Both the position numbers and the translations under genes were made by a program. The notes beneath the pieces are model-generated. The model was not told where the DNA came from, did not search any database, and saw nothing but the letters and a program-made list of their open reading frames with translations. From Thermomonas sp. (GTDB taxonomy: Bacteria; Pseudomonadota; Gammaproteobacteria; Xanthomonadales; Xanthomonadaceae): a stretch of DNA of 64,000 nucleotides. Shown in pieces: positions 1 through 64,000 of this stretch (positions are counted from its first letter, which is position 1; every line of letters starts with the position of its first letter). The stretch is taken from positions 1-64,000 of the forward strand of contig NZ_JADZDS010000060.1 of assembly GCF_020850895.1 (NCBI RefSeq), in the 5' to 3' direction.

Positions 1-729
<729 letters not shown>

Positions 730-1803
730 ATGCGTATCGGCGTACCGAAGGAAACCAAGACTTTGGAAGGGCGCGTTGCGCTCGTTCCGGCTGCTGCCGG
801 CGATTTGGTCAAGCGTGGCCACGAGGTGTGGCTGGAGCAGGGTGCGGGCATACAGTCCGGCTTCGTCGACGAGCAATACACCCGTCTCGGCGTGAAGATC
901 GCGCCGGATGCCGCGGCCCTGTATGAGAAGGGCGAGATGATCGTCAAGGTCAAGGAGCCGATCGCCGGCGACCTGCAACTCCTGCGAAAGGATCACCTGC
1001 TGTTCTGCTATCTGCACTTGGCCGCTGAACCGGCCTTGACCAAGCGCTTGCTTGAAATCGGCCTGACTGGTGTTGCCTTCGAGACGGTGGAACTGGCCGA
1101 CGGCGAACTGCCGCTGCTGGCGCCGATGTCGGTGATCGCCGGCACCCTGGCGACCCAGGTCGGCACCCATCTGCTGCACCAGCCGATGGGCGGCAAGGGC
1201 AAGATGCTGGGAGGCTTGGCCGCGACCGAGCGCGGCAAGGTGGTGGTGTTCGGTGCCGGCAAGGCCGGTGGTGCATCCGCCGCGCTCGCCGCCGCCGCCG
1301 GAGCCAATGTCACCGTGTTCGAAATGCGCCACGACCGCATGGACGAGATGCGCCGCCTCGGCAACAACGTGACCGCGCTGTATCCGTACCATGACCTTGT
1401 CGCCAGCGAAGTGGCCTCGGCCGACTTGGTGGTGGGCGCGGTGCTGGTGACCGGCGCGCGTGCACCACACGTACTCAGTCGAGAAATGATCGCCGGCATG
1501 GAGCCAGGCAGCGTGGTGGTGGATATTGCGATTGACCAAGGCGGTTGCTTCGAAACCTCGCGTCCGACCAACTGGAAGGAGCCAACCTATGTTGAGGAGG
1601 GCGTGACCCATTTCTGCGTGACCAATATGCCGGGCGCAGTGCCGCAGACCTCGTCACAGGCGATCTGCGCGGCGATCCTGCCGTGGGTCAACCGGCTGGC
1701 TGCTTCCGGCGATGCATGGCGCAGCAATGCGGCCTTGTTGAAGGGGATCAATGTGGAAGCCGGGAAGATCGTCCATCCGGCGCTGCATGGCATGGAACTT
1801 TGA
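730..1803 (+). CDS. ald: Alanine dehydrogenase
   Basis: NAD-dependent oxidative deamination of L-alanine to pyruvate and ammonia, cytoplasmic. The 357-aa product starts MRIGVPKETK, the typical AlaDH/PNT N-terminus, and carries a Rossmann nucleotide-binding loop (VFGAGKAGGASA) after about residue 170. The C-terminal part contains the family-typical VVVDIAIDQGG and the H-F-C-V-T-N-M-P-G-A-V-P segment. The ORF track extends 36 codons upstream to a non-ATG start, but homology and the GGAGCAGG element favour ATG at 730. Length is slightly below the usual 370 aa. In Escherichia coli the trxB-ftsK interval holds lrp; here it holds ald. Confidence 0.93.
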   Translation: MRIGVPKETKTLEGRVALVPAAAGDLVKRGHEVWLEQGAGIQSGFVDEQYTRLGVKIAPDAAALYEKGEMIVKVKEPIAGDLQLLRKDHLLFCYLHLAAEPALTKRLLEIGLTGVAFETVELADGELPLLAPMSVIAGTLATQVGTHLLHQPMGGKGKMLGGLAATERGKVVVFGAGKAGGASAALAAAAGANVTVFEMRHDRMDEMRRLGNNVTALYPYHDLVASEVASADLVVGAVLVTGARAPHVLSREMIAGMEPGSVVVDIAIDQGGCFETSRPTNWKEPTYVEEGVTHFCVTNMPGAVPQTSSQAICAAILPWVNRLAASGDAWRSNAALLKGINVEAGKIVHPALHGMEL

Positions 1804-1848
1804 CGTATTATCAATCAGGTGCGAAGTATTCCTGAGGTCAGATAGCAG

Positions 1849-4215
1849 GTGGCGAAAGCGGCAGCCGACGTTCGCAAACCCGGTCGAAAAGCGCCGCCGC
1901 GAGGCGGCGACGATCGACCATCGTCACCGTCCAGACTGTGGCGTGACCTTGCGCTGATCGCGATTGCGCCGCTGTTGCTGTATCTGCTGGTCAGCCTGGT
2001 GACCTACACGCCTGCGGATCCCGGCTGGGACCGCGGCGGCAGCCTGTTGTTGCCGGTCCACAACCTCGGCGGAATCGCTGGGGCGTGGATTGCGAGCTTC
2101 CTGCTGTTCCTGGCAGGCTATGTCGCCTTCCTGTTGCCGGTCGTGCTCGGCGTGATCGCGTGGATTGCGCTGTTCGGCATGGACAGTGATGGCGATGGCC
2201 ATGCCGATCTCGGGCCGGCGTTGCGCTTGGTCGGCATCGTCGGTTTCCTGGTCGCCAGTTGCGGCCTGCTGTTCCTGCGCGACGTGGCTGCCAATGACTA
2301 TTCCGCAGGCCCCGGCGGCATCCTCGGCACCCTCACCGGGCGCTCGCTGCTGCATGGTTTCGGGCCGGTCGGGGCGAACCTGTTCCTGGTCACCTTGTTC
2401 CTGATATCGGTCACCCTGGCAACCGGCTTGTCGTGGCTGCTGGTGATGGATCGGATCGGTGCCTGGATTCTGGCCCTTCCGAGTCTGCTGGATCGCAGCG
2501 CGCGGCAGGGCGCGAAGACCGCGAGCGAGTGGAACGAAGCACGCACGTTGCGCGAGGAGCGCGAGGAGGCGCGTCGCGCCGACAGCGAACTGCGCGCCAA
2601 GCGTGACAAGGTCAAGATCGAGCCGCCGGCGACGCCGGTGGTTGAAAAGAGTGATCGTGCCAAGCGCGAACAGCAGATCCCACTGTTTTCCGGTGGCAGT
2701 ACGGGCTCGGATCGCCTGTCGTTGTCCTTGCTCGATCCGCCCAAGCTGCAGCCCAAGGGCTACGACGCCGAGACGCTTGAAACGCTGTCGCGGCAGATCG
2801 AATTCAAGCTCAAGGATTTCCGCATCGATGTCGAGGTGAAGGAAGCCCAACCGGGCCCGGTGATCACCCGCTTCGAAGTGCAGCCGGCGCCGGGCGTGAA
2901 GGTCAGCCAGATTTCTTCGCTGGACAAGGATATTGCGCGCGGCCTGTCGGTGAAATCGGTGCGCGTGGTCGACGTGATTCCCGGCAAGTCGGTGATCGGG
3001 ATCGAGATCCCGAACTCCCGCCGTGAAATGATTTACCTGTCGGAATTGCTCGACTCCAACGAATACGACAAATCGTCCAGCCCGCTGACATTGGCGCTGG
3101 GCAAGGGCATCAGCGGCCAGCCGGTGGTGGCGGACCTGGCGCGCATGCCGCATCTGCTGGTGGCGGGCACGACCGGCTCCGGCAAGTCGGTGGCAGTCAA
3201 TGCGATGGTGCTCAGCCTGTTGTTCAAGGCCTCCTCGAAAGACCTGAGGATGCTGATGATCGACCCGAAGATGCTGGAATTGTCGGTCTACCAAGGCATT
3301 CCGCACTTGCTGGCACCTGTCGTCACCGACATGAAGGAAGCTGCCAACGGCCTGCGCTGGTGCGTGGCGGAAATGGAGCGTCGTTACAAATTGATGAGCG
3401 CGGTGGGCGTGCGCAACCTCGCCGGGTTCAACAAGAAGGTGAAGGACGCCATCAACGCCGGCCAGCCCATGCTGGACCCGTTGTTCAAGGGCGATCCGGA
3501 TGCGGGCATGGCACCGCCGACGTTGGAGCCGTTGCCCTTCATCGTTGTCTTCATCGACGAATTTGCCGACATGATGATGATCGTCGGCAAGAAGGTCGAG
3601 GAACTCATCGCCCGTCTCGCGCAGAAGGCGCGTGCGTCCGGCATCCACCTGATCCTCGCCACCCAACGGCCGTCGGTGGACGTGATCACCGGCCTGATCA
3701 AGGCCAATATCCCCACCCGGATTGCATTCCAGGTCAGCAGCAAGATCGATAGCCGCACCATCCTCGATCAGTCCGGCGCCGAGACCCTGCTGGGCAATGG
3801 CGACATGCTCTACCTGCCGCCCGGCACCGCATTGCCCGAGCGCGTGCACGGTGCATTCGTCTCCGACGAGGAAGTGCATCGCGTGGTCGAGCATCTCAAG
3901 CAGGGCAGTACCGGCCCGGATTACATCGAAGGCGTGCTGGAAGAGTCACAGACGATGTACGACGGCAGCAGCGTCGGTGCCGGTGGCTTGCCGGAGGCGC
4001 CGGCCAGCGGCGATCCGGAAGGCGACCCGCTCTACGACCAAGCCGTGCAGATCGTCACCGAATCCCGCCGCGCGTCGATTTCCGGCGTGCAGCGTCGGCT
4101 CAAGATCGGCTACAACCGGGCGGCACGGTTGATGGAGGCGATGGAAGCCGCCGGCGTGGTCAGCGCACCCGAGCACAACGGCGATCGCGCCGTGCTGGCG
4201 CCGCCGCCGCGTTGA
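1849..4215 (+). CDS. ftsK: DNA translocase FtsK
   Basis: Septum-anchored motor that pumps chromosome dimers through the division site and activates XerCD recombination at dif. The 788-aa protein starts at GTG ([10 protein letters not shown]) with GAGGT about 10 nt upstream. Four to five hydrophobic segments lie in the first about 210 residues. A charged coiled linker ([14 protein letters not shown]) follows; it is short compared with E. coli FtsK. The alpha/beta motor has Walker A GTTGSGKS near residue 440 and Walker [15 protein letters not shown]-terminal winged-helix gamma domain ([19 protein letters not shown]) recognises KOPS. It lies 45 bp after ald and before lolA, matching the ftsK-lolA order of many gammaproteobacteria. 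Confidence 0.97.
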
Positions 4216-4292
4216 AGTGTCGCGAGCCTGCGGCCCACGGCGCGTATGCAGTGCATAATGCGGCCGCCCTGATTTCAAGCACGAGACCGATC

Positions 4293-4757
4293 ATGAAGAA
4301 GCGCGCGTTGTGCATCGCACTGCTGCTCTGCGCAGTTGCCCCTGCGGCAACTGCGGGGCCCTACGGCGAGGCGCTCGGAAAGTGCATGGTCGAGCGCTCG
4401 ACCGATGCGGACAAGCAGGAACTCGTGGAATGGATCTTCTCGGCCTTGGCCTACAACCCGCAGATCAGCCAGTACGCGCGGATGAGCTCTGACCAGCATG
4501 CGCAGATCGACTCCCGGATGGCGTCCCTGGTGGAGAAGCTGCTGACGGATTATTGCAGGGACGAAGCCGGCAAGGCATTCCGCTACGAGGGCGGCACGGC
4601 GTTCAGCGATGCATTCAAGATGCTCGGCGAGGTTGCGGGGCAGCAGATTTTCGACTCGCCCGCCGTGACCACGGGTGCGATGAATTTCACCCATTTCATC
4701 GATCTGCCTAAGTTGGTGGAATCCTTAGGTGCACCGAAGGATTCAGTGGCCAAGTGA
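4293..4757 (+). CDS. Small secreted protein of unknown function
   Basis: 154 aa starting MKKRALCIALLLCAVAPAATA, a clear Sec signal peptide with an Ala-x-Ala cleavage site. The mature part is helical in character, with two cysteines (KCMVERST, DYCRDEAGK) that could form one disulfide. The track extends it 27 codons upstream, but the signal peptide defines ATG 4293. It lies between ftsK and lolA on the same strand. I do not recognise the family. Location in the periplasm is the only supported inference. Confidence 0.7.
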   Translation: MKKRALCIALLLCAVAPAATAGPYGEALGKCMVERSTDADKQELVEWIFSALAYNPQISQYARMSSDQHAQIDSRMASLVEKLLTDYCRDEAGKAFRYEGGTAFSDAFKMLGEVAGQQIFDSPAVTTGAMNFTHFIDLPKLVESLGAPKDSVAK

Positions 4758-4848
4758 TCGTTTCGCCACGCATGTGTCGTCGCACGTTCGGGCTGCATGG
4801 AATCGCCAACTGCCACGCACATGCCGTGGCGCGCTCTCGCTTGATTCA

Positions 4849-4872
4849 GCGACCATCCCGCACACTGGTCGC
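4849..4872 (+). other. Hairpin in the lolA leader
   Basis: GCGACCA and TGGTCGC form a 7-bp inverted repeat with a 10-nt loop, 22 bp before the lolA ATG. It could be an attenuating leader structure, an operator, or the end of the upstream transcript. No T-run follows. Confidence 0.2.
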
Positions 4873-4893
4873 AATCACGTCGGATTACGCACC

Positions 4894-5511
4894 ATGAACA
4901 TGCTTGCTTCCGCTGCTGTTGCCGGTTTGTTGCTTTGCTCCGGGTTCGCACACGCCGGTGCGCGCGATGATCTGAAGGCATTTTCTGCCGGCCTGCGCGG
5001 TCTGGACGGACAGTTCAAGCAGGACGTGTTCGACCCGCAGGGGCGCAAGAAGGACACCAGTTCCGGGCGGGTTGCCATGTCCACGCCGAACCTGTTCCGC
5101 TGGGAATACCGGCAGCCGTATGTGCAGTTGATCGTCGCCGATGGCAAGACCGTGTGGGTGTTCGATCCCGACCTGAAGCAAGTCAGTCGTCGCCCGCAAG
5201 GCGTGGAGGAGGCCAGCAGTCCGCTCGCCATCCTGCTCGACCCGACTCGCCTCGATCGCGATTTCATCGTCCAGGAAGGCGGTGATGCCGATGGCATCGA
5301 TTGGATGACGATCAGGCCGCGCTCCGCCGAGGCCGGTTTCCGCAGCGCGCGGATCGGTTTCATCCGCAATCAGTTGCTGCGGATGGAATACGAAGATGCG
5401 CTCGGGCAGCGTACCGAGATCCAGTTCAGCGGTTGGAAGCGCAACCCGACCTTTGCTGCTGGCACCTTCAGCTTCAAGCCGCCGGCGGGCGTGGACGTGA
5501 TCGGGGGCTGA
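4894..5511 (+). CDS. lolA: Outer-membrane lipoprotein carrier protein LolA
   Basis: Periplasmic chaperone that takes lipoproteins from LolCDE to LolB. 205 aa. Signal peptide MNMLASAAVAGLLLCSGFAHA, then the LolA fold opening with a GLRGLDGQFKQ segment. The diagnostic stretch PNLFRWEYRQPYVQLIVADGKTVWVFDPDL follows; its arginine sits in the hydrophobic lipoprotein-binding cavity. The sheet ends with FKPPAGVDVI. The track start at 4729 is 55 codons too early, since the signal peptide fixes ATG at 4894. Gene order ftsK-(small ORF)-lolA is as expected. Confidence 0.95.
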   Translation: MNMLASAAVAGLLLCSGFAHAGARDDLKAFSAGLRGLDGQFKQDVFDPQGRKKDTSSGRVAMSTPNLFRWEYRQPYVQLIVADGKTVWVFDPDLKQVSRRPQGVEEASSPLAILLDPTRLDRDFIVQEGGDADGIDWMTIRPRSAEAGFRSARIGFIRNQLLRMEYEDALGQRTEIQFSGWKRNPTFAAGTFSFKPPAGVDVIGG

Positions 5512-5519
5512 TTCCCGAG

Positions 5520-5546
5520 TCGGGTCCGGGCATGTTCCGGACCCGA
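5520..5546 (+). terminator. Hairpin after lolA
   Basis: TCGGGTCCGG and CCGGACCCGA form a perfect 10-bp stem with a 7-nt loop, starting 8 bp after the lolA stop. No U-run follows, so termination efficiency is uncertain. Confidence 0.4.
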
Positions 5547-5711
5547 TGGACGCTCCGGCCAACCTCTTCCCTGCACTCAGCGGGCAGCCGGATCGACCGC
5601 ATTGCCGATGCAATGCGAACCGTTCTCGACAAGTGGGGGGTGTATTTGCGTCAAGTCAAAGTCTGGGCTGAAAACATGGTGCGGGTCTGGCCCGCGCCGC
5701 ATCACGGCGGG

Positions 5712-5717
5712 TAGAAT
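5712..5717 (+). promoter_or_regulatory. Candidate -10 element for the nuo operon
   Basis: TAGAAT lies 61 bp before the nuoA GTG, in the 267-bp lolA-nuoA gap. No good -35 is visible 16-18 bp upstream. A short GCGGG/CCCGC hairpin (5681-5695) lies just before it. Otherwise I see nothing in this gap. Confidence 0.25.
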
Positions 5718-5778
5718 ACGCGGCTGTTGACCGACGCTCCGGTTGTCGTCGGGCCATCGAACTCCGCATGAGGCAAGC

Positions 5779-6135
5779 GTGCTGGCCGAGTATCTGCCCC
5801 CCCTGCTGTTTCTGATCGTCGCCACCGGGATCGGCATCGCGCTGATCATCATCGGCAACGTGCTGGGCACCAAGCGCCCGAGTCCCGAGAAGCTCTCGCC
5901 CTACGAGTGCGGCTTCGAAGCATTCGAGAACGCGCGCATGCCGTTCGACGTGCGCTACTACTTGGTCGCGATCCTGTTCGTCGTGTTCGATCTGGAAATC
6001 GCCTTCGTGTTCCCGTGGGCGCTGGTGTTCCGCGAACTCGGGGTATTCGGCCTCGTCGAGATGGGCACCTTCCTCGTGTTGCTGGTGATCGGTTTCGCGT
6101 ACGTGTGGAAGCGCGGCGCGCTGGAGTGGGAATGA
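5779..6135 (+). CDS. nuoA: NADH-quinone oxidoreductase subunit A
   Basis: Membrane subunit at the junction of the two arms of complex I. From GTG at 5779 the product is 118 aa ([12 protein letters not shown]) with three transmembrane helices. It has the conserved loop [15 protein letters not shown], whose cysteine becomes accessible in the deactive state. The track start at 5743 is a TTG that adds 12 unlikely residues; GAGG precedes the chosen GTG. First gene of the operon; its stop overlaps the nuoB start (ATGA). Confidence 0.93.
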
Positions 6136-6722
6136 GCAACCTCGTCCAAGGCGTACTGGATCTTGCCAACAATCCGCTGCCCGAGGGGCGACTGGATGAC
6201 ATCCTGCGGGTGGGCGATGGCAATCCGCTGCAGCAGAATGGCTTCGTCACCACCAGCATGGACGCCCTCTGGAACTGGGCGCGTACCGGCTCGATGTGGC
6301 CGATGACCTTCGGCCTGGCTTGCTGCGCGGTGGAAATGATGCACGCCGGTGCGGCGCGCCTCGATCTTGACCGCTACGGCGTCGTGTTCCGGCCGTCGCC
6401 GCGCCAGTCCGACGTGATGATCGTGGCCGGCACCTTGGTCAACAAGATGGCGCCGGCGCTGCGCAAGGTCTATGACCAGATGCCCGACCCCAAGTGGGTG
6501 ATCTCGATGGGCAGCTGCGCCAACGGTGGCGGCTATTACCACTATTCCTATTCGGTGGTGCGCGGCTGTGACCGTGTGGTACCGGTGGATGTCTACGTGC
6601 CGGGGTGCCCGCCGACCGCTGAAGCGCTGGTCTACGGCATCCTGCAACTGCAGAAGAAAATCCGTCGCCTTGAGCAAAATCCCTTCTCGAAGGCGCCCAA
6701 GGCCGAGGGCACGCGGGCATGA
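6132..6722 (+). CDS. nuoB: NADH-quinone oxidoreductase subunit B
   Basis: 196-aa peripheral-arm subunit carrying the N2 [4Fe-4S] cluster, which donates electrons to quinone. The ligands are visible: the tandem pair [20 protein letters not shown] and [11 protein letters not shown]. The start at 6132 overlaps the nuoA stop. The N-terminal 35 residues and a charged 15-residue tail are lineage-variable; the core is highly conserved. The track start at 5907 is an upstream extension over nuoA. Confidence 0.97.
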
Positions 6723-7480
6723 GCGCGTCCCTGGTGGAAGCGCTGGGTGCGCGATTCGGCGTTGATGCGGTCAAGGTCGCGCAGCCGCGCGGTGAGGTGA
6801 CGCTGGACCTGTCCCCGGATGGCTGGTTGTCGGCGGCCACCGAACTCCGCGACAGCTTCGGTTTCGACACCTTCATCGACCTGTGCGGGGTGGACTACCT
6901 TGGCTACGGCAACGACGAGTGGGACAGCACCGAGGCATCATGGCACGGCTTCGGGCGCGGCGCGGAAGGCTACGGCCCAGGCCGCTTCAATTGGGGTGAA
7001 GAGCCCAGCCATCAGGCATCGACAACGATAGGCATCGCCCCCGACCAACGTCCGACCCGGCGTTTCGCGGTCGTGCTCCAACTGTTGTCGATCAGGAACA
7101 ACCAGCGCTTGACCCTGCGTTGCTTTGCTCCTGACGACGGCCTTCCCGTGGTGCCTTCGGTCACCGGCATCTGGCGCGGCGCGGACTGGTTCGAGCGCGA
7201 GGCCTTCGACCTGTATGGCGTGATTTTCGATGGCCATCCGGATCTGCGCCGGATCCTTACCGACTATGGCTTCATCGGCCATCCGTTCCGCAAGGACTTC
7301 CCGCTGATCGGAAACGTCGAGGTGCACTACGATGCCGAGCGCAAGCGCGTGGTCTACGCGCCGGTCACCAGCGTGTCCCCGCGGGTGGGCGTGGCCCGCG
7401 TGATCCGCGACGACAGCCGCTTCCCGACCGCGGAAGAGGAAGCCACGCATCGCATCCTCGACCGGGAGACCCGCCGATGA
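6719..7480 (+). CDS. nuoC: NADH-quinone oxidoreductase subunit C
   Basis: 253-aa peripheral-arm (30-kDa-type) subunit, separate from nuoD rather than fused as in E. coli. The conserved [13 protein letters not shown] is followed by a polar, Trp/Gly-rich insertion at about residues 63-110. The family signature [40 protein letters not shown] comes next. ATGA overlaps join it to nuoB and nuoD. Confidence 0.96.
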
Positions 7481-8787
7481 ACGCGCCCGTTTCCCCGAGC
7501 CCGGAGCCGTTTGCGAGCAATCCCGCCGAAGCGCGTCAGGAAATCCGCAACTACACCCTGAACTTCGGCCCCCAGCACCCGGCCGCGCACGGCGTGCTGC
7601 GCCTGATCCTGGAAATGGACGGCGAAGTGGTGCGCCGGGCCGATCCGCACGTCGGCCTTCTGCATCGTGGCACCGAGAAGCTGGCCGAATCCAAGCCGTT
7701 CAACCAGTCGATTCCGTACATGGACCGGCTCGATTACGTCTCGATGATGTGCAACGAGCACGCTTACGTGCGCGCCATCGAAACCCTGGTGGGGATCGAG
7801 GTGCCCGAGCGCGGGCAGTGGATCCGCACGATGTTCGATGAGATCACCCGCATCCTCAACCATCTGATGTGGTTGGGTTCGAACGGGTTGGATCTCGGCG
7901 CAATGGCGGTGTTCCTTTACACCTTCCGCGAGCGCGAAGAGTTGATGGACACCTACGAGGCGGTCTCCGGCGCGCGCATGCACGCGGCCTACTACCGCCC
8001 GGGCGGGGTCTACCGCGACCTGCCGGACCACATGCCCAAGTACAAGGAATCGCCCTGGCACAAGGGCAGCAAGCTCAAGCGCTTCAACGAAGCGCGTGAA
8101 GGCTCGCTGCTGGATTACCTGCAGCGATTCACCGAAACCTTCCCGGACCGCATCGACGAATACGAAACCCTGTTGACCGAGAACCGCATCTGGAAGCAGC
8201 GCACGGTCGGCATTGGCGTCGTCACCCCCGAGCAGGCCAAGGCCTGGGGCATGAGTGGTCCGATGCTGCGCGGCTCCGGGATCGAATGGGACCTGCGCAA
8301 GAAGCAGCCCTACGCGAAGTACGCCGAGGTCGATTTCGACATCCCGGTGGGCGTCAACGGCGACTGCTATGACCGCTACCTGGTGCGGGTGGCCGAGATG
8401 CGCCAGTCCAACCGCATCATCGCCCAGTGCGTGAAGTGGCTGAAGGCCAACCCCGGCCCGGTGATGGTCAACAACTACAAGGTCGCGCCGCCCAGCCGCA
8501 CCGAAATGAAGCACAGCATGGAAGCGCTGATCCACCACTTCAAGCTGTTCTCGGAAGGCTATTGCGTGCCGGCCGGCGAGACCTACGCCGCGGTGGAAGC
8601 GCCCAAGGGCGAGTTCGGTTGCTATCTGGTCAGCGATGGCGCCAACAAGCCGTTCCGCGTGCACCTGCGCGCGCCGGGCTTCGCCCATCTGTCCTCGATG
8701 GATGAGATCGTGAAGGGCCACATGCTCTCCGACGTGGTGGCGATGATCGGCACGTATGACCTGGTATTTGGTGAGGTGGATCGATGA
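7477..8787 (+). CDS. nuoD: NADH-quinone oxidoreductase subunit D
   Basis: 436-aa 49-kDa-type subunit that forms the quinone pocket with NuoB. Family blocks are present: [15 protein letters not shown] at the N-terminus, [23 protein letters not shown]-like, and [29 protein letters not shown] at the C-terminus. The start overlaps the nuoC stop. A 139-bp gap separates it from nuoE, unlike most joints in this operon. Confidence 0.97.
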
Positions 8788-8926
8788 GCCTGCGTGCCCC
8801 TGCTTGCCATCGCGTTGTTGCGCGGCACCGCGTCGATCCGCATTTGCACCCGGGCAAACCCCGGTCGCCACGGCACCGCACGCCTAGCGCTGGCATCGCT
8901 GTGGCGACGCAGGAGGAGGTTTCCCG

Positions 8927-9453
8927 ATGAAGGCCACCGGCAATTTCGAAGCCTGCCGCAGCGTCGACCCGATGGTGGCGCTGTCGGACGCCACCCGCGG
9001 CCACATCGACCATTGGCTGACCAAGTTCCCGGCCCAGCAGAAGCGTTCGGCGGTGCTGCAGGGCCTGTTTGCCGCGCAAGAGCAAAACGGCGGTTGGCTG
9101 ACCGATGAATTGATCGCAGCGGTGGCCAAGTACCTCGGCATTCCTCCGGTCTGGGCCTACGAGGTCGCGAGCTTCTATTCGATGTTCGAACTGGAACCGG
9201 TCGGGCGCAACAGCGTCTCGTTCTGCACCAACATCAGCTGTTGGCTCAACGGTGCCGAAGACTTGGTCGCCCATGCCGAAAAGAAACTTGGCGTGAAGTT
9301 GGGCGAGACCACGGCGGATGGTCGGGTGTACCTGCGCTGCGAGGAAGAGTGCGTGGCCGGGTGCTGTGGCGCACCGGTGGCGGTGGTCAACGGCCACTAC
9401 CACGAGAAACTCACGCCGCAGACGGTCGACGCGCTGCTGGACGGGCTGAAGTA

Positions 9454-9454
<1 letters not shown>
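8927..9454 (+). CDS. nuoE: NADH-quinone oxidoreductase subunit E
   Basis: 175-aa thioredoxin-fold subunit holding the N1a [2Fe-2S] cluster in the NADH dehydrogenase module. Cluster cysteines appear as CTNISC and [14 protein letters not shown] strong GGAGGAGG precedes the ATG, which makes sense because the gene is not coupled to nuoD. The stop overlaps the nuoF start (TAATG). Confidence 0.96.
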
Positions 9455-10820
<1,366 letters not shown>

Positions 10821-10821
<1 letters not shown>

Positions 10822-13037
10822 TGGTTGATCCCGTCAACCCGAGCCTGCCACCGGACCAGGTCACCGTCTTCATCGACGGGATCGAGCTAGCTGCACCGAA
10901 GGGCTCGATGATCATCCAGGCCGCTGACAAGGCCGGGATTCCGATCCCACGCTTCTGCTACCACCCCAAGTTGCCGATCGCGGCCAACTGCCGCATGTGC
11001 ATGGTCGATACCGAAGTCGGTGGTCGCCCAGCGCCCAAGCCGTCGCCAGCCTGCGCCACGCCGGTGATGGACGGCATGAAGATCTTCACGCACAACGCCA
11101 AGGCCATGCAGGCACAGCGCAACGTGATGGAATTCCTGCTCATCAACCACCCGCTGGACTGCCCGGTCTGCGATCAGGGCGGCGAATGCGAGCTGCAGGA
11201 TCTGGCGCTGGGCTACGGGCGTTCGGTCAACCGCTTCGTCGAGAGCAAGCGATCGGTGGCCGACGAGAACCTCGGTCCCTTGGTGTCCAGCGACATGACC
11301 CGCTGCATCCACTGCACCCGCTGCATCCGGGTGACGGCCGAAATCGCCGGCACCTACGAACTGGGCGGGATGTACCGTGGCGAAAACCTGCAGATCGGCA
11401 CCTTTGATGGCAAGCCCTTGACCACCGAGCTGTCCGGCAACGTGATCGATGTCTGTCCGGTCGGCGCGCTGACCGACAAGGTGTATCGGTTCAAGGCGCG
11501 GCCGTGGGAGCTGATTGCGCGGCCGTCGCTGGGCTACCACGACGCGCTCGGCAGCAACCTGTTCCTGCACACCCGCCGGGGCGAGGTCCTGCGCTGCGTG
11601 CCGCGCGGCAACGAAGCGGTCAACGAATGCTGGCTGTCCGACCGCGACCGCTACGCCCGCGCCGGGCTGTACAGCGACGACCGTGCCGTGGCGCCGATGG
11701 TGCGCGAGGGCGACCAGCTGCGTGAAGCCAGTTGGGACGAAGCGCTGGCGCGCGCCGTGCAGATCCTCAGCGACCACCGTGGCGACGACCTTGGCATGCT
11801 GGTGCACCCGGCGACCTCGAACGAGGAGGGTGAGCTGCTGGCGCGCCTGGCCGAAGGCCTGGGCTGCGGCAACATCGACCACCGCATCGCCCAGCTCGAC
11901 CTGTCCGACGGCGCCGTGGCCGAGCCATTTGCCATGCGGGTGGCGGAGATCGACACGGCCGACGCGATCATCATCATCGGCAGCAACCTGCGCCACGAGG
12001 TGCCACTGTTGCACCAGCGCATCCGCAAGGCATGGAAGGCGGGTGCGCGGGTGTTCGTGGTCAATCCGGTGGATTTCGATTTCACCTTCGGCAGCGCCGG
12101 CAAGCAGATCGTGCCGCCCTCGAAGCTCGCTGCTGCGCTGGCCGAGCTCGACATCGGCGAGGCCGCCCGTGCCGCGGTCCTGATCGGCGAAGTGGCGGAA
12201 AATGGGCCGTATGCGGCTGCCATCCGGGCCGCCGCCGTCGCATTCGCCCGGCGCGTTGGTGCCAAGCTGTGCCGGATCCCGCAGGGTGCCAATGCCGTGG
12301 GCCTGTCGCGCCTCGGCGTGTTGCCGACCAAGCGCGGTGCGCGGGACATGCTCCGTGAACGCCGCGGCGCCTACCTCGTGCATGGCATCGAGCCGGCGCT
12401 GGACGTGGTGGACCCACGCGCGACGATGGAAGCGCTGGGCGCCGCCAAGGTCATCGCGCTGAACGCCTATGCCAGCGAATCGCTCAAGGCCGTGGCCGAC
12501 GTGCTGCTGCCAATCGGCGCGTTCCCTGAGACCGAGGCCAGCCTGACCAACCTCGAAGGCATCGAGCAACAGGCGCTCCCTGCCGGCAAGCTGCCGGGCG
12601 CGGCGCACTCTGGCTGGCGCGTGCTGCGGGCGCTGGGTGGAGACATGGCCGTGCCCGGTTTCGAATTCACGACCCTCGATGAACTGCGCGGCAGTCTGGC
12701 TTCCAGGACCGTCACCGTGGCTAGGGGCGCGGCGCCGCAAGTCGGCAGTGGCCTGGAGGTTGCCGTGACCCGCGCCATCTATCGCAGCGATGCGGTGGTC
12801 CGCCGCAGCGAGGCACTGCAATCGCATCCGCTGACCAAGGGTCCGTGCGCCAGCGTGCATCCGGAGACAGCCGCTGCCGTGGGTGTGCTGCATGATGCAA
12901 TGGGGCGCTTGGGCGCCGCCACGCTGCCGGTCATGCGCGATGCCCGGGTGGCCCGCGGCTGCGTGTGGATCGAATCCGGCCATGTCGCTACCGCGCCGCT
13001 CGCGGCCGTGTCCAATGTGAGCCTTGCCCGCCCATGA
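10821..13037 (+). CDS. nuoG: NADH-quinone oxidoreductase subunit G
   Basis: 738-aa Fe-S subunit of the peripheral arm. N-terminal ferredoxin-like [2Fe-2S] domain (CRMCMVD), the C-x2-C-x5-C type ligands ([14 protein letters not shown]), a [4Fe-4S] set (CIHCTRCIR ... CPVGAL), then a molybdopterin-oxidoreductase-like domain without evident cofactor role. ATG 10821 shares one base with the nuoF stop (TGATG). The C-terminal region is shorter than in E. coli NuoG (about 908 aa). Confidence 0.96.
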
Positions 13038-14137
13038 TTTCCGCGACCTTCAATCCACTGATGACCTACGCCATCGACCCGCTGCGCGACGCGCTGCTGG
13101 GCTTTGGGACTCTCGGTGCGCTGGCATGGATCATCGTCAAGATCCTCGTGATTGCGGTGCCGGTGATCATTTCCGTGGCGTTCTACGTGGTCTGGGAGCG
13201 CAAGCTGATCGGCTGGATGCACGTGCGCCACGGGCCGATGTACGTCGGTTGGGGCGTGCTGCAGGCGTTTGCCGATGTGTTCAAGTTGCTGTTCAAGGAA
13301 GTGGTGCAGCCCAGCGTGGCCCACCGCGTGCTGTTCCGGCTTGCCCCGATGCTGATGCTGGTGCCGGCGTTCGCGGCCTGGGCGGTGGTTCCGTTCGATG
13401 CACGGGTGGTGCTGTCCAACGCCAACGCCGGCGTGCTGTACCTGTTGGTGATGACATCCTTGGGCATCTACGGCGTGATCATCGCCGGCTGGGCCAGCAA
13501 CTCGAAGTACGCCTTCCTCGGCGCGATGCGCGCATCGGCGCAGATGATCAGCTACGAAATCGCCGCCGGCTTCGCCCTGGTTGGCGTGCTGGTCGCGGCC
13601 GGCAGCCTGAACCTGAGCGAGATCGTGATGGCGCAGTCGGGCAACGGCGGTTTCACCGAGTGGTTCTGGATCCCGCTGGCGCCACTGTTCGTCATTTACT
13701 TCGTCTCCGGCATTGCCGAGACCAACCGCCTGCCGTTCGACGTGGTCGAAGGCGAGTCGGAAATCGTCGCCGGCCACATGGTCGAATATTCCGGTTCGCA
13801 GTTCGCGCTGTTCTTCCTGGCCGAATACGCCAACATGATCCTGGTCAGCATCCTGACCCCGATCTTCTTCCTTGGCGGCTGGCTGTCTCCCATTCCGGCG
13901 GCGTGGATTCCCGATGTGCCGGTGCTGTCCACCGTGCTCGGCGACGGCTGGTGGTGGCTGATGGCCAAGATGTTCTTCTTCGCCAGCTGCTTCATCTGGT
14001 TCCGTGCCGCGTTCCCGCGCTACCGCTACGACCAGATCATGCGGCTGGGCTGGAAGGTGTTCATCCCGATCACCATCGCGTGGATTTTCGTGACCGCGCT
14101 GCTGGTGTATTTCGGCATTCTCGTGGCCGGGCAGTGA
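13034..14137 (+). CDS. nuoH: NADH-quinone oxidoreductase subunit H
   Basis: 367-aa membrane subunit with about eight helices, contributing to the quinone channel and the E-channel. Typical segments: [46 protein letters not shown] and [21 protein letters not shown] 13034 overlaps the nuoG stop; the track start at 12965 is an upstream extension. Confidence 0.97.
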
Positions 14138-14144
14138 GGGCGCG

Positions 14145-14636
14145 ATGAGCAAGGTTGTTTCCTACTTCAAGAGCCTGTTGCTGCTGGAACTGATCGGTGG
14201 CCTGTGGCTGACCCTGAAGTACCTGTTCCGTCCGAAGTACACGCTGATGTACCCGATGGAAAAGACCCCGATGTCGCCGCGTTTCCGCGGCATCCATGCG
14301 CTGCGCCGCTACGCCAACGGTGAAGAGCGCTGCATCGCCTGCAAGCTGTGCGAGGCGGTGTGTCCGGCGCTGGCGATCACCATCGAAGCTGGCCCCCGCG
14401 CCGACGATGGCACCCGCCGTACCACACGTTACGAGATCGATCTCTTCAAGTGCATCTTCTGCGGGTTTTGCGAGGAGTCCTGCCCGACCGACTCGATCGT
14501 CGAGACCCACGTCCACGAATATCACTTCGAACACCGCGGCGAGAACATCCTGACCAAGCCCAAGCTGCTGGCGATCGGTGACCGCCTCGAAACCGAAATC
14601 GCGCAGCGCCGCGGCGCCGACGCCCCGTATCGCTGA
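14145..14636 (+). CDS. nuoI: NADH-quinone oxidoreductase subunit I
   Basis: 163-aa ferredoxin-type subunit linking NuoG to NuoB. Two complete 8-iron binding motifs are visible, [12 protein letters not shown] and [12 protein letters not shown], for clusters N6a and N6b. The N-terminal amphipathic helix ([13 protein letters not shown]) docks on the membrane. It starts 8 bp after nuoH. Confidence 0.97.
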
Positions 14637-14647
14637 AGCAGGCACGC

Positions 14648-15295
14648 ATGGACTTCGACTATCCAACCCTGTCCTTCCTGTGCTCGGCGGCGGTTGCGAC
14701 CGTGGCTGCGCTGGCCGCGATCAGCGCCCGCAACACGGTCCACGCCGTGCTGTGGCTGGTGTTGACCTTCGTCTCGGTGGCCTGCACCTGGATCGTCGGC
14801 AATGCCGAGTTCCTTGGCCTGATGCTGGTGCTGGTCTACGTCGGCGCGGTGATGGTGCTGTTCCTGTTCGTGGTGATGATGCTGGACATGGACCGGGTGC
14901 CACTGCGAGAGGGCTTCGTGCGCTACTTGCCGGTTGGCTTGGTGGTCGCTGCGGTGATGTTGGCGCAAATGCTGGTGCTGGTCGGCGTGCGCAGTGCCGT
15001 CGAAATCCCGCTGCCGGCGGATCCGGCGGCAGCCGCAGGCACGTCCAATGCCCAGTGGCTGGCGCATACGCTGTTCACCAACTTCCTGCTGCCGTTCGAA
15101 GTGGCGGCGGTGATCCTGACCGTGGCTGTGGTGGCGGCGGTGATGTTGACCCTGCGCCGACGCGAGGGTACCCGACACCAGAATCCGTCCGAGCAGGTAC
15201 GGGCCCGTCCTTCCGACCGCCTGCGGATGGTGAAGATGCAGGCCGTGCGCAAGGTGGCCCAAGAACCTGCGTCCAGCGAGGAGGCCAAGCCGTGA
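14648..15295 (+). CDS. nuoJ: NADH-quinone oxidoreductase subunit J
   Basis: 215-aa membrane subunit with about five transmembrane helices, including the conserved [28 protein letters not shown] stretch that carries the pi-bulge helix. A charged cytoplasmic tail follows the last helix. Its stop overlaps the nuoK GTG start. Confidence 0.95.
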
Positions 15296-15615
15296 ACGCT
15301 CTCCTGACAGGGCTCTCCCTTGGCCATTACCTCGCGCTGGGCGCGGTGCTGTTCTGCATCAGCGTGGCTGGCCTGTTCCTGAACCGCAAGAACGTGATCA
15401 TGCTGCTGGTGTCCCTGGAGCTGATCTTGCTGTCGGTCAACATCAACTTCGTGGCCTTCTCTCGCGCCATGGGCGATGCCGCGGGGCAGGTGTTCGTGTT
15501 CTTCATCCTGACCGTGGCAGCCGCGGAAGCGGCGATCGGCCTCGCGATCTTGGTGACCCTGTTCCGCAACCGCCGCAGCATCGACGTGGCGGATATCGAC
15601 ACGCTGAAAGGGTGA
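15292..15615 (+). CDS. nuoK: NADH-quinone oxidoreductase subunit K
   Basis: 107-aa three-helix antiporter-like subunit. The two buried glutamates essential for proton pumping are visible in [11 protein letters not shown] and [15 protein letters not shown] at 15292 overlaps the nuoJ TGA. The track shows this frame only as the end of a longer ORF from 14578, most of which lies over nuoI and nuoJ. Confidence 0.95.
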
Positions 15616-15704
15616 GTTGAAGTTCCTCCGGCCGGGTCGGAGGATCGAAGCGACGTACGCGGTTCCATACAACACGCAAGACAAGAACCAGACAAGACGA
15701 CCCA

Positions 15705-17771
15705 ATGGCCATTTCGCAAACCCATCTCGTCCTGATCGTCCTGCTGCCGCTGCTGGGCGCGCTGATCGCGGGCCTGTTCGGTCGCTTCGTCGGGCGCGCG
15801 GGCGCGCACACGGTGACCATTCTTGGCGTCGCCGCCAGCTGCGCGCTGTCCTGCCACGTGCTGTGGCAGCTGTTGCAGGGCGCACCGACGTTCAACGAGG
15901 ACGTCTACGGTTGGCTGCAGGCCGGCAGCATTTCGGTGAACGTCGGTTTCATGATCGACAAGCTCAGCGCGATGATGATGGTGGTCGTCACCTTCGTCTC
16001 GCTGCTGGTGCACATCTACACCATCGGCTACATGGCCGAGGACGAGGGTTACACGCGCTTCTTCAGCTACATCTCGCTGTTCACCTTCAGCATGCTGATG
16101 CTGGTGATGAGCAACAACTTCATGCAGCTGTTCTTCGGCTGGGAGGCGGTGGGCCTGGTGTCCTACCTGCTGATCGGCTTCTGGTACAAGAAGCCGACCG
16201 CGGTATTCGCCAACCTCAAGGCGTTCCTGGTCAACCGCGTCGGTGACTTCGGCTTCCTGCTCGGCATCTCCGGCGTGCTGCTGTGGATCGGTTCTCTCGA
16301 CTACGGCACCGTGTTTTCGCATGCGGATGCGATCCGCGGCGCCACCGTGGAGATCCTGCCGGGCCATGCTTGGTCGATCGCCACCGTGATCTGCATCTGC
16401 CTGTTCATCGGTGCGATGGGCAAGTCGGCACAGGTGCCGTTGCACGTCTGGTTGCCGGATTCGATGGAAGGTCCGACGCCCATTTCGGCGCTGATCCATG
16501 CCGCGACCATGGTGACCGCGGGCATCTTCATGGTGGCGCGGATGTCGCCGCTGTTCGAGCTGTCGCAGACCGCGCTCAACTTCGTTTTGTTCATCGGCGC
16601 GACCACGGCGTTCTGGACCGGACTGATCGGCATGGTGCAGAACGACATCAAGCGGGTGGTGGCGTACTCCACGCTGTCGCAGCTGGGCTACATGACGGTG
16701 GCGTTGGGCGTGTCGGCCTATTCGGCGGCGGTCTACCACCTGATGACCCATGCCTTCTTCAAGGCGCTGCTGTTCCTTGGTGCCGGCTCGGTCATCATCG
16801 GCATGCACCACGAGCAGGACATGCGCAAGATGGGCGGCCTGCGCAAGTACATGCCGATCACCCACATTACCATGTGGATCGGCACGCTGGCGCTGGTGGC
16901 GATGCCGTTCTTCAGCGGTTACTACTCCAAGGACACCATCATCGTTGCTGCAGAGATGCACGCGGCGGCGCACCCAGGCGATCTGATCGCGCAATACGGC
17001 CAATGGGCGGTGATCCTGGGCGCGTTCGTCACCAGTTTCTACAGTTTCCGCCTGCTGTACCTCACCTTCTTTGGCGAGGAGCGCTTCCGCGTGGCCCATG
17101 GGCACGATGATCATGCGAACGATGCGCACCACGATGACCACGCGCACGGCCACCACGGTCCGCACGAGCCGCACGAGTCGCCTTGGGTGGTCACCCTGCC
17201 GCTGGTGGTGCTGGCGGTCGCCTCGCTCGTGATCGGGTTCTTCACCGCCGGGCCGATGCTGTTCGGCACCGACATCCTGGGCCATGTGCAGCAAACACCG
17301 TTCTTCGCCGGTGCGATCCAGGTGCTGCAGCAGAACGACATGGTGGCCAAGGTTGCCGAGGAATTCCACGGGCCTGTTGCCTTCGCACTGCATGGCTTCA
17401 CGACGCTCCCGTTCGGCTTGGCCTTCCTCGGATTCGCGGCAGCGACCTTGCTGTACTTGGTCAAGCCCGGGCTGCGCACCGGCATCACCCGTGCGCTGGC
17501 CGCCCCGATCCGCCTGCTTGATCGCAAGTACTACATGGACGACCTGTGGATCAATGGATTCGCCGGCGGTAGCGTGCAGCTCGGCAAGGCATCGAACCTG
17601 GCCGACAGCCGCGTGATCGATGGCCTGTTCGTCAATGGCAGCGTCAACTTGATCGGCGTGGTGGCCGCGATTTCCCGCAAGGTGCAGTCCGGCTACCTCT
17701 ACCACTACGCCTTCGCAATGATCGTTGGACTCGTGGCCCTGCTTGCCATGATCCACCACTTCTGGGCGTAA
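15705..17771 (+). CDS. nuoL: NADH-quinone oxidoreductase subunit L
   Basis: 688-aa distal antiporter-like proton-pumping subunit with about 15 helices and the long lateral helix. Family blocks: LFFGWEAVGLVSYLLIGFW, VPLHVWLPDSMEGPTPISALIHAATMVTAG and KRVVAYSTLSQLGYM. A His/Asp-rich loop at about residues 464-491 (GHDDHANDAHHDDHAHGHH) is an unusual insertion. It is preceded by an 89-bp gap that holds a small CCTCCG/CGGAGG hairpin. Confidence 0.97.
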   Translation: MAISQTHLVLIVLLPLLGALIAGLFGRFVGRAGAHTVTILGVAASCALSCHVLWQLLQGAPTFNEDVYGWLQAGSISVNVGFMIDKLSAMMMVVVTFVSLLVHIYTIGYMAEDEGYTRFFSYISLFTFSMLMLVMSNNFMQLFFGWEAVGLVSYLLIGFWYKKPTAVFANLKAFLVNRVGDFGFLLGISGVLLWIGSLDYGTVFSHADAIRGATVEILPGHAWSIATVICICLFIGAMGKSAQVPLHVWLPDSMEGPTPISALIHAATMVTAGIFMVARMSPLFELSQTALNFVLFIGATTAFWTGLIGMVQNDIKRVVAYSTLSQLGYMTVALGVSAYSAAVYHLMTHAFFKALLFLGAGSVIIGMHHEQDMRKMGGLRKYMPITHITMWIGTLALVAMPFFSGYYSKDTIIVAAEMHAAAHPGDLIAQYGQWAVILGAFVTSFYSFRLLYLTFFGEERFRVAHGHDDHANDAHHDDHAHGHHGPHEPHESPWVVTLPLVVLAVASLVIGFFTAGPMLFGTDILGHVQQTPFFAGAIQVLQQNDMVAKVAEEFHGPVAFALHGFTTLPFGLAFLGFAAATLLYLVKPGLRTGITRALAAPIRLLDRKYYMDDLWINGFAGGSVQLGKASNLADSRVIDGLFVNGSVNLIGVVAAISRKVQSGYLYHYAFAMIVGLVALLAMIHHFWA

Positions 17772-17789
17772 GCCGGCAACCGACACTCG

Positions 17790-19319
17790 ATGGATACCGC
17801 AAGCGTGACCCACTGGCCCCTGCTTAGTCTGCTGATCTGGTTGCCGATCCTCGGCGGCGTCCTCTCGCTCATCGTCGGCGATCGCCGGCCGGATGCGGCG
17901 CGATGGACATCGCTGGTCTTTGCCATCATCGCGCTGGTGCTGACGGTGCCGTTGTTCCTGGGCTTCGATCCAGCGACGACGGACATGCAGTTCGTCGAAC
18001 AGCACGCATGGATCCCGGCCTTCAACATCCAGTACCACCTCGGTGTCGACGGCCTGTCGGTGCCCCTGATCGGCCTGACCACCCTGGTCGGCGTGCTGGT
18101 GTTGATCGGCGCCTGGGGCTCGGTGAACAAGCGCGTCGCCCAGTACTTCGCCAACCTGATGTTCCTCGAAGGCGTGATGATCGGCGTGTTCTGCGCGCTC
18201 GATTCGATGCTGTTCTATGTGTTCTTCGAGGCGATGCTGATCCCGATGTTCCTGGTGATCGGCATCTGGGGCGGGCCGCGCCGGATCTACGCGGCGATGA
18301 AGTTCTTCCTGTACACCTTCCTCGGCTCGGTGTTCATGCTGGTCGGGTTGATCTACCTGTACATGAAGGGCGGCAGCTGGCAGATCGCCGATCTCGCCGC
18401 GATGCCGCTGGGCATGACCGAGCAGACCTGGCTGTTCTTCGCCTTCTTCGGTGCGTTCGCGGTCAAGGTGCCGATGTTCCCGGTCCACACCTGGTTGCCG
18501 GATGCGCACGTCGAGGCGCCGACCGGTGGTTCGGTGGTGCTGGCGGCGATCATGCTGAAGATTGGCGGCTACGGCTTCCTGCGCTTCACCTTGCCGGTGG
18601 TTCCGGATGCGGGGCAGGAGTGGGCGTGGCTGATGATCGCCTTCAGCCTGATCGCGATCGTCTACGTCGGCATGGTCGCGCTGGTGCAGTCGGACATGAA
18701 GAAGCTGGTGGCCTATTCCTCGGTCGCACACATGGGCTTCGTCGTCCTCGGTACCTTCATTGCCTTCCAACTGGTGCGCGTGTCGGGCTCGACTGACGCC
18801 GCCGTGTTCGGCCTGCAGGGCGCGATGGTGCAGATGATTTCGCACGGTTTCATTTCCGGCGCGATGTTCTCCTGCGTTGGCGTCCTCTACGACCGCCTGC
18901 ACACGCGCCAGATCAAGGATTACGGCGGCGTGGCGCGGGTGATGCCGTGGTTTGCGATGTTCTGGGTGTTGTTCGCGATGGCCAATTGCGGCTTGCCGGG
19001 CACCAGCGGCTTCGTCGGTGAGTTCGTGGTGGTGCTGGCCAGCTTCCAGGCGCATCCGCTGATTGGCCTCGCCGCGGCACTGACCTTGATCATCGGTGCC
19101 GGTTATTCGCTGTGGCTGACCAAACGGATCATCTGGGGCGACGTGACCAATGCGCCGGTGCTGACGATGAAAGACATCAGCTTGCGCGAATGGACCGTGC
19201 TCGGCGTGTTCGCCCTCGGTACCCTGGTCATTGGCGTGTGGCCGCAACCACTGACCGACTTGATGGGTCCCAGCATTTCCCATTTGGTCGACCAGATTGC
19301 CGCGACCAAGCTGCCATGA
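17790..19319 (+). CDS. nuoM: NADH-quinone oxidoreductase subunit M
   Basis: 509-aa antiporter-like proton-pumping subunit with about 14 helices. Key glutamate helix (YVFFEAMLIPMFLVIGIWGG) and lysine/histidine segments (VPMFPVHTWLPDAHVEAPTGGSVVLA, KKLVAYSSVAHMGFV) are intact. It starts 18 bp after nuoL. Confidence 0.97.
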   Translation: MDTASVTHWPLLSLLIWLPILGGVLSLIVGDRRPDAARWTSLVFAIIALVLTVPLFLGFDPATTDMQFVEQHAWIPAFNIQYHLGVDGLSVPLIGLTTLVGVLVLIGAWGSVNKRVAQYFANLMFLEGVMIGVFCALDSMLFYVFFEAMLIPMFLVIGIWGGPRRIYAAMKFFLYTFLGSVFMLVGLIYLYMKGGSWQIADLAAMPLGMTEQTWLFFAFFGAFAVKVPMFPVHTWLPDAHVEAPTGGSVVLAAIMLKIGGYGFLRFTLPVVPDAGQEWAWLMIAFSLIAIVYVGMVALVQSDMKKLVAYSSVAHMGFVVLGTFIAFQLVRVSGSTDAAVFGLQGAMVQMISHGFISGAMFSCVGVLYDRLHTRQIKDYGGVARVMPWFAMFWVLFAMANCGLPGTSGFVGEFVVVLASFQAHPLIGLAAALTLIIGAGYSLWLTKRIIWGDVTNAPVLTMKDISLREWTVLGVFALGTLVIGVWPQPLTDLMGPSISHLVDQIAATKLP

Positions 19320-19413
19320 CGGACACTTCCACCCCCCACTGCGCGATTCCGAATGGCGTGTGCCTGCTTGCTGTGCGACAGCAGTGGCGGGCTCTTGAGC
19401 AGGTTTCCAGGAC

Positions 19414-20874
19414 ATGACGACGATGCAGGCCACCCTTGCCATGCCGGCCCCCAACGAGCTGGTGCCCCTGATTCCGGAGCTGTCGCTCGCCGGTCTCGGC
19501 TTCCTGCTGCTGATGCTTGACCTGTTTGTGAGCGATGCCCGCCGGGGCATCACCCACGTCCTGTCGGTGGCGATCCTGCTGCTGGTCGCTGCCATGGTCG
19601 TGCTGGGCGTCGGCGCCGGTGACGAAGCCTCGGTCCTGTCCGGGATGTTCGTGCGCGACACCATGGCCGACGTCCTCAAGGTTGGCGTGTGCGTGGTATC
19701 GGCCATCGCGCTGCTGTTCGTCTGGCCGGATCTGCGCGAACGTGGAATCTACAAGGGCGAGGTGTCGGTACTGGTGCTGTTTGCGGTGCTTGGCATGATG
19801 CTGCTGATCTCGGCCGGCAGCCTGGTGATGGTTTACCTTGGCCTGGAGCTGTTGGCGCTGAGCTCCTACGCGCTGGTGGCGATCGATCGCGACAACCCGC
19901 TGGCCTCTGAAGCGGCGATCAAGTATTTCGTGTTGGGTGCACTGGCGTCCGGATTGTTGCTGTACGGCATGTCGTTGGTCTACGGTGCCACCGGCAGCCT
20001 CGACCTGGCCGCGATCCGCAACGCGGCGATGGGCATCGATTCCCCGATGCTGTTGACCGGCGTCGTGTTCATGACCGCAGGCGTGGCCTTCAAATTTGGC
20101 GCCGTGCCGTTCCATATGTGGCTGCCGGACGTCTACCACGGGTCGCCGACGCCGATCACGCTGTTCATCAGTTCGGCGCCCAAGCTTGCCGCGTTTGCCA
20201 TGGTCGTGCGCCTGTTCGGGTTCGGCACCGGGTCGCTGGCCGAACAGTGGCAGCCACTGATGGCTGTGCTGGCCACGCTGTCGTTGGTGGTCGGCAACGT
20301 GATCGCGCTGGTGCAAGCCAACCTCAAGCGCATGTTGGCCTATTCGACGGTTTCGCACGTGGGCTTCGTCTTCCTCGGGTTCGCCGGTGGCGGTGCCGAG
20401 GGCTATGCCGCGGCGATGTTCTATGTGATTGCTTATGCACTGATGGCCACGGCTGCGTTCGGCGCGATCGTGTTGATGGCACGCCGCGGTTTCGAAGCTG
20501 ACCAGGTCGCCGACTACAAGGGGCTGAGTGCGCGTGATCCGTGGAGTGCGGCGATGGTGCTGTGCGTGATGGCATCGATGGCCGGCGTACCGCCGTTCCT
20601 CGGTTTCTGGGCCAAGCTCGCCGTACTGCGCGCTGCCATCGACGGCAACGTCCTGTGGCTGGCCATCGTGGGTGTCGTGTTCGCGGTGATCGGCGCGTAC
20701 TACTACCTGCACGTCATCAAGGTCATGTATTTCGATGAGCCGGTGGGCGAGCCCATCGCGGCCCGCGACAACGGTGTGATGCGTTTCGTGTTCTCCGTGA
20801 ACGCACTGGCATTGCTGGTGCTCGGCGTGTTCTGGAACCCGATCATGACCTGGTGCAAGGCCGCGTTCGCCTGA
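19414..20874 (+). CDS. nuoN: NADH-quinone oxidoreductase subunit N
   Basis: 486-aa antiporter-like proton-pumping subunit closing the operon. Conserved segments: VYLGLELLALSSYALVA, VPFHMWLPDVYHGSPTPITLFIS and KRMLAYSTVSHVGFVFLG. A 94-bp gap separates it from nuoM. ATG 19414 is used; a second ATG nine bases on is possible. It ends convergently against the DUF2945 gene. Confidence 0.96.
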   Translation: MTTMQATLAMPAPNELVPLIPELSLAGLGFLLLMLDLFVSDARRGITHVLSVAILLLVAAMVVLGVGAGDEASVLSGMFVRDTMADVLKVGVCVVSAIALLFVWPDLRERGIYKGEVSVLVLFAVLGMMLLISAGSLVMVYLGLELLALSSYALVAIDRDNPLASEAAIKYFVLGALASGLLLYGMSLVYGATGSLDLAAIRNAAMGIDSPMLLTGVVFMTAGVAFKFGAVPFHMWLPDVYHGSPTPITLFISSAPKLAAFAMVVRLFGFGTGSLAEQWQPLMAVLATLSLVVGNVIALVQANLKRMLAYSTVSHVGFVFLGFAGGGAEGYAAAMFYVIAYALMATAAFGAIVLMARRGFEADQVADYKGLSARDPWSAAMVLCVMASMAGVPPFLGFWAKLAVLRAAIDGNVLWLAIVGVVFAVIGAYYYLHVIKVMYFDEPVGEPIAARDNGVMRFVFSVNALALLVLGVFWNPIMTWCKAAFA

Positions 20875-20902
20875 TGTCGGCACTTTCAGGGTCGGACCAC
20901 GA

Positions 20903-21115
20903 TCATTCGCTCTTCGTCAACGCCGTGCCGTCATGCGCGGCGATGTGGTCGGTCCTGTCGAACTTGATCTCATACTGTGGATTGGCGGGCGAGGCGCGGT
21001 GGCCCTTGTAGTCGAATGCGGCCACATGAACGTCCACGATCCGCACACTGACCTGGCCAGCTTCCGAGTTCCAGCGCACGTGGTCGACGACATTGAAGTG
21101 TTCCAGCCTGGACAT
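20903..21115 (-). CDS. DUF2945 (Hva1-type tudor) small protein
   Basis: 70-aa cytoplasmic protein. The sequence VVDHVRWNSEAGQVSVRIVDVHVAAFDYKGH ... PQYEIKFDRTDHIAAHDGTALTKSE matches the DUF2945 / 'hypervirulence-associated protein TUDOR domain' family, whose members share WNSEAG, DYKGH, PQYEIK-S/F-D-TDHIA-H and ALTK. The molecular function is unknown. The ATG is preceded by GGAG. It is divergent from prfB and convergent with nuoN. Confidence 0.85.
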   Translation of the reverse strand: MSRLEHFNVVDHVRWNSEAGQVSVRIVDVHVAAFDYKGHRASPANPQYEIKFDRTDHIAAHDGTALTKSE

Positions 21116-21204
21116 GGTCTGCTCCGAATCCTCCCGGCGAAAGTCTGGTCTGGATATCGGAATGCCGGCGTGCGCATGTCGATCCGCGGCGCGGGGCCAT
21201 GCGC

Positions 21205-21213
21205 TGCTAAAAT
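21205..21213 (+). promoter_or_regulatory. Extended -10 promoter of prfB
   Basis: TGCTAAAAT is an extended -10 (TGnTAAAAT) about 30 bp before the prfB ATG, inside the 127-bp divergent gap. No -35 match is apparent, which an extended -10 can tolerate. Confidence 0.45.
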
Positions 21214-21242
21214 GGGCGATTCATCCCAAGATGCACTGTCCC

Positions 21243-22371
21243 ATGATCGAGCTCAATCCCATCCGAGCCCGCATCGCCGACCTGTCCGGTCGGCTCGATG
21301 CGCTCCGGGGGTATCTTTGACTACGATGCCAAGCGCGAGCGCCTGGAAGAAGTCGAACGCGAACTGGAACATCCGGATGTCTGGAACGACCCCGCGCGGG
21401 CGCAGGCGCTGGGCCGCGAGCGCTCCTTGCTGGACAAGGTCGTCAACGGTATCCGCGAACTGAAGGATGGGCTGGACGGCTCGGGCGAATTGCTCGACCT
21501 GGCCGAAATGGAGGCCGACGAGGACACCGCGCTGGCGGTGATCGATGACGTCGACCGCTACCAGAAGGGCGTGGAGGCGATCGAGTTCCAACGCATGTTC
21601 TCCGGCAAGATGGACGGTTGCAATGCCTTCGTCGATATCCAGGCCGGTGCCGGTGGCACCGAGGCACAGGACTGGGCGGAAATGCTGCTGCGCATGTACC
21701 TGCGCTGGGCGGAATCGCGTGGCTGGAAGGCGGAATTGATGGAAGTTTCCGGCGGCGACGTGGCCGGGATCAAGTCCGCCACCTTCCGGATCGAGGGTGA
21801 CTATGCCTACGGCTGGCTGAAGACCGAGATCGGCGTGCACCGACTGGTGCGCAAGTCGCCGTTCGATTCCGACAACCGCCGCCACACCAGTTTCACCAGC
21901 GTGTTCGTGTCGCCGGAAGTGGATGACGACATCGACATCGAGATCAACCCGGCCGACCTCAAGACCGATGTCTATCGCAGCTCCGGCGCCGGTGGCCAGC
22001 ACGTCAACAAGACCGAATCGGCGGTGCGCATCACCCATGTCCCCAGCGGGGTGGTGGTCGCCTGCCAGACCGAGCGCAGCCAGCACGCCAACCGCGACCG
22101 CGCGATGAAGATGCTGAAGGCCAAACTGTACGAGATCGAAATCCAGAAGCGCAACGCCGAGAAGGATGCGCTGGAGGCCACCAAGTCCGACATCGGCTGG
22201 GGCAGCCAGATCCGCAATTACGTGTTGGATCAAAGCCGGATCAAGGACCTGCGCACCGGCATCGAGCGCAGCGATACGCAGAAGGTGCTGGACGGTGATC
22301 TCGACGAATTCGTCGAGGCCAGCCTGAAATCCGGGCTGGAGGCCGGGGCGAAACGCAGCGACGCGGCCTGA
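21243..22371 (+). CDS. prfB: Peptide chain release factor 2 (programmed +1 frameshift)
   Basis: Terminates translation at UGA and UAA. Translation starts at ATG 21243 ([14 protein letters not shown]), runs 25 codons to CTT TGA (21315-21320), then slips +1 to GAC at 21319 and continues in the frame of the track ORF 21298..22371. The product is 375 aa. The site has the classic form GGGGGTATCTTTGAC, with a Shine-Dalgarno-like G-run just upstream of CTT TGA C. The stop-recognition SPF tripeptide ([11 protein letters not shown]) and GGQ at residues 250-252 are intact. It is followed 54 bp later by lysS, the usual pair. Confidence 0.97.
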
Positions 22372-22425
22372 GGCTGCGTCGACCTTCGCCCAGCCCCGAT
22401 CCCTCCGAATAGCGAAACGCCTCCC

Positions 22426-23952
22426 ATGACCGACGCCAATCCCCAGCCTGTCCTTGATGAAAACCACCCTGATGAAAACAGGCTCGTCGCGGAGCGCCGC
22501 GCCAAGCTGGCCGCGCTGCGCGGGCAGGGCATTGCGTTTCCCAACGACGCCAAGCGCAACGACTTCGCCGGCGACCTGCAGACCGAGTACGCCGATGCCG
22601 CGCAGTGGACGGGCGAAGCACTGGAAGCCACGGGTCGGCAGGTTGCCATCGCCGGCCGCCTGCTGGCCAAGCGGGTGATGGGCAAGGCCGCGTTCGCCAC
22701 CGTGCAGGACATGAGTGGGCGGATCCAGCTGTTCCTGCAAGCGACCGCCTTGGGCGACACCTATGATGCGTTCAAGGGCTGGGATATCGGCGACATCGTC
22801 GCTGCCGAAGGTTCGCTGATGCGAACCAAGACCGGCGAGCTGTCGGTGAAGGTGGCGTCCCTGCGCCTGCTGGTGAAGTCGCTGCGGCCGCTGCCGGACA
22901 AATTCCACGGTCTTGCCGATGTCGAGCAGCGTTATCGCCAGCGCTACGTCGACCTGATCGTCACCCCGGAAGCACGCGAGGTGTTCATCGCGCGTTCGCG
23001 AATCGTCTCCTGCATGCGGCGTTGGCTGGATGCACGGCGTTTCCTCGAGGTGGAAACGCCGATGATGCATTACCTCGCCGGCGGTGCGACGGCCAAGCCC
23101 TTCACCACCCACCACAACGCGCTGGATCTCGACCTGTTCCTGCGCGTCGCGCCGGAGCTCTACCTCAAGCGCCTCGTGGTCGGCGGGCTGGAACGTGTCT
23201 ACGAAATCAACCGCAACTTCCGCAACGAGGGCGTGTCCACCCGGCACAACCCGGAATTCACCATGCTCGAGTTGTACGAGGCCTACGCCACCTACATCGA
23301 GGTGATGGACCTGACCGAAGCGATGATGCGCGATGTCGCGGTCGAGGCGATGGGCACCACGGCGTTCGAGTGGGATGGGTATTCGATCGATCTCGGGCCG
23401 GCCTTCCGTCGCTGGAAGCTGGAAGAGGCGGTGCGTGAATTGAATCCGGAAATTTCGGTGGCGGATTGCCGCGATCGCGAGGCGCTGGCGAAGCACGCAG
23501 CGCGCCTCGGCATCTACGTCAAACCCGGCTACGGCTGGGGAAAGCTGTTGCTGGAAATCTTCGAGAAGACCGTGGAAGGCGGGCTGGTGCAGCCGACCTT
23601 CATCACCCACTACCCGGTGGAAGTCTCGCCGTTGGCGCGGGAATCGGACAGCGAGCCGGGCATCACCGACCGCTTTGAACTCTTCATCGGAGGAAAGGAA
23701 CTCGCCAATGGCTTCTCGGAATTGAACGATCCGGAAGACCAGGCCGCGCGCTTCAAGGCACAGGTCGAGGCCAAGGCCTCGGGTGACGACGAGGCCATGC
23801 ACTACGATGCCGATTACATCCGCGCACTGGAAGTCGGCCTGGCGCCCACCGGTGGCCTCGGCGTGGGCATCGACCGCTTCGTGATGCTGCTGACCGGCAG
23901 CAGTTCGATTCGCGACGTGCTGCTGTTCCCGTACATGCGGCCGGAAGCGTGA
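22426..23952 (+). CDS. lysS: Lysyl-tRNA synthetase, class II
   Basis: 508 aa. Charges tRNA-Lys. N-terminal OB-fold anticodon-binding domain (residues about 60-180), then the class II core: motif 1 [17 protein letters not shown], motif 2 [23 protein letters not shown] and motif 3 [14 protein letters not shown]. Lysine-pocket residues are in the expected context ([22 protein letters not shown]). Normal length. Its 3' end is convergent with fadD across a strong hairpin. Confidence 0.98.
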
Positions 23953-23970
23953 GCTGCACCGTACGTCATG

Positions 23971-23997
23971 AATAAGGCCGACAACGTCGGCCTTATT
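23971..23997. terminator. Bidirectional terminator between lysS and fadD
   Basis: AATAAGGCCGAC and GTCGGCCTTATT form a perfect 12-bp stem with a 3-nt loop. On either strand the stem ends in an A/T-rich end (CTTATTCT on the plus strand), giving a modest U-tract. Its place between convergent genes fits shared termination. Confidence 0.8.
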
Positions 23998-24015
23998 CTC
24001 TGGGGTAGCCTTTGA

Positions 24016-25695
24016 TCAGGCCGTTTTCGCCGGTTCCCGCAACTCCTTGCGCAGGATCTTGCCGACTGGGCTCTTGGGCAATTCGCTGCGAAATTCGACG
24101 AACTTCGGACGCTTGTAGCCGGTCATGTTGTCCGTACAGAACGCCTTGACCTGGTCGGCGGTGAGGGCTGGATCCTTCTTGACGACGAACACTTTCACCG
24201 CTTCGCCGGACTTGTCATCGGGTACGCCGATCGCGGCGACTTCCAGCACCTCAGGCATCATCGCGATCACGTCTTCGACTTCGTTCGGGTACACGTTGAA
24301 GCCAGACACCAGGATCATGTCCTTCTTGCGGTCGACGATGTAGAAATAGCCCTGTGCGTCCATCTTCGCCATGTCGCCGGTGTGCAACCAGCCGTCGGCA
24401 TCCATGACCTTGGCGGTTTCCTCAGGGCGTTGCCAGTAGCCCTTCATCACCTGCGGGCCCTTGACGCACAACTCGCCGACTTCGCCCGGCGGCAGCAGAT
24501 TGCCGTTGTCATCCTTGATGCAGACATCGGTGGAAGGCACCGGCATGCCGATCGAACCGTTGTATTCGCGCAGGTCGAGCGGATTGATGCATACCGCCGG
24601 CGAGGTTTCGGTCAGGCCATAGGCCTCGGCGAGGGTGGTGCCGGTGACGGACTTCCACTTGTCGGCCACCGCACGCTGCACGGCCATGCCACCGCCGAGG
24701 GTCAGGCGCAGCTTGGAAAAGTCGATGTTGCTGAAGCCGGGGGTATTGAGGAGGCCATTGAACAGCGTGTTGACGCCGGTGATCGCGGTGAAGCCGGAGT
24801 CCTTGATCTCCTTGATGAAGCCGGGCATGTCGCGCGGATTGGTGATCAGCAGGTTGGTGCTGCCGAGCTTGAGGAAGATCAGGCAGTTCGCCGTCAGCGC
24901 GAAGATGTGGTACAGCGGCAACGCGGTGACGATCAGTTCTTCGCCGGGGCGGACATTGGATTTCACCCAGGCCGAGGCCTGCTGCATGTTGGCAACGAGG
25001 TTGCGGTGGGTGAGCATCGCGCCCTTGGACACGCCGGTGGTGCCACCGGTGTATTGCAGGAAGGCAATGTCCTCTGGTGCGTTGCGCACCTCGGGCAAGG
25101 AATGCATGCGGCCGAGGGTGAGTGTGTCGCGGAAGCGCTTCGCTCCCGGGATGTCGTAGTACGGGACCATCTTCTTCACGTGCTTGAGCACGAAGTTGAC
25201 GATCAGGCCCTTGGGGAAGCCCAACATGTCGCCGAGCCCTGTGGTGATTGCCTTCACCTGAGGCATCTGCGCCAGCACTTCCTGCGCCACGTTGCCGAAG
25301 TTGTCGAGCACCAGCAGGACGCTGGCGCCGGAGTCGGCCAACTGGTGCTTGAGCTCGCGCGCGGTGTACATTGGGTTGACGTTGACCACGATCAGCCCGG
25401 CGCGAAGCACGCCGAACACGGCGATCGGGTATTGAAGGCAGTTGGGCATCATCACCGCGACGCGGTCGCCCTTCTTGAGTTTGAGCTCTCCGAGCAGGTA
25501 GCCAGCGAAGTCCCGGCTGAGGCGGTCCAGCTGGTCGTAGCTGATGCCCTTTCCCATGTTGATGAAGGCGGTGCGATCGCGGTAGGTCTTCAGGGCGGAG
25601 TCGAACACGTCGGTGATCGACGCAAACTCGTCGAGGTCGATTTCGGCCGGCACGCCGGCGGGGTAGTGGGCCAACCAAGGACGTTCGGAATTCAT
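24016..25695 (-). CDS. fadD: Long-chain fatty acid-CoA ligase (FadD; RpfB by position)
   Basis: 559 aa. ATP-dependent activation of long-chain fatty acids to acyl-CoA via an acyl-adenylate. P-loop-like AMP motif YTGGTTGVSKGAMLTH, adenylate motif AYGLTETSPAVC, and the C-terminal hinge/catalytic block KDMILVSGFNVYPNEVE with the late lysine in PKSPVGKILRKELR. The track start at 26325 is far too early; MNSERPWLAHYPAG at 25695 has GGGGAGC upstream and matches the family N-terminus. Lying between lysS and acnA, it occupies the position of rpfB in xanthomonads, where RpfB feeds or turns over DSF-type fatty acids. No rpfF is adjacent here. Confidence 0.95.
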   Translation of the reverse strand: MNSERPWLAHYPAGVPAEIDLDEFASITDVFDSALKTYRDRTAFINMGKGISYDQLDRLSRDFAGYLLGELKLKKGDRVAVMMPNCLQYPIAVFGVLRAGLIVVNVNPMYTARELKHQLADSGASVLLVLDNFGNVAQEVLAQMPQVKAITTGLGDMLGFPKGLIVNFVLKHVKKMVPYYDIPGAKRFRDTLTLGRMHSLPEVRNAPEDIAFLQYTGGTTGVSKGAMLTHRNLVANMQQASAWVKSNVRPGEELIVTALPLYHIFALTANCLIFLKLGSTNLLITNPRDMPGFIKEIKDSGFTAITGVNTLFNGLLNTPGFSNIDFSKLRLTLGGGMAVQRAVADKWKSVTGTTLAEAYGLTETSPAVCINPLDLREYNGSIGMPVPSTDVCIKDDNGNLLPPGEVGELCVKGPQVMKGYWQRPEETAKVMDADGWLHTGDMAKMDAQGYFYIVDRKKDMILVSGFNVYPNEVEDVIAMMPEVLEVAAIGVPDDKSGEAVKVFVVKKDPALTADQVKAFCTDNMTGYKRPKFVEFRSELPKSPVGKILRKELREPAKTA

Positions 25696-25824
25696 GCTCT
25701 GCTCCCCGGGATCATGGTGTGAACGGTCAATGCGCTTGCGTATGGTACCCAATCTGGACTGAGCATAGCCTTTTGCGACGGACATGGCGATGCTTCGCTG
25801 CAACGGCATTCGGGAGGGCTGGAA

Positions 25825-26271
25825 ATGGGGGTGCTGTGGAGACGATTCGGGGGACAGTGGGCGCTGGTTTGCATGCTGGTGCTGGCCGGATGCGGCGGGC
25901 CGCCACCGGAGCAGGCGGTGCGCGCGCAGCTCACGGCGATGCAGGCCGCCATCGACGGCAAGGATGCTGGCAAGGTGTCCGACCTGCTGGCCGAGGATTT
26001 CGTCGGCAACGACGGCATGGACAAGCGCGGCGCGCGGCGGATGGCAGCCGGGATTTTCCTGCAGTACCGCAATGTCACCGGCCGGATCGGGCCGATCCAG
26101 GTCGAACTGCGTGGCGAGGACGATGCCATCGCCCGCTTCACCGTGTTGGCGACCGCCGGCAGTGGCGGGCTGGTGCCGCAGGATGGGCAGGTGTTCGAGG
26201 TGGAAACCGGCTGGCACCGCGAGGGCCGCGACTGGCTGCTGCGTAGCGCGAACTGGAAGCCGAAGTTGTAG
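25825..26271 (+). CDS. Lipoprotein with NTF2/SnoaL-like domain
   Basis: 148 aa. A type II signal peptide ends in the lipobox LAGC (VLVLAGCGGPPPEQ). After Cys the residues are Gly-Gly, so outer-membrane sorting is plausible. The mature domain (VRAQLTAMQAAIDGKDAGKVSDLLAEDFVG ... GWHREGRDWLLRSANWKP) has the pattern of small NTF2-like / DUF4440 proteins. No enzymatic residue set is evident. A purine-rich GGGAGGGCTGG precedes the ATG. It is divergent from fadD, with 129 bp between. Confidence 0.75.
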   Translation: MGVLWRRFGGQWALVCMLVLAGCGGPPPEQAVRAQLTAMQAAIDGKDAGKVSDLLAEDFVGNDGMDKRGARRMAAGIFLQYRNVTGRIGPIQVELRGEDDAIARFTVLATAGSGGLVPQDGQVFEVETGWHREGRDWLLRSANWKPKL

Positions 26272-26321
26272 GTGGGTCGACGACGTCCGAGTCAGAATCC
26301 ATATCGGGCACAATGAAAACA

Positions 26322-26348
26322 ACAAGGCCTGGCATGCCCCGGCCTTGT
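26322..26348 (-). terminator. acnA transcription terminator
   Basis: Read on the minus strand, ACAAGGCC pairs with GGCCTTGT (8 bp, 11-nt loop), followed by TGTTTTC. It is 28 bp after the acnA stop, a good intrinsic terminator. It could also stop the convergent lipoprotein transcript. Confidence 0.65.
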
Positions 26349-26376
26349 CGCGTGTCTGCTGGATGCGATCAGCGCA

Positions 26377-29130
<2,754 letters not shown>

Positions 29131-29223
29131 GGGACTGCTCCGTGGCGGGACGCCGAAAGTGTAGGGGTGCCGTCGTGACCCCGTGGTGACGTCGGGGGCG
29201 GATCGGCTGTGCGTGGGCACGGG

Positions 29224-29262
29224 TATGATATGCCAAAAAAAGTATGTATGCTTCATGCGTAC
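29224..29262 (+). promoter_or_regulatory. AT-rich promoter/operator of the toxin-antitoxin pair
   Basis: An AT-rich stretch in a GC-rich region contains TATGAT (29224-29229). An imperfect inverted repeat, GTATGC-TTCAT-GCGTAC, lies about 24 bp before the antitoxin start. This arrangement suits autoregulation by an AbrB-type antitoxin, but no site has been demonstrated. Confidence 0.35.
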
Positions 29263-29284
29263 TTCGGTTGCATGGAGGATCGCC

Positions 29285-29545
29285 GTGGACGTCATCGTTG
29301 GGGAGCGCGGTCAGGTGACCCTGCCCAAGCCGGTGCGCGATGCGCTGGGCTTGGCCAAGGGCAGTGTGCTCAAGGTCGAACTTGACGGCGGCCGGATCGT
29401 CCTGCGCAAGGATGCCAGCGAGGCGCTGCGCAAGGTGCGTGGCAAGTTCCGGCTGGCCGACGGGTTGGCGTCGACCGATGCCGCCATGCGTGAGTTGCGT
29501 GGGCGCGCGCCTCTCGACGGCGACGACCAGGGTGATCGCGGGTGA
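29285..29545 (+). CDS. AbrB/MazE-type antitoxin
   Basis: 86 aa from GTG at 29285, chosen because GGAGG lies 6 nt upstream and the domain begins there. [42 protein letters not shown] is a swapped-hairpin SpoVT/AbrB DNA-binding domain. The charged C-terminal 40 residues would wrap and neutralise the toxin. Start and stop GTGA overlap with the PIN gene implies translational coupling. The track start at 29183 is an unsupported extension through the promoter. Confidence 0.85.
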
Positions 29546-29952
29546 TCGCGCTGGATTCGCCGGTCCTGATCGATCTGCTGGTGGGCGACCCGCGCCACGC
29601 CGAGGCCGCCGAGGCCTGCATCGGTGACGCGCTGGGCCGCGACGACGTGGTGGTCTGCGATGCGGTGATCGCCGAAGTCCAAGCCGTGCTGGAATCGTCG
29701 GTCGGCCTGATGGAGCCGCTGGCCACGCTGGGCATCCGCCATCTTGCGACCAGTGAGAGCGCCGCGATGCGCGCCGGCTACATGCTCAAGCGCTTCCGCG
29801 CCCGCGGCGGTGGCCGTGAACGGCTGGTGGCGGATTTCCTGATCGGCGCCCACGCGATGCTGCAATGCGATGCCCTGATCACCCGCGATGCCGTGTTTTT
29901 CCGCGACTATTTCAAGGGCCTGAGGCTGATCATCCCCGCGGGAACGGGTTGA
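29542..29952 (+). CDS. PIN-domain ribonuclease toxin, VapC-like
   Basis: 136 aa. [16 protein letters not shown] provides the first acidic residue of the PIN site. VVVCDAVIAEVQAVL gives the second, and ERLVADFLIGAHAMLQCDALITRDAVFFRDYF the third and fourth with the usual DFLIGAHA signature. It is therefore a likely Mg-dependent endoribonuclease. Starts at GTG inside the tandem GGTGATCGCG repeat that ends the antitoxin. The RNA target cannot be read from sequence. Confidence 0.87.
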   Translation: MIALDSPVLIDLLVGDPRHAEAAEACIGDALGRDDVVVCDAVIAEVQAVLESSVGLMEPLATLGIRHLATSESAAMRAGYMLKRFRARGGGRERLVADFLIGAHAMLQCDALITRDAVFFRDYFKGLRLIIPAGTG

Positions 29953-30269
29953 TTGAGGACGCTATCGGATCCCGATGCGGACTCAGCGCTGGCCGAATTC
30001 CCCGGCCGCGGTCGGGCGGGTCACGAAACCTGAAGACCAGTTGAAGCGCAATGTCCTGCCAGACCCCTTGGCAACGTTTTTCCTTGTGCTAGGCTGAAAT
30101 CTCGGGGAACGGGGAGGGACGATCCCGCGTTTGGGGGGTTCCAATACGATCTCCGAGATTGGAGAGTGATGCACGGGCGGCAGACGAGGTCGCTCGGGCT
30201 TGGTCTGGTGGCCGAATGTTCGGTCGATTCCAAGGTCCCACCCATAATCAATTTGCGGAGTGACAACCC
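29953..30269 (+). promoter_or_regulatory. 317-bp intergenic leader before the small secreted protein
   Basis: No gene is visible in either strand. AATCTCGG (30098-30105) and CCGAGATT (30153-30160) form an 8-bp inverted repeat spaced by 47 bp, with G-rich sequence between, so a structured leader is possible. CGGAGTG lies 8-14 bp before the ATG at 30270. No confident promoter hexamers were found. Confidence 0.25.
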
Positions 30270-30611
30270 ATGTTTTCCATTCGTACTTCGATCGTGGCCG
30301 CCTGCGTGGCCGGCCTGTTCGCCCTCGGTGCGACGAGTCAGGCCAGTGCCGCTGATCGTCACGTCCGGATCATCAACAAGACCAGCTACACGATGGTGCG
30401 CTTTTACGCCTCGCGTTCGTCGACTTCCGATTGGGAAGAAGACATTCTTGGCGACAGCGTGGTGCGTTCGGGCGGTTCGGTGCGGATCAACATCGACGAC
30501 GGCACCGGTGCCTGCCTCTTCGATTTCAAGGCCGTGTTCAGCAACGGCAACGAAGCCACCCGCGGCAAGATCAACGTCTGCGAGATCGGCGAGTACACCT
30601 ATACCGACTGA
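30270..30611 (+). CDS. Small secreted protein, unknown function
   Basis: 113 aa. Signal peptide MFSIRTSIVAACVAGLFALGATSQASA is followed by a compact beta-rich domain: RHVRIINKTSYTMVRFYASRSSTSDWEEDILGDSVVRSGGSVRINI ... CLFDFKAVFSNGNE ... KINVCEIGEYTYTD, with two cysteines. The pattern N-x-T-x5-FYAS-x5-W-x3-ILG resembles widespread small periplasmic proteins sometimes misnamed argininosuccinate lyase in databases. Function is unknown. Good ribosome-binding site. Confidence 0.75.
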   Translation: MFSIRTSIVAACVAGLFALGATSQASAADRHVRIINKTSYTMVRFYASRSSTSDWEEDILGDSVVRSGGSVRINIDDGTGACLFDFKAVFSNGNEATRGKINVCEIGEYTYTD

Positions 30612-30673
30612 GCCATGGCAGGCGGTCACGGCGTGATGAACCGGGATCGCCTCATTGGGTTGTTGATGGAACG

Positions 30674-30707
30674 CACCCCGGCAGCGCTTCAACGCGCTGG
30701 CGGGGTG
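30674..30707 (+). terminator. Hairpin after the small secreted protein
   Basis: A 14-nt stem with one mismatch (CACCCCGGCAGCGC with GCGCTGGCGGGGTG) and a TTCAAC loop lies 63 bp past the stop, between convergent genes. There is no U-run. It probably marks the end of the transcript. Confidence 0.4.
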
Positions 30708-30818
30708 TCGTGCGTCTGACGGTTGGCGAAACTCCGGCAAAGTAGGCGCTAGGCGATGGGCCGGAATTGCCGCGGCGACGATCGGTGCCGGGCATCCGGC
30801 AGCGCCGAGTCGTTCCAA

Positions 30819-31433
30819 TCACGCCATCCTTGCATCGATCGCACTGGCCATTGCGCGCCGCTGAAACACGAAATCCCACAGGCTGCCGCCCATCTGCCGC
30901 CACAGCACGGCTGACCGAAGCGCGGCAAGCAGCAACGCGCGGATTTCCGCCACCACATCAATCTGACCGAGGTAGTGCGGATTGCCTTGGACCATCACCC
31001 GCGGGCGCAGGGTGCTGATGGTGTCGGAATAGAGCTTGCCAAGTTCTGCAAGCGTTTCGCTGTCGATTACGGCGGGTGGCTGATCCTCGGCGGGCGAGAT
31101 GCCGCCCAGTCCGGCTTGGATGTCGTCGATCATTTTCTTGTCGCGGATGAAACGACGTTCAAGCTGCAGCACGGCAAGCACCAGTTTGCCCATGGCTTCG
31201 TCCTTGTTGCCGTTGGCAAGGTAATCGCGCAACTGGCGCAGGCCGCTGCGAAGATTGTCGACACCGCCGTAGACCGTTTCGGCGTCGGCGGCATCGATCA
31301 TGAACACGCTGTTGATCGCAGTCTCGATCTGGTGCCCCTCGCCATGCCCGGTATCGGCGATACGCCGGACTTGGGTCAGTGCTTGCAGCAGGCCTGCCAA
31401 GGCAAGGACACGGTCGTCGATGCTCGAATTCAT
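30819..31433 (-). CDS. hflD: HflD homologue
   Basis: 204 aa, soluble and helical. Starts [29 protein letters not shown], the HflD pattern, with the central [31 protein letters not shown] and C-terminal [20 protein letters not shown]. In E. coli HflD modulates lambda CII stability and is encoded downstream of mnmA, as here. The ATG overlaps the mnmA stop by four bases (ATGA), so it is translationally coupled. Native role outside phage biology is unclear. Confidence 0.92.
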
Positions 31434-32551
31434 GGTGCGTCGGTTCCTTCGGCGACTCCGGGCATGGGCGCATCGGTGGACGCGATCACTGCACCGCCGA
31501 GACAATTATCTCCGGAATAAAGCACCAGCGACTGGCCTGGCGTCACCGCGCGCTGGGGGGCGGCAAAGTGCACTGCAAGCGTGCCGTCGTCATCGACGAC
31601 CACGTCGCAGGCTTGGTCTGGTTGCCGGTAGCGGGTTTGGGCGACGCATGCAAAACGGGTTGCAGGCGGCGCCCCGGCGATCCAGTGAGCAAACCGGGTG
31701 CGCAGGTTGCGGGAAAGCAGCCAAGGACTGGCGTGGCCTTGGTCGACGTACAGGATGTTGCGCGCCACATCCTTGCCGATCACGAACCAAGGGGCTTGGG
31801 CGCGTCCGCGCACGCCGCCGATCTGCAGGCCCTCGCGCTGGCCGAGCGTGAAATAGCAGACCCCGGGGTGGTGACCGATGCAGGCGCCTTCGGGGGTGCG
31901 GATCTCGCCGTCCTGACTGGGGAGGAAGCGCGCCAGGAATTCGCGAAAATCACGTTCGCCGATGAAGCAGATCCCGGTGGAATCGCGTTTGCTTGCCGTG
32001 CCAAGGCCGTGCCCTGCGGCGATCGCACGCACTTGCGCCTTGTCCAGATCACCCAACGGGAAGCAAGTGGCGGCAAGTTGTTCCTGGCCAAGCTGGTGTA
32101 GGAAGTAGCTCTGGTCCTTGTTGGCATCCACGGCCTTGCGCAGGCGATAGCCGCTTCCAACCCGTTCCACGCGGGCATAGTGGCCGGTGGCGATGGTCGG
32201 GGCGCCGAGTTCGCGGGCAGCGGCGAGGAAGTGCTTGAATTTGATTTCGCGGTTGCAGGCGATATCCGGGTTGGGTGTGCGCCCGGCCGCGTATTCGGAC
32301 AGGAACTGCCGGAACACCTCGTTGCGGTATTCCCTGGAAAAATCCCGGAACCGGATCGGGATGCCCAATTGACCGCACACGGCCACTGCGTCGCGCCGAT
32401 CCTCTTCGGCGCGGCACTCGCCGCTGCCATCGTCGGCCCAGTTGCTCATGAACACTCCGACCACCTCATGGCCGGCATCACGCAGCAACAGTGCGGCAAC
32501 CGAGGAATCCACCCCGCCGGACATGCCGACGACGACCCGTTCCCCGCTCAT
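31430..32551 (-). CDS. mnmA: tRNA-specific 2-thiouridylase MnmA
   Basis: 373 aa. Thiolates U34 of tRNAs for Lys, Glu and Gln. PP-loop ATP site [15 protein letters not shown] at the N-terminus; nucleophilic cysteine in [12 protein letters not shown] and the persulfide-forming cysteine in [12 protein letters not shown]. Normal length. ATGA overlaps connect it to the Nudix gene upstream and hflD downstream, so three genes form one unit. Confidence 0.97.
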
Positions 32552-33078
32552 GGGAAGGCGTGCAGCAGCGACAGCGGGTACCGGCTGCCGCCAAGGAAAT
32601 CAGCCACGGCGCGCCAGACCAGCGGGCTGCGGTGACGGTGGGATTGTGACCGCAGCTCTTCCGGAAGCATCCAGAGTGCGCGTTCGATTCCCTGGTCGAG
32701 CACAGCACCCGGGATCGGATCGAGCGCTTCAGCTGCAAAAGCAAACCGCAGGTAGTGGACGCTACGGGTGGGTGAGGTCCACTGATGGATGCCGACCAAG
32801 GCGGTGATGCAAACGTTCCAGCCGCTTTCTTCCCGGGTTTCCCGGACCGCGGCCTCGATCAGGCTTTCGCCGGGTTCCAGATGGCCGGCGGGCTGGTTCA
32901 GGACCAGTCGCTTTCCGGTATCGGCAGGGTCGACAGTCGCCGGCGGGATTGCCCTCCCACCGGAACTCCGTCCGTCATCGACATGTTCTTCGACGCACAG
33001 GAGCCGCCCGTCACGGACAGTGACGACCGCGACGGTGACATCCTGTGCGAGGCGCGGTCCGCTGCCGCAAGCCGCCAT
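32548..33078 (-). CDS. Nudix hydrolase (NudJ-like)
   Basis: 176 aa. Complete Nudix box [23 protein letters not shown] (GX5EX7REUXEEXGU), so it is likely an active Mg-dependent pyrophosphohydrolase. A proline/glycine-rich insertion (residues about 35-55) precedes the box. NudJ of E. coli, also next to mnmA, hydrolyses the thiamine precursor HMP-PP and nucleoside diphosphates; the position supports a NudJ-type assignment but does not prove the substrate. Coupled to mnmA by ATGA. Confidence 0.9.
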
Positions 33079-33549
33079 TCAAAGATCGTCGGTGTCGCCG
33101 GAGAGCTCGATTTCCTTGTCGTCTGCAATCGAGCCGGCGATCCGGATCGCCTCACCCAGCTGTGCAGCGTCGACGCTGTCGGGCAGCTTGATCACGTAAT
33201 ACAGGTAGTCGCCGGCGATTTCCCAGGCACCGATCTTCTTGGTGCGGCTTTCACGCAATAGCTCAAGCGCCATTTCCGGGGTGACGTGGTCGGTCTTGAT
33301 GTTTGCCGCGGGCGCGAACACTTCGCGCACGCTCATGCCACCGCTCTCCTCGGTTCCGCCGGAAACATAGACCAACTGGGTGCGGTTTTCGCTGGTGAAA
33401 TTCAGTACCACCTTGTAGTCCCCATCGTCATCGATGGTGAACTTGAGGCCACGGGCGGTCAGGCGGGCTTCCACCGCGGCGTCACCGGCATTGGCCGGAA
33501 GCGAGGCCAGCGGAAGCAGGCAAGCGAGGGAGAGGGCGAGCAGGCGCAT
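33079..33549 (-). CDS. Periplasmic protein, possibly YbjN-like
   Basis: 156 aa with signal peptide [21 protein letters not shown]. The mature part reads [40 protein letters not shown] ... [21 protein letters not shown], an alpha/beta pattern like YbjN-family proteins (type III chaperone-like fold). It ends one base before the Nudix start, so it heads that gene cluster. Function unknown. Confidence 0.7.
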
Positions 33550-33606
33550 GGATGGCTCCGGTTGCTGTGGGACGGCCGGTCATCCGGCGCGGCTTATACT
33601 TTGCCG

Positions 33607-33930
33607 ATGCCACAGCAGTCTGACAAGTCTCGGGGTGAACGCGGGGTCGTGGTTGCCCCGGCGCGCCCCGATCTGGCTCGACCACCGATGTATACAGTCC
33701 TGCTGCTCAACGACGACTACACGCCGATGGACTTCGTGGTTGACGTGTTGATGCAGTTCTTTTCGATGGGGCTGGAGCGCGCCACTCAAGTGATGCTGCA
33801 TGTGCACACGCGCGGTCGTGGCGTCTGTGGGCTGTACACGCGGGAAATCGCCGAGTCCAAGGTTGCCCAGGTCAATGAATATGCACGGCTGAACCAGCAC
33901 CCGCTCCTGTGCACGATGGAAAAAGCCTGA
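33607..33930 (+). CDS. clpS: ATP-dependent Clp protease adaptor ClpS
   Basis: 107 aa. N-end-rule adaptor delivering substrates with bulky hydrophobic N-terminal residues to ClpAP. The flexible N-terminus is followed by [25 protein letters not shown] and [22 protein letters not shown], which hold the substrate pocket and ClpA contact surface. ATG 33607 follows a TATACT hexamer (33595-33600) by only 6 nt and there is no Shine-Dalgarno sequence, suggesting a leaderless mRNA. The clpA gene follows. Confidence 0.95.
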
Positions 33931-34022
33931 ACGGCGCGATCGACCCTGTTCCGCATACCAGTCTCCGCATCCCGATTCCCGCCGTCGGATTGCGGCAATG
34001 TGAACGCGATCACACCGGGGGC

Positions 34023-34051
34023 TTGCCCACCGACCATTTGCGCCTTACATA
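34023..34051 (+). promoter_or_regulatory. Candidate sigma-70 promoter of clpA
   Basis: TTGCCC (34023-34028) and TACATA (34046-34051) with a 17-bp spacer, 34 bp before the clpA ATG. It implies clpA can be transcribed independently of clpS. Confidence 0.45.
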
Positions 34052-34085
34052 GGGAGCAGACGTTTCGGCAAGGCAAGGGTTCACC

Positions 34086-36365
<2,280 letters not shown>

Positions 36366-36371
36366 CCCAAC

Positions 36372-37052
36372 GTGGCGCTGGCTCGGGTCCAGGTGCAGCT
36401 TGCACCCATCGGCAGACTGGCCGCCACCGCCGTAGTCAATGGTCAAGCGTGGCTGACCGAAGCCGAGTCGCGGCGTCTGCAGGGCATGCGTTCGCAGGCG
36501 CGGCGCGACAGCTTCCTCGCCGGGCACTGGCAAGCACGCAAACTGGCGGCACGCTGGCTCGGCGTGAAGGCCGCGCGGATCGCCTTGGGAAATTTCGCCG
36601 ATGGCCGACCGGCAGTTCAATGCGATGGCAAACCGGTGCCGCTCTCGCTTTCGCTGTCGCACAGCGGCGAGTGGCTGGCACTGGCGCTGGGCGAGGTGGC
36701 GGTGGGGATCGACGTCGAGCTGCCCCGGCGCAGCCGTGATCTGGACGCGCTGGCGCGATCCGTGTTTTCACCCGCCGATCAGCACCGCCTGCAGGCGATG
36801 GCAGCCGAGGAGAGAGCACCTGCGTTTTTCGAGTTGTGGGCCTTGCATGAAGCCCGCGGCAAACGCAGCGGAGAGGGCATGCAGCCAGGGACGAGCCGCA
36901 CCTTCCGTCTTCAAGCGTGTGGCAGGGAATCCGCACAAGGCCTGAGCTGGCGATTCCGCGACGGGGCGGTGGCCTTGGCCACCACGCCTGGCATGCCGGT
37001 GGAGTTCATCGGTGAGACGCCGGGTGAACCTGCCTATTGGCGTTACACCTGA
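36372..37052 (+). CDS. 4'-phosphopantetheinyl transferase
   Basis: 226 aa from GTG, 6 bp after clpA. Transfers phosphopantetheine from CoA to carrier proteins. The two family motifs are present: VGIDVELPRRSRD (Mg-binding Asp and Glu) and FFELWALHEARGKRSGEGM, equivalent to the W-x3-KEA-x3-K block. In the second motif the first lysine is replaced by histidine while the glutamate and final lysine remain. Substrate-side SLSLSHSGEW is also present. Whether it serves fatty-acid ACP or a secondary metabolite synthase is unknown; no synthase is nearby. Confidence 0.88.
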   Translation: MALARVQVQLAPIGRLAATAVVNGQAWLTEAESRRLQGMRSQARRDSFLAGHWQARKLAARWLGVKAARIALGNFADGRPAVQCDGKPVPLSLSLSHSGEWLALALGEVAVGIDVELPRRSRDLDALARSVFSPADQHRLQAMAAEERAPAFFELWALHEARGKRSGEGMQPGTSRTFRLQACGRESAQGLSWRFRDGAVALATTPGMPVEFIGETPGEPAYWRYT

Positions 37053-37094
37053 TGTGAGCAGGCTCGCCTGTGGTCCGGTGTGCGCCGAGCCGGC

Positions 37095-37280
37095 TCACGG
37101 GCTGGCTTCGGGATGGCGCTTCAGCCACAGCGCCAGCGCCAATCGATACCCTTCCAACTCGGCGGCGTATACGTCGTTCACGCACATCTGGCAGCCACTG
37201 TCGCAACAGTCCTGCGGCAGCGGTTTTTCCGGTGGCTGCGGGCGCGGATCGAGATCCGTGATCGGCAAGGGCGAGTCCAT
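37095..37280 (-). CDS. Small Cys-rich oxidoreductase-like (Oxidored-like) protein
   Basis: 61 aa, seen in the track only as the tail of an 888-aa shadow ORF. MDSPLPITDL then PPEKPLPQDCCDSGCQMCVNDVYAAELEGYRLAL matches the 'oxidoreductase-like' N-terminal domain family: proline-rich lead, D-C-C-x-S-G-C-x2-C-V-x-D-x-Y-x2-E-L-x2-Y. The four cysteines suggest metal or Fe-S binding, unproven. An alternative ATG is three codons upstream (37289). No clear ribosome-binding site. Confidence 0.75.
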   Translation of the reverse strand: MDSPLPITDLDPRPQPPEKPLPQDCCDSGCQMCVNDVYAAELEGYRLALALWLKRHPEASP

Positions 37281-37314
37281 GCAGGGCATTATCGCCGGGA
37301 AGGTTTGGGCCACG

Positions 37315-37412
37315 CGAAAAGGCGAAAAGGGGTCAGAGAACATTTCCGTTTGAGAGTTGACCTGATGCATGCCTGCACAGGAAATGTTCTCTGACCCCTT
37401 TTCGCCTTTTCG
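37315..37412. repeat. 98-bp element with perfect 33-bp terminal inverted repeats
   Basis: The arms at 37315-37347 and 37380-37412 are exact reverse complements over 33 bp, separated by 32 bp. Each arm contains the core GGGGTCAGAGAACATTTCC, AAAAGG-rich on the outside. Motifs of the form GGGGTCAGAG(T/A)-A/C-CATTT recur around REP-associated tyrosine transposases in gammaproteobacteria, so it may be a REPIN-like or MITE-like mobile palindrome. It lies between the small Cys-rich gene and the cupredoxin operon. As RNA it would form a very stable cruciform/hairpin and could terminate transcription on both strands. Confidence 0.85.
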
Positions 37413-37463
37413 GATTTGTCTCGCGGCGGTGTTAGGCTGCTTCCGACACGCAGGGGGTGGGGC

Positions 37464-38120
37464 ATGCGGACGCGCGCGCTGGCAATGCTGATCCCGTGGC
37501 TGACGCTTGGCGCGATGCCGGCGTTGGCCGGAGACATCGAGGTCAAGTTCGACGACGGCAAGGGCAAGCCGGTGGCGGATGCGGTGTTGTTGCTGCGGCC
37601 TGCAGCGGGCCAGCAAGCGCCTGCGCCGAAGCAGCACACGCGCCACGTGATCGATCAGCGCATGCTGATGTTCCAGCCCTATCTGCAAGTGTTCCGGCCC
37701 GGCGACGAGGTGGTGTTTCGCAACAGCGACAGCACCCGCCACCACGTCTATTCGTTCTCTGCGGCCGGCAAGTTCGAGTTCGTGCTCGCACCTGCGCAAA
37801 GCTCGCCGCCGTTTCGTCTGGATCAGCCGGGCGCGATTGCCGTTGGATGCAATATCCACGACCAGATGATCGCCTACCTCTATGTGACCGATGCGCCCTG
37901 GGTGGCGCAAAGTGATGCATCGGGCAAGGCCGCCATCACCGCTCTGCCACCGGGCGACTACCATTTGCAGGCATGGCAGCCGCGCCTGCGGCCCGGTACA
38001 CCGCTGCCCACGCAGCGCGTGCATGTCGATGCCGGCGGCGGCACGGTGACGGTCTCGGTTTCGCTGCGTCTGCTGCCCGATCCGCGGCTGCGAGCCGGCC
38101 CCGGCCATGTGCACTATTGA
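37464..38120 (+). CDS. Periplasmic cupredoxin-domain protein
   Basis: 218 aa. Signal peptide MRTRALAMLIPWLTLGAMPALAG. The domain has type-1 copper ligands in the expected order: the histidine of TRHHVYSF and the C-N-I-H-D-Q-M block (VGCNIHDQMIAYLYVTDAPW). Between them are EVVFRNSD and FEFVLAPAQ. A carboxy-terminal GKAAITALPPGDYHLQAWQPR looks like a carboxypeptidase-regulatory-like/Cna-B fold. Such proteins are often labelled methylamine utilization proteins. GGGGGTGG precedes the ATG at 37464. Its stop is directly followed by the EAL gene. Confidence 0.85.
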   Translation: MRTRALAMLIPWLTLGAMPALAGDIEVKFDDGKGKPVADAVLLLRPAAGQQAPAPKQHTRHVIDQRMLMFQPYLQVFRPGDEVVFRNSDSTRHHVYSFSAAGKFEFVLAPAQSSPPFRLDQPGAIAVGCNIHDQMIAYLYVTDAPWVAQSDASGKAAITALPPGDYHLQAWQPRLRPGTPLPTQRVHVDAGGGTVTVSVSLRLLPDPRLRAGPGHVHY

Positions 38121-40508
38121 GTGAAGGCCATGGGATTCCGCCTGCGGCTGGCGTCCTTCTTCGTCGCGGTCCTGGTGATCGTGCAGGGGCTGACTGCCTT
38201 GCTGGTCTACCAGGTTGCGCGCCAGCAATTGATCGAAGAGGGACAGCGGCAATTGCAGGTGGCCTCGGCCGCGTTTTCGAAGCAATTGACCGATGTGTCG
38301 CGGCGGGTCGCCGACAGCGTCAACTTGCTGGCGCTGGATTACGCGCTGCGCTCCGCCTTTGCCCAGCACGACGAGGCCACCTTGTTGTCGGCCTTGCGCA
38401 ATCACGGCCGCCGCGTGGGTGCGCGGCAGATGTTCGCCATCGATGCCGAGGGCAGGGTGCAGGCGGATACCGCGGGAACAGTTGCCGCAGGCGCGCGTTT
38501 TCCCTATCCGGACCTGATCGATCATGCGCTCGATCAACCCGCTTCGGCGGTGGTGGCCTGGCAGGGCGGCGCGCAATGGATGGTGGTGGTGCCGGTATTT
38601 GCGCCCAACCTGGTCGGCTTCGTTGCCGCCGTCCTTCCGCTCGACAATCGCCTGCTGGTGCAGTTGCAAGGGCAATCGACCTTGCCGCGCCAGGTCGAGT
38701 TGGCAAGTCGTGGCGGTGATGGGCGCTGGCAGTTGCTGGCGCATGGTGATGCACCGGCGGATCTGACTCGAACCCTGTTGACGCCGCGTGCGCAGCTGCC
38801 GACCCTGCCGCGAACCGCCGAGGTCGCAGGGCGTGAATACGTGGTGCAAGGACTCTGGCTGGATCGCTCCGAGGGCAGTGCGCCGGTCGCTGCCCTGCTG
38901 GGTTATTCGGTGGATGATGCGCTGCGCCCCTATCGCAAGGTGGCTTTTGCCTGGGGCGGAATCAGCCTGCTCGGCTTGCTGGTGGGCCTGGTCGGTGCCT
39001 GGCTGATCGCGCGTGGCATTTCGCGACCGGTGGAGCGACTGGCGGATGCAGCAGGGCGGATCGCGGCCGGCGATTACACACTTGCCGATATCGCCTCGGC
39101 GGAGCCGGGGGGGCGTGACGAACTTGCACAACTGGCGACGGCCTTTGCACGCATGTCTGACGCGATCCGCGAGCGTGAGGCGCGCATCCTGCATCAGGCC
39201 GGTCACGACCAGGTCACGGGACTGGCGAATCGTGCTGCGACGGAAGTGCGCATCGACCACGCCTTGGCGAGCCAGCCTGATACCCCGGCAGCGCTGTTGA
39301 TGATCGCGCTGGAGCGGTTGCCCGAGATCATCAAGACCCTCGGCCATGACGTGTGTGATCGGGTCATGCGTCAGGCCGGCGTGAGCCTGCTGGAGCCGGC
39401 CCGTGGCGCTGAGATCGCGCGCGCGACCGACGGCCAGTTTTCGGTATTTCTCGCTCACGCCAACCGGCAGACGGCGATCGCAACCGCGTTCCGGATCGTC
39501 GAAGCGCTGTCCGAGCCCTATCACGAGGATGATCTGACGCTGGATCTGGCACCGGCGGTCGGGATCGCGCTGGCCCCCGCGCATGGCACCCATGCCGGTG
39601 ACTTGTTGCGCCGTGCCGAGGTCGCCCTGATCGCCACCCGCGGCTCGGATGAGCCGGTCGCCGTGTATGACCCCGCCACCGATCCGCATCGGCCGGATCG
39701 CCTGTCGCTGATGGCCGACCTGCGCGAGGCGCTCGCGCATGACCAAGGTCTGGAATTGCATTACCAGCCCAAGTTGAACCTGCGCAGCGGACGCGTCGAC
39801 TGCGCTGAGGCCCTAGTGCGTTGGCGGCACCCACGGCTGGGCATGGTCTCGCCGGCGACCTTCGTGCCGCTGGCGGAAGAAAGCGGCAACGTCCGCAAGC
39901 TGACCCGCTGGGTGCTGGCCACCGGCATTGCCCAAGCCGGACGCTGGCAGGACGCCGGGCTCGCCATACGCCTGTCCCTCAATATCTCCGCGCGTGATCT
40001 GGACGACAACGAACTGCCGCGGCGCGTCTCCGAATTGCTCACGATCCATCGGGTGAACCCGGGCGGGATCGTGCTGGAGGTGACCGAGAGCGCGATCATG
40101 GGCAAGCCCGATGCCGCCATCGCGGTGCTGCGGCGGTTGGCCGAGCTTGGTGTGGATCTGTCGATCGACGATTTCGGCGTGGGTCAATCCTCGTTTGCCT
40201 ATCTGCGTCGGCTGCCGGTGCGTGAATTGAAGATCGACCAGACCTTCATCCGCCATCTCGGTACATCACGCGAGGATCGTCTGATCGTGCGTTCGATCGT
40301 CGAGCTGGGCCATCACCTCGGTTATCGGATTACCGCCGAAGGCGTGGAAGATCAGGCCGGGTTGGATGGGCTGGCCGAATTCGGTTGCGATCACGGACAG
40401 GGGTATTTGATCGCAAGGCCGATGGACGGCGCGGCATTCGAAGCGTTCCTCGCCGCCGGCCAGTGGTCGGGGCCTGCGGTGGCATCGAATGGGGCAGCAT
40501 CGGCATGA
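38121..40508 (+). CDS. Membrane c-di-GMP phosphodiesterase with degenerate GGDEF
   Basis: 795 aa. TM1 at about residues 7-30, a periplasmic Cache-like sensor region to about 275, TM2 at about 276-300, a HAMP domain, then GGDEF and EAL domains. The GGDEF site reads TDGQF (residues 436-440), so diguanylate cyclase activity is unlikely. The EAL domain keeps E563 in AEALVRWRHP, LNISARDL, LEVTESAIM, SIDDFGVGQSS, LKIDQTFI and AEGVED, so phosphodiesterase activity is likely. GTG 38121 abuts the cupredoxin stop; ATG 38130 is an alternative start. ATGA overlap with the next gene. Confidence 0.9.
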   Translation: MKAMGFRLRLASFFVAVLVIVQGLTALLVYQVARQQLIEEGQRQLQVASAAFSKQLTDVSRRVADSVNLLALDYALRSAFAQHDEATLLSALRNHGRRVGARQMFAIDAEGRVQADTAGTVAAGARFPYPDLIDHALDQPASAVVAWQGGAQWMVVVPVFAPNLVGFVAAVLPLDNRLLVQLQGQSTLPRQVELASRGGDGRWQLLAHGDAPADLTRTLLTPRAQLPTLPRTAEVAGREYVVQGLWLDRSEGSAPVAALLGYSVDDALRPYRKVAFAWGGISLLGLLVGLVGAWLIARGISRPVERLADAAGRIAAGDYTLADIASAEPGGRDELAQLATAFARMSDAIREREARILHQAGHDQVTGLANRAATEVRIDHALASQPDTPAALLMIALERLPEIIKTLGHDVCDRVMRQAGVSLLEPARGAEIARATDGQFSVFLAHANRQTAIATAFRIVEALSEPYHEDDLTLDLAPAVGIALAPAHGTHAGDLLRRAEVALIATRGSDEPVAVYDPATDPHRPDRLSLMADLREALAHDQGLELHYQPKLNLRSGRVDCAEALVRWRHPRLGMVSPATFVPLAEESGNVRKLTRWVLATGIAQAGRWQDAGLAIRLSLNISARDLDDNELPRRVSELLTIHRVNPGGIVLEVTESAIMGKPDAAIAVLRRLAELGVDLSIDDFGVGQSSFAYLRRLPVRELKIDQTFIRHLGTSREDRLIVRSIVELGHHLGYRITAEGVEDQAGLDGLAEFGCDHGQGYLIARPMDGAAFEAFLAAGQWSGPAVASNGAASA

Positions 40509-41725
40509 ACGGCGCATGGCGTCTGGCAAGTGCCTTGCTGGCCTGCGCGCCATCGCTCGCGTGTGCGCAATCGGTATCGGCCCAAGGCTATCTTGACCTG
40601 CGCCTTGCTGGCCCGGCCCGGCAACAGGACTGGACCGATGGTGGCCTCGGCAAGACCCGCTTCGGTGGTGACTCGCAAACCGCGTTCGGTGGTGCTGCCT
40701 TGATTGCGTGGCAGGTCACGCCAAGCGTGCTGGCGTCGGCCACCCTGCAACTGCAGAGCGACCAGCAACGGCCGCTGGACGTGCTGGAGGCCAGTGTCCG
40801 TTGGCGTCCGGCGTCCACCACTGCGTGGCGCTGGTCGGTGAAGCTCGGCGCGTTCTTCCCGCCGGTCTCGCTGGAGAACGATGACGTCGGCTGGACCAGC
40901 CCGTGGATGTTGACACCGTCGGCGATCAACAGTTGGGTCGGTGAGGAATTGCGCAGCACCGGGGTCGAGTTGCGGCTCGAACACCGCGGCGAATCCGCGA
41001 CGTGGAGTGCGGTGGCTTCGGCATATGGCATGAACGATCCTGCCGGGGAATTGCTGGCGGCGCGGGGCTGGGCATTGGGCGATACCAGCTCGGGTCTGTT
41101 CGCCCGCGTGCGCGAGCCGGATGCCTATGCCGCGCGGTTGGGCGTTGCCAGCCCGATGGCCTTTGACCCGTTCCTGGAAATCGACCACCGCATCGGCTGG
41201 TATGCCGGCATCGCCCGCGATGGCGTCGATGGCAGCCGCCTGGCCTTGCTTCGCTATGACAACCGTGGCGACCCGGACGCATGGACCTGGAACGCCGGAC
41301 ATCGCCTGTATGCATGGCGAACGCGCTTTTGGAGCTTGGGTGCGCGTTGGTTGTGGGGCGATGTCGAGCTGCTGTCGCAGGCGATGACGGGAAACACCGC
41401 GTTCGAGCCGGTCGAGGGCCTGTATCTGGACAGCAAGTTCAGCGCCGGCTATCTGCTGCTGGGCTGGAATCCGGGCGGGGCGTGGCAACCGGCGGTCCGC
41501 ATCGACTGGTTCACGGTCCATCAACTGCCGGACACCCTGAGCAATCCGCGCAGTGAGCATGGCAATGCGCTGACGGTCGCGCTCAACTGGCGACCGAATC
41601 CGCAATGGCGCATCACTGGCGAGGTGCTGCGCGTCGACAGTGTGCGCAGTCAGCGGCTGCTGGAAGGCCTGTCACCACGCCAGGTGGATGTGCAGCTGCA
41701 GTTGAGCCTGCGTCGGTATTTCTGA
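40505..41725 (+). CDS. Exported beta-barrel-like protein of unknown family
   Basis: 406 aa with signal peptide MNGAWRLASALLACAPSLACA. The rest alternates polar and aromatic residues with many WxW/YxG patterns. It ends in QVDVQLQLSLRRYF, a C-terminal aromatic residue typical of outer-membrane barrels. The start overlaps the EAL stop (ATGA), so this is the third gene of a coupled operon. No specific family is recognised. The location is inferred, not shown. Confidence 0.7.
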   Translation: MNGAWRLASALLACAPSLACAQSVSAQGYLDLRLAGPARQQDWTDGGLGKTRFGGDSQTAFGGAALIAWQVTPSVLASATLQLQSDQQRPLDVLEASVRWRPASTTAWRWSVKLGAFFPPVSLENDDVGWTSPWMLTPSAINSWVGEELRSTGVELRLEHRGESATWSAVASAYGMNDPAGELLAARGWALGDTSSGLFARVREPDAYAARLGVASPMAFDPFLEIDHRIGWYAGIARDGVDGSRLALLRYDNRGDPDAWTWNAGHRLYAWRTRFWSLGARWLWGDVELLSQAMTGNTAFEPVEGLYLDSKFSAGYLLLGWNPGGAWQPAVRIDWFTVHQLPDTLSNPRSEHGNALTVALNWRPNPQWRITGEVLRVDSVRSQRLLEGLSPRQVDVQLQLSLRRYF

Positions 41726-41743
41726 GTTGTCGGTGATACCGCG

Positions 41744-43042
41744 TCAATCGCTGGATGTGACGCGTTCCCGCCGCGCCACCCACAGGCCCAACACCACGCC
41801 CAGCACTGCCATCGCGCCGATGTACTGGATCGGCGCATCGGGATTGTTTTTCATCGCCAGGCTAAGCAGCACCGGCGTCAGCCCACCGGCAATCGCGTAG
41901 GCAACGTTGTAGGAAAACGACAACCCGGAAAAGCGCACGGGCGCCGGGAAGTCGGCGAGCGCGATCGCCGGGACCATCGCGGTCAAGCCGATTGCGCTGC
42001 CGGCCAGGGCATAGGCAAGGATCGAGTAATGGCCGGCTTGCACACCGGCATAGAACCAGCAGAACACCAAGCCCAGCCACAGGCTCCACACCGCGAGCAC
42101 GCGTCCGGCACCGAGCCGATCTGCCAGCGCCCCGGCGGCAAGATTGGCAAGCATCGCCGCGAGCACCGCCAGCGCATTGCCGGTCAGCGCGGCACCGCGC
42201 GGCACGCCGTGGCCCTGGAGGAAGGTGGGCATCATCAGCAGGGTCACCACCACCGCGGCGGTCAATAGCCAGGTCAGCAGCATGGCTAACATCACCGCAC
42301 CCCGATGATCGCGGACCACGGATTTCAGTGGAAGTTCTTCGGCGAGTGCGCGTCGCGTCTGCAGTTCAGCGAACACCGGAGTTTCGTGCAACTGCCTGCG
42401 CAAGCGCATCGCCAGCAGACCGAACAGGCCGCCGACAAGGAAGGGCAGGCGCCAGCCCCAGGCCAGCATTTGCCGATCGTCGAACAAGGCATTGACCAGC
42501 AAGGCGACCAGCGAGCCGATCAGGATGCCGGCCAGCAGGCCCATCGACAGCGTGCCGCAGGCGAAATTGCGATGGCGCGGGCCAGCGTGTTCGCTGACGA
42601 AGACCCACGCCCCCGGCGCCTCGCCACCGATCGCCGCGCCCTGCAGGATGCGCAGCAACAGCAACAGGAGCGGTGCCAGCACGCCGACCTGGGCATAGGT
42701 CGGCAGCAGGCCCATCAGCAGGGTTGGCAAGGCCATCAGCAGGATGCTGAGCATGAACATGCGCTTGCGCCCGGACAGGTCACCGAAATGCGCCATGACG
42801 ATGCCGCCCAACGGGCGCGCCAGGTAGCCCGCCGCGAAGATGCCGAAGGTCTGCACCAGCTTCAGCCATTGCGGCATGTCAGCCGGGAAGAACAAGGCCC
42901 CCATGGTGGTGGCGAAGTAGACGAAGATGACGAAGTCGTAGAACTCCAGCGCTCCGCCGAGTGCGGACAGCGTGAGTGTCTTGATCTGCTGGCGATTCAG
43001 GCCAGTGGCTGTGGCCTCTGCGTCGAATGTGGATGAATGCAT
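41744..43042 (-). CDS. MFS transporter, metabolite:H+ symporter type
   Basis: 432 aa with 12 predicted helices. The MHS-family signature GYLARPLGGIVMAHFGDLSGRKRMFM lies in loop 2-3, and GALEFYDFVIFVYFA in helix 1. Related proteins (ProP, KgtP, ShiA) move proline/betaine, 2-oxoglutarate or shikimate. The substrate cannot be told from sequence. It lies 56 bp after dinB on the same strand. Confidence 0.88.
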   Translation of the reverse strand: MHSSTFDAEATATGLNRQQIKTLTLSALGGALEFYDFVIFVYFATTMGALFFPADMPQWLKLVQTFGIFAAGYLARPLGGIVMAHFGDLSGRKRMFMLSILLMALPTLLMGLLPTYAQVGVLAPLLLLLLRILQGAAIGGEAPGAWVFVSEHAGPRHRNFACGTLSMGLLAGILIGSLVALLVNALFDDRQMLAWGWRLPFLVGGLFGLLAMRLRRQLHETPVFAELQTRRALAEELPLKSVVRDHRGAVMLAMLLTWLLTAAVVVTLLMMPTFLQGHGVPRGAALTGNALAVLAAMLANLAAGALADRLGAGRVLAVWSLWLGLVFCWFYAGVQAGHYSILAYALAGSAIGLTAMVPAIALADFPAPVRFSGLSFSYNVAYAIAGGLTPVLLSLAMKNNPDAPIQYIGAMAVLGVVLGLWVARRERVTSSD

Positions 43043-43098
43043 CCGCTTAGCGTATGCGAAAGACGCCTTCCGGCGATATCCGGAGGTATACGCAACAC

Positions 43099-44178
43099 TC
43101 AGTCGAACAGATCTTCCTGCAACGGGCTGTCATCGGGTTCGACGAAGCCCGAGAGACCGACGCCGACCAGCCGATAGCGGGTGGTCGGCGGCAGGCCCAC
43201 CCGTTCCCGCAGGCCGCATGCAATGCGGGCCAGTTCGTCTTCACTGGTGGGTGGCGCGTCCGCGGTCAGGCTGCGGGTGAGGATGCGGAAATCGGCGGTC
43301 TTGAGCTTGAGCACCACGGTGCGGGCGATCCGGCCCGGGTGCTGTTGCCATTCCTTGGCGTAGCCGCGCCAGGTATCGGCCGCCAGACGCTGGATGTGCT
43401 GCTCCAGTTCCGACAGGTGCAGGTCGCTGGCGAAGGTGTCTTCCGAGGAAATCTGCAGGGTCGGACGTTCCGGCTGCACCGGATGCTCGTCGATGCCGTG
43501 CGACAGTTCGTGCAGGCGCAGGCCCCAGCGACCGAAGCGGGCTTCCAGTGCGTGCGCACCGAACGCACGCAGATCCGTGCAGGTGGCGATCCCGAGCGCA
43601 GCAAGCTTCGCTTCCATGACCTTGCCGACGCCGGGAAGGCGGCCCACCGGCAGCGGCGCGAGGAAGGCGTCCACCATCGAAGGCTTCACCACGAACTGGC
43701 CGTTCGGCTTGTTCCAGTCGCTGGCGATCTTGGCCAGGAACTTGTTGGGCGCGATGCCGGCCGAGGCGGTCAACTCGGTTTCCTGCAGGATCGCGGCGCG
43801 GATGTCCGAAGCGATGGCGGTGGCGCTGCCAAGGTCCTGGATCGGCTCGGTGACGTCGAGATAGGCCTCGTCCAGCGACAGCGGCTCGATCAGGTCGGTA
43901 TGGCGGGCGAAGATCGCGCGCACCTGCCGCGACACCGCCTTGTAGCGGGTGAAATCCGGCGGCACGAAGATCGCTTGTGGGCAGAGTTTCTCCGCGCGCA
44001 GCGCCGGCATCGCCGAACGCACGCCGAAAGTGCGTGCTTCGTAACTGGCGGCACACACCACCGAACGTGCACCTTTCCACGCCACCACCACGGGCCTGCC
44101 GCGCAATGCGGAATCGTCGCGCTGTTCCACCGACGCGTAGAAGGCGTCCATGTCGACGTGGATGATCTTGCGTTGCAT
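43099..44178 (-). CDS. dinB: DNA polymerase IV
   Basis: 359-aa Y-family translesion polymerase. Catalytic acidic residues in HVDMDAFYASVEQRDD and LSLDEAYLDVTEP, steric region GVRSAMPALRAEKLCP, thumb helix-hairpin-helix LPGVGKVMEAKL, and a C-terminal QEDLFD that fits a clamp-binding motif. ATG 44178 overlaps the stop of the upstream gene (TGATG); the track begins one codon earlier at a GTG. No LexA box is visible because the gene is coupled to the upstream membrane-protein gene. Confidence 0.95.
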   Translation of the reverse strand: MQRKIIHVDMDAFYASVEQRDDSALRGRPVVVAWKGARSVVCAASYEARTFGVRSAMPALRAEKLCPQAIFVPPDFTRYKAVSRQVRAIFARHTDLIEPLSLDEAYLDVTEPIQDLGSATAIASDIRAAILQETELTASAGIAPNKFLAKIASDWNKPNGQFVVKPSMVDAFLAPLPVGRLPGVGKVMEAKLAALGIATCTDLRAFGAHALEARFGRWGLRLHELSHGIDEHPVQPERPTLQISSEDTFASDLHLSELEQHIQRLAADTWRGYAKEWQQHPGRIARTVVLKLKTADFRILTRSLTADAPPTSEDELARIACGLRERVGLPPTTRYRLVGVGLSGFVEPDDSPLQEDLFD

Positions 44179-45461
44179 CACTTCCAGAACGGGATGCTGT
44201 CGTAGCCGGGATCGCCTTCGTCCTGTTCCCGATCCACCTGGGGTGGATGGGCGATGCGCAGTTCATGGCGTCCGCGCGCCAGCGCGCGCACATCGATCAT
44301 CGCCAGCAGAGCGGGACGGTTGGTGCGTGCGTCGCTGGTGATGTCGTAGTGCAGGCCGGCCACCGGCTTGCCGTCGAGCGTCACCGCGTGCAGGCGCGCC
44401 AGGCAGGCAAGCAGGGCAGCGTCGCGGCTTGGCCCGATCGCGCTGCAGTCATGTTGCAATTTGGCACCATCGCGGCGCGGCGAATACGGCACGACCAGCG
44501 CCAGATAGTCGCCAGCGACCACTTTCGATTGCACGAACGGCACCAGCGGATCGCGCGCGGGGTTGCGGGTGTCGTCGTAGTGGGCGCTTGCCGCGACATG
44601 CGGAGCAGTGAACGGGAAGTAGCTGTAGCTCCCAATCGGCTTGCCATCGGCTTCCAGTTTGATCGCGATGATGACCGCAAACACCGTGCTGAACACGATT
44701 GCGAAAATCAGAACGCTGAGTCGTTTGCTGTTGCCATTGCTGGCCAGCAATGCCCGGATCCGGTTGTTGCCGGAGTGCACACCGAACCTTGCATATTGGC
44801 CAAAGGTCCAGCGGATCACTGTATGCAGGCGCCCGTGCGCGGCGAGCTTGGCCCCGAACCTGCGATCCAATTCCAAGGCAACGATATAGGGGACCAAGCA
44901 TGCTGCGAGTACAACCGCCAAGATCGGCAAGGCGCTGTCTTGATAGCCGACGATTCCGGCGACCAGGGTCGATACTCCCGTCAGAAGCGTTGCCGTCAGT
45001 GAAATGACCACCAATAACATCGCCAGCATGATGCCGAGCGCAAACACCGTGGTCGCGAGATTGTCGGCTTGTTCGATGACCTTCTCGGTGGGGGCCTCGT
45101 GCTTGCGCTCCACCTCGCGTTGCACCTTGCCCATCCCCAGCCTGTCCCAGCGCACGCCTTGCGGGTAGATCGAATGCATGCCGACGAGGGCGATCCAGCG
45201 TGCGCGCAGGAGTAGATGCAGCACGAAGGTCACCGCCAGGATCACCGCCGCGCTCTTGCTGTAGACGTAGGCCAGCCGAGCGACGTTCAACCAGGTCTCA
45301 TCCAGCCGCGGTGCCAGCGCCAACATCGCATCGTCCAGCCAACCCGGCAATTGCAGCATGGCGAACACCGCCACGCCGGAAATCAGCAGCTCGACCTCCC
45401 AGGTGGGCGTGGTGCGCTTGGACAGGATGTGCGGGTCTTCGGCTTCGCTCATCCGCCGCAT
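44178..45461 (-). CDS. Multi-pass membrane protein, unknown function
   Basis: 427 aa from ATG 45461 (MRRMSEAEDP); ATG 45452 is equally possible, and neither has a clear ribosome-binding site. About five to six hydrophobic helices, in two N-terminal pairs and one near the middle (LSVLIFAIVFSTVFAVIIAI). A soluble C-terminal domain of about 130 residues (HYDDTRNPARDPLVPFVQSKVVAGDYLALVVPYSP) probably faces the periplasm. The family is not recognised. It is coupled to dinB by a one-base stop/start overlap. Confidence 0.75.
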   Translation of the reverse strand: MRRMSEAEDPHILSKRTTPTWEVELLISGVAVFAMLQLPGWLDDAMLALAPRLDETWLNVARLAYVYSKSAAVILAVTFVLHLLLRARWIALVGMHSIYPQGVRWDRLGMGKVQREVERKHEAPTEKVIEQADNLATTVFALGIMLAMLLVVISLTATLLTGVSTLVAGIVGYQDSALPILAVVLAACLVPYIVALELDRRFGAKLAAHGRLHTVIRWTFGQYARFGVHSGNNRIRALLASNGNSKRLSVLIFAIVFSTVFAVIIAIKLEADGKPIGSYSYFPFTAPHVAASAHYDDTRNPARDPLVPFVQSKVVAGDYLALVVPYSPRRDGAKLQHDCSAIGPSRDAALLACLARLHAVTLDGKPVAGLHYDITSDARTNRPALLAMIDVRALARGRHELRIAHPPQVDREQDEGDPGYDSIPFWK

Positions 45462-45520
45462 GGTGCGGATGATCGCGGGGGCTGGCAAGCCTCCAGCCAC
45501 GTGGCAATGGCGGGAAGGCG

Positions 45521-46924
45521 TCAGACGATGGAAAACGCGTAATACAGTCCGATCACCACGAACACCGCCAGCGTCTTGATGCAGGTGATGGCGAAGATGT
45601 CCTTGTAGGCTTGGCGGTGGGTCAGCCCGGTGACCGCCAGCAGGGTGATGACGGCGCCGTTATGGGGCAGGGTATCCATGCCGCCCGAGGCCATCGCGGC
45701 CACCCGGTGCAGTACCTCCATCGGAATCCCGGCGGCCTGGGCATTGGCGATGAAGGTCTCGGCCATTGCCGCCAGCGCGATGCTCATGCCACCGGAAGCA
45801 CTGCCGGTGATGCCCGCCAATGCGGACACGGTGACGGCCTCGTTGACCAAGGGGTTGGGAATTGCCGCCAGCCCATGCGCCACCACGAGGAAGCCGGGCA
45901 GGGCGGCGATCACCGCGCCGAAGCCATATTCGGATGCCGTGTTCATGCCGGCAAGCAAGGCGCCGGAGATCGCGGATTTGCTGCCTTCGGTGAAGCTTCG
46001 GCTGACCGGCTTCCACGCGCACAGCAGCACGCAGAGGATGCCCAGCAGCAGCGCGCCTTCCACCGCCCAGATGGCGGTCAGCTTGGAGATTTCCTGCACC
46101 ACCGGCGCGGGATTGCCGATCACCGCGGGGACGAAGCTGGCGCTGTCGCCGTAGTGCTGCGGGATCCACAGGGTCAGGAGTTTGTTGACGACGCCGACCA
46201 CCAGCAGCGGCAGGATGGCGACCAGTGGATTGGCGAGTTTCGAGTCCGTGAACGGCATCGGCTCGTTGATCAACGCCGCCGGATCGCCGTAGCCCTCGCC
46301 GTTGCGGGCGGCCACGCGGCGGCGCCAGTCGAGATAGGCAAGGCCGGCGATCAGGATGAACACGCCACCCAGCGTGCCCAGCCACGGCGCCGCCCAGGTA
46401 TTGGTGCCGAAGAAGGTGGTGGGGATGATGTTCTGGATCTGCGGCGTGCCGGGGAGGGCGTCCATGGTGAAGGTGAAGGCGCCCAGCGCAATCGTGCCGG
46501 GGATCAGGCGCTTCGGGATATGGCCCTGGCGGAACAACTCGGCGGCAAAGGGATAGACCGCAAACACCACCACGAACAGTGACACACCGCCGTAGGTCAG
46601 CAGCGCACACACCAGCACGATGGAGAGAATCGCGCGTTGCGCGCCGACCACCTTGATGGTCGAAGCGACGATTGCCTTGGAGAAGCCCGAGGTTTCGATC
46701 ACCTTGCCGAACAGTGCACCGAGCAGGAACACCGGGAAGTAGAGCTTGAGGAAGCCGACCATCTTGTCCATGAACAGGCCAGTGAACATCGGCGCGACCA
46801 GTGACGGATCGGTCAACAACACCGCACCCAACGCGGCCACCGGCGCAAACAGGATCACGCTGTGGCCGCGATAGGCCATCAACATCAGGAAGCACAGCGC
46901 CGCCAACACGATCAGGAAGGCCAT
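45521..46924 (-). CDS. GntP-family permease
   Basis: 467 aa, 12 or more helices. GntP/CitM-type features: an opening block of about 35 residues (MAFLIVLAALCFLMLMAYRGHSVILFAPVAALGAVLL), DALPGTPQIQNIIPTTFFGT and a late GSASGGMSIALAAM segment with GGMDTLPHNGAVITLLAVTG. The family moves gluconate, beta-hydroxybutyrate or short organic acids with protons. PNEV/PHNG in the last third favours the beta-hydroxybutyrate-like branch over classic gluconate permeases, but weakly. It is divergent from a TonB-dependent receptor. Confidence 0.87.
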   Translation of the reverse strand: MAFLIVLAALCFLMLMAYRGHSVILFAPVAALGAVLLTDPSLVAPMFTGLFMDKMVGFLKLYFPVFLLGALFGKVIETSGFSKAIVASTIKVVGAQRAILSIVLVCALLTYGGVSLFVVVFAVYPFAAELFRQGHIPKRLIPGTIALGAFTFTMDALPGTPQIQNIIPTTFFGTNTWAAPWLGTLGGVFILIAGLAYLDWRRRVAARNGEGYGDPAALINEPMPFTDSKLANPLVAILPLLVVGVVNKLLTLWIPQHYGDSASFVPAVIGNPAPVVQEISKLTAIWAVEGALLLGILCVLLCAWKPVSRSFTEGSKSAISGALLAGMNTASEYGFGAVIAALPGFLVVAHGLAAIPNPLVNEAVTVSALAGITGSASGGMSIALAAMAETFIANAQAAGIPMEVLHRVAAMASGGMDTLPHNGAVITLLAVTGLTHRQAYKDIFAITCIKTLAVFVVIGLYYAFSIV

Positions 46925-47084
46925 CGTCGATCCAGGGTCGGAGAACGGCGACAGTGTGGGTGTGATCGAGGGCGCACTCCCATTGCCCGAACGTCCAATG
47001 TCGCGGGCGCCAACGAATACTTAACGTGCTCGCCATGGTGGCGCAAAGGCGTCGTCCCAACTCGACTACCTGCAGGAGTGGCAG
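46925..47084. promoter_or_regulatory. Divergent region between permease and TonB receptor
   Basis: 160 bp with a small AT-rich spot (GAATACTTAACG, about 47012-47024) that could hold -10 elements for either strand. GCAGGAGTGGCAG gives the receptor a strong ribosome-binding site. No recognised operator was found. Confidence 0.25.
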
Positions 47085-49427
47085 ATGAAACGCAAGCAAT
47101 TGAGCATGGCGATCCAGGGTGCGCTGGTCGCATCATTGCTGGTCGGTGCGCCGGCATTGGCTGTGGAACCGGTTGCTGCGCAGGGTCAACCCGGGGCGCA
47201 GGAGCAGACGCAAGCCCAACCCCAAACCGCCAAGCCCAGTGCCACCGCCCCGTCCACGCCGACCCAGTTGGAGACGGTGACCGTTACCGCGCGCCGAGTC
47301 GCGGAGCCCATCCAGGAGGTGCCGGTGGCGGTGTCCGCGTTCGGGGAAACCCAATTACGCGACATGCAGGCGGCCGGCGTTGACGGTATCCAGGGATCGG
47401 TGCCCAACCTCAATATCGTTCAGGGACGCGGATCGGCCAACAGCATCAACGTGTTCATTCGTGGCATCGGCCAGCCGGATGCACTGCAGACCTTCGATCC
47501 GGGCGTGGGCATGTATGTCGACGACGTGTACTACTCACGCATCAACGGCGCCATGTTCTCGCTGTTCGACATCGACCAGATCGAAGTCTTGCGCGGTCCG
47601 CAGGGAACGCTGTACGGCAAGAACTCGACCGGCGGCGCGATCAAGCTGAGCACCAAGAGCCCGTTCGATTACGAAGGGGGCAGCGTCGAGGCAACGTTCG
47701 GTAACTACGGCCGCGCCGAAGGCCGTTTCTACGTGGGTGGAAGACTCAGCGACACCGTGGCCGGCAGCATTGCCGGTGCTTGGATCAGCAACAACGGCTT
47801 TGTGCGCGATGCCATCACCGGGCGCCACTTCAACGGCGACGACACCCGTGCGCTTCGTGCCAAGTTCGCGTTCCGGCCCAGCGATGCCTTCGATGCAACG
47901 ATCTCGTTCGACTACACCCACCAGGATGCAGCGCTGACCCTCGGTCGGCCGACGGCGCCATTGGTCGCGGTGGACATGTGGCCAGGGTACGGCCCGTATG
48001 TGCTGTTGCTGACACCCACCGGCAGGTTCAACTTCCGCGCACGCACCTCGTTCGGGCCGGACAAGGGCCAGGACATGACCCACAAGGGTGTGTCCTTGGT
48101 CATGAACTGGAACATCAATGATGCGTGGTTGCTCAAGAGCATTACCGCCTGGCGCAAGCTCGATACCGCGTCGTACATCGATATCGATGCGTCGCAGTAC
48201 GAACTTGGCGACGTGTTCGTCGGCCTCCATCAGCGTCAATGGAGCCAGGAACTGCAACTGCAATACCACAGTGATTCGATCAAGGCGATCCTCGGCGCCT
48301 ATTACCTCAATGAGCGCCTGCCCTCGCATCAGGAGGCCTATGCCGACGACCTCCTGCGCTACAAGGGGGTCCCATTCACGTTCCTGCGTACCATCGACGA
48401 TGACCTGCGCACCACCAGTACGGCGCTGTTCGCCAATATCGACTGGGATATCACCGAGGCGTGGTCGCTGGCCGCCGGCGTGCGCTGGTCGCGCGACCGC
48501 AAGTCCTACTTCCGCACCACCAGCGCCTTCTTCGGGCCGCCACTGGGTGCGTTCAGTGCCGATCCGCAGGCGGTGATTCCCGGCATTCGCCACAGCTGGA
48601 GCGCCGTCACGCCGTCGGTCAGCCTGAAGTACAGGTTCAGCGACAACGTCATGGGCTATGTGTCCGCCAATCGTGGCTTCAAGTCCGGCGGCTTCAACGG
48701 ACGCGCGAATTCCCAGGCCGAATCCAACAACCCGATTTTCGATCCGGAATTCGTGTGGACCTACGAGGTCGGCCTGAAAGTGCAATCGGCCGACCACCGG
48801 TCGATGGTCAACCTCACGGCGTTCCACAGCAACTACCGAGACTTCCAGGCCCGCGTGTCCGAGGTCGTGCAGAGTGGCGGCGTCCCGACCTTCGCCTTCC
48901 CGGTGCTCAATGCAGCGCGCATGACGATCGATGGCTTCGAGATCGAAGGCAGCACCTTGCTGGGCAAATCCACCATGCTGAGTGGGCAGCTCAGCTGGAT
49001 GAATGCTCGCTATCGGCAGTTCGTTGACTTGCGTGTCACCGATCCCACGCGTCCCGACTATAACCCGCACATCCATGACCATGTGCCGTTCTCGCCGGAA
49101 TTCACCGGCAAGATTGCGCTGCAACATGGCTTCGAGATGGGCAATGGTTCGATCCTGAGCATCGGCGGTGACGTTTCTTACCGCAGCGAAACCTGGCTGT
49201 CGGTGGACAACCGGCCGAACTTGCGCCAGAGCGCCTATGCGCTGGTCGGCTTGTTTGGCGTATGGGATTCCCCGCAGGGGGCGTGGCAGGTGCGCGCCGG
49301 TGTGCGCAACCTGACCAACAAGACCTACATGACCGAAGGCCAGGAGTTCTCCAGCGTCGGCAACATCCAGACCGCGTATTTCGGCTGGCCACGCAACTGG
49401 TACCTCTCGGTTCGCTACAACTTCTGA
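47085..49427 (+). CDS. TonB-dependent outer-membrane receptor
   Basis: 780 aa. Signal peptide (MKRKQLSMAIQGALVASLLVGAPALA), a Gln/Pro/Ala-rich linker, TonB box LETVTVTARR, plug domain (PVAVSAFGETQLRDM ... IRGIGQPDALQTFDPGVGMYVDDVYYSR ... RGPQGTLYGKNSTGGAI), then a 22-strand barrel ending in WYLSVRYNF. The class resembles the large receptor family of Caulobacter/sphingomonad/xanthomonad type that takes up carbohydrates or other organic nutrients rather than siderophores only. Substrate unknown; the neighbouring permease suggests an organic acid or sugar acid. Confidence 0.93.
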   Translation: MKRKQLSMAIQGALVASLLVGAPALAVEPVAAQGQPGAQEQTQAQPQTAKPSATAPSTPTQLETVTVTARRVAEPIQEVPVAVSAFGETQLRDMQAAGVDGIQGSVPNLNIVQGRGSANSINVFIRGIGQPDALQTFDPGVGMYVDDVYYSRINGAMFSLFDIDQIEVLRGPQGTLYGKNSTGGAIKLSTKSPFDYEGGSVEATFGNYGRAEGRFYVGGRLSDTVAGSIAGAWISNNGFVRDAITGRHFNGDDTRALRAKFAFRPSDAFDATISFDYTHQDAALTLGRPTAPLVAVDMWPGYGPYVLLLTPTGRFNFRARTSFGPDKGQDMTHKGVSLVMNWNINDAWLLKSITAWRKLDTASYIDIDASQYELGDVFVGLHQRQWSQELQLQYHSDSIKAILGAYYLNERLPSHQEAYADDLLRYKGVPFTFLRTIDDDLRTTSTALFANIDWDITEAWSLAAGVRWSRDRKSYFRTTSAFFGPPLGAFSADPQAVIPGIRHSWSAVTPSVSLKYRFSDNVMGYVSANRGFKSGGFNGRANSQAESNNPIFDPEFVWTYEVGLKVQSADHRSMVNLTAFHSNYRDFQARVSEVVQSGGVPTFAFPVLNAARMTIDGFEIEGSTLLGKSTMLSGQLSWMNARYRQFVDLRVTDPTRPDYNPHIHDHVPFSPEFTGKIALQHGFEMGNGSILSIGGDVSYRSETWLSVDNRPNLRQSAYALVGLFGVWDSPQGAWQVRAGVRNLTNKTYMTEGQEFSSVGNIQTAYFGWPRNWYLSVRYNF

Positions 49428-49463
49428 GGTTGAACGGCCTCTTCAACGCGGTGCAGTCCGAAT

Positions 49464-49488
49464 CGACGGCGGGCATCTGCCCGCCGTC
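49464..49488 (+). terminator. Hairpin after the TonB receptor
   Basis: CGACGGCGGGC and GCCCGCCGTCG form an 11-bp perfect stem with a 4-nt loop 36 bp after the stop. No U-run follows. Confidence 0.5.
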
Positions 49489-49553
49489 GCGTTATCCTCG
49501 GCCCGGATGAACGGACACGATGCCCTGCCACGCTCCAGACCGAGGCCCGTGCG

Positions 49554-52500
49554 ATGCTGAACATCGCGGTCGTGGTCGTGGCGGCGCTGGTGTGGCTGGC
49601 GTTGTTGTTCGGGACCGCGTTGTATGCCGAACGCCATCCGGGCGTGCTGTCCCGGCAATGGCGCCATGTCTATGCGCTGTCACTGGCGGTGCATTGCACC
49701 TCGTGGACCTTCTACGGCACCGTCACCCAGGCCGCGCGCTACGGTTGGCCGCTGCCGCCGACGTTCATCGGCGCCATCCTGTTTTACACGCTGGCGCTGG
49801 CCTTCATGATGCGGCTGGTACGGCTGGCGCGGGACAGCAATGCCACCTCGATTGCTGACTTGATCGCCACCCGCTTGGGCAAGGATCCCTGGCTGGCAGC
49901 CGTGGTGACCCTGGTGGCTGTCCTTGGCCTGATCCCCTACATCGCACTGCAGTTGCAGGCGATCACCCTGAGCCTGACTGCGGCGACGATTGGTTTTGAT
50001 GCGGCTGAAGACGGGGCACCGCCCCTCTGGCGCGACGGGGCGTTGTACGTCGCACTGGCGATGGCCGCATTTGCAATCCTGTTCGGCACCCGCCGCGTCA
50101 GTGCCGCCGAACACAACCGTGGCTTGGTGCTGGCACTGGCGTTCGACTCGCTGTTCAAGCTGGTGGCGATGTTGGCTCTGGGTGGATTCCTGTGGTTCGG
50201 CCTACGCGATGTCCCCATGCAGGCGACGATGCCCACGACGCAAGCTGCAGGTGGCTTCGTCCCGCTGGTCATCCTCGGTGCGATGGCGATGTTCGTGATG
50301 CCGCACCAATTCCATGTCGCGGTGGTGGAGTGTCGCGACGAACATGATGTGCGCACCGCACGCTGGCAGTTCCCGTTGTATCTGCTGCTGATTGCGCTTC
50401 CGACCCTGCCGGCGGCGCGCGCAGGTGCGGCGCTGCTGGGTGAACGCGTGCCCTCCGATATGTTCGCGCTGGCGCTGCCGCTGTTGCAGGGCCATGCCGG
50501 GATGGCCTTGCTGGTGTTCCTCGGAGGCCTGAGTGCGGCCACCGGCATGGTGATCGTGGCGACCTTGACCCTGAGCCTGATGATCGGCAACCACTGGTTT
50601 GCTCCTGGCTTGTTGCGCAGCGCGTGGTCAAGCGGTCGCGGCGGGGACGACCACCGCAGCAGCCTGCTGTTGCTGCGGCGCGTCGGCATCCTGGCGATCA
50701 TGTTGCTGGGCTGGGCGTATGCCCGACTCGTCAGCGGCAGCGAGGCCTTGGCCGATGTCGGAGCGGTCTCCTTTTCTGCCTTGGCCACGCTGATTCCAGC
50801 CTTGGGGTTCGCTGTCTGGCGTCCACGGACTCCGCCGCTGGCTGCGAGCGTCGGCATCCTCGCCAGTTTCGTGGCTTGGCTGTGGGTAATGTTGGTGCCG
50901 TTGCTGGCAGCCAGCGCAGGAGCAGATCCCGGCTGGCTGCAAGCCGGCCCGTTCGGCCAGCAGTGGTTGGCTCCCGATGCTGTCTTTGGCCTGACCGGAT
51001 GGAGTCGGGTTGGACGTGCGGTCGGGGTCAGTTTGTTCATCGGAACCGTGGTGACCCTGTTGTTGTCCGCACGTCAGGATGGACGTGTGAAATCGGAGAT
51101 GCGTGGCGCTGGCCTGGCTGCACTACGCAGTGCCGGACGCCGGTTCTTGCCGTCTGAACGCGTGGATGTCCTGTTGCAAGGGGCTCCCGCAGTCGGGCCG
51201 GTTGCGGCGGCCATCGAATCCCGCCTGGAACACGAACTTGCCGCGGTCCTTGGCAGCGCCTCGGCGCGCCTGCTGCTGGATGCGGCACGGCGCGATGCGC
51301 AGGGAGCCGACCTGGAAACGGTGGCGGCGATCGTCGATGAAGCATCGCAGGACCTGCGATTCAACCAGCGCGTGCTGGAGGCGGCGCTGGAAAACATGAG
51401 CCAGGGCATCAGCGTGGTCGATGCGCAGCTGCGCCTGGTGGCATGGAATCGCCGTTACGAGGAATTGCTGGGTTATCCGCCTGGCATGTTGAAGGTGGGC
51501 ATGCCGATTGCGGATGCGTCGCACTGGGCCTTGCGTGAAGTTGCCGGCATCGATCCTGATCATGCGACTGAAGCGCTTTCGCGTCGGCTGGACCACATGC
51601 GTGCAGGCACGCCGCACCTCTCGGAACGCGTGTTCAAGGACGGCAACATCGTCGAAATCCGCGGCAACCCGATGCCGGGCGGTGGCTTCGTGGCCACGTT
51701 CACCGACGTCACTGCTTTCCGCCAGGCCGAAAGCGAGCTGAAGCAAAGCAACGAAACGCTCGAGCGGCGCGTGGTCGAACGGACTGCGCTGCTGGAGTCG
51801 GCCAAGCGCGAGGCCGAGCATGCCAATGACGCCAAGAGTCGCTTCCTCGCTGCGATCGGCCACGACCTGATGCAGCCGTTGCATGCGGCGCACTTGCTGG
51901 TCGACACCCTGCAACAACACGGACCGGACCCGCAGCGCGAGCTCGCGAGGCAGGTTGGCAGCGCGTTGGATTCGACCACCGACTTGCTTGGAACCCTGCT
52001 GGACATGTCGCGCCTGGAAGCGGGCGGGCTGGTTCCGGAGCCCCGCGATTTCCCATTGGCCGATGTGCTCGATCCCCTTGTCACGCAGTTCCGTTTGCTG
52101 GCCGCAGAGCGCGGCCTGCGCCTGCGGTTCGTGCCGACCCGCGCCTGGGTGCGCAGCGATCCCCAGTTGCTGCGGCGCGTGCTGCAGAACTTCCTGGCCA
52201 ATGCGCTGCGCTACACGGCCCAAGGCAGCGTGCTGCTTGGCGTGCGCAGGCGCGGTGAATCGTTGCGCATCGAAGTGCACGACACCGGGCCTGGAATCGC
52301 ACCTTCGAAGCGTGAACTGATATTCGAGGAATTCCAGCGTGGCGATGACGCACGCGGACAAGGGCTCGGCCTCGGGTTGGCGATTGCGCGCCGAATCGCC
52401 GAACTGCTGGGCACCGAAGTCGGCCTGCGCAGCGTCATGGGGCGCGGCAGCTGTTTTTCCATCACAACACCATGCGTCGCCAGTGCCCAGCAACCGCGGA

Positions 52501-52898
52501 ATTCGGCGCGTGGCCTGTCCGGATTGAAGGTGTTGATCGTCGACAACGAAGCAGCCGCTGGCAACGCGTTGGCGACCTTGCTGCTCGGCTGGGGCTGTTT
52601 ACCGCAGGTGGCGGTGAACGGCGAGGAAGCCCGGGCCGTCCTGAGCGATGGCTGCGTTGAGCTGTGGATCTTCGATTTCCACCTTGATGCAGGGGATACC
52701 GGGGTTGCCCTGCGTGCACGCCTCGGCGCGGAATTCGGGTTCGCGCCCTGCCTGATCCTGAGCGCAGACCAGACCGGGGTCGTCCGCATCGCGGCACAGG
52801 AAGCCGGGCTACCGCTGCTGCTCAAGCCGCTGCGGCCACTGGCATTGAAATCGGTGCTCGACCGTATGCTTTCGGCACGTGGACGCGGCGATGGTTGA
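49554..52898 (+). CDS. Hybrid sensor kinase with symporter-like domain (CrbS/MxtR-like)
   Basis: 1114 aa. The first about 500 residues are a 12-13 helix sodium/solute symporter (SLC5)-like domain. A PAS domain follows (about 613-722, LENMSQGISVVDAQLRLVAWNRRY), then a short coiled coil. Next is HisKA with H770 in AIGHDLMQPLHAAHLL, and HATPase with DTGPGIAPSKRELIFEEFQRG. A C-terminal receiver has D1041 (IFDFHLDAGDTG) and the conserved lysine in LLLKPLRP. All catalytic blocks are intact. CrbS and MxtR of Vibrio and Pseudomonas share this architecture and link to acetate metabolism and Gac signalling; orthology is inferred from architecture only. A GacA-like regulator lies downstream. Confidence 0.9.
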   Translation: MLNIAVVVVAALVWLALLFGTALYAERHPGVLSRQWRHVYALSLAVHCTSWTFYGTVTQAARYGWPLPPTFIGAILFYTLALAFMMRLVRLARDSNATSIADLIATRLGKDPWLAAVVTLVAVLGLIPYIALQLQAITLSLTAATIGFDAAEDGAPPLWRDGALYVALAMAAFAILFGTRRVSAAEHNRGLVLALAFDSLFKLVAMLALGGFLWFGLRDVPMQATMPTTQAAGGFVPLVILGAMAMFVMPHQFHVAVVECRDEHDVRTARWQFPLYLLLIALPTLPAARAGAALLGERVPSDMFALALPLLQGHAGMALLVFLGGLSAATGMVIVATLTLSLMIGNHWFAPGLLRSAWSSGRGGDDHRSSLLLLRRVGILAIMLLGWAYARLVSGSEALADVGAVSFSALATLIPALGFAVWRPRTPPLAASVGILASFVAWLWVMLVPLLAASAGADPGWLQAGPFGQQWLAPDAVFGLTGWSRVGRAVGVSLFIGTVVTLLLSARQDGRVKSEMRGAGLAALRSAGRRFLPSERVDVLLQGAPAVGPVAAAIESRLEHELAAVLGSASARLLLDAARRDAQGADLETVAAIVDEASQDLRFNQRVLEAALENMSQGISVVDAQLRLVAWNRRYEELLGYPPGMLKVGMPIADASHWALREVAGIDPDHATEALSRRLDHMRAGTPHLSERVFKDGNIVEIRGNPMPGGGFVATFTDVTAFRQAESELKQSNETLERRVVERTALLESAKREAEHANDAKSRFLAAIGHDLMQPLHAAHLLVDTLQQHGPDPQRELARQVGSALDSTTDLLGTLLDMSRLEAGGLVPEPRDFPLADVLDPLVTQFRLLAAERGLRLRFVPTRAWVRSDPQLLRRVLQNFLANALRYTAQGSVLLGVRRRGESLRIEVHDTGPGIAPSKRELIFEEFQRGDDARGQGLGLGLAIARRIAELLGTEVGLRSVMGRGSCFSITTPCVASAQQPRNSARGLSGLKVLIVDNEAAAGNALATLLLGWGCLPQVAVNGEEARAVLSDGCVELWIFDFHLDAGDTGVALRARLGAEFGFAPCLILSADQTGVVRIAAQEAGLPLLLKPLRPLALKSVLDRMLSARGRGDG

Positions 52899-52942
52899 AC
52901 CCCGATCGGATTTTTCCTAGACGATTTCGTGGGATTGTCCGC

Positions 52943-52971
52943 TTGGACATGCCTGCGACACGCGCTACCTT
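52943..52971 (+). promoter_or_regulatory. Promoter of the GacA-like regulator gene
   Basis: TTGGAC and TACCTT with a 17-bp spacer, followed by the ribosome-binding site GGGGTGG at about 52999. The hexamers are decent sigma-70 matches, implying that the regulator has its own promoter besides read-through from the kinase gene. Confidence 0.5.
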
Positions 52972-53009
52972 GTCGCTAGGCAATGGCTATGGAATCAGGG
53001 GGTGGCAGC

Positions 53010-53663
53010 ATGCCGATCAGGGTTTACATCGTCGATGACCATGCGCTGGTGCGCGCCGGATTCCGAATGATTCTCGAAGCCGAGAACGATATCTCGGTCA
53101 TTGGCGAAGCAGAGAGCGCTGAGGCCGCTCTGCCGGAAATCCGGCGCCTGAAGCCGGAGGTGGTGCTGTGCGATCTGCACTTGCCGGGCTTGAGTGGCTT
53201 GGAGCTGACCGAGCGCATCGTACGCGGTGATCACGGGACCAGGGTGATCGCGATTTCAGTCCTGGAGGATGGCCCGATGCCGCGCCGCTTGCTGGACGCG
53301 GGCGCACAGGGCTATGTCGGCAAGGGATGCGATGCGGCCGAATTGCTGCGGGCGGTGCGCGACGTGGCGCGCGGCAAGCGCTTTCTGACCAATGCCGTGG
53401 CGCAGGGCTTGGCGCTAGCGCAATTGCAGGGAGATTCGGTGTCTCCGTTCGACGACCTGACACCGAGGGAACTGGAGATTGCCCTGCTGCTGAACCAGGG
53501 GTTGCGACAGGAGGCGATTGCCAAGCGCCTGAACCTGAGCGCCAAGACCGTCAATACTCACAAGACCCACCTGTTCGACAAGCTTGGGATCCACGACAGC
53601 ATCGCATTGGCACGACTTGCGACCCAGTACGGGCTGGTGGATCCGGCGCGGGCCGTGCATTGA
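53010..53663 (+). CDS. LuxR-type response regulator, GacA/UvrY-like
   Basis: 217 aa. Receiver: IVDDHALVRAGFRMIL, phosphoacceptor Asp in VVLCDLHLPGLSG, K in YVGKGCD. The C-terminal helix-turn-helix reads LTPRELEIALLLNQGLRQEAIAKRLNLSAKTVNTHKTHLFDKLGI and ends LARLATQYGLVDPA. The KTVNTH-x2-LFDKLGI and ALARLATQYGLVD pattern is much closer to GacA/UvrY than to ErdR/CrbR. ATG 53010 has GGGGTGG upstream and was preferred to the track's 52983. In the GacA system the output is small RNAs titrating CsrA/RsmA; no such sRNA is seen here. Confidence 0.88.
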   Translation: MPIRVYIVDDHALVRAGFRMILEAENDISVIGEAESAEAALPEIRRLKPEVVLCDLHLPGLSGLELTERIVRGDHGTRVIAISVLEDGPMPRRLLDAGAQGYVGKGCDAAELLRAVRDVARGKRFLTNAVAQGLALAQLQGDSVSPFDDLTPRELEIALLLNQGLRQEAIAKRLNLSAKTVNTHKTHLFDKLGIHDSIALARLATQYGLVDPARAVH

Positions 53664-53668
53664 CCACC

Positions 53669-53697
53669 GCGGGCACCCCGTGACCAAGGGTGCCCGC
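53669..53697. terminator. Hairpin between the regulator gene and rne
   Basis: GCGGGCACCC and GGGTGCCCGC form a perfect 10-bp stem with a 9-nt loop, 6 bp after the regulator stop and between convergent genes. No U-run is present on either side. A second, smaller hairpin (TGAGGCA/TGCCTCA, 53699-53720) follows. Confidence 0.5.
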
Positions 53698-53713
53698 ATG
53701 AGGCAGTCGCAAG

Positions 53714-53749
53714 TGCCTCAACTGCCTCAACTGCCTCAACTGCCTCAAC
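53714..53749 (+). repeat. Four perfect 9-bp tandem repeats
   Basis: TGCCTCAAC repeated four times (36 bp), then a diverging fifth unit. The TCA at 53745-53747 in the fourth copy is the stop codon of rne on the minus strand, so the last part of the array is in the coding end and the rest in its 3' UTR. Each TGCCTCA can pair with the single TGAGGCA at 53699-53705. Confidence 0.9.
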
Positions 53750-56700
53750 TGCCCTGGGCGGGGGAGTGTGGCGTATCCCCCGGTGGTGTCGGCGCAATGG
53801 GGGCGGAGTCTGGGCGTCGCGCCAATTCGAACAGGATGCGCAGCTGCTCGGCGCGCAGGCGGGCTGCATCCTCGTCGATGGGTCCGGCTGCCGCAACTGC
53901 GTCCTGCGATCCGGATGGCGCACTGGTAGCCAGCGGAAGAGGCGCCTCTGATTCGCTCGCGGCAGGCAGGCCCGATGGCGCGGTAGGCGGGGTCGTGGCG
54001 ATCACGGTTGCAATCGCTGCCGCCAGCTGCGCTGTCCGTGGTTCGCTCGCCGCGACTTGGATTGGAACGACACCATTGCCAGTGGAATTTGCCGAGTGAC
54101 TGTCGGAATCCGGATCAGCATGTGCGGTCTCGAATTGCGCGGCAGATTCCGTGACTGCCTCGTGTGCGTTCGCACCACCACTGTCCTTGGCTTCTGCAGC
54201 GGGTGCTTCGGCCGGGGAAAGCGCGTGCTCCCGGCCTGAGGGAACTTGATCTGGCTGGGCCTGTCCCAAGGCATCCGCCTGGGTGTTTTCCGCGGTCGGA
54301 AGGTCGGAATGCGCATCGACGGTATGCGCATCGTTGCTCAGGTCTGTCGACTCGGAGGCTGAAGCAGCAGCGGGCCCACCCTGCAGGGTGAAGGCGGGTT
54401 GCAACGGTTGCTCGCTCGTGGGTTGGGAATGCGATTCTGCCGAGAGGTCGACTGGGGCATCGACACCCAGATCGCTGAATTCGAATTCCGGTTGGGCAGC
54501 TTCCACATCCAACACGACTTCCAGTGCATCGTCATGCTCGTTGGCGTGTTCAACTGCCCCGTTCTCCGCGCTGCGCCGACGGCGCCGGCCACCGCGACGA
54601 CCACGACGGCGCTTGTTGGCACTCTCGGAACCGGCTGCATTGGCGTCATTGTCCGGTTGATGGGCAACCGGGGGCGTGGCGGCAACGAGCGAAGCGTCGG
54701 CGGGTGCGTCCACTGTGCCAAGGGCGGCAATCGGCTGGCGACTGACGTCATCGCGGGGTGGCACAGGTGCTGAAGCAGGGGCGGTTGTGGTCGTGGGAGC
54801 ATCTCCAGCGACGCCGGGGCGTTCGTTGCGATGTTGCCGCGGCGGCTTGGCTCGATTCTCTGGTTTCTCCTGCTTGGGCGCGGCGTCTGCACGTTCTTGC
54901 CTTGCGGGCATTGCCGGCTTGTCCTGTCGATCCTGCTTCCGGTCCTGACGGCCGGTCTGTTGTTGTTTCTGCGGCCCCTGATCCCTGGCGTGGCGCTGTG
55001 ACCTTCCTCCGCCTTCGCCACGGCCTTCGCGACGCTGGCGTGGGTCATTGCGCAAGTCACGATCGCCTGAAGGCGATGTTGCTGCATTCGAAGGCGCCTC
55101 GGCCACAACCGTGGTCTGCTCCGGAGTGGTGCCGAACAAGCCGCGCAACCACCCGAAGAAGCCACTGCTTTCAGCAGCAGGGGCGGGGATGGCCGTGTCC
55201 GGCACGACGCGCTGTGTTGTCGGTACCGATGTCTCCTGCGTCTCCTGGATCACCGGCATCGGCTTGGGCTCGCGCAGCGGCGCCGGCTGGGTGGGCTTGA
55301 CCTTGGTGACGGCCGGCGGCGGGATGTTGAGCTGGCCCTTGGTCAGGGCAATCGTGTTGAGCTTGCGTGGGGTGCCGCGCTGGTAGCTGGGCTTGCTGGT
55401 TTCCTCGCCCATCTCGTTGCTGCGGATCCGCGTCACTTCGTAGTGCGGGCTGTGCAGCTGCTCATCGGCGACGATCACGATCGGCGCGTCGTGGCGCGCC
55501 TCGATCTCGCGCAGTGCGCTGCGCTTCTCGTTGAGCAGGAAATTGGCGATTTCCACCGGCGCCTGCACCAGCACCTGGCCGGTGTTGTCTTTCATCGCAT
55601 GCTCTTCGGCGACGCGGATGATCGACAGCGACAGCGATTCGATGCTGCGCATGCGGCCGTGGCCTTCGCAGGTCGGACAAACAATTTGGCTGGCTTCGCC
55701 GAGGCTGGGGCGCAGGCGCTGGCGACTCATTTCCATCAGGCCGAAGCGGCTGATCCGGCCCAACTGCACGCGCGCGCGGTCGTACTTCAGCGCGTTCTGC
55801 AGCTTGTTCTCGACGTCGCGCTGGTGCTTGTTCGACGACATGTCGATGAAGTCGATCACCACCAGCCCGCCGAGGTCGCGCAGGCGCAGCTGGCGGGCCA
55901 CTTCCTCGGCCGCTTCGAGGTTGGTGTTGAAGGCGGTTTCCTCGATGTCGCCGCCCTTGGTGGCGCGCGCCGAGTTGACGTCGATGGCGGTCAGCGCTTC
56001 GGTCTGGTCGATTACCAGCGCGCCACCGGACGGCAACCGAACCGTGCGCTCGTAGGCCGATTCGATCTGCGATTCGATCTGGAAGCGGTTGAACAGCGGG
56101 GTGTCGTCAGTGTAGTGCTTGAGCTTGCGCTTGTTGTGCGGCATCACCTGTTCGACGAATTCCAGCGCCTCGGCGTACATCTCCGGGGTATCGACCAGGA
56201 TTTCGCCGATGTCCGAGCGCATGTAGTCGCGCAGGGCGCGCACGATCAGCCGGCTTTCCTGATAGATCAGGAACGGCGAGGGCTTGGACAGCGCGGCTTC
56301 GGCGATCGCGCGCCAGATCGACAGCAGGTAGTCCAGGTCCCATTGCAGCTCTTCGGCATCGCGGCCGACGCCGGCGGTGCGGATAATCACGCCCATGTCG
56401 TCGGGAATGGCCAGCGCGTCCATCGCCTTCTTCAGCTCGGCGCGGTCATCGCCCTCGATCCGGCGCGAGACGCCGCCGGCGGTCGGCGAGTTCGGCATCA
56501 GCACCATGTAGCGGCCGGCCAGCGAGATGAACGTGGTCAGTGCCGCGCCCTTGTTGCCGCGCTCTTCCTTGTCGACCTGGACCACGACCTCCTGGCCTTC
56601 ACGGAGCAATTCCTTGAGGCTGGCCTTGTGCGGGTCCACACCGGCCTGGAAGTAGTCGCGGGAGATTTCCTTCAGCGGCAAGAAGCCGTGGCGTTCCGCG

Positions 56701-56882
56701 CCGTATTCGACGAAGGCGGCTTCCAGCGACGGTTCGAGCCGGGTGATGCGGCCCTTGTAGATATTGGATTTCTTGTTGTCTTTCGACGGCTGTTCGATGT
56801 CGATGTCGTACAGGTTCTGGCCATCGACGATGGCCACCCGCAGTTCTTCCGCCTGCGTGGCGTTGATGAGCATTCGCTTCAT
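53745..56882 (-). CDS. rne: Ribonuclease E
   Basis: 1045 aa. Endoribonuclease of the RNA degradosome. ATG 56882 ([28 protein letters not shown]) has AAGGA upstream; the track's 57020 start is an extension. The N-terminal half holds the RNase H-like, S1 and 5'-sensor region, the DNase I-like catalytic region with [18 protein letters not shown], and the Zn-link CPTCEGHG near residue 400. The C-terminal half is disordered: proline-rich linkers, an arginine-rich RNA-binding segment ([15 protein letters not shown]) and acidic repeats rich in Asp/Glu/Ala. Divergent from rluC, as in E. coli. Confidence 0.96.
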
Positions 56883-57331
56883 TGTTGCGTTCCTTGGCGC
56901 TCCTCGTCCTGTGGGACGGGAAGCGGAACGCCGCGGGCGTTTTCGCCTGCTGGATACCGCATGGGCAGCGGCCGCGCGAGGCGCGGACCGTACAGCCTTC
57001 CAGTTTTCCAGCGCTGCCACACCACGGCGGACCGCGGGAGCGCTTGTTCCTTGGTTGTATGTTGCAGGACCGGCGACTGCCGCCCAAGCCCGGTTGGGCA
57101 GGGCGCGTCGCGCGGGACGTTGTTCAGCGGCAAAGTCACGACCCTGAGGCCGGTGATGGGCGGGCTTGCCGCGCAGTCGTTAACATGTCCACCCCGAGGG
57201 TGGTGGCAACCTCACTGCGGCGGGGATCGTCGGGAAGGCCGGCTTTCGGCCGAAGGGCGCACCTTGCGCCCGGTACTTCCCGCGAAATCAAACCGTTGCA
57301 TCGCCCCCCGAGTGTAGCAGATCAGCTTCCA
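56883..57331. promoter_or_regulatory. 449-bp divergent rne/rluC leader region
   Basis: No protein gene is convincing here. Hairpins near the rluC side include GGCCG-GCTTT-CGGCC (57237-57251) and GGGCGCA-CCT-TGCGCCC (57255-57271). In E. coli the long rne 5' UTR folds and mediates RNase E autoregulation; a leader of several hundred bases here would fit the same principle, but sequence similarity was not established. Confidence 0.4.
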
Positions 57332-58291
57332 ATGACACAGCCCGAACCGCCCAATCCCGGTGTCCGCATCGTCCGCGTGCCGGAAGACCGCGCCGGCCAG
57401 CGCATCGACAACTTCCTGCTCGGTCAGCTCAAGGGTGCGCCGCGCAGCCTCGTCTACAAGTTGGTCCGCAGCGGGCAGGTGCGGGTCAACGGCGGACGGG
57501 CCAAGGCCGAGCGCAAGTTGGAAGCGGGAGATGAGGTCAGGATTCCGCCTGTTCGGCTCGAAACGCCGCACGATGCCGGACGTTCGCCGCCGAAGAGCTT
57601 GCTGCAGGCGCTCGATGCTTCGATCGTCTTCGAGGATGCGCGCCTGCTTGCCATCGACAAACCCTCCGGCGTGGCCAGCCACGGCGGCAGTGGCGTGGCT
57701 TTCGGTGCGATCGAGGCACTGCGGGCACTGCGCCCGCGTGACACACTGGAGCTGGTGCATCGATTGGACCGCGATACGTCCGGCTTGCTGATCCTCGCCA
57801 AGAAGCGTTCGGCCATGACCGAGCTGCAGGCCTTGTTGCGCGAGGATCATGGCGCCGGCGTCCACAAAAGGTACCTGGCCTTGCTGGTCGGGCGGCTGCC
57901 GAATGGCACGATGGCGGTGGATGCACCCCTGCACGTGGGCCTGCGGCAGGGCGGCGAGCGCCATGTGCAGGTCAGCGCGGCCGGCAAGGCGTCCCTCAGC
58001 GAATTCCGGGTGCTGGAGCGGCGCGGCGGCCAGAGCTATTGCGAAGTGCGCATCGCCACCGGTCGCACCCACCAGATCCGCGTCCACGCCCAGCACATCG
58101 GCCACCCGGTGGCGGGCGACGACAAATACGGCGATCCCGAGGCCAACCGTCGCCTGCGCGAGAAGGCCGGCCTGCGGCGACTGTTCCTGCATGCCTCGTC
58201 GATGGAGTTCGCGCTTGACGGCGGACGCACGCCTTACTTGCTCAATGCGGCCTTGGCCTCCGATCTCGTCGAGATTCTGAATAAATTGTAA
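57332..58291 (+). CDS. rluC: 23S rRNA pseudouridine synthase RluC
   Basis: 319 aa. N-terminal S4 domain (QRIDNFLLGQLKGAPRSLVYKLVRSGQVRVNGGRA) and RluA-type catalytic domain with the active Asp in ELVHRLDRDTSGLLILAK. C-terminal TGRTHQIRVHAQHIGHPVAGDDKYG is typical of RluC/RluD. It modifies U955, U2504 and U2580 in E. coli numbering. ATG 57332 follows a purine-poor leader without an obvious Shine-Dalgarno sequence. Place next to rne supports RluC over RluD. Confidence 0.95.
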   Translation: MTQPEPPNPGVRIVRVPEDRAGQRIDNFLLGQLKGAPRSLVYKLVRSGQVRVNGGRAKAERKLEAGDEVRIPPVRLETPHDAGRSPPKSLLQALDASIVFEDARLLAIDKPSGVASHGGSGVAFGAIEALRALRPRDTLELVHRLDRDTSGLLILAKKRSAMTELQALLREDHGAGVHKRYLALLVGRLPNGTMAVDAPLHVGLRQGGERHVQVSAAGKASLSEFRVLERRGGQSYCEVRIATGRTHQIRVHAQHIGHPVAGDDKYGDPEANRRLREKAGLRRLFLHASSMEFALDGGRTPYLLNAALASDLVEILNKL

Positions 58292-58345
58292 ATATATCAG
58301 TATATTGTAACATATATTTAAATTTAAATATCAAATTGCATCGGC
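58277..58345. other. AT-rich island with an 18-bp perfect palindrome
   Basis: From the rluC stop a tract of about 60 bp is nearly all A/T in a GC-rich context. ATATTTAAATTTAAATAT at 58314-58331 is a perfect palindrome. It could be an UP element, a nucleoid-protein (H-NS/Fis/IHF-like) site, or a rho-independent transcript-end zone for rluC. Confidence 0.6.
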
Positions 58346-58356
58346 CCGCATCCGGG

Positions 58357-58370
58357 TTGATCAAGATCAA
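58357..58370. promoter_or_regulatory. FNR/Anr-type site
   Basis: TTGATCAAGATCAA is a perfect TTGAT-N4-ATCAA palindrome, the consensus for FNR/Anr oxygen-responsive regulators. It is 54 bp before the SRPBCC gene ATG. Activation through a class II arrangement would place the start near 58405. I find only a weak -10 there. Confidence 0.65.
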
Positions 58371-58423
58371 CGACGCCGGCGCGCACGTCATCGAACATGG
58401 CGTTATCGCAATGGAGATGGCAG

Positions 58424-58921
58424 ATGAATGACGACGCCTTGGCACTCGGCCGATTGCAGCGTACCGAGGCCGGATTCGAAGGCCGCTTGCAACGACTGTT
58501 GGCGCACCCTCCCGCGGCGGTCTGGGCGATGCTGACCGAGCCGGCGGCAATGGCGCAGTGGCTGGCGCCCGGCACGATCGAATTGCGGGCAGGCGGTGCG
58601 GTGCGGATCGACTTCGCCGACAGCGGCACGCTGATCGACAGCACGGTGACGGAGTTTGCGACGCAACGCGTGCTGGAATATTCATGGAGCAGTCCCGGCC
58701 AGCCGCAGCGCCCGTTGCGTTGGGAATTGCAGGTCGACGGCGAGGGCACTCGACTGGAATTGCAGGTGCGACTCCCCGCCGGCGAGGACGCGGCCAAGGC
58801 TTGTGCCGGTTTCGAAGGCCACCTGGAAATGCTGGCGGCGGCGTTGGAAGGCGTGCCGATCAAGTTCCCGTTCGACCTGTTCCTGAAGGCGCGCGCAGGG
58901 TATGGCGAGCAACTGAAGTAG
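58424..58921 (+). CDS. SRPBCC (AHSA1-like) domain protein
   Basis: 165 aa. Begins MNDDALALGRLQRTEAGFEGRLQRLLAHPPAAVWAMLTEPAAMAQWLAPGTIEL, the classic START-like/SRPBCC opening (PPAxVWxxLTxPxxMxxWL). GGAVRIDF, VLEYSWS and a C-terminal GFEGHLEMLAAALEG helix follow. Members bind hydrophobic ligands or act as toxin-resistance or polyketide-like proteins; the ligand is unknown. The ATG at 58424 has GGAGATGG upstream; the track's TTG start is rejected. Next to an FNR-like site. Confidence 0.85.
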   Translation: MNDDALALGRLQRTEAGFEGRLQRLLAHPPAAVWAMLTEPAAMAQWLAPGTIELRAGGAVRIDFADSGTLIDSTVTEFATQRVLEYSWSSPGQPQRPLRWELQVDGEGTRLELQVRLPAGEDAAKACAGFEGHLEMLAAALEGVPIKFPFDLFLKARAGYGEQLK

Positions 58922-58959
58922 ACGGTCTGCCGTGGGCTGAAGCTGGCTGGGACGTGCGT

Positions 58960-59298
58960 TCAGGCCAGCAGGTCGGCTTTGGCGGCACAGATGAAATCGT
59001 TTTCGGACAATCCACCGACATCATGGGTGGAAAAACGCACCACGCAGCGGTCATAGTGCACCGACAGATCGGGGTGGTGGTCTTCGCGATTGGCGACGTG
59101 GGCCAGCGCGTTCACGAACGAGAGGGTGTGGTAGTAGTCGGGGAACAGGAAGGTCTTGCTGATGGCGTGGCCGTCTTCAATCAGGCTCCAATCCTGCACC
59201 TGGGCCAGCAATTCCCTCACGTCGAAGTCGCCGAGGCGGTGTTCGTGGCCCCGGCGCGGGACGCAATGGGCGTTGGCGAGTGGGGTTTGATTGGTCAT
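58960..59298 (-). CDS. phhB: Pterin-4a-carbinolamine dehydratase
   Basis: 112 aa. Recycles the pterin cofactor of aromatic amino acid hydroxylases. DFDVRELLAQVQDWSLIEDGHAISKTFLFPDYYHTLSFVNALAHVANREDHHPDLSVHYDRCVVRFSTHDVGGLSENDF contains the active-site HHPDL and the surrounding family pattern. The long ORF in the track starts far upstream; MTNQTPLANAH is the first plausible start. It lies convergent with the SRPBCC gene. Confidence 0.93.
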   Translation of the reverse strand: MTNQTPLANAHCVPRRGHEHRLGDFDVRELLAQVQDWSLIEDGHAISKTFLFPDYYHTLSFVNALAHVANREDHHPDLSVHYDRCVVRFSTHDVGGLSENDFICAAKADLLA

Positions 59299-59431
59299 CG
59301 GGGGATTCTCCGGCTGCAATGCCACCCGGGTGCACAGATGGGCCGGGCTGCCGCTAGAATAGCCGCGCGAGGCAGATTTCCGAAGTCGTTCCGAACGTTT
59401 GGCGCGCGTCTTGGGGAGTGGGAGTGCACGG

Positions 59432-60055
59432 TTGATCCAGATTTCCGATGCGGCGCAGACACATTTCCGCAAATTGATCGAGCGCGAAGCGATTCCCGGG
59501 CTCGGTGTGCGCCTGTCTGCGCTGAATCCGGGGACCCAGCGCGCCGATGTCCGGTTGGAATTCGCCGAGCCCGACGAACTCAACGGCGACGAATGGGTGG
59601 TCGACTGTGCCGGTTTCGTCCTGTGGCTTGATGCGCCCAGTGCACCCTATTTGGAGGGTGCGCTGATCGACTACGAAACCAATCCGACCGGGGGACAACT
59701 GCAGATTCGCGCGCCGCGAATCAAGGGCGTGACTCCTGCAGCCGATGCCCCACTGGCCGAACGCGTCCAGTGGATCATCGACAACGACATCAATCCGCAG
59801 TTGGCCATGCACAAGGGCCACGTCGAGCTGGCCGGCGTCGGTGACGATGGCGTGGTTCGGCTCAACTTCGGCGGCGGTTGCCACGGCTGCAGCATGGTCG
59901 ACATCACCCTCAAGCAAGGCGTCGAGAAAACGCTGTTGGCGCAAGTGGCCGGCGTCCGTCGGGTGGTCGATATCACCGACCACGACAGCGGTGCCAATCC
60001 CTACGCGGCGCGTGGAAGCCAAGCGGCGTCCGCATCCCCCTACGGCAAGGCCTGA
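59432..60055 (+). CDS. nfuA: Fe-S biogenesis protein NfuA
   Basis: 207 aa. Scaffold/carrier delivering [4Fe-4S] clusters to apoproteins. From TTG 59432 the product begins MIQISDAAQTHFRKLIERE, matching the NfuA N-terminal A-type-like domain, which justifies this start over the track's 59399. The C-terminal Nfu domain has the CxxC motif GGGCHGCSMVDITLK. GGGAGTG precedes the start. Followed after 15 bp by the large membrane protein gene. Confidence 0.93.
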   Translation: MIQISDAAQTHFRKLIEREAIPGLGVRLSALNPGTQRADVRLEFAEPDELNGDEWVVDCAGFVLWLDAPSAPYLEGALIDYETNPTGGQLQIRAPRIKGVTPAADAPLAERVQWIIDNDINPQLAMHKGHVELAGVGDDGVVRLNFGGGCHGCSMVDITLKQGVEKTLLAQVAGVRRVVDITDHDSGANPYAARGSQAASASPYGKA

Positions 60056-60070
60056 CGGGACTGCTCGCGC

Positions 60071-61921
60071 GTGAAGAAGGCTGCTGAATTCATCGCCGCG
60101 CTCAATCAGCGCTGGCGGCTCAAGACCGGCCGCGAGGCGTCCGATACCCAGGGGTTGCCGACGGGCTGGCAATCCTGGCTGGACACCATGCAGCCTGCCG
60201 TCAAGCGCGGGCTGCGTCCGGATTCGCAGTCCTGGGTTGCCGCATTGGAAACCCACCCATTGCAGCGTCCCGGGAAAGCCAAGGGCCTGGCGCGGCCGTT
60301 CTTCCAGCTGCTGCGCCTGAGCCGTCCTTACGATCCGCGCGATGAGCGCAGGCTGCGGATCGGCGCGACATCAGCCGACATCCTGTTGCACCTGATCCTT
60401 GCCGGGCTGTTGCTGTGGCTGATGTACCTGCAGTTGTATGCCGTCCCCCAATCCGAAGAAGACGATGGCGGGGGCAGCGAAGCAGTGCAGGTGGAGTTCA
60501 TCGGTCGTGGCAATGTCCGTGAAGGCGGGGGTGCACTCGCCACCGAGGGCGCTGAGGCTGCACCGGCGGCAGCGTCGTCTGCTGCGGCAGGCAAGCCGAC
60601 GGGCAGTGCCGTCGTGGCGGCGGCCAGTCCCGCTGCAGCCAGCGCGCGGCCGCAGTTGGAACAGGTGACGGTGCCGCCTGCGCAGTTGACAGCCTCCCAA
60701 GCCCCGAACCTCGTGCAGGTTACGCCGATCCAGGACGCTGCGGCGGAGCAGCCACTGCAGGTCAGCGCCGTGCCTCAGCCGACCCCCGATGCGTTCCGCT
60801 TGCCACCTCCGCGTGAGCTCAGCATGCCCACTCCGGCGCAACCGCGCGAGGTTCAGCTGCAAGCGCAGGTCGAGTCGATCACAACCTTGCGTGCGCAACC
60901 GATTCGCACCCTGGAGGTGCACCAGCCGCAGCCCCAACTGCGACCACAGGAACTGCGGGAAACGGTCCGTGAACTCGAGGTGCTCTCGCCCGATGCGTCC
61001 AGGATCATGCGCGAACGCCCGCTGCCCTCCACCGCCAATGGAACTGCGCAACTTCGGGTTCCCGCGCTGACTGGCGAAATTCGCGGTATTCCAACTGGAA
61101 CTGGCTCTGGGGGGAGCAGCACGTCGGCAGGCAGCGGCGCCGCAGCCCTTGGCGATTCCGCTGCACGTGGTGCGGGCGGCAATGCGACCCAAACCGGAGG
61201 CCAGGGACAGGCACAGGCCGGAACCGGGCACGGCACCGCGCCCGGAACCCAGGGAGGTCGCGGTGCTTCCGCGACCGGGGCGGGGGCAGGGCCTGGCGTG
61301 CGCGCAGCCCCGGGCGGCTGGCCGGGTGCGGCGCGCAGCGATGATTGGGGAGCCTCCAGCCGCAATGCCCCCGGCACCGGCACCGGCGATGGTCGCGGCG
61401 GTAATGGCAACAACGGCGCAGGGCGCGGCAACAACGGCAATGGCCAAGGCCAGCCGGGGCTGTTCAATGACGATGGCAGCGTTCGCCTGCCGGATCAGTG
61501 GTCGGCCAATTCCGGCGTCGATCTTGATCGCACTGGATCGTGGCTGAAGCGTCCCGGCTTCGAATACCGCGGCACCCGGTTCGACAAATACTGGATTCCG
61601 TCTGGAACTTTGCTGGACGAATGGGTGCGACGTGGCATCAAGGAACTGTCGATCCCGATTCCCGGAACCGGTGTTTCCTTGAAGTGCGTGGTCTCGCTGC
61701 TGCAACTCGGTGGCGGCTGCCTGCCGGTCAATCCCGATGTCAACGAGCAACCCGCCACCGGCCGGCCGGCACCGGTGATTCCCTTCAAGCCCGAACTGCA
61801 GGAAGACAACGGCAGCGTGCCTGCACCAGCGCCAGTCCCGACTCCACCCGCTGCGCCAGCGCGGAAGCCAGCACCGGCAGGCACGCAGGCTGCCGGAAGC
61901 GGTGCACGCCAAGGTGGATGA
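60071..61921 (+). CDS. Large low-complexity single-pass membrane protein
   Basis: 616 aa from GTG. A cytoplasmic N-terminal region of about 100 residues precedes one strong helix (ADILLHLILAGLLLWLMYLQLYAV). A Pro/Gln/Ala/Val-rich periplasmic stretch follows to about residue 340, then a Gly/Asn/Thr-rich segment (residues about 340-470, GNNGNGQGQ-type). A conserved-looking C-terminal block WLKRPGFEYRGTRFDKYWIPSG ... VSLKCVVSLLQLGGGCLPVNPD carries two cysteines. Similar xanthomonad proteins are called transmembrane repetitive proteins. The layout resembles TonB/TolA-like spanning proteins but no TonB C-terminal domain is recognised. Confidence 0.75.
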   Translation: MKKAAEFIAALNQRWRLKTGREASDTQGLPTGWQSWLDTMQPAVKRGLRPDSQSWVAALETHPLQRPGKAKGLARPFFQLLRLSRPYDPRDERRLRIGATSADILLHLILAGLLLWLMYLQLYAVPQSEEDDGGGSEAVQVEFIGRGNVREGGGALATEGAEAAPAAASSAAAGKPTGSAVVAAASPAAASARPQLEQVTVPPAQLTASQAPNLVQVTPIQDAAAEQPLQVSAVPQPTPDAFRLPPPRELSMPTPAQPREVQLQAQVESITTLRAQPIRTLEVHQPQPQLRPQELRETVRELEVLSPDASRIMRERPLPSTANGTAQLRVPALTGEIRGIPTGTGSGGSSTSAGSGAAALGDSAARGAGGNATQTGGQGQAQAGTGHGTAPGTQGGRGASATGAGAGPGVRAAPGGWPGAARSDDWGASSRNAPGTGTGDGRGGNGNNGAGRGNNGNGQGQPGLFNDDGSVRLPDQWSANSGVDLDRTGSWLKRPGFEYRGTRFDKYWIPSGTLLDEWVRRGIKELSIPIPGTGVSLKCVVSLLQLGGGCLPVNPDVNEQPATGRPAPVIPFKPELQEDNGSVPAPAPVPTPPAAPARKPAPAGTQAAGSGARQGG

Positions 61922-61960
61922 CGCCGCGCAGCGACCGGCCGGTTGGCTTCATGGTGCCGT

Positions 61961-62278
61961 TCAACCCAGTGCCTTGCCGATGGTCCACAGCATCGCGCCC
62001 AGTGCCAGGCCGAGCAGGATAACCAGCAGCGCGATCCGTGACGGGGTGGCGAGCGCGGACAGGTTGCCGTCGGGCGTCGTCCGGTAGCCGCCGCGCAGCA
62101 ACCACAACAACGCCGTCGGCCGCAGGAACGCGCCGGGCCCGAGTTGTGCCTTGATCCGTGGGTGGCGATCGCGGATGTGTACCAAGGTCAGTGGCCAGAA
62201 GATCACGAACGCGGTGGCCCCGGCGATGGCCAGCGCGAACGACAGCAGGGCGAGGAACAGGATGACGTCGGTGTCCAT
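61961..62278 (-). CDS. Small membrane protein of unknown function
   Basis: 105 aa with two or three helices (LALLSFALAIAGATAFVIFWPL near the start and IALLVILLGLALGAMLWTIGKAL at the end). Between is a basic loop, HIRDRHPRIKAQLGPG. It starts 18 bp after the asnS stop on the same strand and is probably cotranscribed with it. Family not recognised. Confidence 0.65.
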   Translation of the reverse strand: MDTDVILFLALLSFALAIAGATAFVIFWPLTLVHIRDRHPRIKAQLGPGAFLRPTALLWLLRGGYRTTPDGNLSALATPSRIALLVILLGLALGAMLWTIGKALG

Positions 62279-62296
62279 GCGGGCCGGGTGCGAGGA

Positions 62297-63697
62297 TCAG
62301 AACTCGGCGCTGCCCGGCGCACGCGGGTAGGCGATCGCATCGCGGATGTTGGCGAGGCCACAGACGTACACCACCAGCCGCTCGAAGCCGAGGCCGAAGC
62401 CGGCATGCGGGACCGTGCCATAGCGACGGAAATCGCGATACCAGCCGTAATGCGCCGGGTCGAGGCCGAACTGCGCCATCCGCGCGTCCAGCACGTCCAG
62501 ACGCTCCTCGCGCTGGGAGCCACCGATGATTTCACCGATGCCGGGCGCCAGCACGTCCATCGCGGCGACGGTCTTTCCGTCGTCGTTCAAGCGCATGTAG
62601 AAGGCCTTGATCTGTTCGGGGTAGTTCATCACCACCACCGGCCGGCCGACGTGCTCCTCGGTCAGCCAGCGTTCGTGCTCGGTCTGCAGGTCCAGGCCCC
62701 ATTCCACCGGGAAGTCGAAGGTCTTGCCGGACGTCTGCAACAGGCTGACCGCATCGCCATAGTCGATGCGCTCGAACGGCGCATTGATGAAGGCCTCCAG
62801 CCGGGTGATCGCGTCCTTTTGCACGCGATCGGCGATGAAGGCCATGTCGTCGCCGCGCTCTTCGAGCACCGCGCGGAACAGGTACTTCAGGAAGTCCTCG
62901 GCGAGGTTGGCATCGTCGTTCAGATCGGCGAAGGCGATCTCCGGCTCGATCATCCAGAACTCGGCCAGATGGCGGCTGGTGTTGCTGTTCTCGGCACGGA
63001 AGGTCGGGCCGAAGGTGTAGACCTTGCTCAGGGACAGGCAGAACGCTTCGACGTTCAGCTGCCCGGAGACGGTGAGGAAGGTTTCCTTGCCGAAAAAGTC
63101 ACGGGAGAAATCGACGTTGCCCTTGCCGTCACGCGGCAGGTTGGCCATGTCGAGGGTGGAGACGCGGAACATCTGCCCCGCGCCTTCGGCGTCGGAGGTG
63201 GTCACGATCGGCGTGCTGATCCAGTAGAACCCACGCTCGTGATAGAAGCGGTGCACCGCCTGCGCCAGGCAATGGCGGATACGCGTCACCGCGCCGAACA
63301 GGTTGGTGCGTGGGCGCAGGTGGGCGAACTCGCGCAGGTATTCCAGCGAATGCTGCTTGGGCTGCATCGGATAGGTGAGCGGATCCTCGACCCAACCCAC
63401 GACTTCGACCGCGGACGCCTGCACTTCGAAGCTCTGGCCCTGGCCCTGCGACTTCACCAGCGTGCCGCTGCACACCACGGCGCATCCCGTGGTCAGGTGC
63501 TTCACCTCGGCTTCGTAGTTCGGCAGGGTGTCCGGCGCAACCACTTGGATCGGCGCGAAGCAGGAGCCGTCGCTGACGTTGACGAAACTCAGGCCCGCCT
63601 TGGAATCGCGGCGGGTGCGCACCCAGCCACGCACGGTCACCTGGCCACCTTCCGGCACGTGCCCGGCCAAGGCCTGGGCCACGGAAATCGTCGTCAT
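62297..63697 (-). CDS. asnS: Asparaginyl-tRNA synthetase
   Basis: 466-aa class IIb synthetase. The N-terminal OB fold ([27 protein letters not shown]) precedes the class II core: motif 1 region [29 protein letters not shown], motif 2 [21 protein letters not shown] and motif 3 [16 protein letters not shown]. Start ATG 63697 ([12 protein letters not shown]) matches the family; the track's 63751 adds 18 residues. The upstream frame stays open to the window edge but carries no start codon. Confidence 0.97.
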
Positions 63698-64000
63698 CGT
63701 TGCAAACTCGTTTCGCGAAGTCAGGCCGCGCAGTTTACCGGAGAGCGTCATCCACCGAGCAGCATGCCAGTGCCCGGCACGGTCGAGTCGACGATCGCCG
63801 AAGCGATGCAGGGCGCTGGCGATCTGGGCCCGCAGTGCGGTGCCTGCCGGGATGGAGAACGCGACGGGAGAATGCCTGGCAAGGAAATCGCACGGTTCGA
63901 TGTGGGTCTTGCGTGGTCGGGATCGATCGACACAAACATCCTCAGGGGATGCTCCGAACCCGTTCAGGCCCAGTTGCCGTCGGGCAGGGCTGGAACTTGC
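63698..64000. other. Unassigned 303 bp at the window edge
   Basis: No recognised gene. The asnS frame on the minus strand is open to the edge, and a plus-strand frame from 63806 is also open, but neither gives a recognised protein. It may hold the asnS promoter and the end of a neighbouring gene whose identity lies outside the window. Confidence 0.3.

Follow-up and report, generated by a model that had tools for sequence, protein, structure and literature searches.

Parts located in the outer membrane, the periplasm and the inner membrane control c-di-GMP in the YfiBNR / TpbB system, which combines an output cyclase with periplasmic YfiR and an outer-membrane lipoprotein. In the polyamine receptor NspS-MbaA of Vibrio cholerae, a periplasmic protein gates an inner-membrane receptor that carries GGDEF and EAL domains (PMC8967002). 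The Salmonella GGDEF-EAL protein STM3615 is fed by periplasmic DsbA/DsbB via disulfide oxidation (PMC4143323), and Mrp/Urf2 of Cupriavidus metallidurans is a metal-regulated EAL phosphodiesterase, with the metal acting on transcription of the mer operon (PMC6629876). Little is known of the way in which bacteria tie second messengers to the redox or copper state of the periplasm, and for most receptors of this kind no ligand has been identified.

Here we describe a three-gene operon of Thermomonas sp. that encodes an exported cupredoxin-domain protein, a membrane receptor and an outer-membrane beta-barrel. As in STM3615, a periplasmic redox input to a GGDEF-EAL protein is proposed; STM3615 depends on general Dsb enzymes with no dedicated, linked copper protein, whereas this operon has a linked cupredoxin. 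With Mrp/Urf2 it would share an EAL phosphodiesterase tied to metal, here through a presumed copper signal, but the abstract of that paper describes neither a periplasmic partner nor a sensor domain, and the operon has both. A class of copper- or redox-gated sensors with swappable outputs apparently has not been described: our search of literature outside subscription journals found no report of a cupredoxin tied to receptors of the GGDEF/EAL, cyclase or kinase type, although a prior description is possible.

Gene layout and protein domains

The window, the whole 64,000-nucleotide stretch that was analysed, lies on contig C60 of a draft genome of 2.53 Mb. The three genes of the operon are arranged in tandem on the plus strand, and the features discussed below are as follows.

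37322..37405, no strand: near-perfect hairpin, 84 bp, just 5′ of the operon (fold −50.5 kcal/mol, both arms found)
37464..38120, + strand: cupredoxin-domain exported protein, 218 aa (open reading frame, invariant ligands, AF2 model, Foldseek to amicyanin)
37740..37742, + strand: copper ligand H93 (alignments of full-length and distant homologues)
37848..37868, + strand: ligand loop C129-x2-H132-x2-M135 with amicyanin-type spacing (alignments; spacing as in NirK chain 6hbe)
38121..40508, + strand: membrane receptor, dCache_3 - HAMP - degenerate GGDEF - EAL, 795 aa (open reading frame, Pfam)
38244..38882, + strand: periplasmic dCache_3 sensor domain (Pfam; the genome's only copy)
39003..39173, + strand: HAMP domain (Pfam PF00672, 48.5 bits)
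39201..39635, + strand: degenerate GGDEF domain, motif TDGQF (Pfam, motif alignment)
39714..40421, + strand: EAL domain with the full catalytic residue set (Pfam, residue alignment)
40505..41725, + strand: outer-membrane beta-barrel, 406 aa, porin-type, "type A" (PF07396, model, Foldseek, family alignments)

The cupredoxin stop codon (TGA, 38118-38120) is followed directly by the receptor's GTG start at 38121 (an alternative start is the ATG at 38130), and receptor and barrel overlap in the sequence ATGA (barrel ATG 40505-40507, receptor TGA 40506-40508). These contacts bear out the tight coupling of the three genes claimed in a sequence-only reading of this DNA. A sigma-70 promoter scan 5′ of the operon found none. 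The hairpin, with arms GGGGTCAGAGAACATTTCC, sits between a small upstream gene and the cupredoxin gene; a second copy (83%) is present at C12:17438-17519 on another contig, and the 14-base end of an arm, TGTTCTCTGACCCC, recurs at L219:6269 in the relative G650. It may be a small mobile or REP-like element.

In the receptor, Pfam recognizes EAL (235.6 bits), GGDEF (71.5), HAMP (48.5) and, across residues 42-254, dCache_3 (PF14827), whose 37.5 bits exceed the curated cut-off of 25.7. The genome contains nine EAL domains and a single dCache_3 protein, the receptor of the window. All catalytic residues of the EAL domain (E, N, E, D, D, K, E, Q) are present, and they are essentially invariant across 128 linked homologues. 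The GGDEF motif is intact in 29 of these 128; in the window it reads TDGQF and departs from the GG[DE]EF active site, so that cyclase activity is unlikely, and the domain is probably a regulatory relic. Pfam and residue alignment thus uphold the architecture first read from the letters: periplasmic sensor, HAMP, degenerate GGDEF and intact EAL site. The nearest named relatives in the receptor tree are from Lysobacter and Pseudoxanthomonas, which most likely places the host within the Lysobacteraceae.

The first protein carries the type-1 copper ligand set H93, C129, H132 and M135, and the spacing of its loop, C-x2-H-x2-M, is that of amicyanin. Its sole Pfam match is a CarboxypepD_reg-like C-terminus below cut-off. 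A profile of 72 relatives matched copper nitrite reductases in the PDB (E 8e-4 and 2e-3) and, more weakly, blue-copper protein and plastocyanin; the matched NirK chain 6hbe has identical ligand-loop spacing. The AlphaFold (AF2) model (pLDDT 92.5, pTM 0.86) adopts the cupredoxin Greek-key fold, and Foldseek places it with NirK, pseudoazurin, amicyanin and plastocyanin (E about 1e-6 to 1e-5; TMt up to 0.70-0.78, about 0.70 for amicyanin). Strand order in the model, taken with the Pfam match, suggests a cupredoxin core inserted in a carboxypeptidase-regulatory-like sandwich.

The His-Cys-His-Met ligands are kept in 152/152 full-length homologues and 20/20 distant ones, an invariance that is biased for the named-genome scan, whose motif patterns included the ligands; the phylum sample and the distant homologues came from searches with profiles or full-length proteins, not from ligand motifs. 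The type-1 ligand set proposed earlier is confirmed to this extent, and the exported protein would presumably bind copper.

PGAP names relatives of the cupredoxin "methylamine utilization protein", and with the amicyanin spacing of the ligand loop this could suggest a service in methylamine metabolism. We find such a role highly improbable. The neighbourhoods that were read hold no mau genes, and the cupredoxin is linked instead to receptors and barrels. A search of the genome for the methylamine dehydrogenase light chain (PF02975) gave no match, though the control genomes gave none either. The reading draws its support from the database name and was set aside.

Recurrence of the gene neighbourhood

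Homologues of the cupredoxin occur in 88 of 250 genomes of the order and in 82 of 399 genomes of the phylum. Conservation of the trio in other genomes had been named beforehand as a check on the sequence-only reading, and the neighbourhood does recur across the phylum. In an unselected phylum sample of 51 full-length cupredoxin loci, scored with profiles built in this analysis, a dCache_3/HAMP receptor adjoins the cupredoxin in 43, a barrel in 44, and one or the other in 49. Among 80 named loci from the motif-based scan the corresponding counts are 75, 60 and 79. The gap between cupredoxin and receptor has a median of about 20 nt, and the two genes share a strand in 132/138 cases.

Carriers of the module include plant-associated and environmental Pseudomonas. 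Six Pseudomonas loci (L096, L097, L105, L119, L155, L156) have a further dCache-EAL gene immediately 5′ of the cupredoxin gene, and so two receptors per cupredoxin.

Loci without a receptor bear on a different account, in which the cupredoxin works with the barrel as an ordinary carrier of electrons, or handler of copper, in the periplasm, while the receptor senses something else and merely co-regulates the pathway. Cupredoxins are classical electron carriers, and the phylum sample includes receptor-free cupredoxin-barrel pairs (6/51) as well as a cupredoxin alone (2/51). Two of the receptor-free pairs (L174, L179) follow genes that, named by eye from their sequences, resemble those for a TonB receptor and a PiuC dioxygenase, a setting compatible with iron uptake. 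At such loci the cupredoxin would appear either to have a receptor-independent function or to pair with a receptor encoded elsewhere, and cupredoxin and barrel together may serve a separate function. However, the receptor is retained beside the cupredoxin in 43/51 loci despite complete changes of output, and no consistent redox enzyme appears across the loci that were read. We therefore regard the electron-carrier account as unlikely, while giving it real weight.

Within the genus the operon is patchy, with a close homologue in 3 of 25 genomes. The relative G650 carries a trio with 92-99% identity (92 for the cupredoxin, 99 for the sensor region, 96 for the barrel) between the same flanks as in the window, clpA and an MFS gene, whereas the same-genus genome G146 has related flanks and lacks the trio at that site. 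This distribution indicates that the operon is subject to gain and loss. It is also what might be cited for a chance adjacency of three unrelated genes, but the same neighbourhood recurs in different classes and phyla, where the outputs vary, the genome's only dCache_3 protein sits in this operon, and the trio is closely conserved in G650. The recurrence in the phylum sample refutes chance adjacency, to which we assign a negligible probability.

In the neighbourhoods that were read, the trio has no genes for copper resistance or copper transport beside it, which speaks against the copper-gated reading preferred below. A role in anti-phage defence was also considered and rejected, PADLOC returning no match for the cupredoxin or the barrel.

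Exchange of outputs and barrels

In most loci the cupredoxin and the dCache-HAMP input are followed by an EAL domain, but other outputs take its place. Eight loci, from Riflebacteria, Verrucomicrobiota, Methylococcaceae and others, carry a class III nucleotide cyclase by profile, with a Pfam Guanylate_cyc match for L089. Four alphaproteobacterial or unclassified proteobacterial loci have a HisKA/HATPase output, all with a type A barrel, and their receptors form one clade (SH-aLRT 98) within the EAL/barrel-A clade. More distant cupredoxins (28-35% identity; L223-L242) precede dCache-like/HAMP receptor Ser/Thr kinases: the next open reading frame has an HRDxKPxN-type kinase motif at 17/20 of these loci, Pfam confirms Pkinase at three, and PAS/HisKA hybrid kinases are found at two distant loci.

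The third gene of the module belongs to one of three families. Type A is the barrel of the window, with a predicted outer-membrane, porin-type fold (pLDDT 91.5) whose closest Foldseek relatives are 16-stranded porins such as OmpT, VhChiP and OprP. Its match to PF07396 (Phosphate-selective porin O/P) reaches 26.4 bits against a cut-off of 20.9 over residues 270-400 only, and the family profile matches porin P weakly (E=0.23). Type B is DUF3034 (PF11231, 345-368 bits). Type C is a separate family of about 295 aa with weak generic matches to outer-membrane barrels. Merging type A and DUF3034 into one barrel family was tried and rejected, the profiles being unrelated (hhalign probability 0.6%), and the window barrel has no Pfam match to PF11231.

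In the reciprocal direction, a comparison of coordinates places DUF3034 within about 3.5 kb of a module cupredoxin in 19/24 DUF3034-carrying genomes, and this family of unknown function thereby gains its first functional context. Barrel A or DUF3034 also lies near some of the distant Ser/Thr-kinase loci (L223-L242). Two loci in the same genus as the window (L221, L222) have a second cupredoxin paralogue, a receptor-like stub without an output and then DUF3034, where the stub assignment reflects weak profile scores of 32-40 bits, and Pfam gave no match for the single stub that was scanned. The annotated gene order on plasmid pSBC2-4 of Caballeronia sp. SBC2 (L243) is DUF3034, truncated hemoglobin, "methylamine utilization protein" and EAL protein; the truncated hemoglobin gene may hint that the signal is redox or a gas.

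Because the output changes while the input parts stay, the retained cupredoxin and barrel would belong to the input side, and the comparison of loci supports c-di-GMP as just one output among several. The link between cupredoxin and sensor advanced by the sequence-only reading is well supported, since the cupredoxin stays with the periplasmic sensor as outputs change. Its description of the locus as a c-di-GMP system would hold in the window, where the EAL catalytic residues are intact, but not as a specific property of the module, in which cyclase or kinases can replace that output. It had also offered the barrel as an outer-membrane partner or output. A downstream output is rejected, since the barrel is kept where the outputs are kinases; a place on the input side is favoured instead, with three exchangeable families able to fill it.

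Partial correlations of pairwise distances are higher between cupredoxin and sensor (0.39) than between cupredoxin and GGDEF (0.31) or EAL (0.10). They agree with the cupredoxin acting as a co-sensor and are only suggestive, as faster-evolving domains carry more signal.

The barrels could instead point to a small ligand that enters through the barrel and is sensed by the receptor, with the cupredoxin as the ligand's binding protein or chaperone and the copper structural or protective. dCache domains usually bind small ligands, and the exchange of porin-type barrels among three families looks as if some channel were needed. Yet three unrelated barrels speak against a single specific substrate, and the full type-1 ligand set is invariant, beyond what structural metal sites usually keep. 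We consider a barrel-imported ligand of this kind quite improbable.

Proposed mechanism and relation to known systems

The reading that we prefer, with confidence a little above even, is an envelope-spanning module in which the cupredoxin is a co-sensor that gates the dCache_3 receptor by its copper or redox state, with the barrel on the input side. The exported cupredoxin would hold copper in its type-1 site and serve as a dedicated periplasmic co-sensor, docking on the dCache_3 domain, which would read its copper-loading or redox state. HAMP would relay the change into the cytoplasm, where in the window the EAL domain would then hydrolyse c-di-GMP. The barrel is probably a channel that admits the relevant ion, ligand or electron-donating compound to the periplasm. 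Copper or redox is the presumed signal because the ligand set is invariant; the docking and the sign of the c-di-GMP response are likewise putative.

More tentatively, and with confidence somewhat short of even, the loci may represent a large receptor family in which a cupredoxin-dCache input and an outer-membrane channel report periplasmic copper or redox to at least four kinds of output, namely c-di-GMP hydrolysis, cyclic nucleotide synthesis, histidine phosphorelay and Ser/Thr phosphorylation. A dedicated cupredoxin partner would give a concrete, testable input to orphan signalling proteins in the hundreds: c-di-GMP enzymes, cyclases, histidine kinases and receptor Ser/Thr kinases.

The fold and type-1 ligand set of the cupredoxin are those of amicyanin, pseudoazurin and plastocyanin, and its loop spacing is shared with amicyanin. 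Unlike these proteins, it is about 218 aa long with extra N- and C-terminal strands (the CarboxypepD_reg-like part), and its gene is linked to receptors and not to dehydrogenases. YfiBNR / TpbB resembles the module in distributing its parts among outer membrane, periplasm and inner membrane, but has neither a cupredoxin nor a porin, and the module has both.

NspS-MbaA and the module both pair a periplasmic partner with an inner-membrane GGDEF/EAL receptor, although for the module the docking is presumed. The partner of MbaA is a polyamine-binding periplasmic protein (NspS/PotD-like), whereas here it is a cupredoxin, and the output of the module is widely swapped, unlike that of NspS-MbaA. To our knowledge, no outer-membrane barrel gene forms part of NspS-MbaA. 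By this comparison, the module is best read as a new form of the receptors with periplasmic partners that NspS-MbaA exemplifies.
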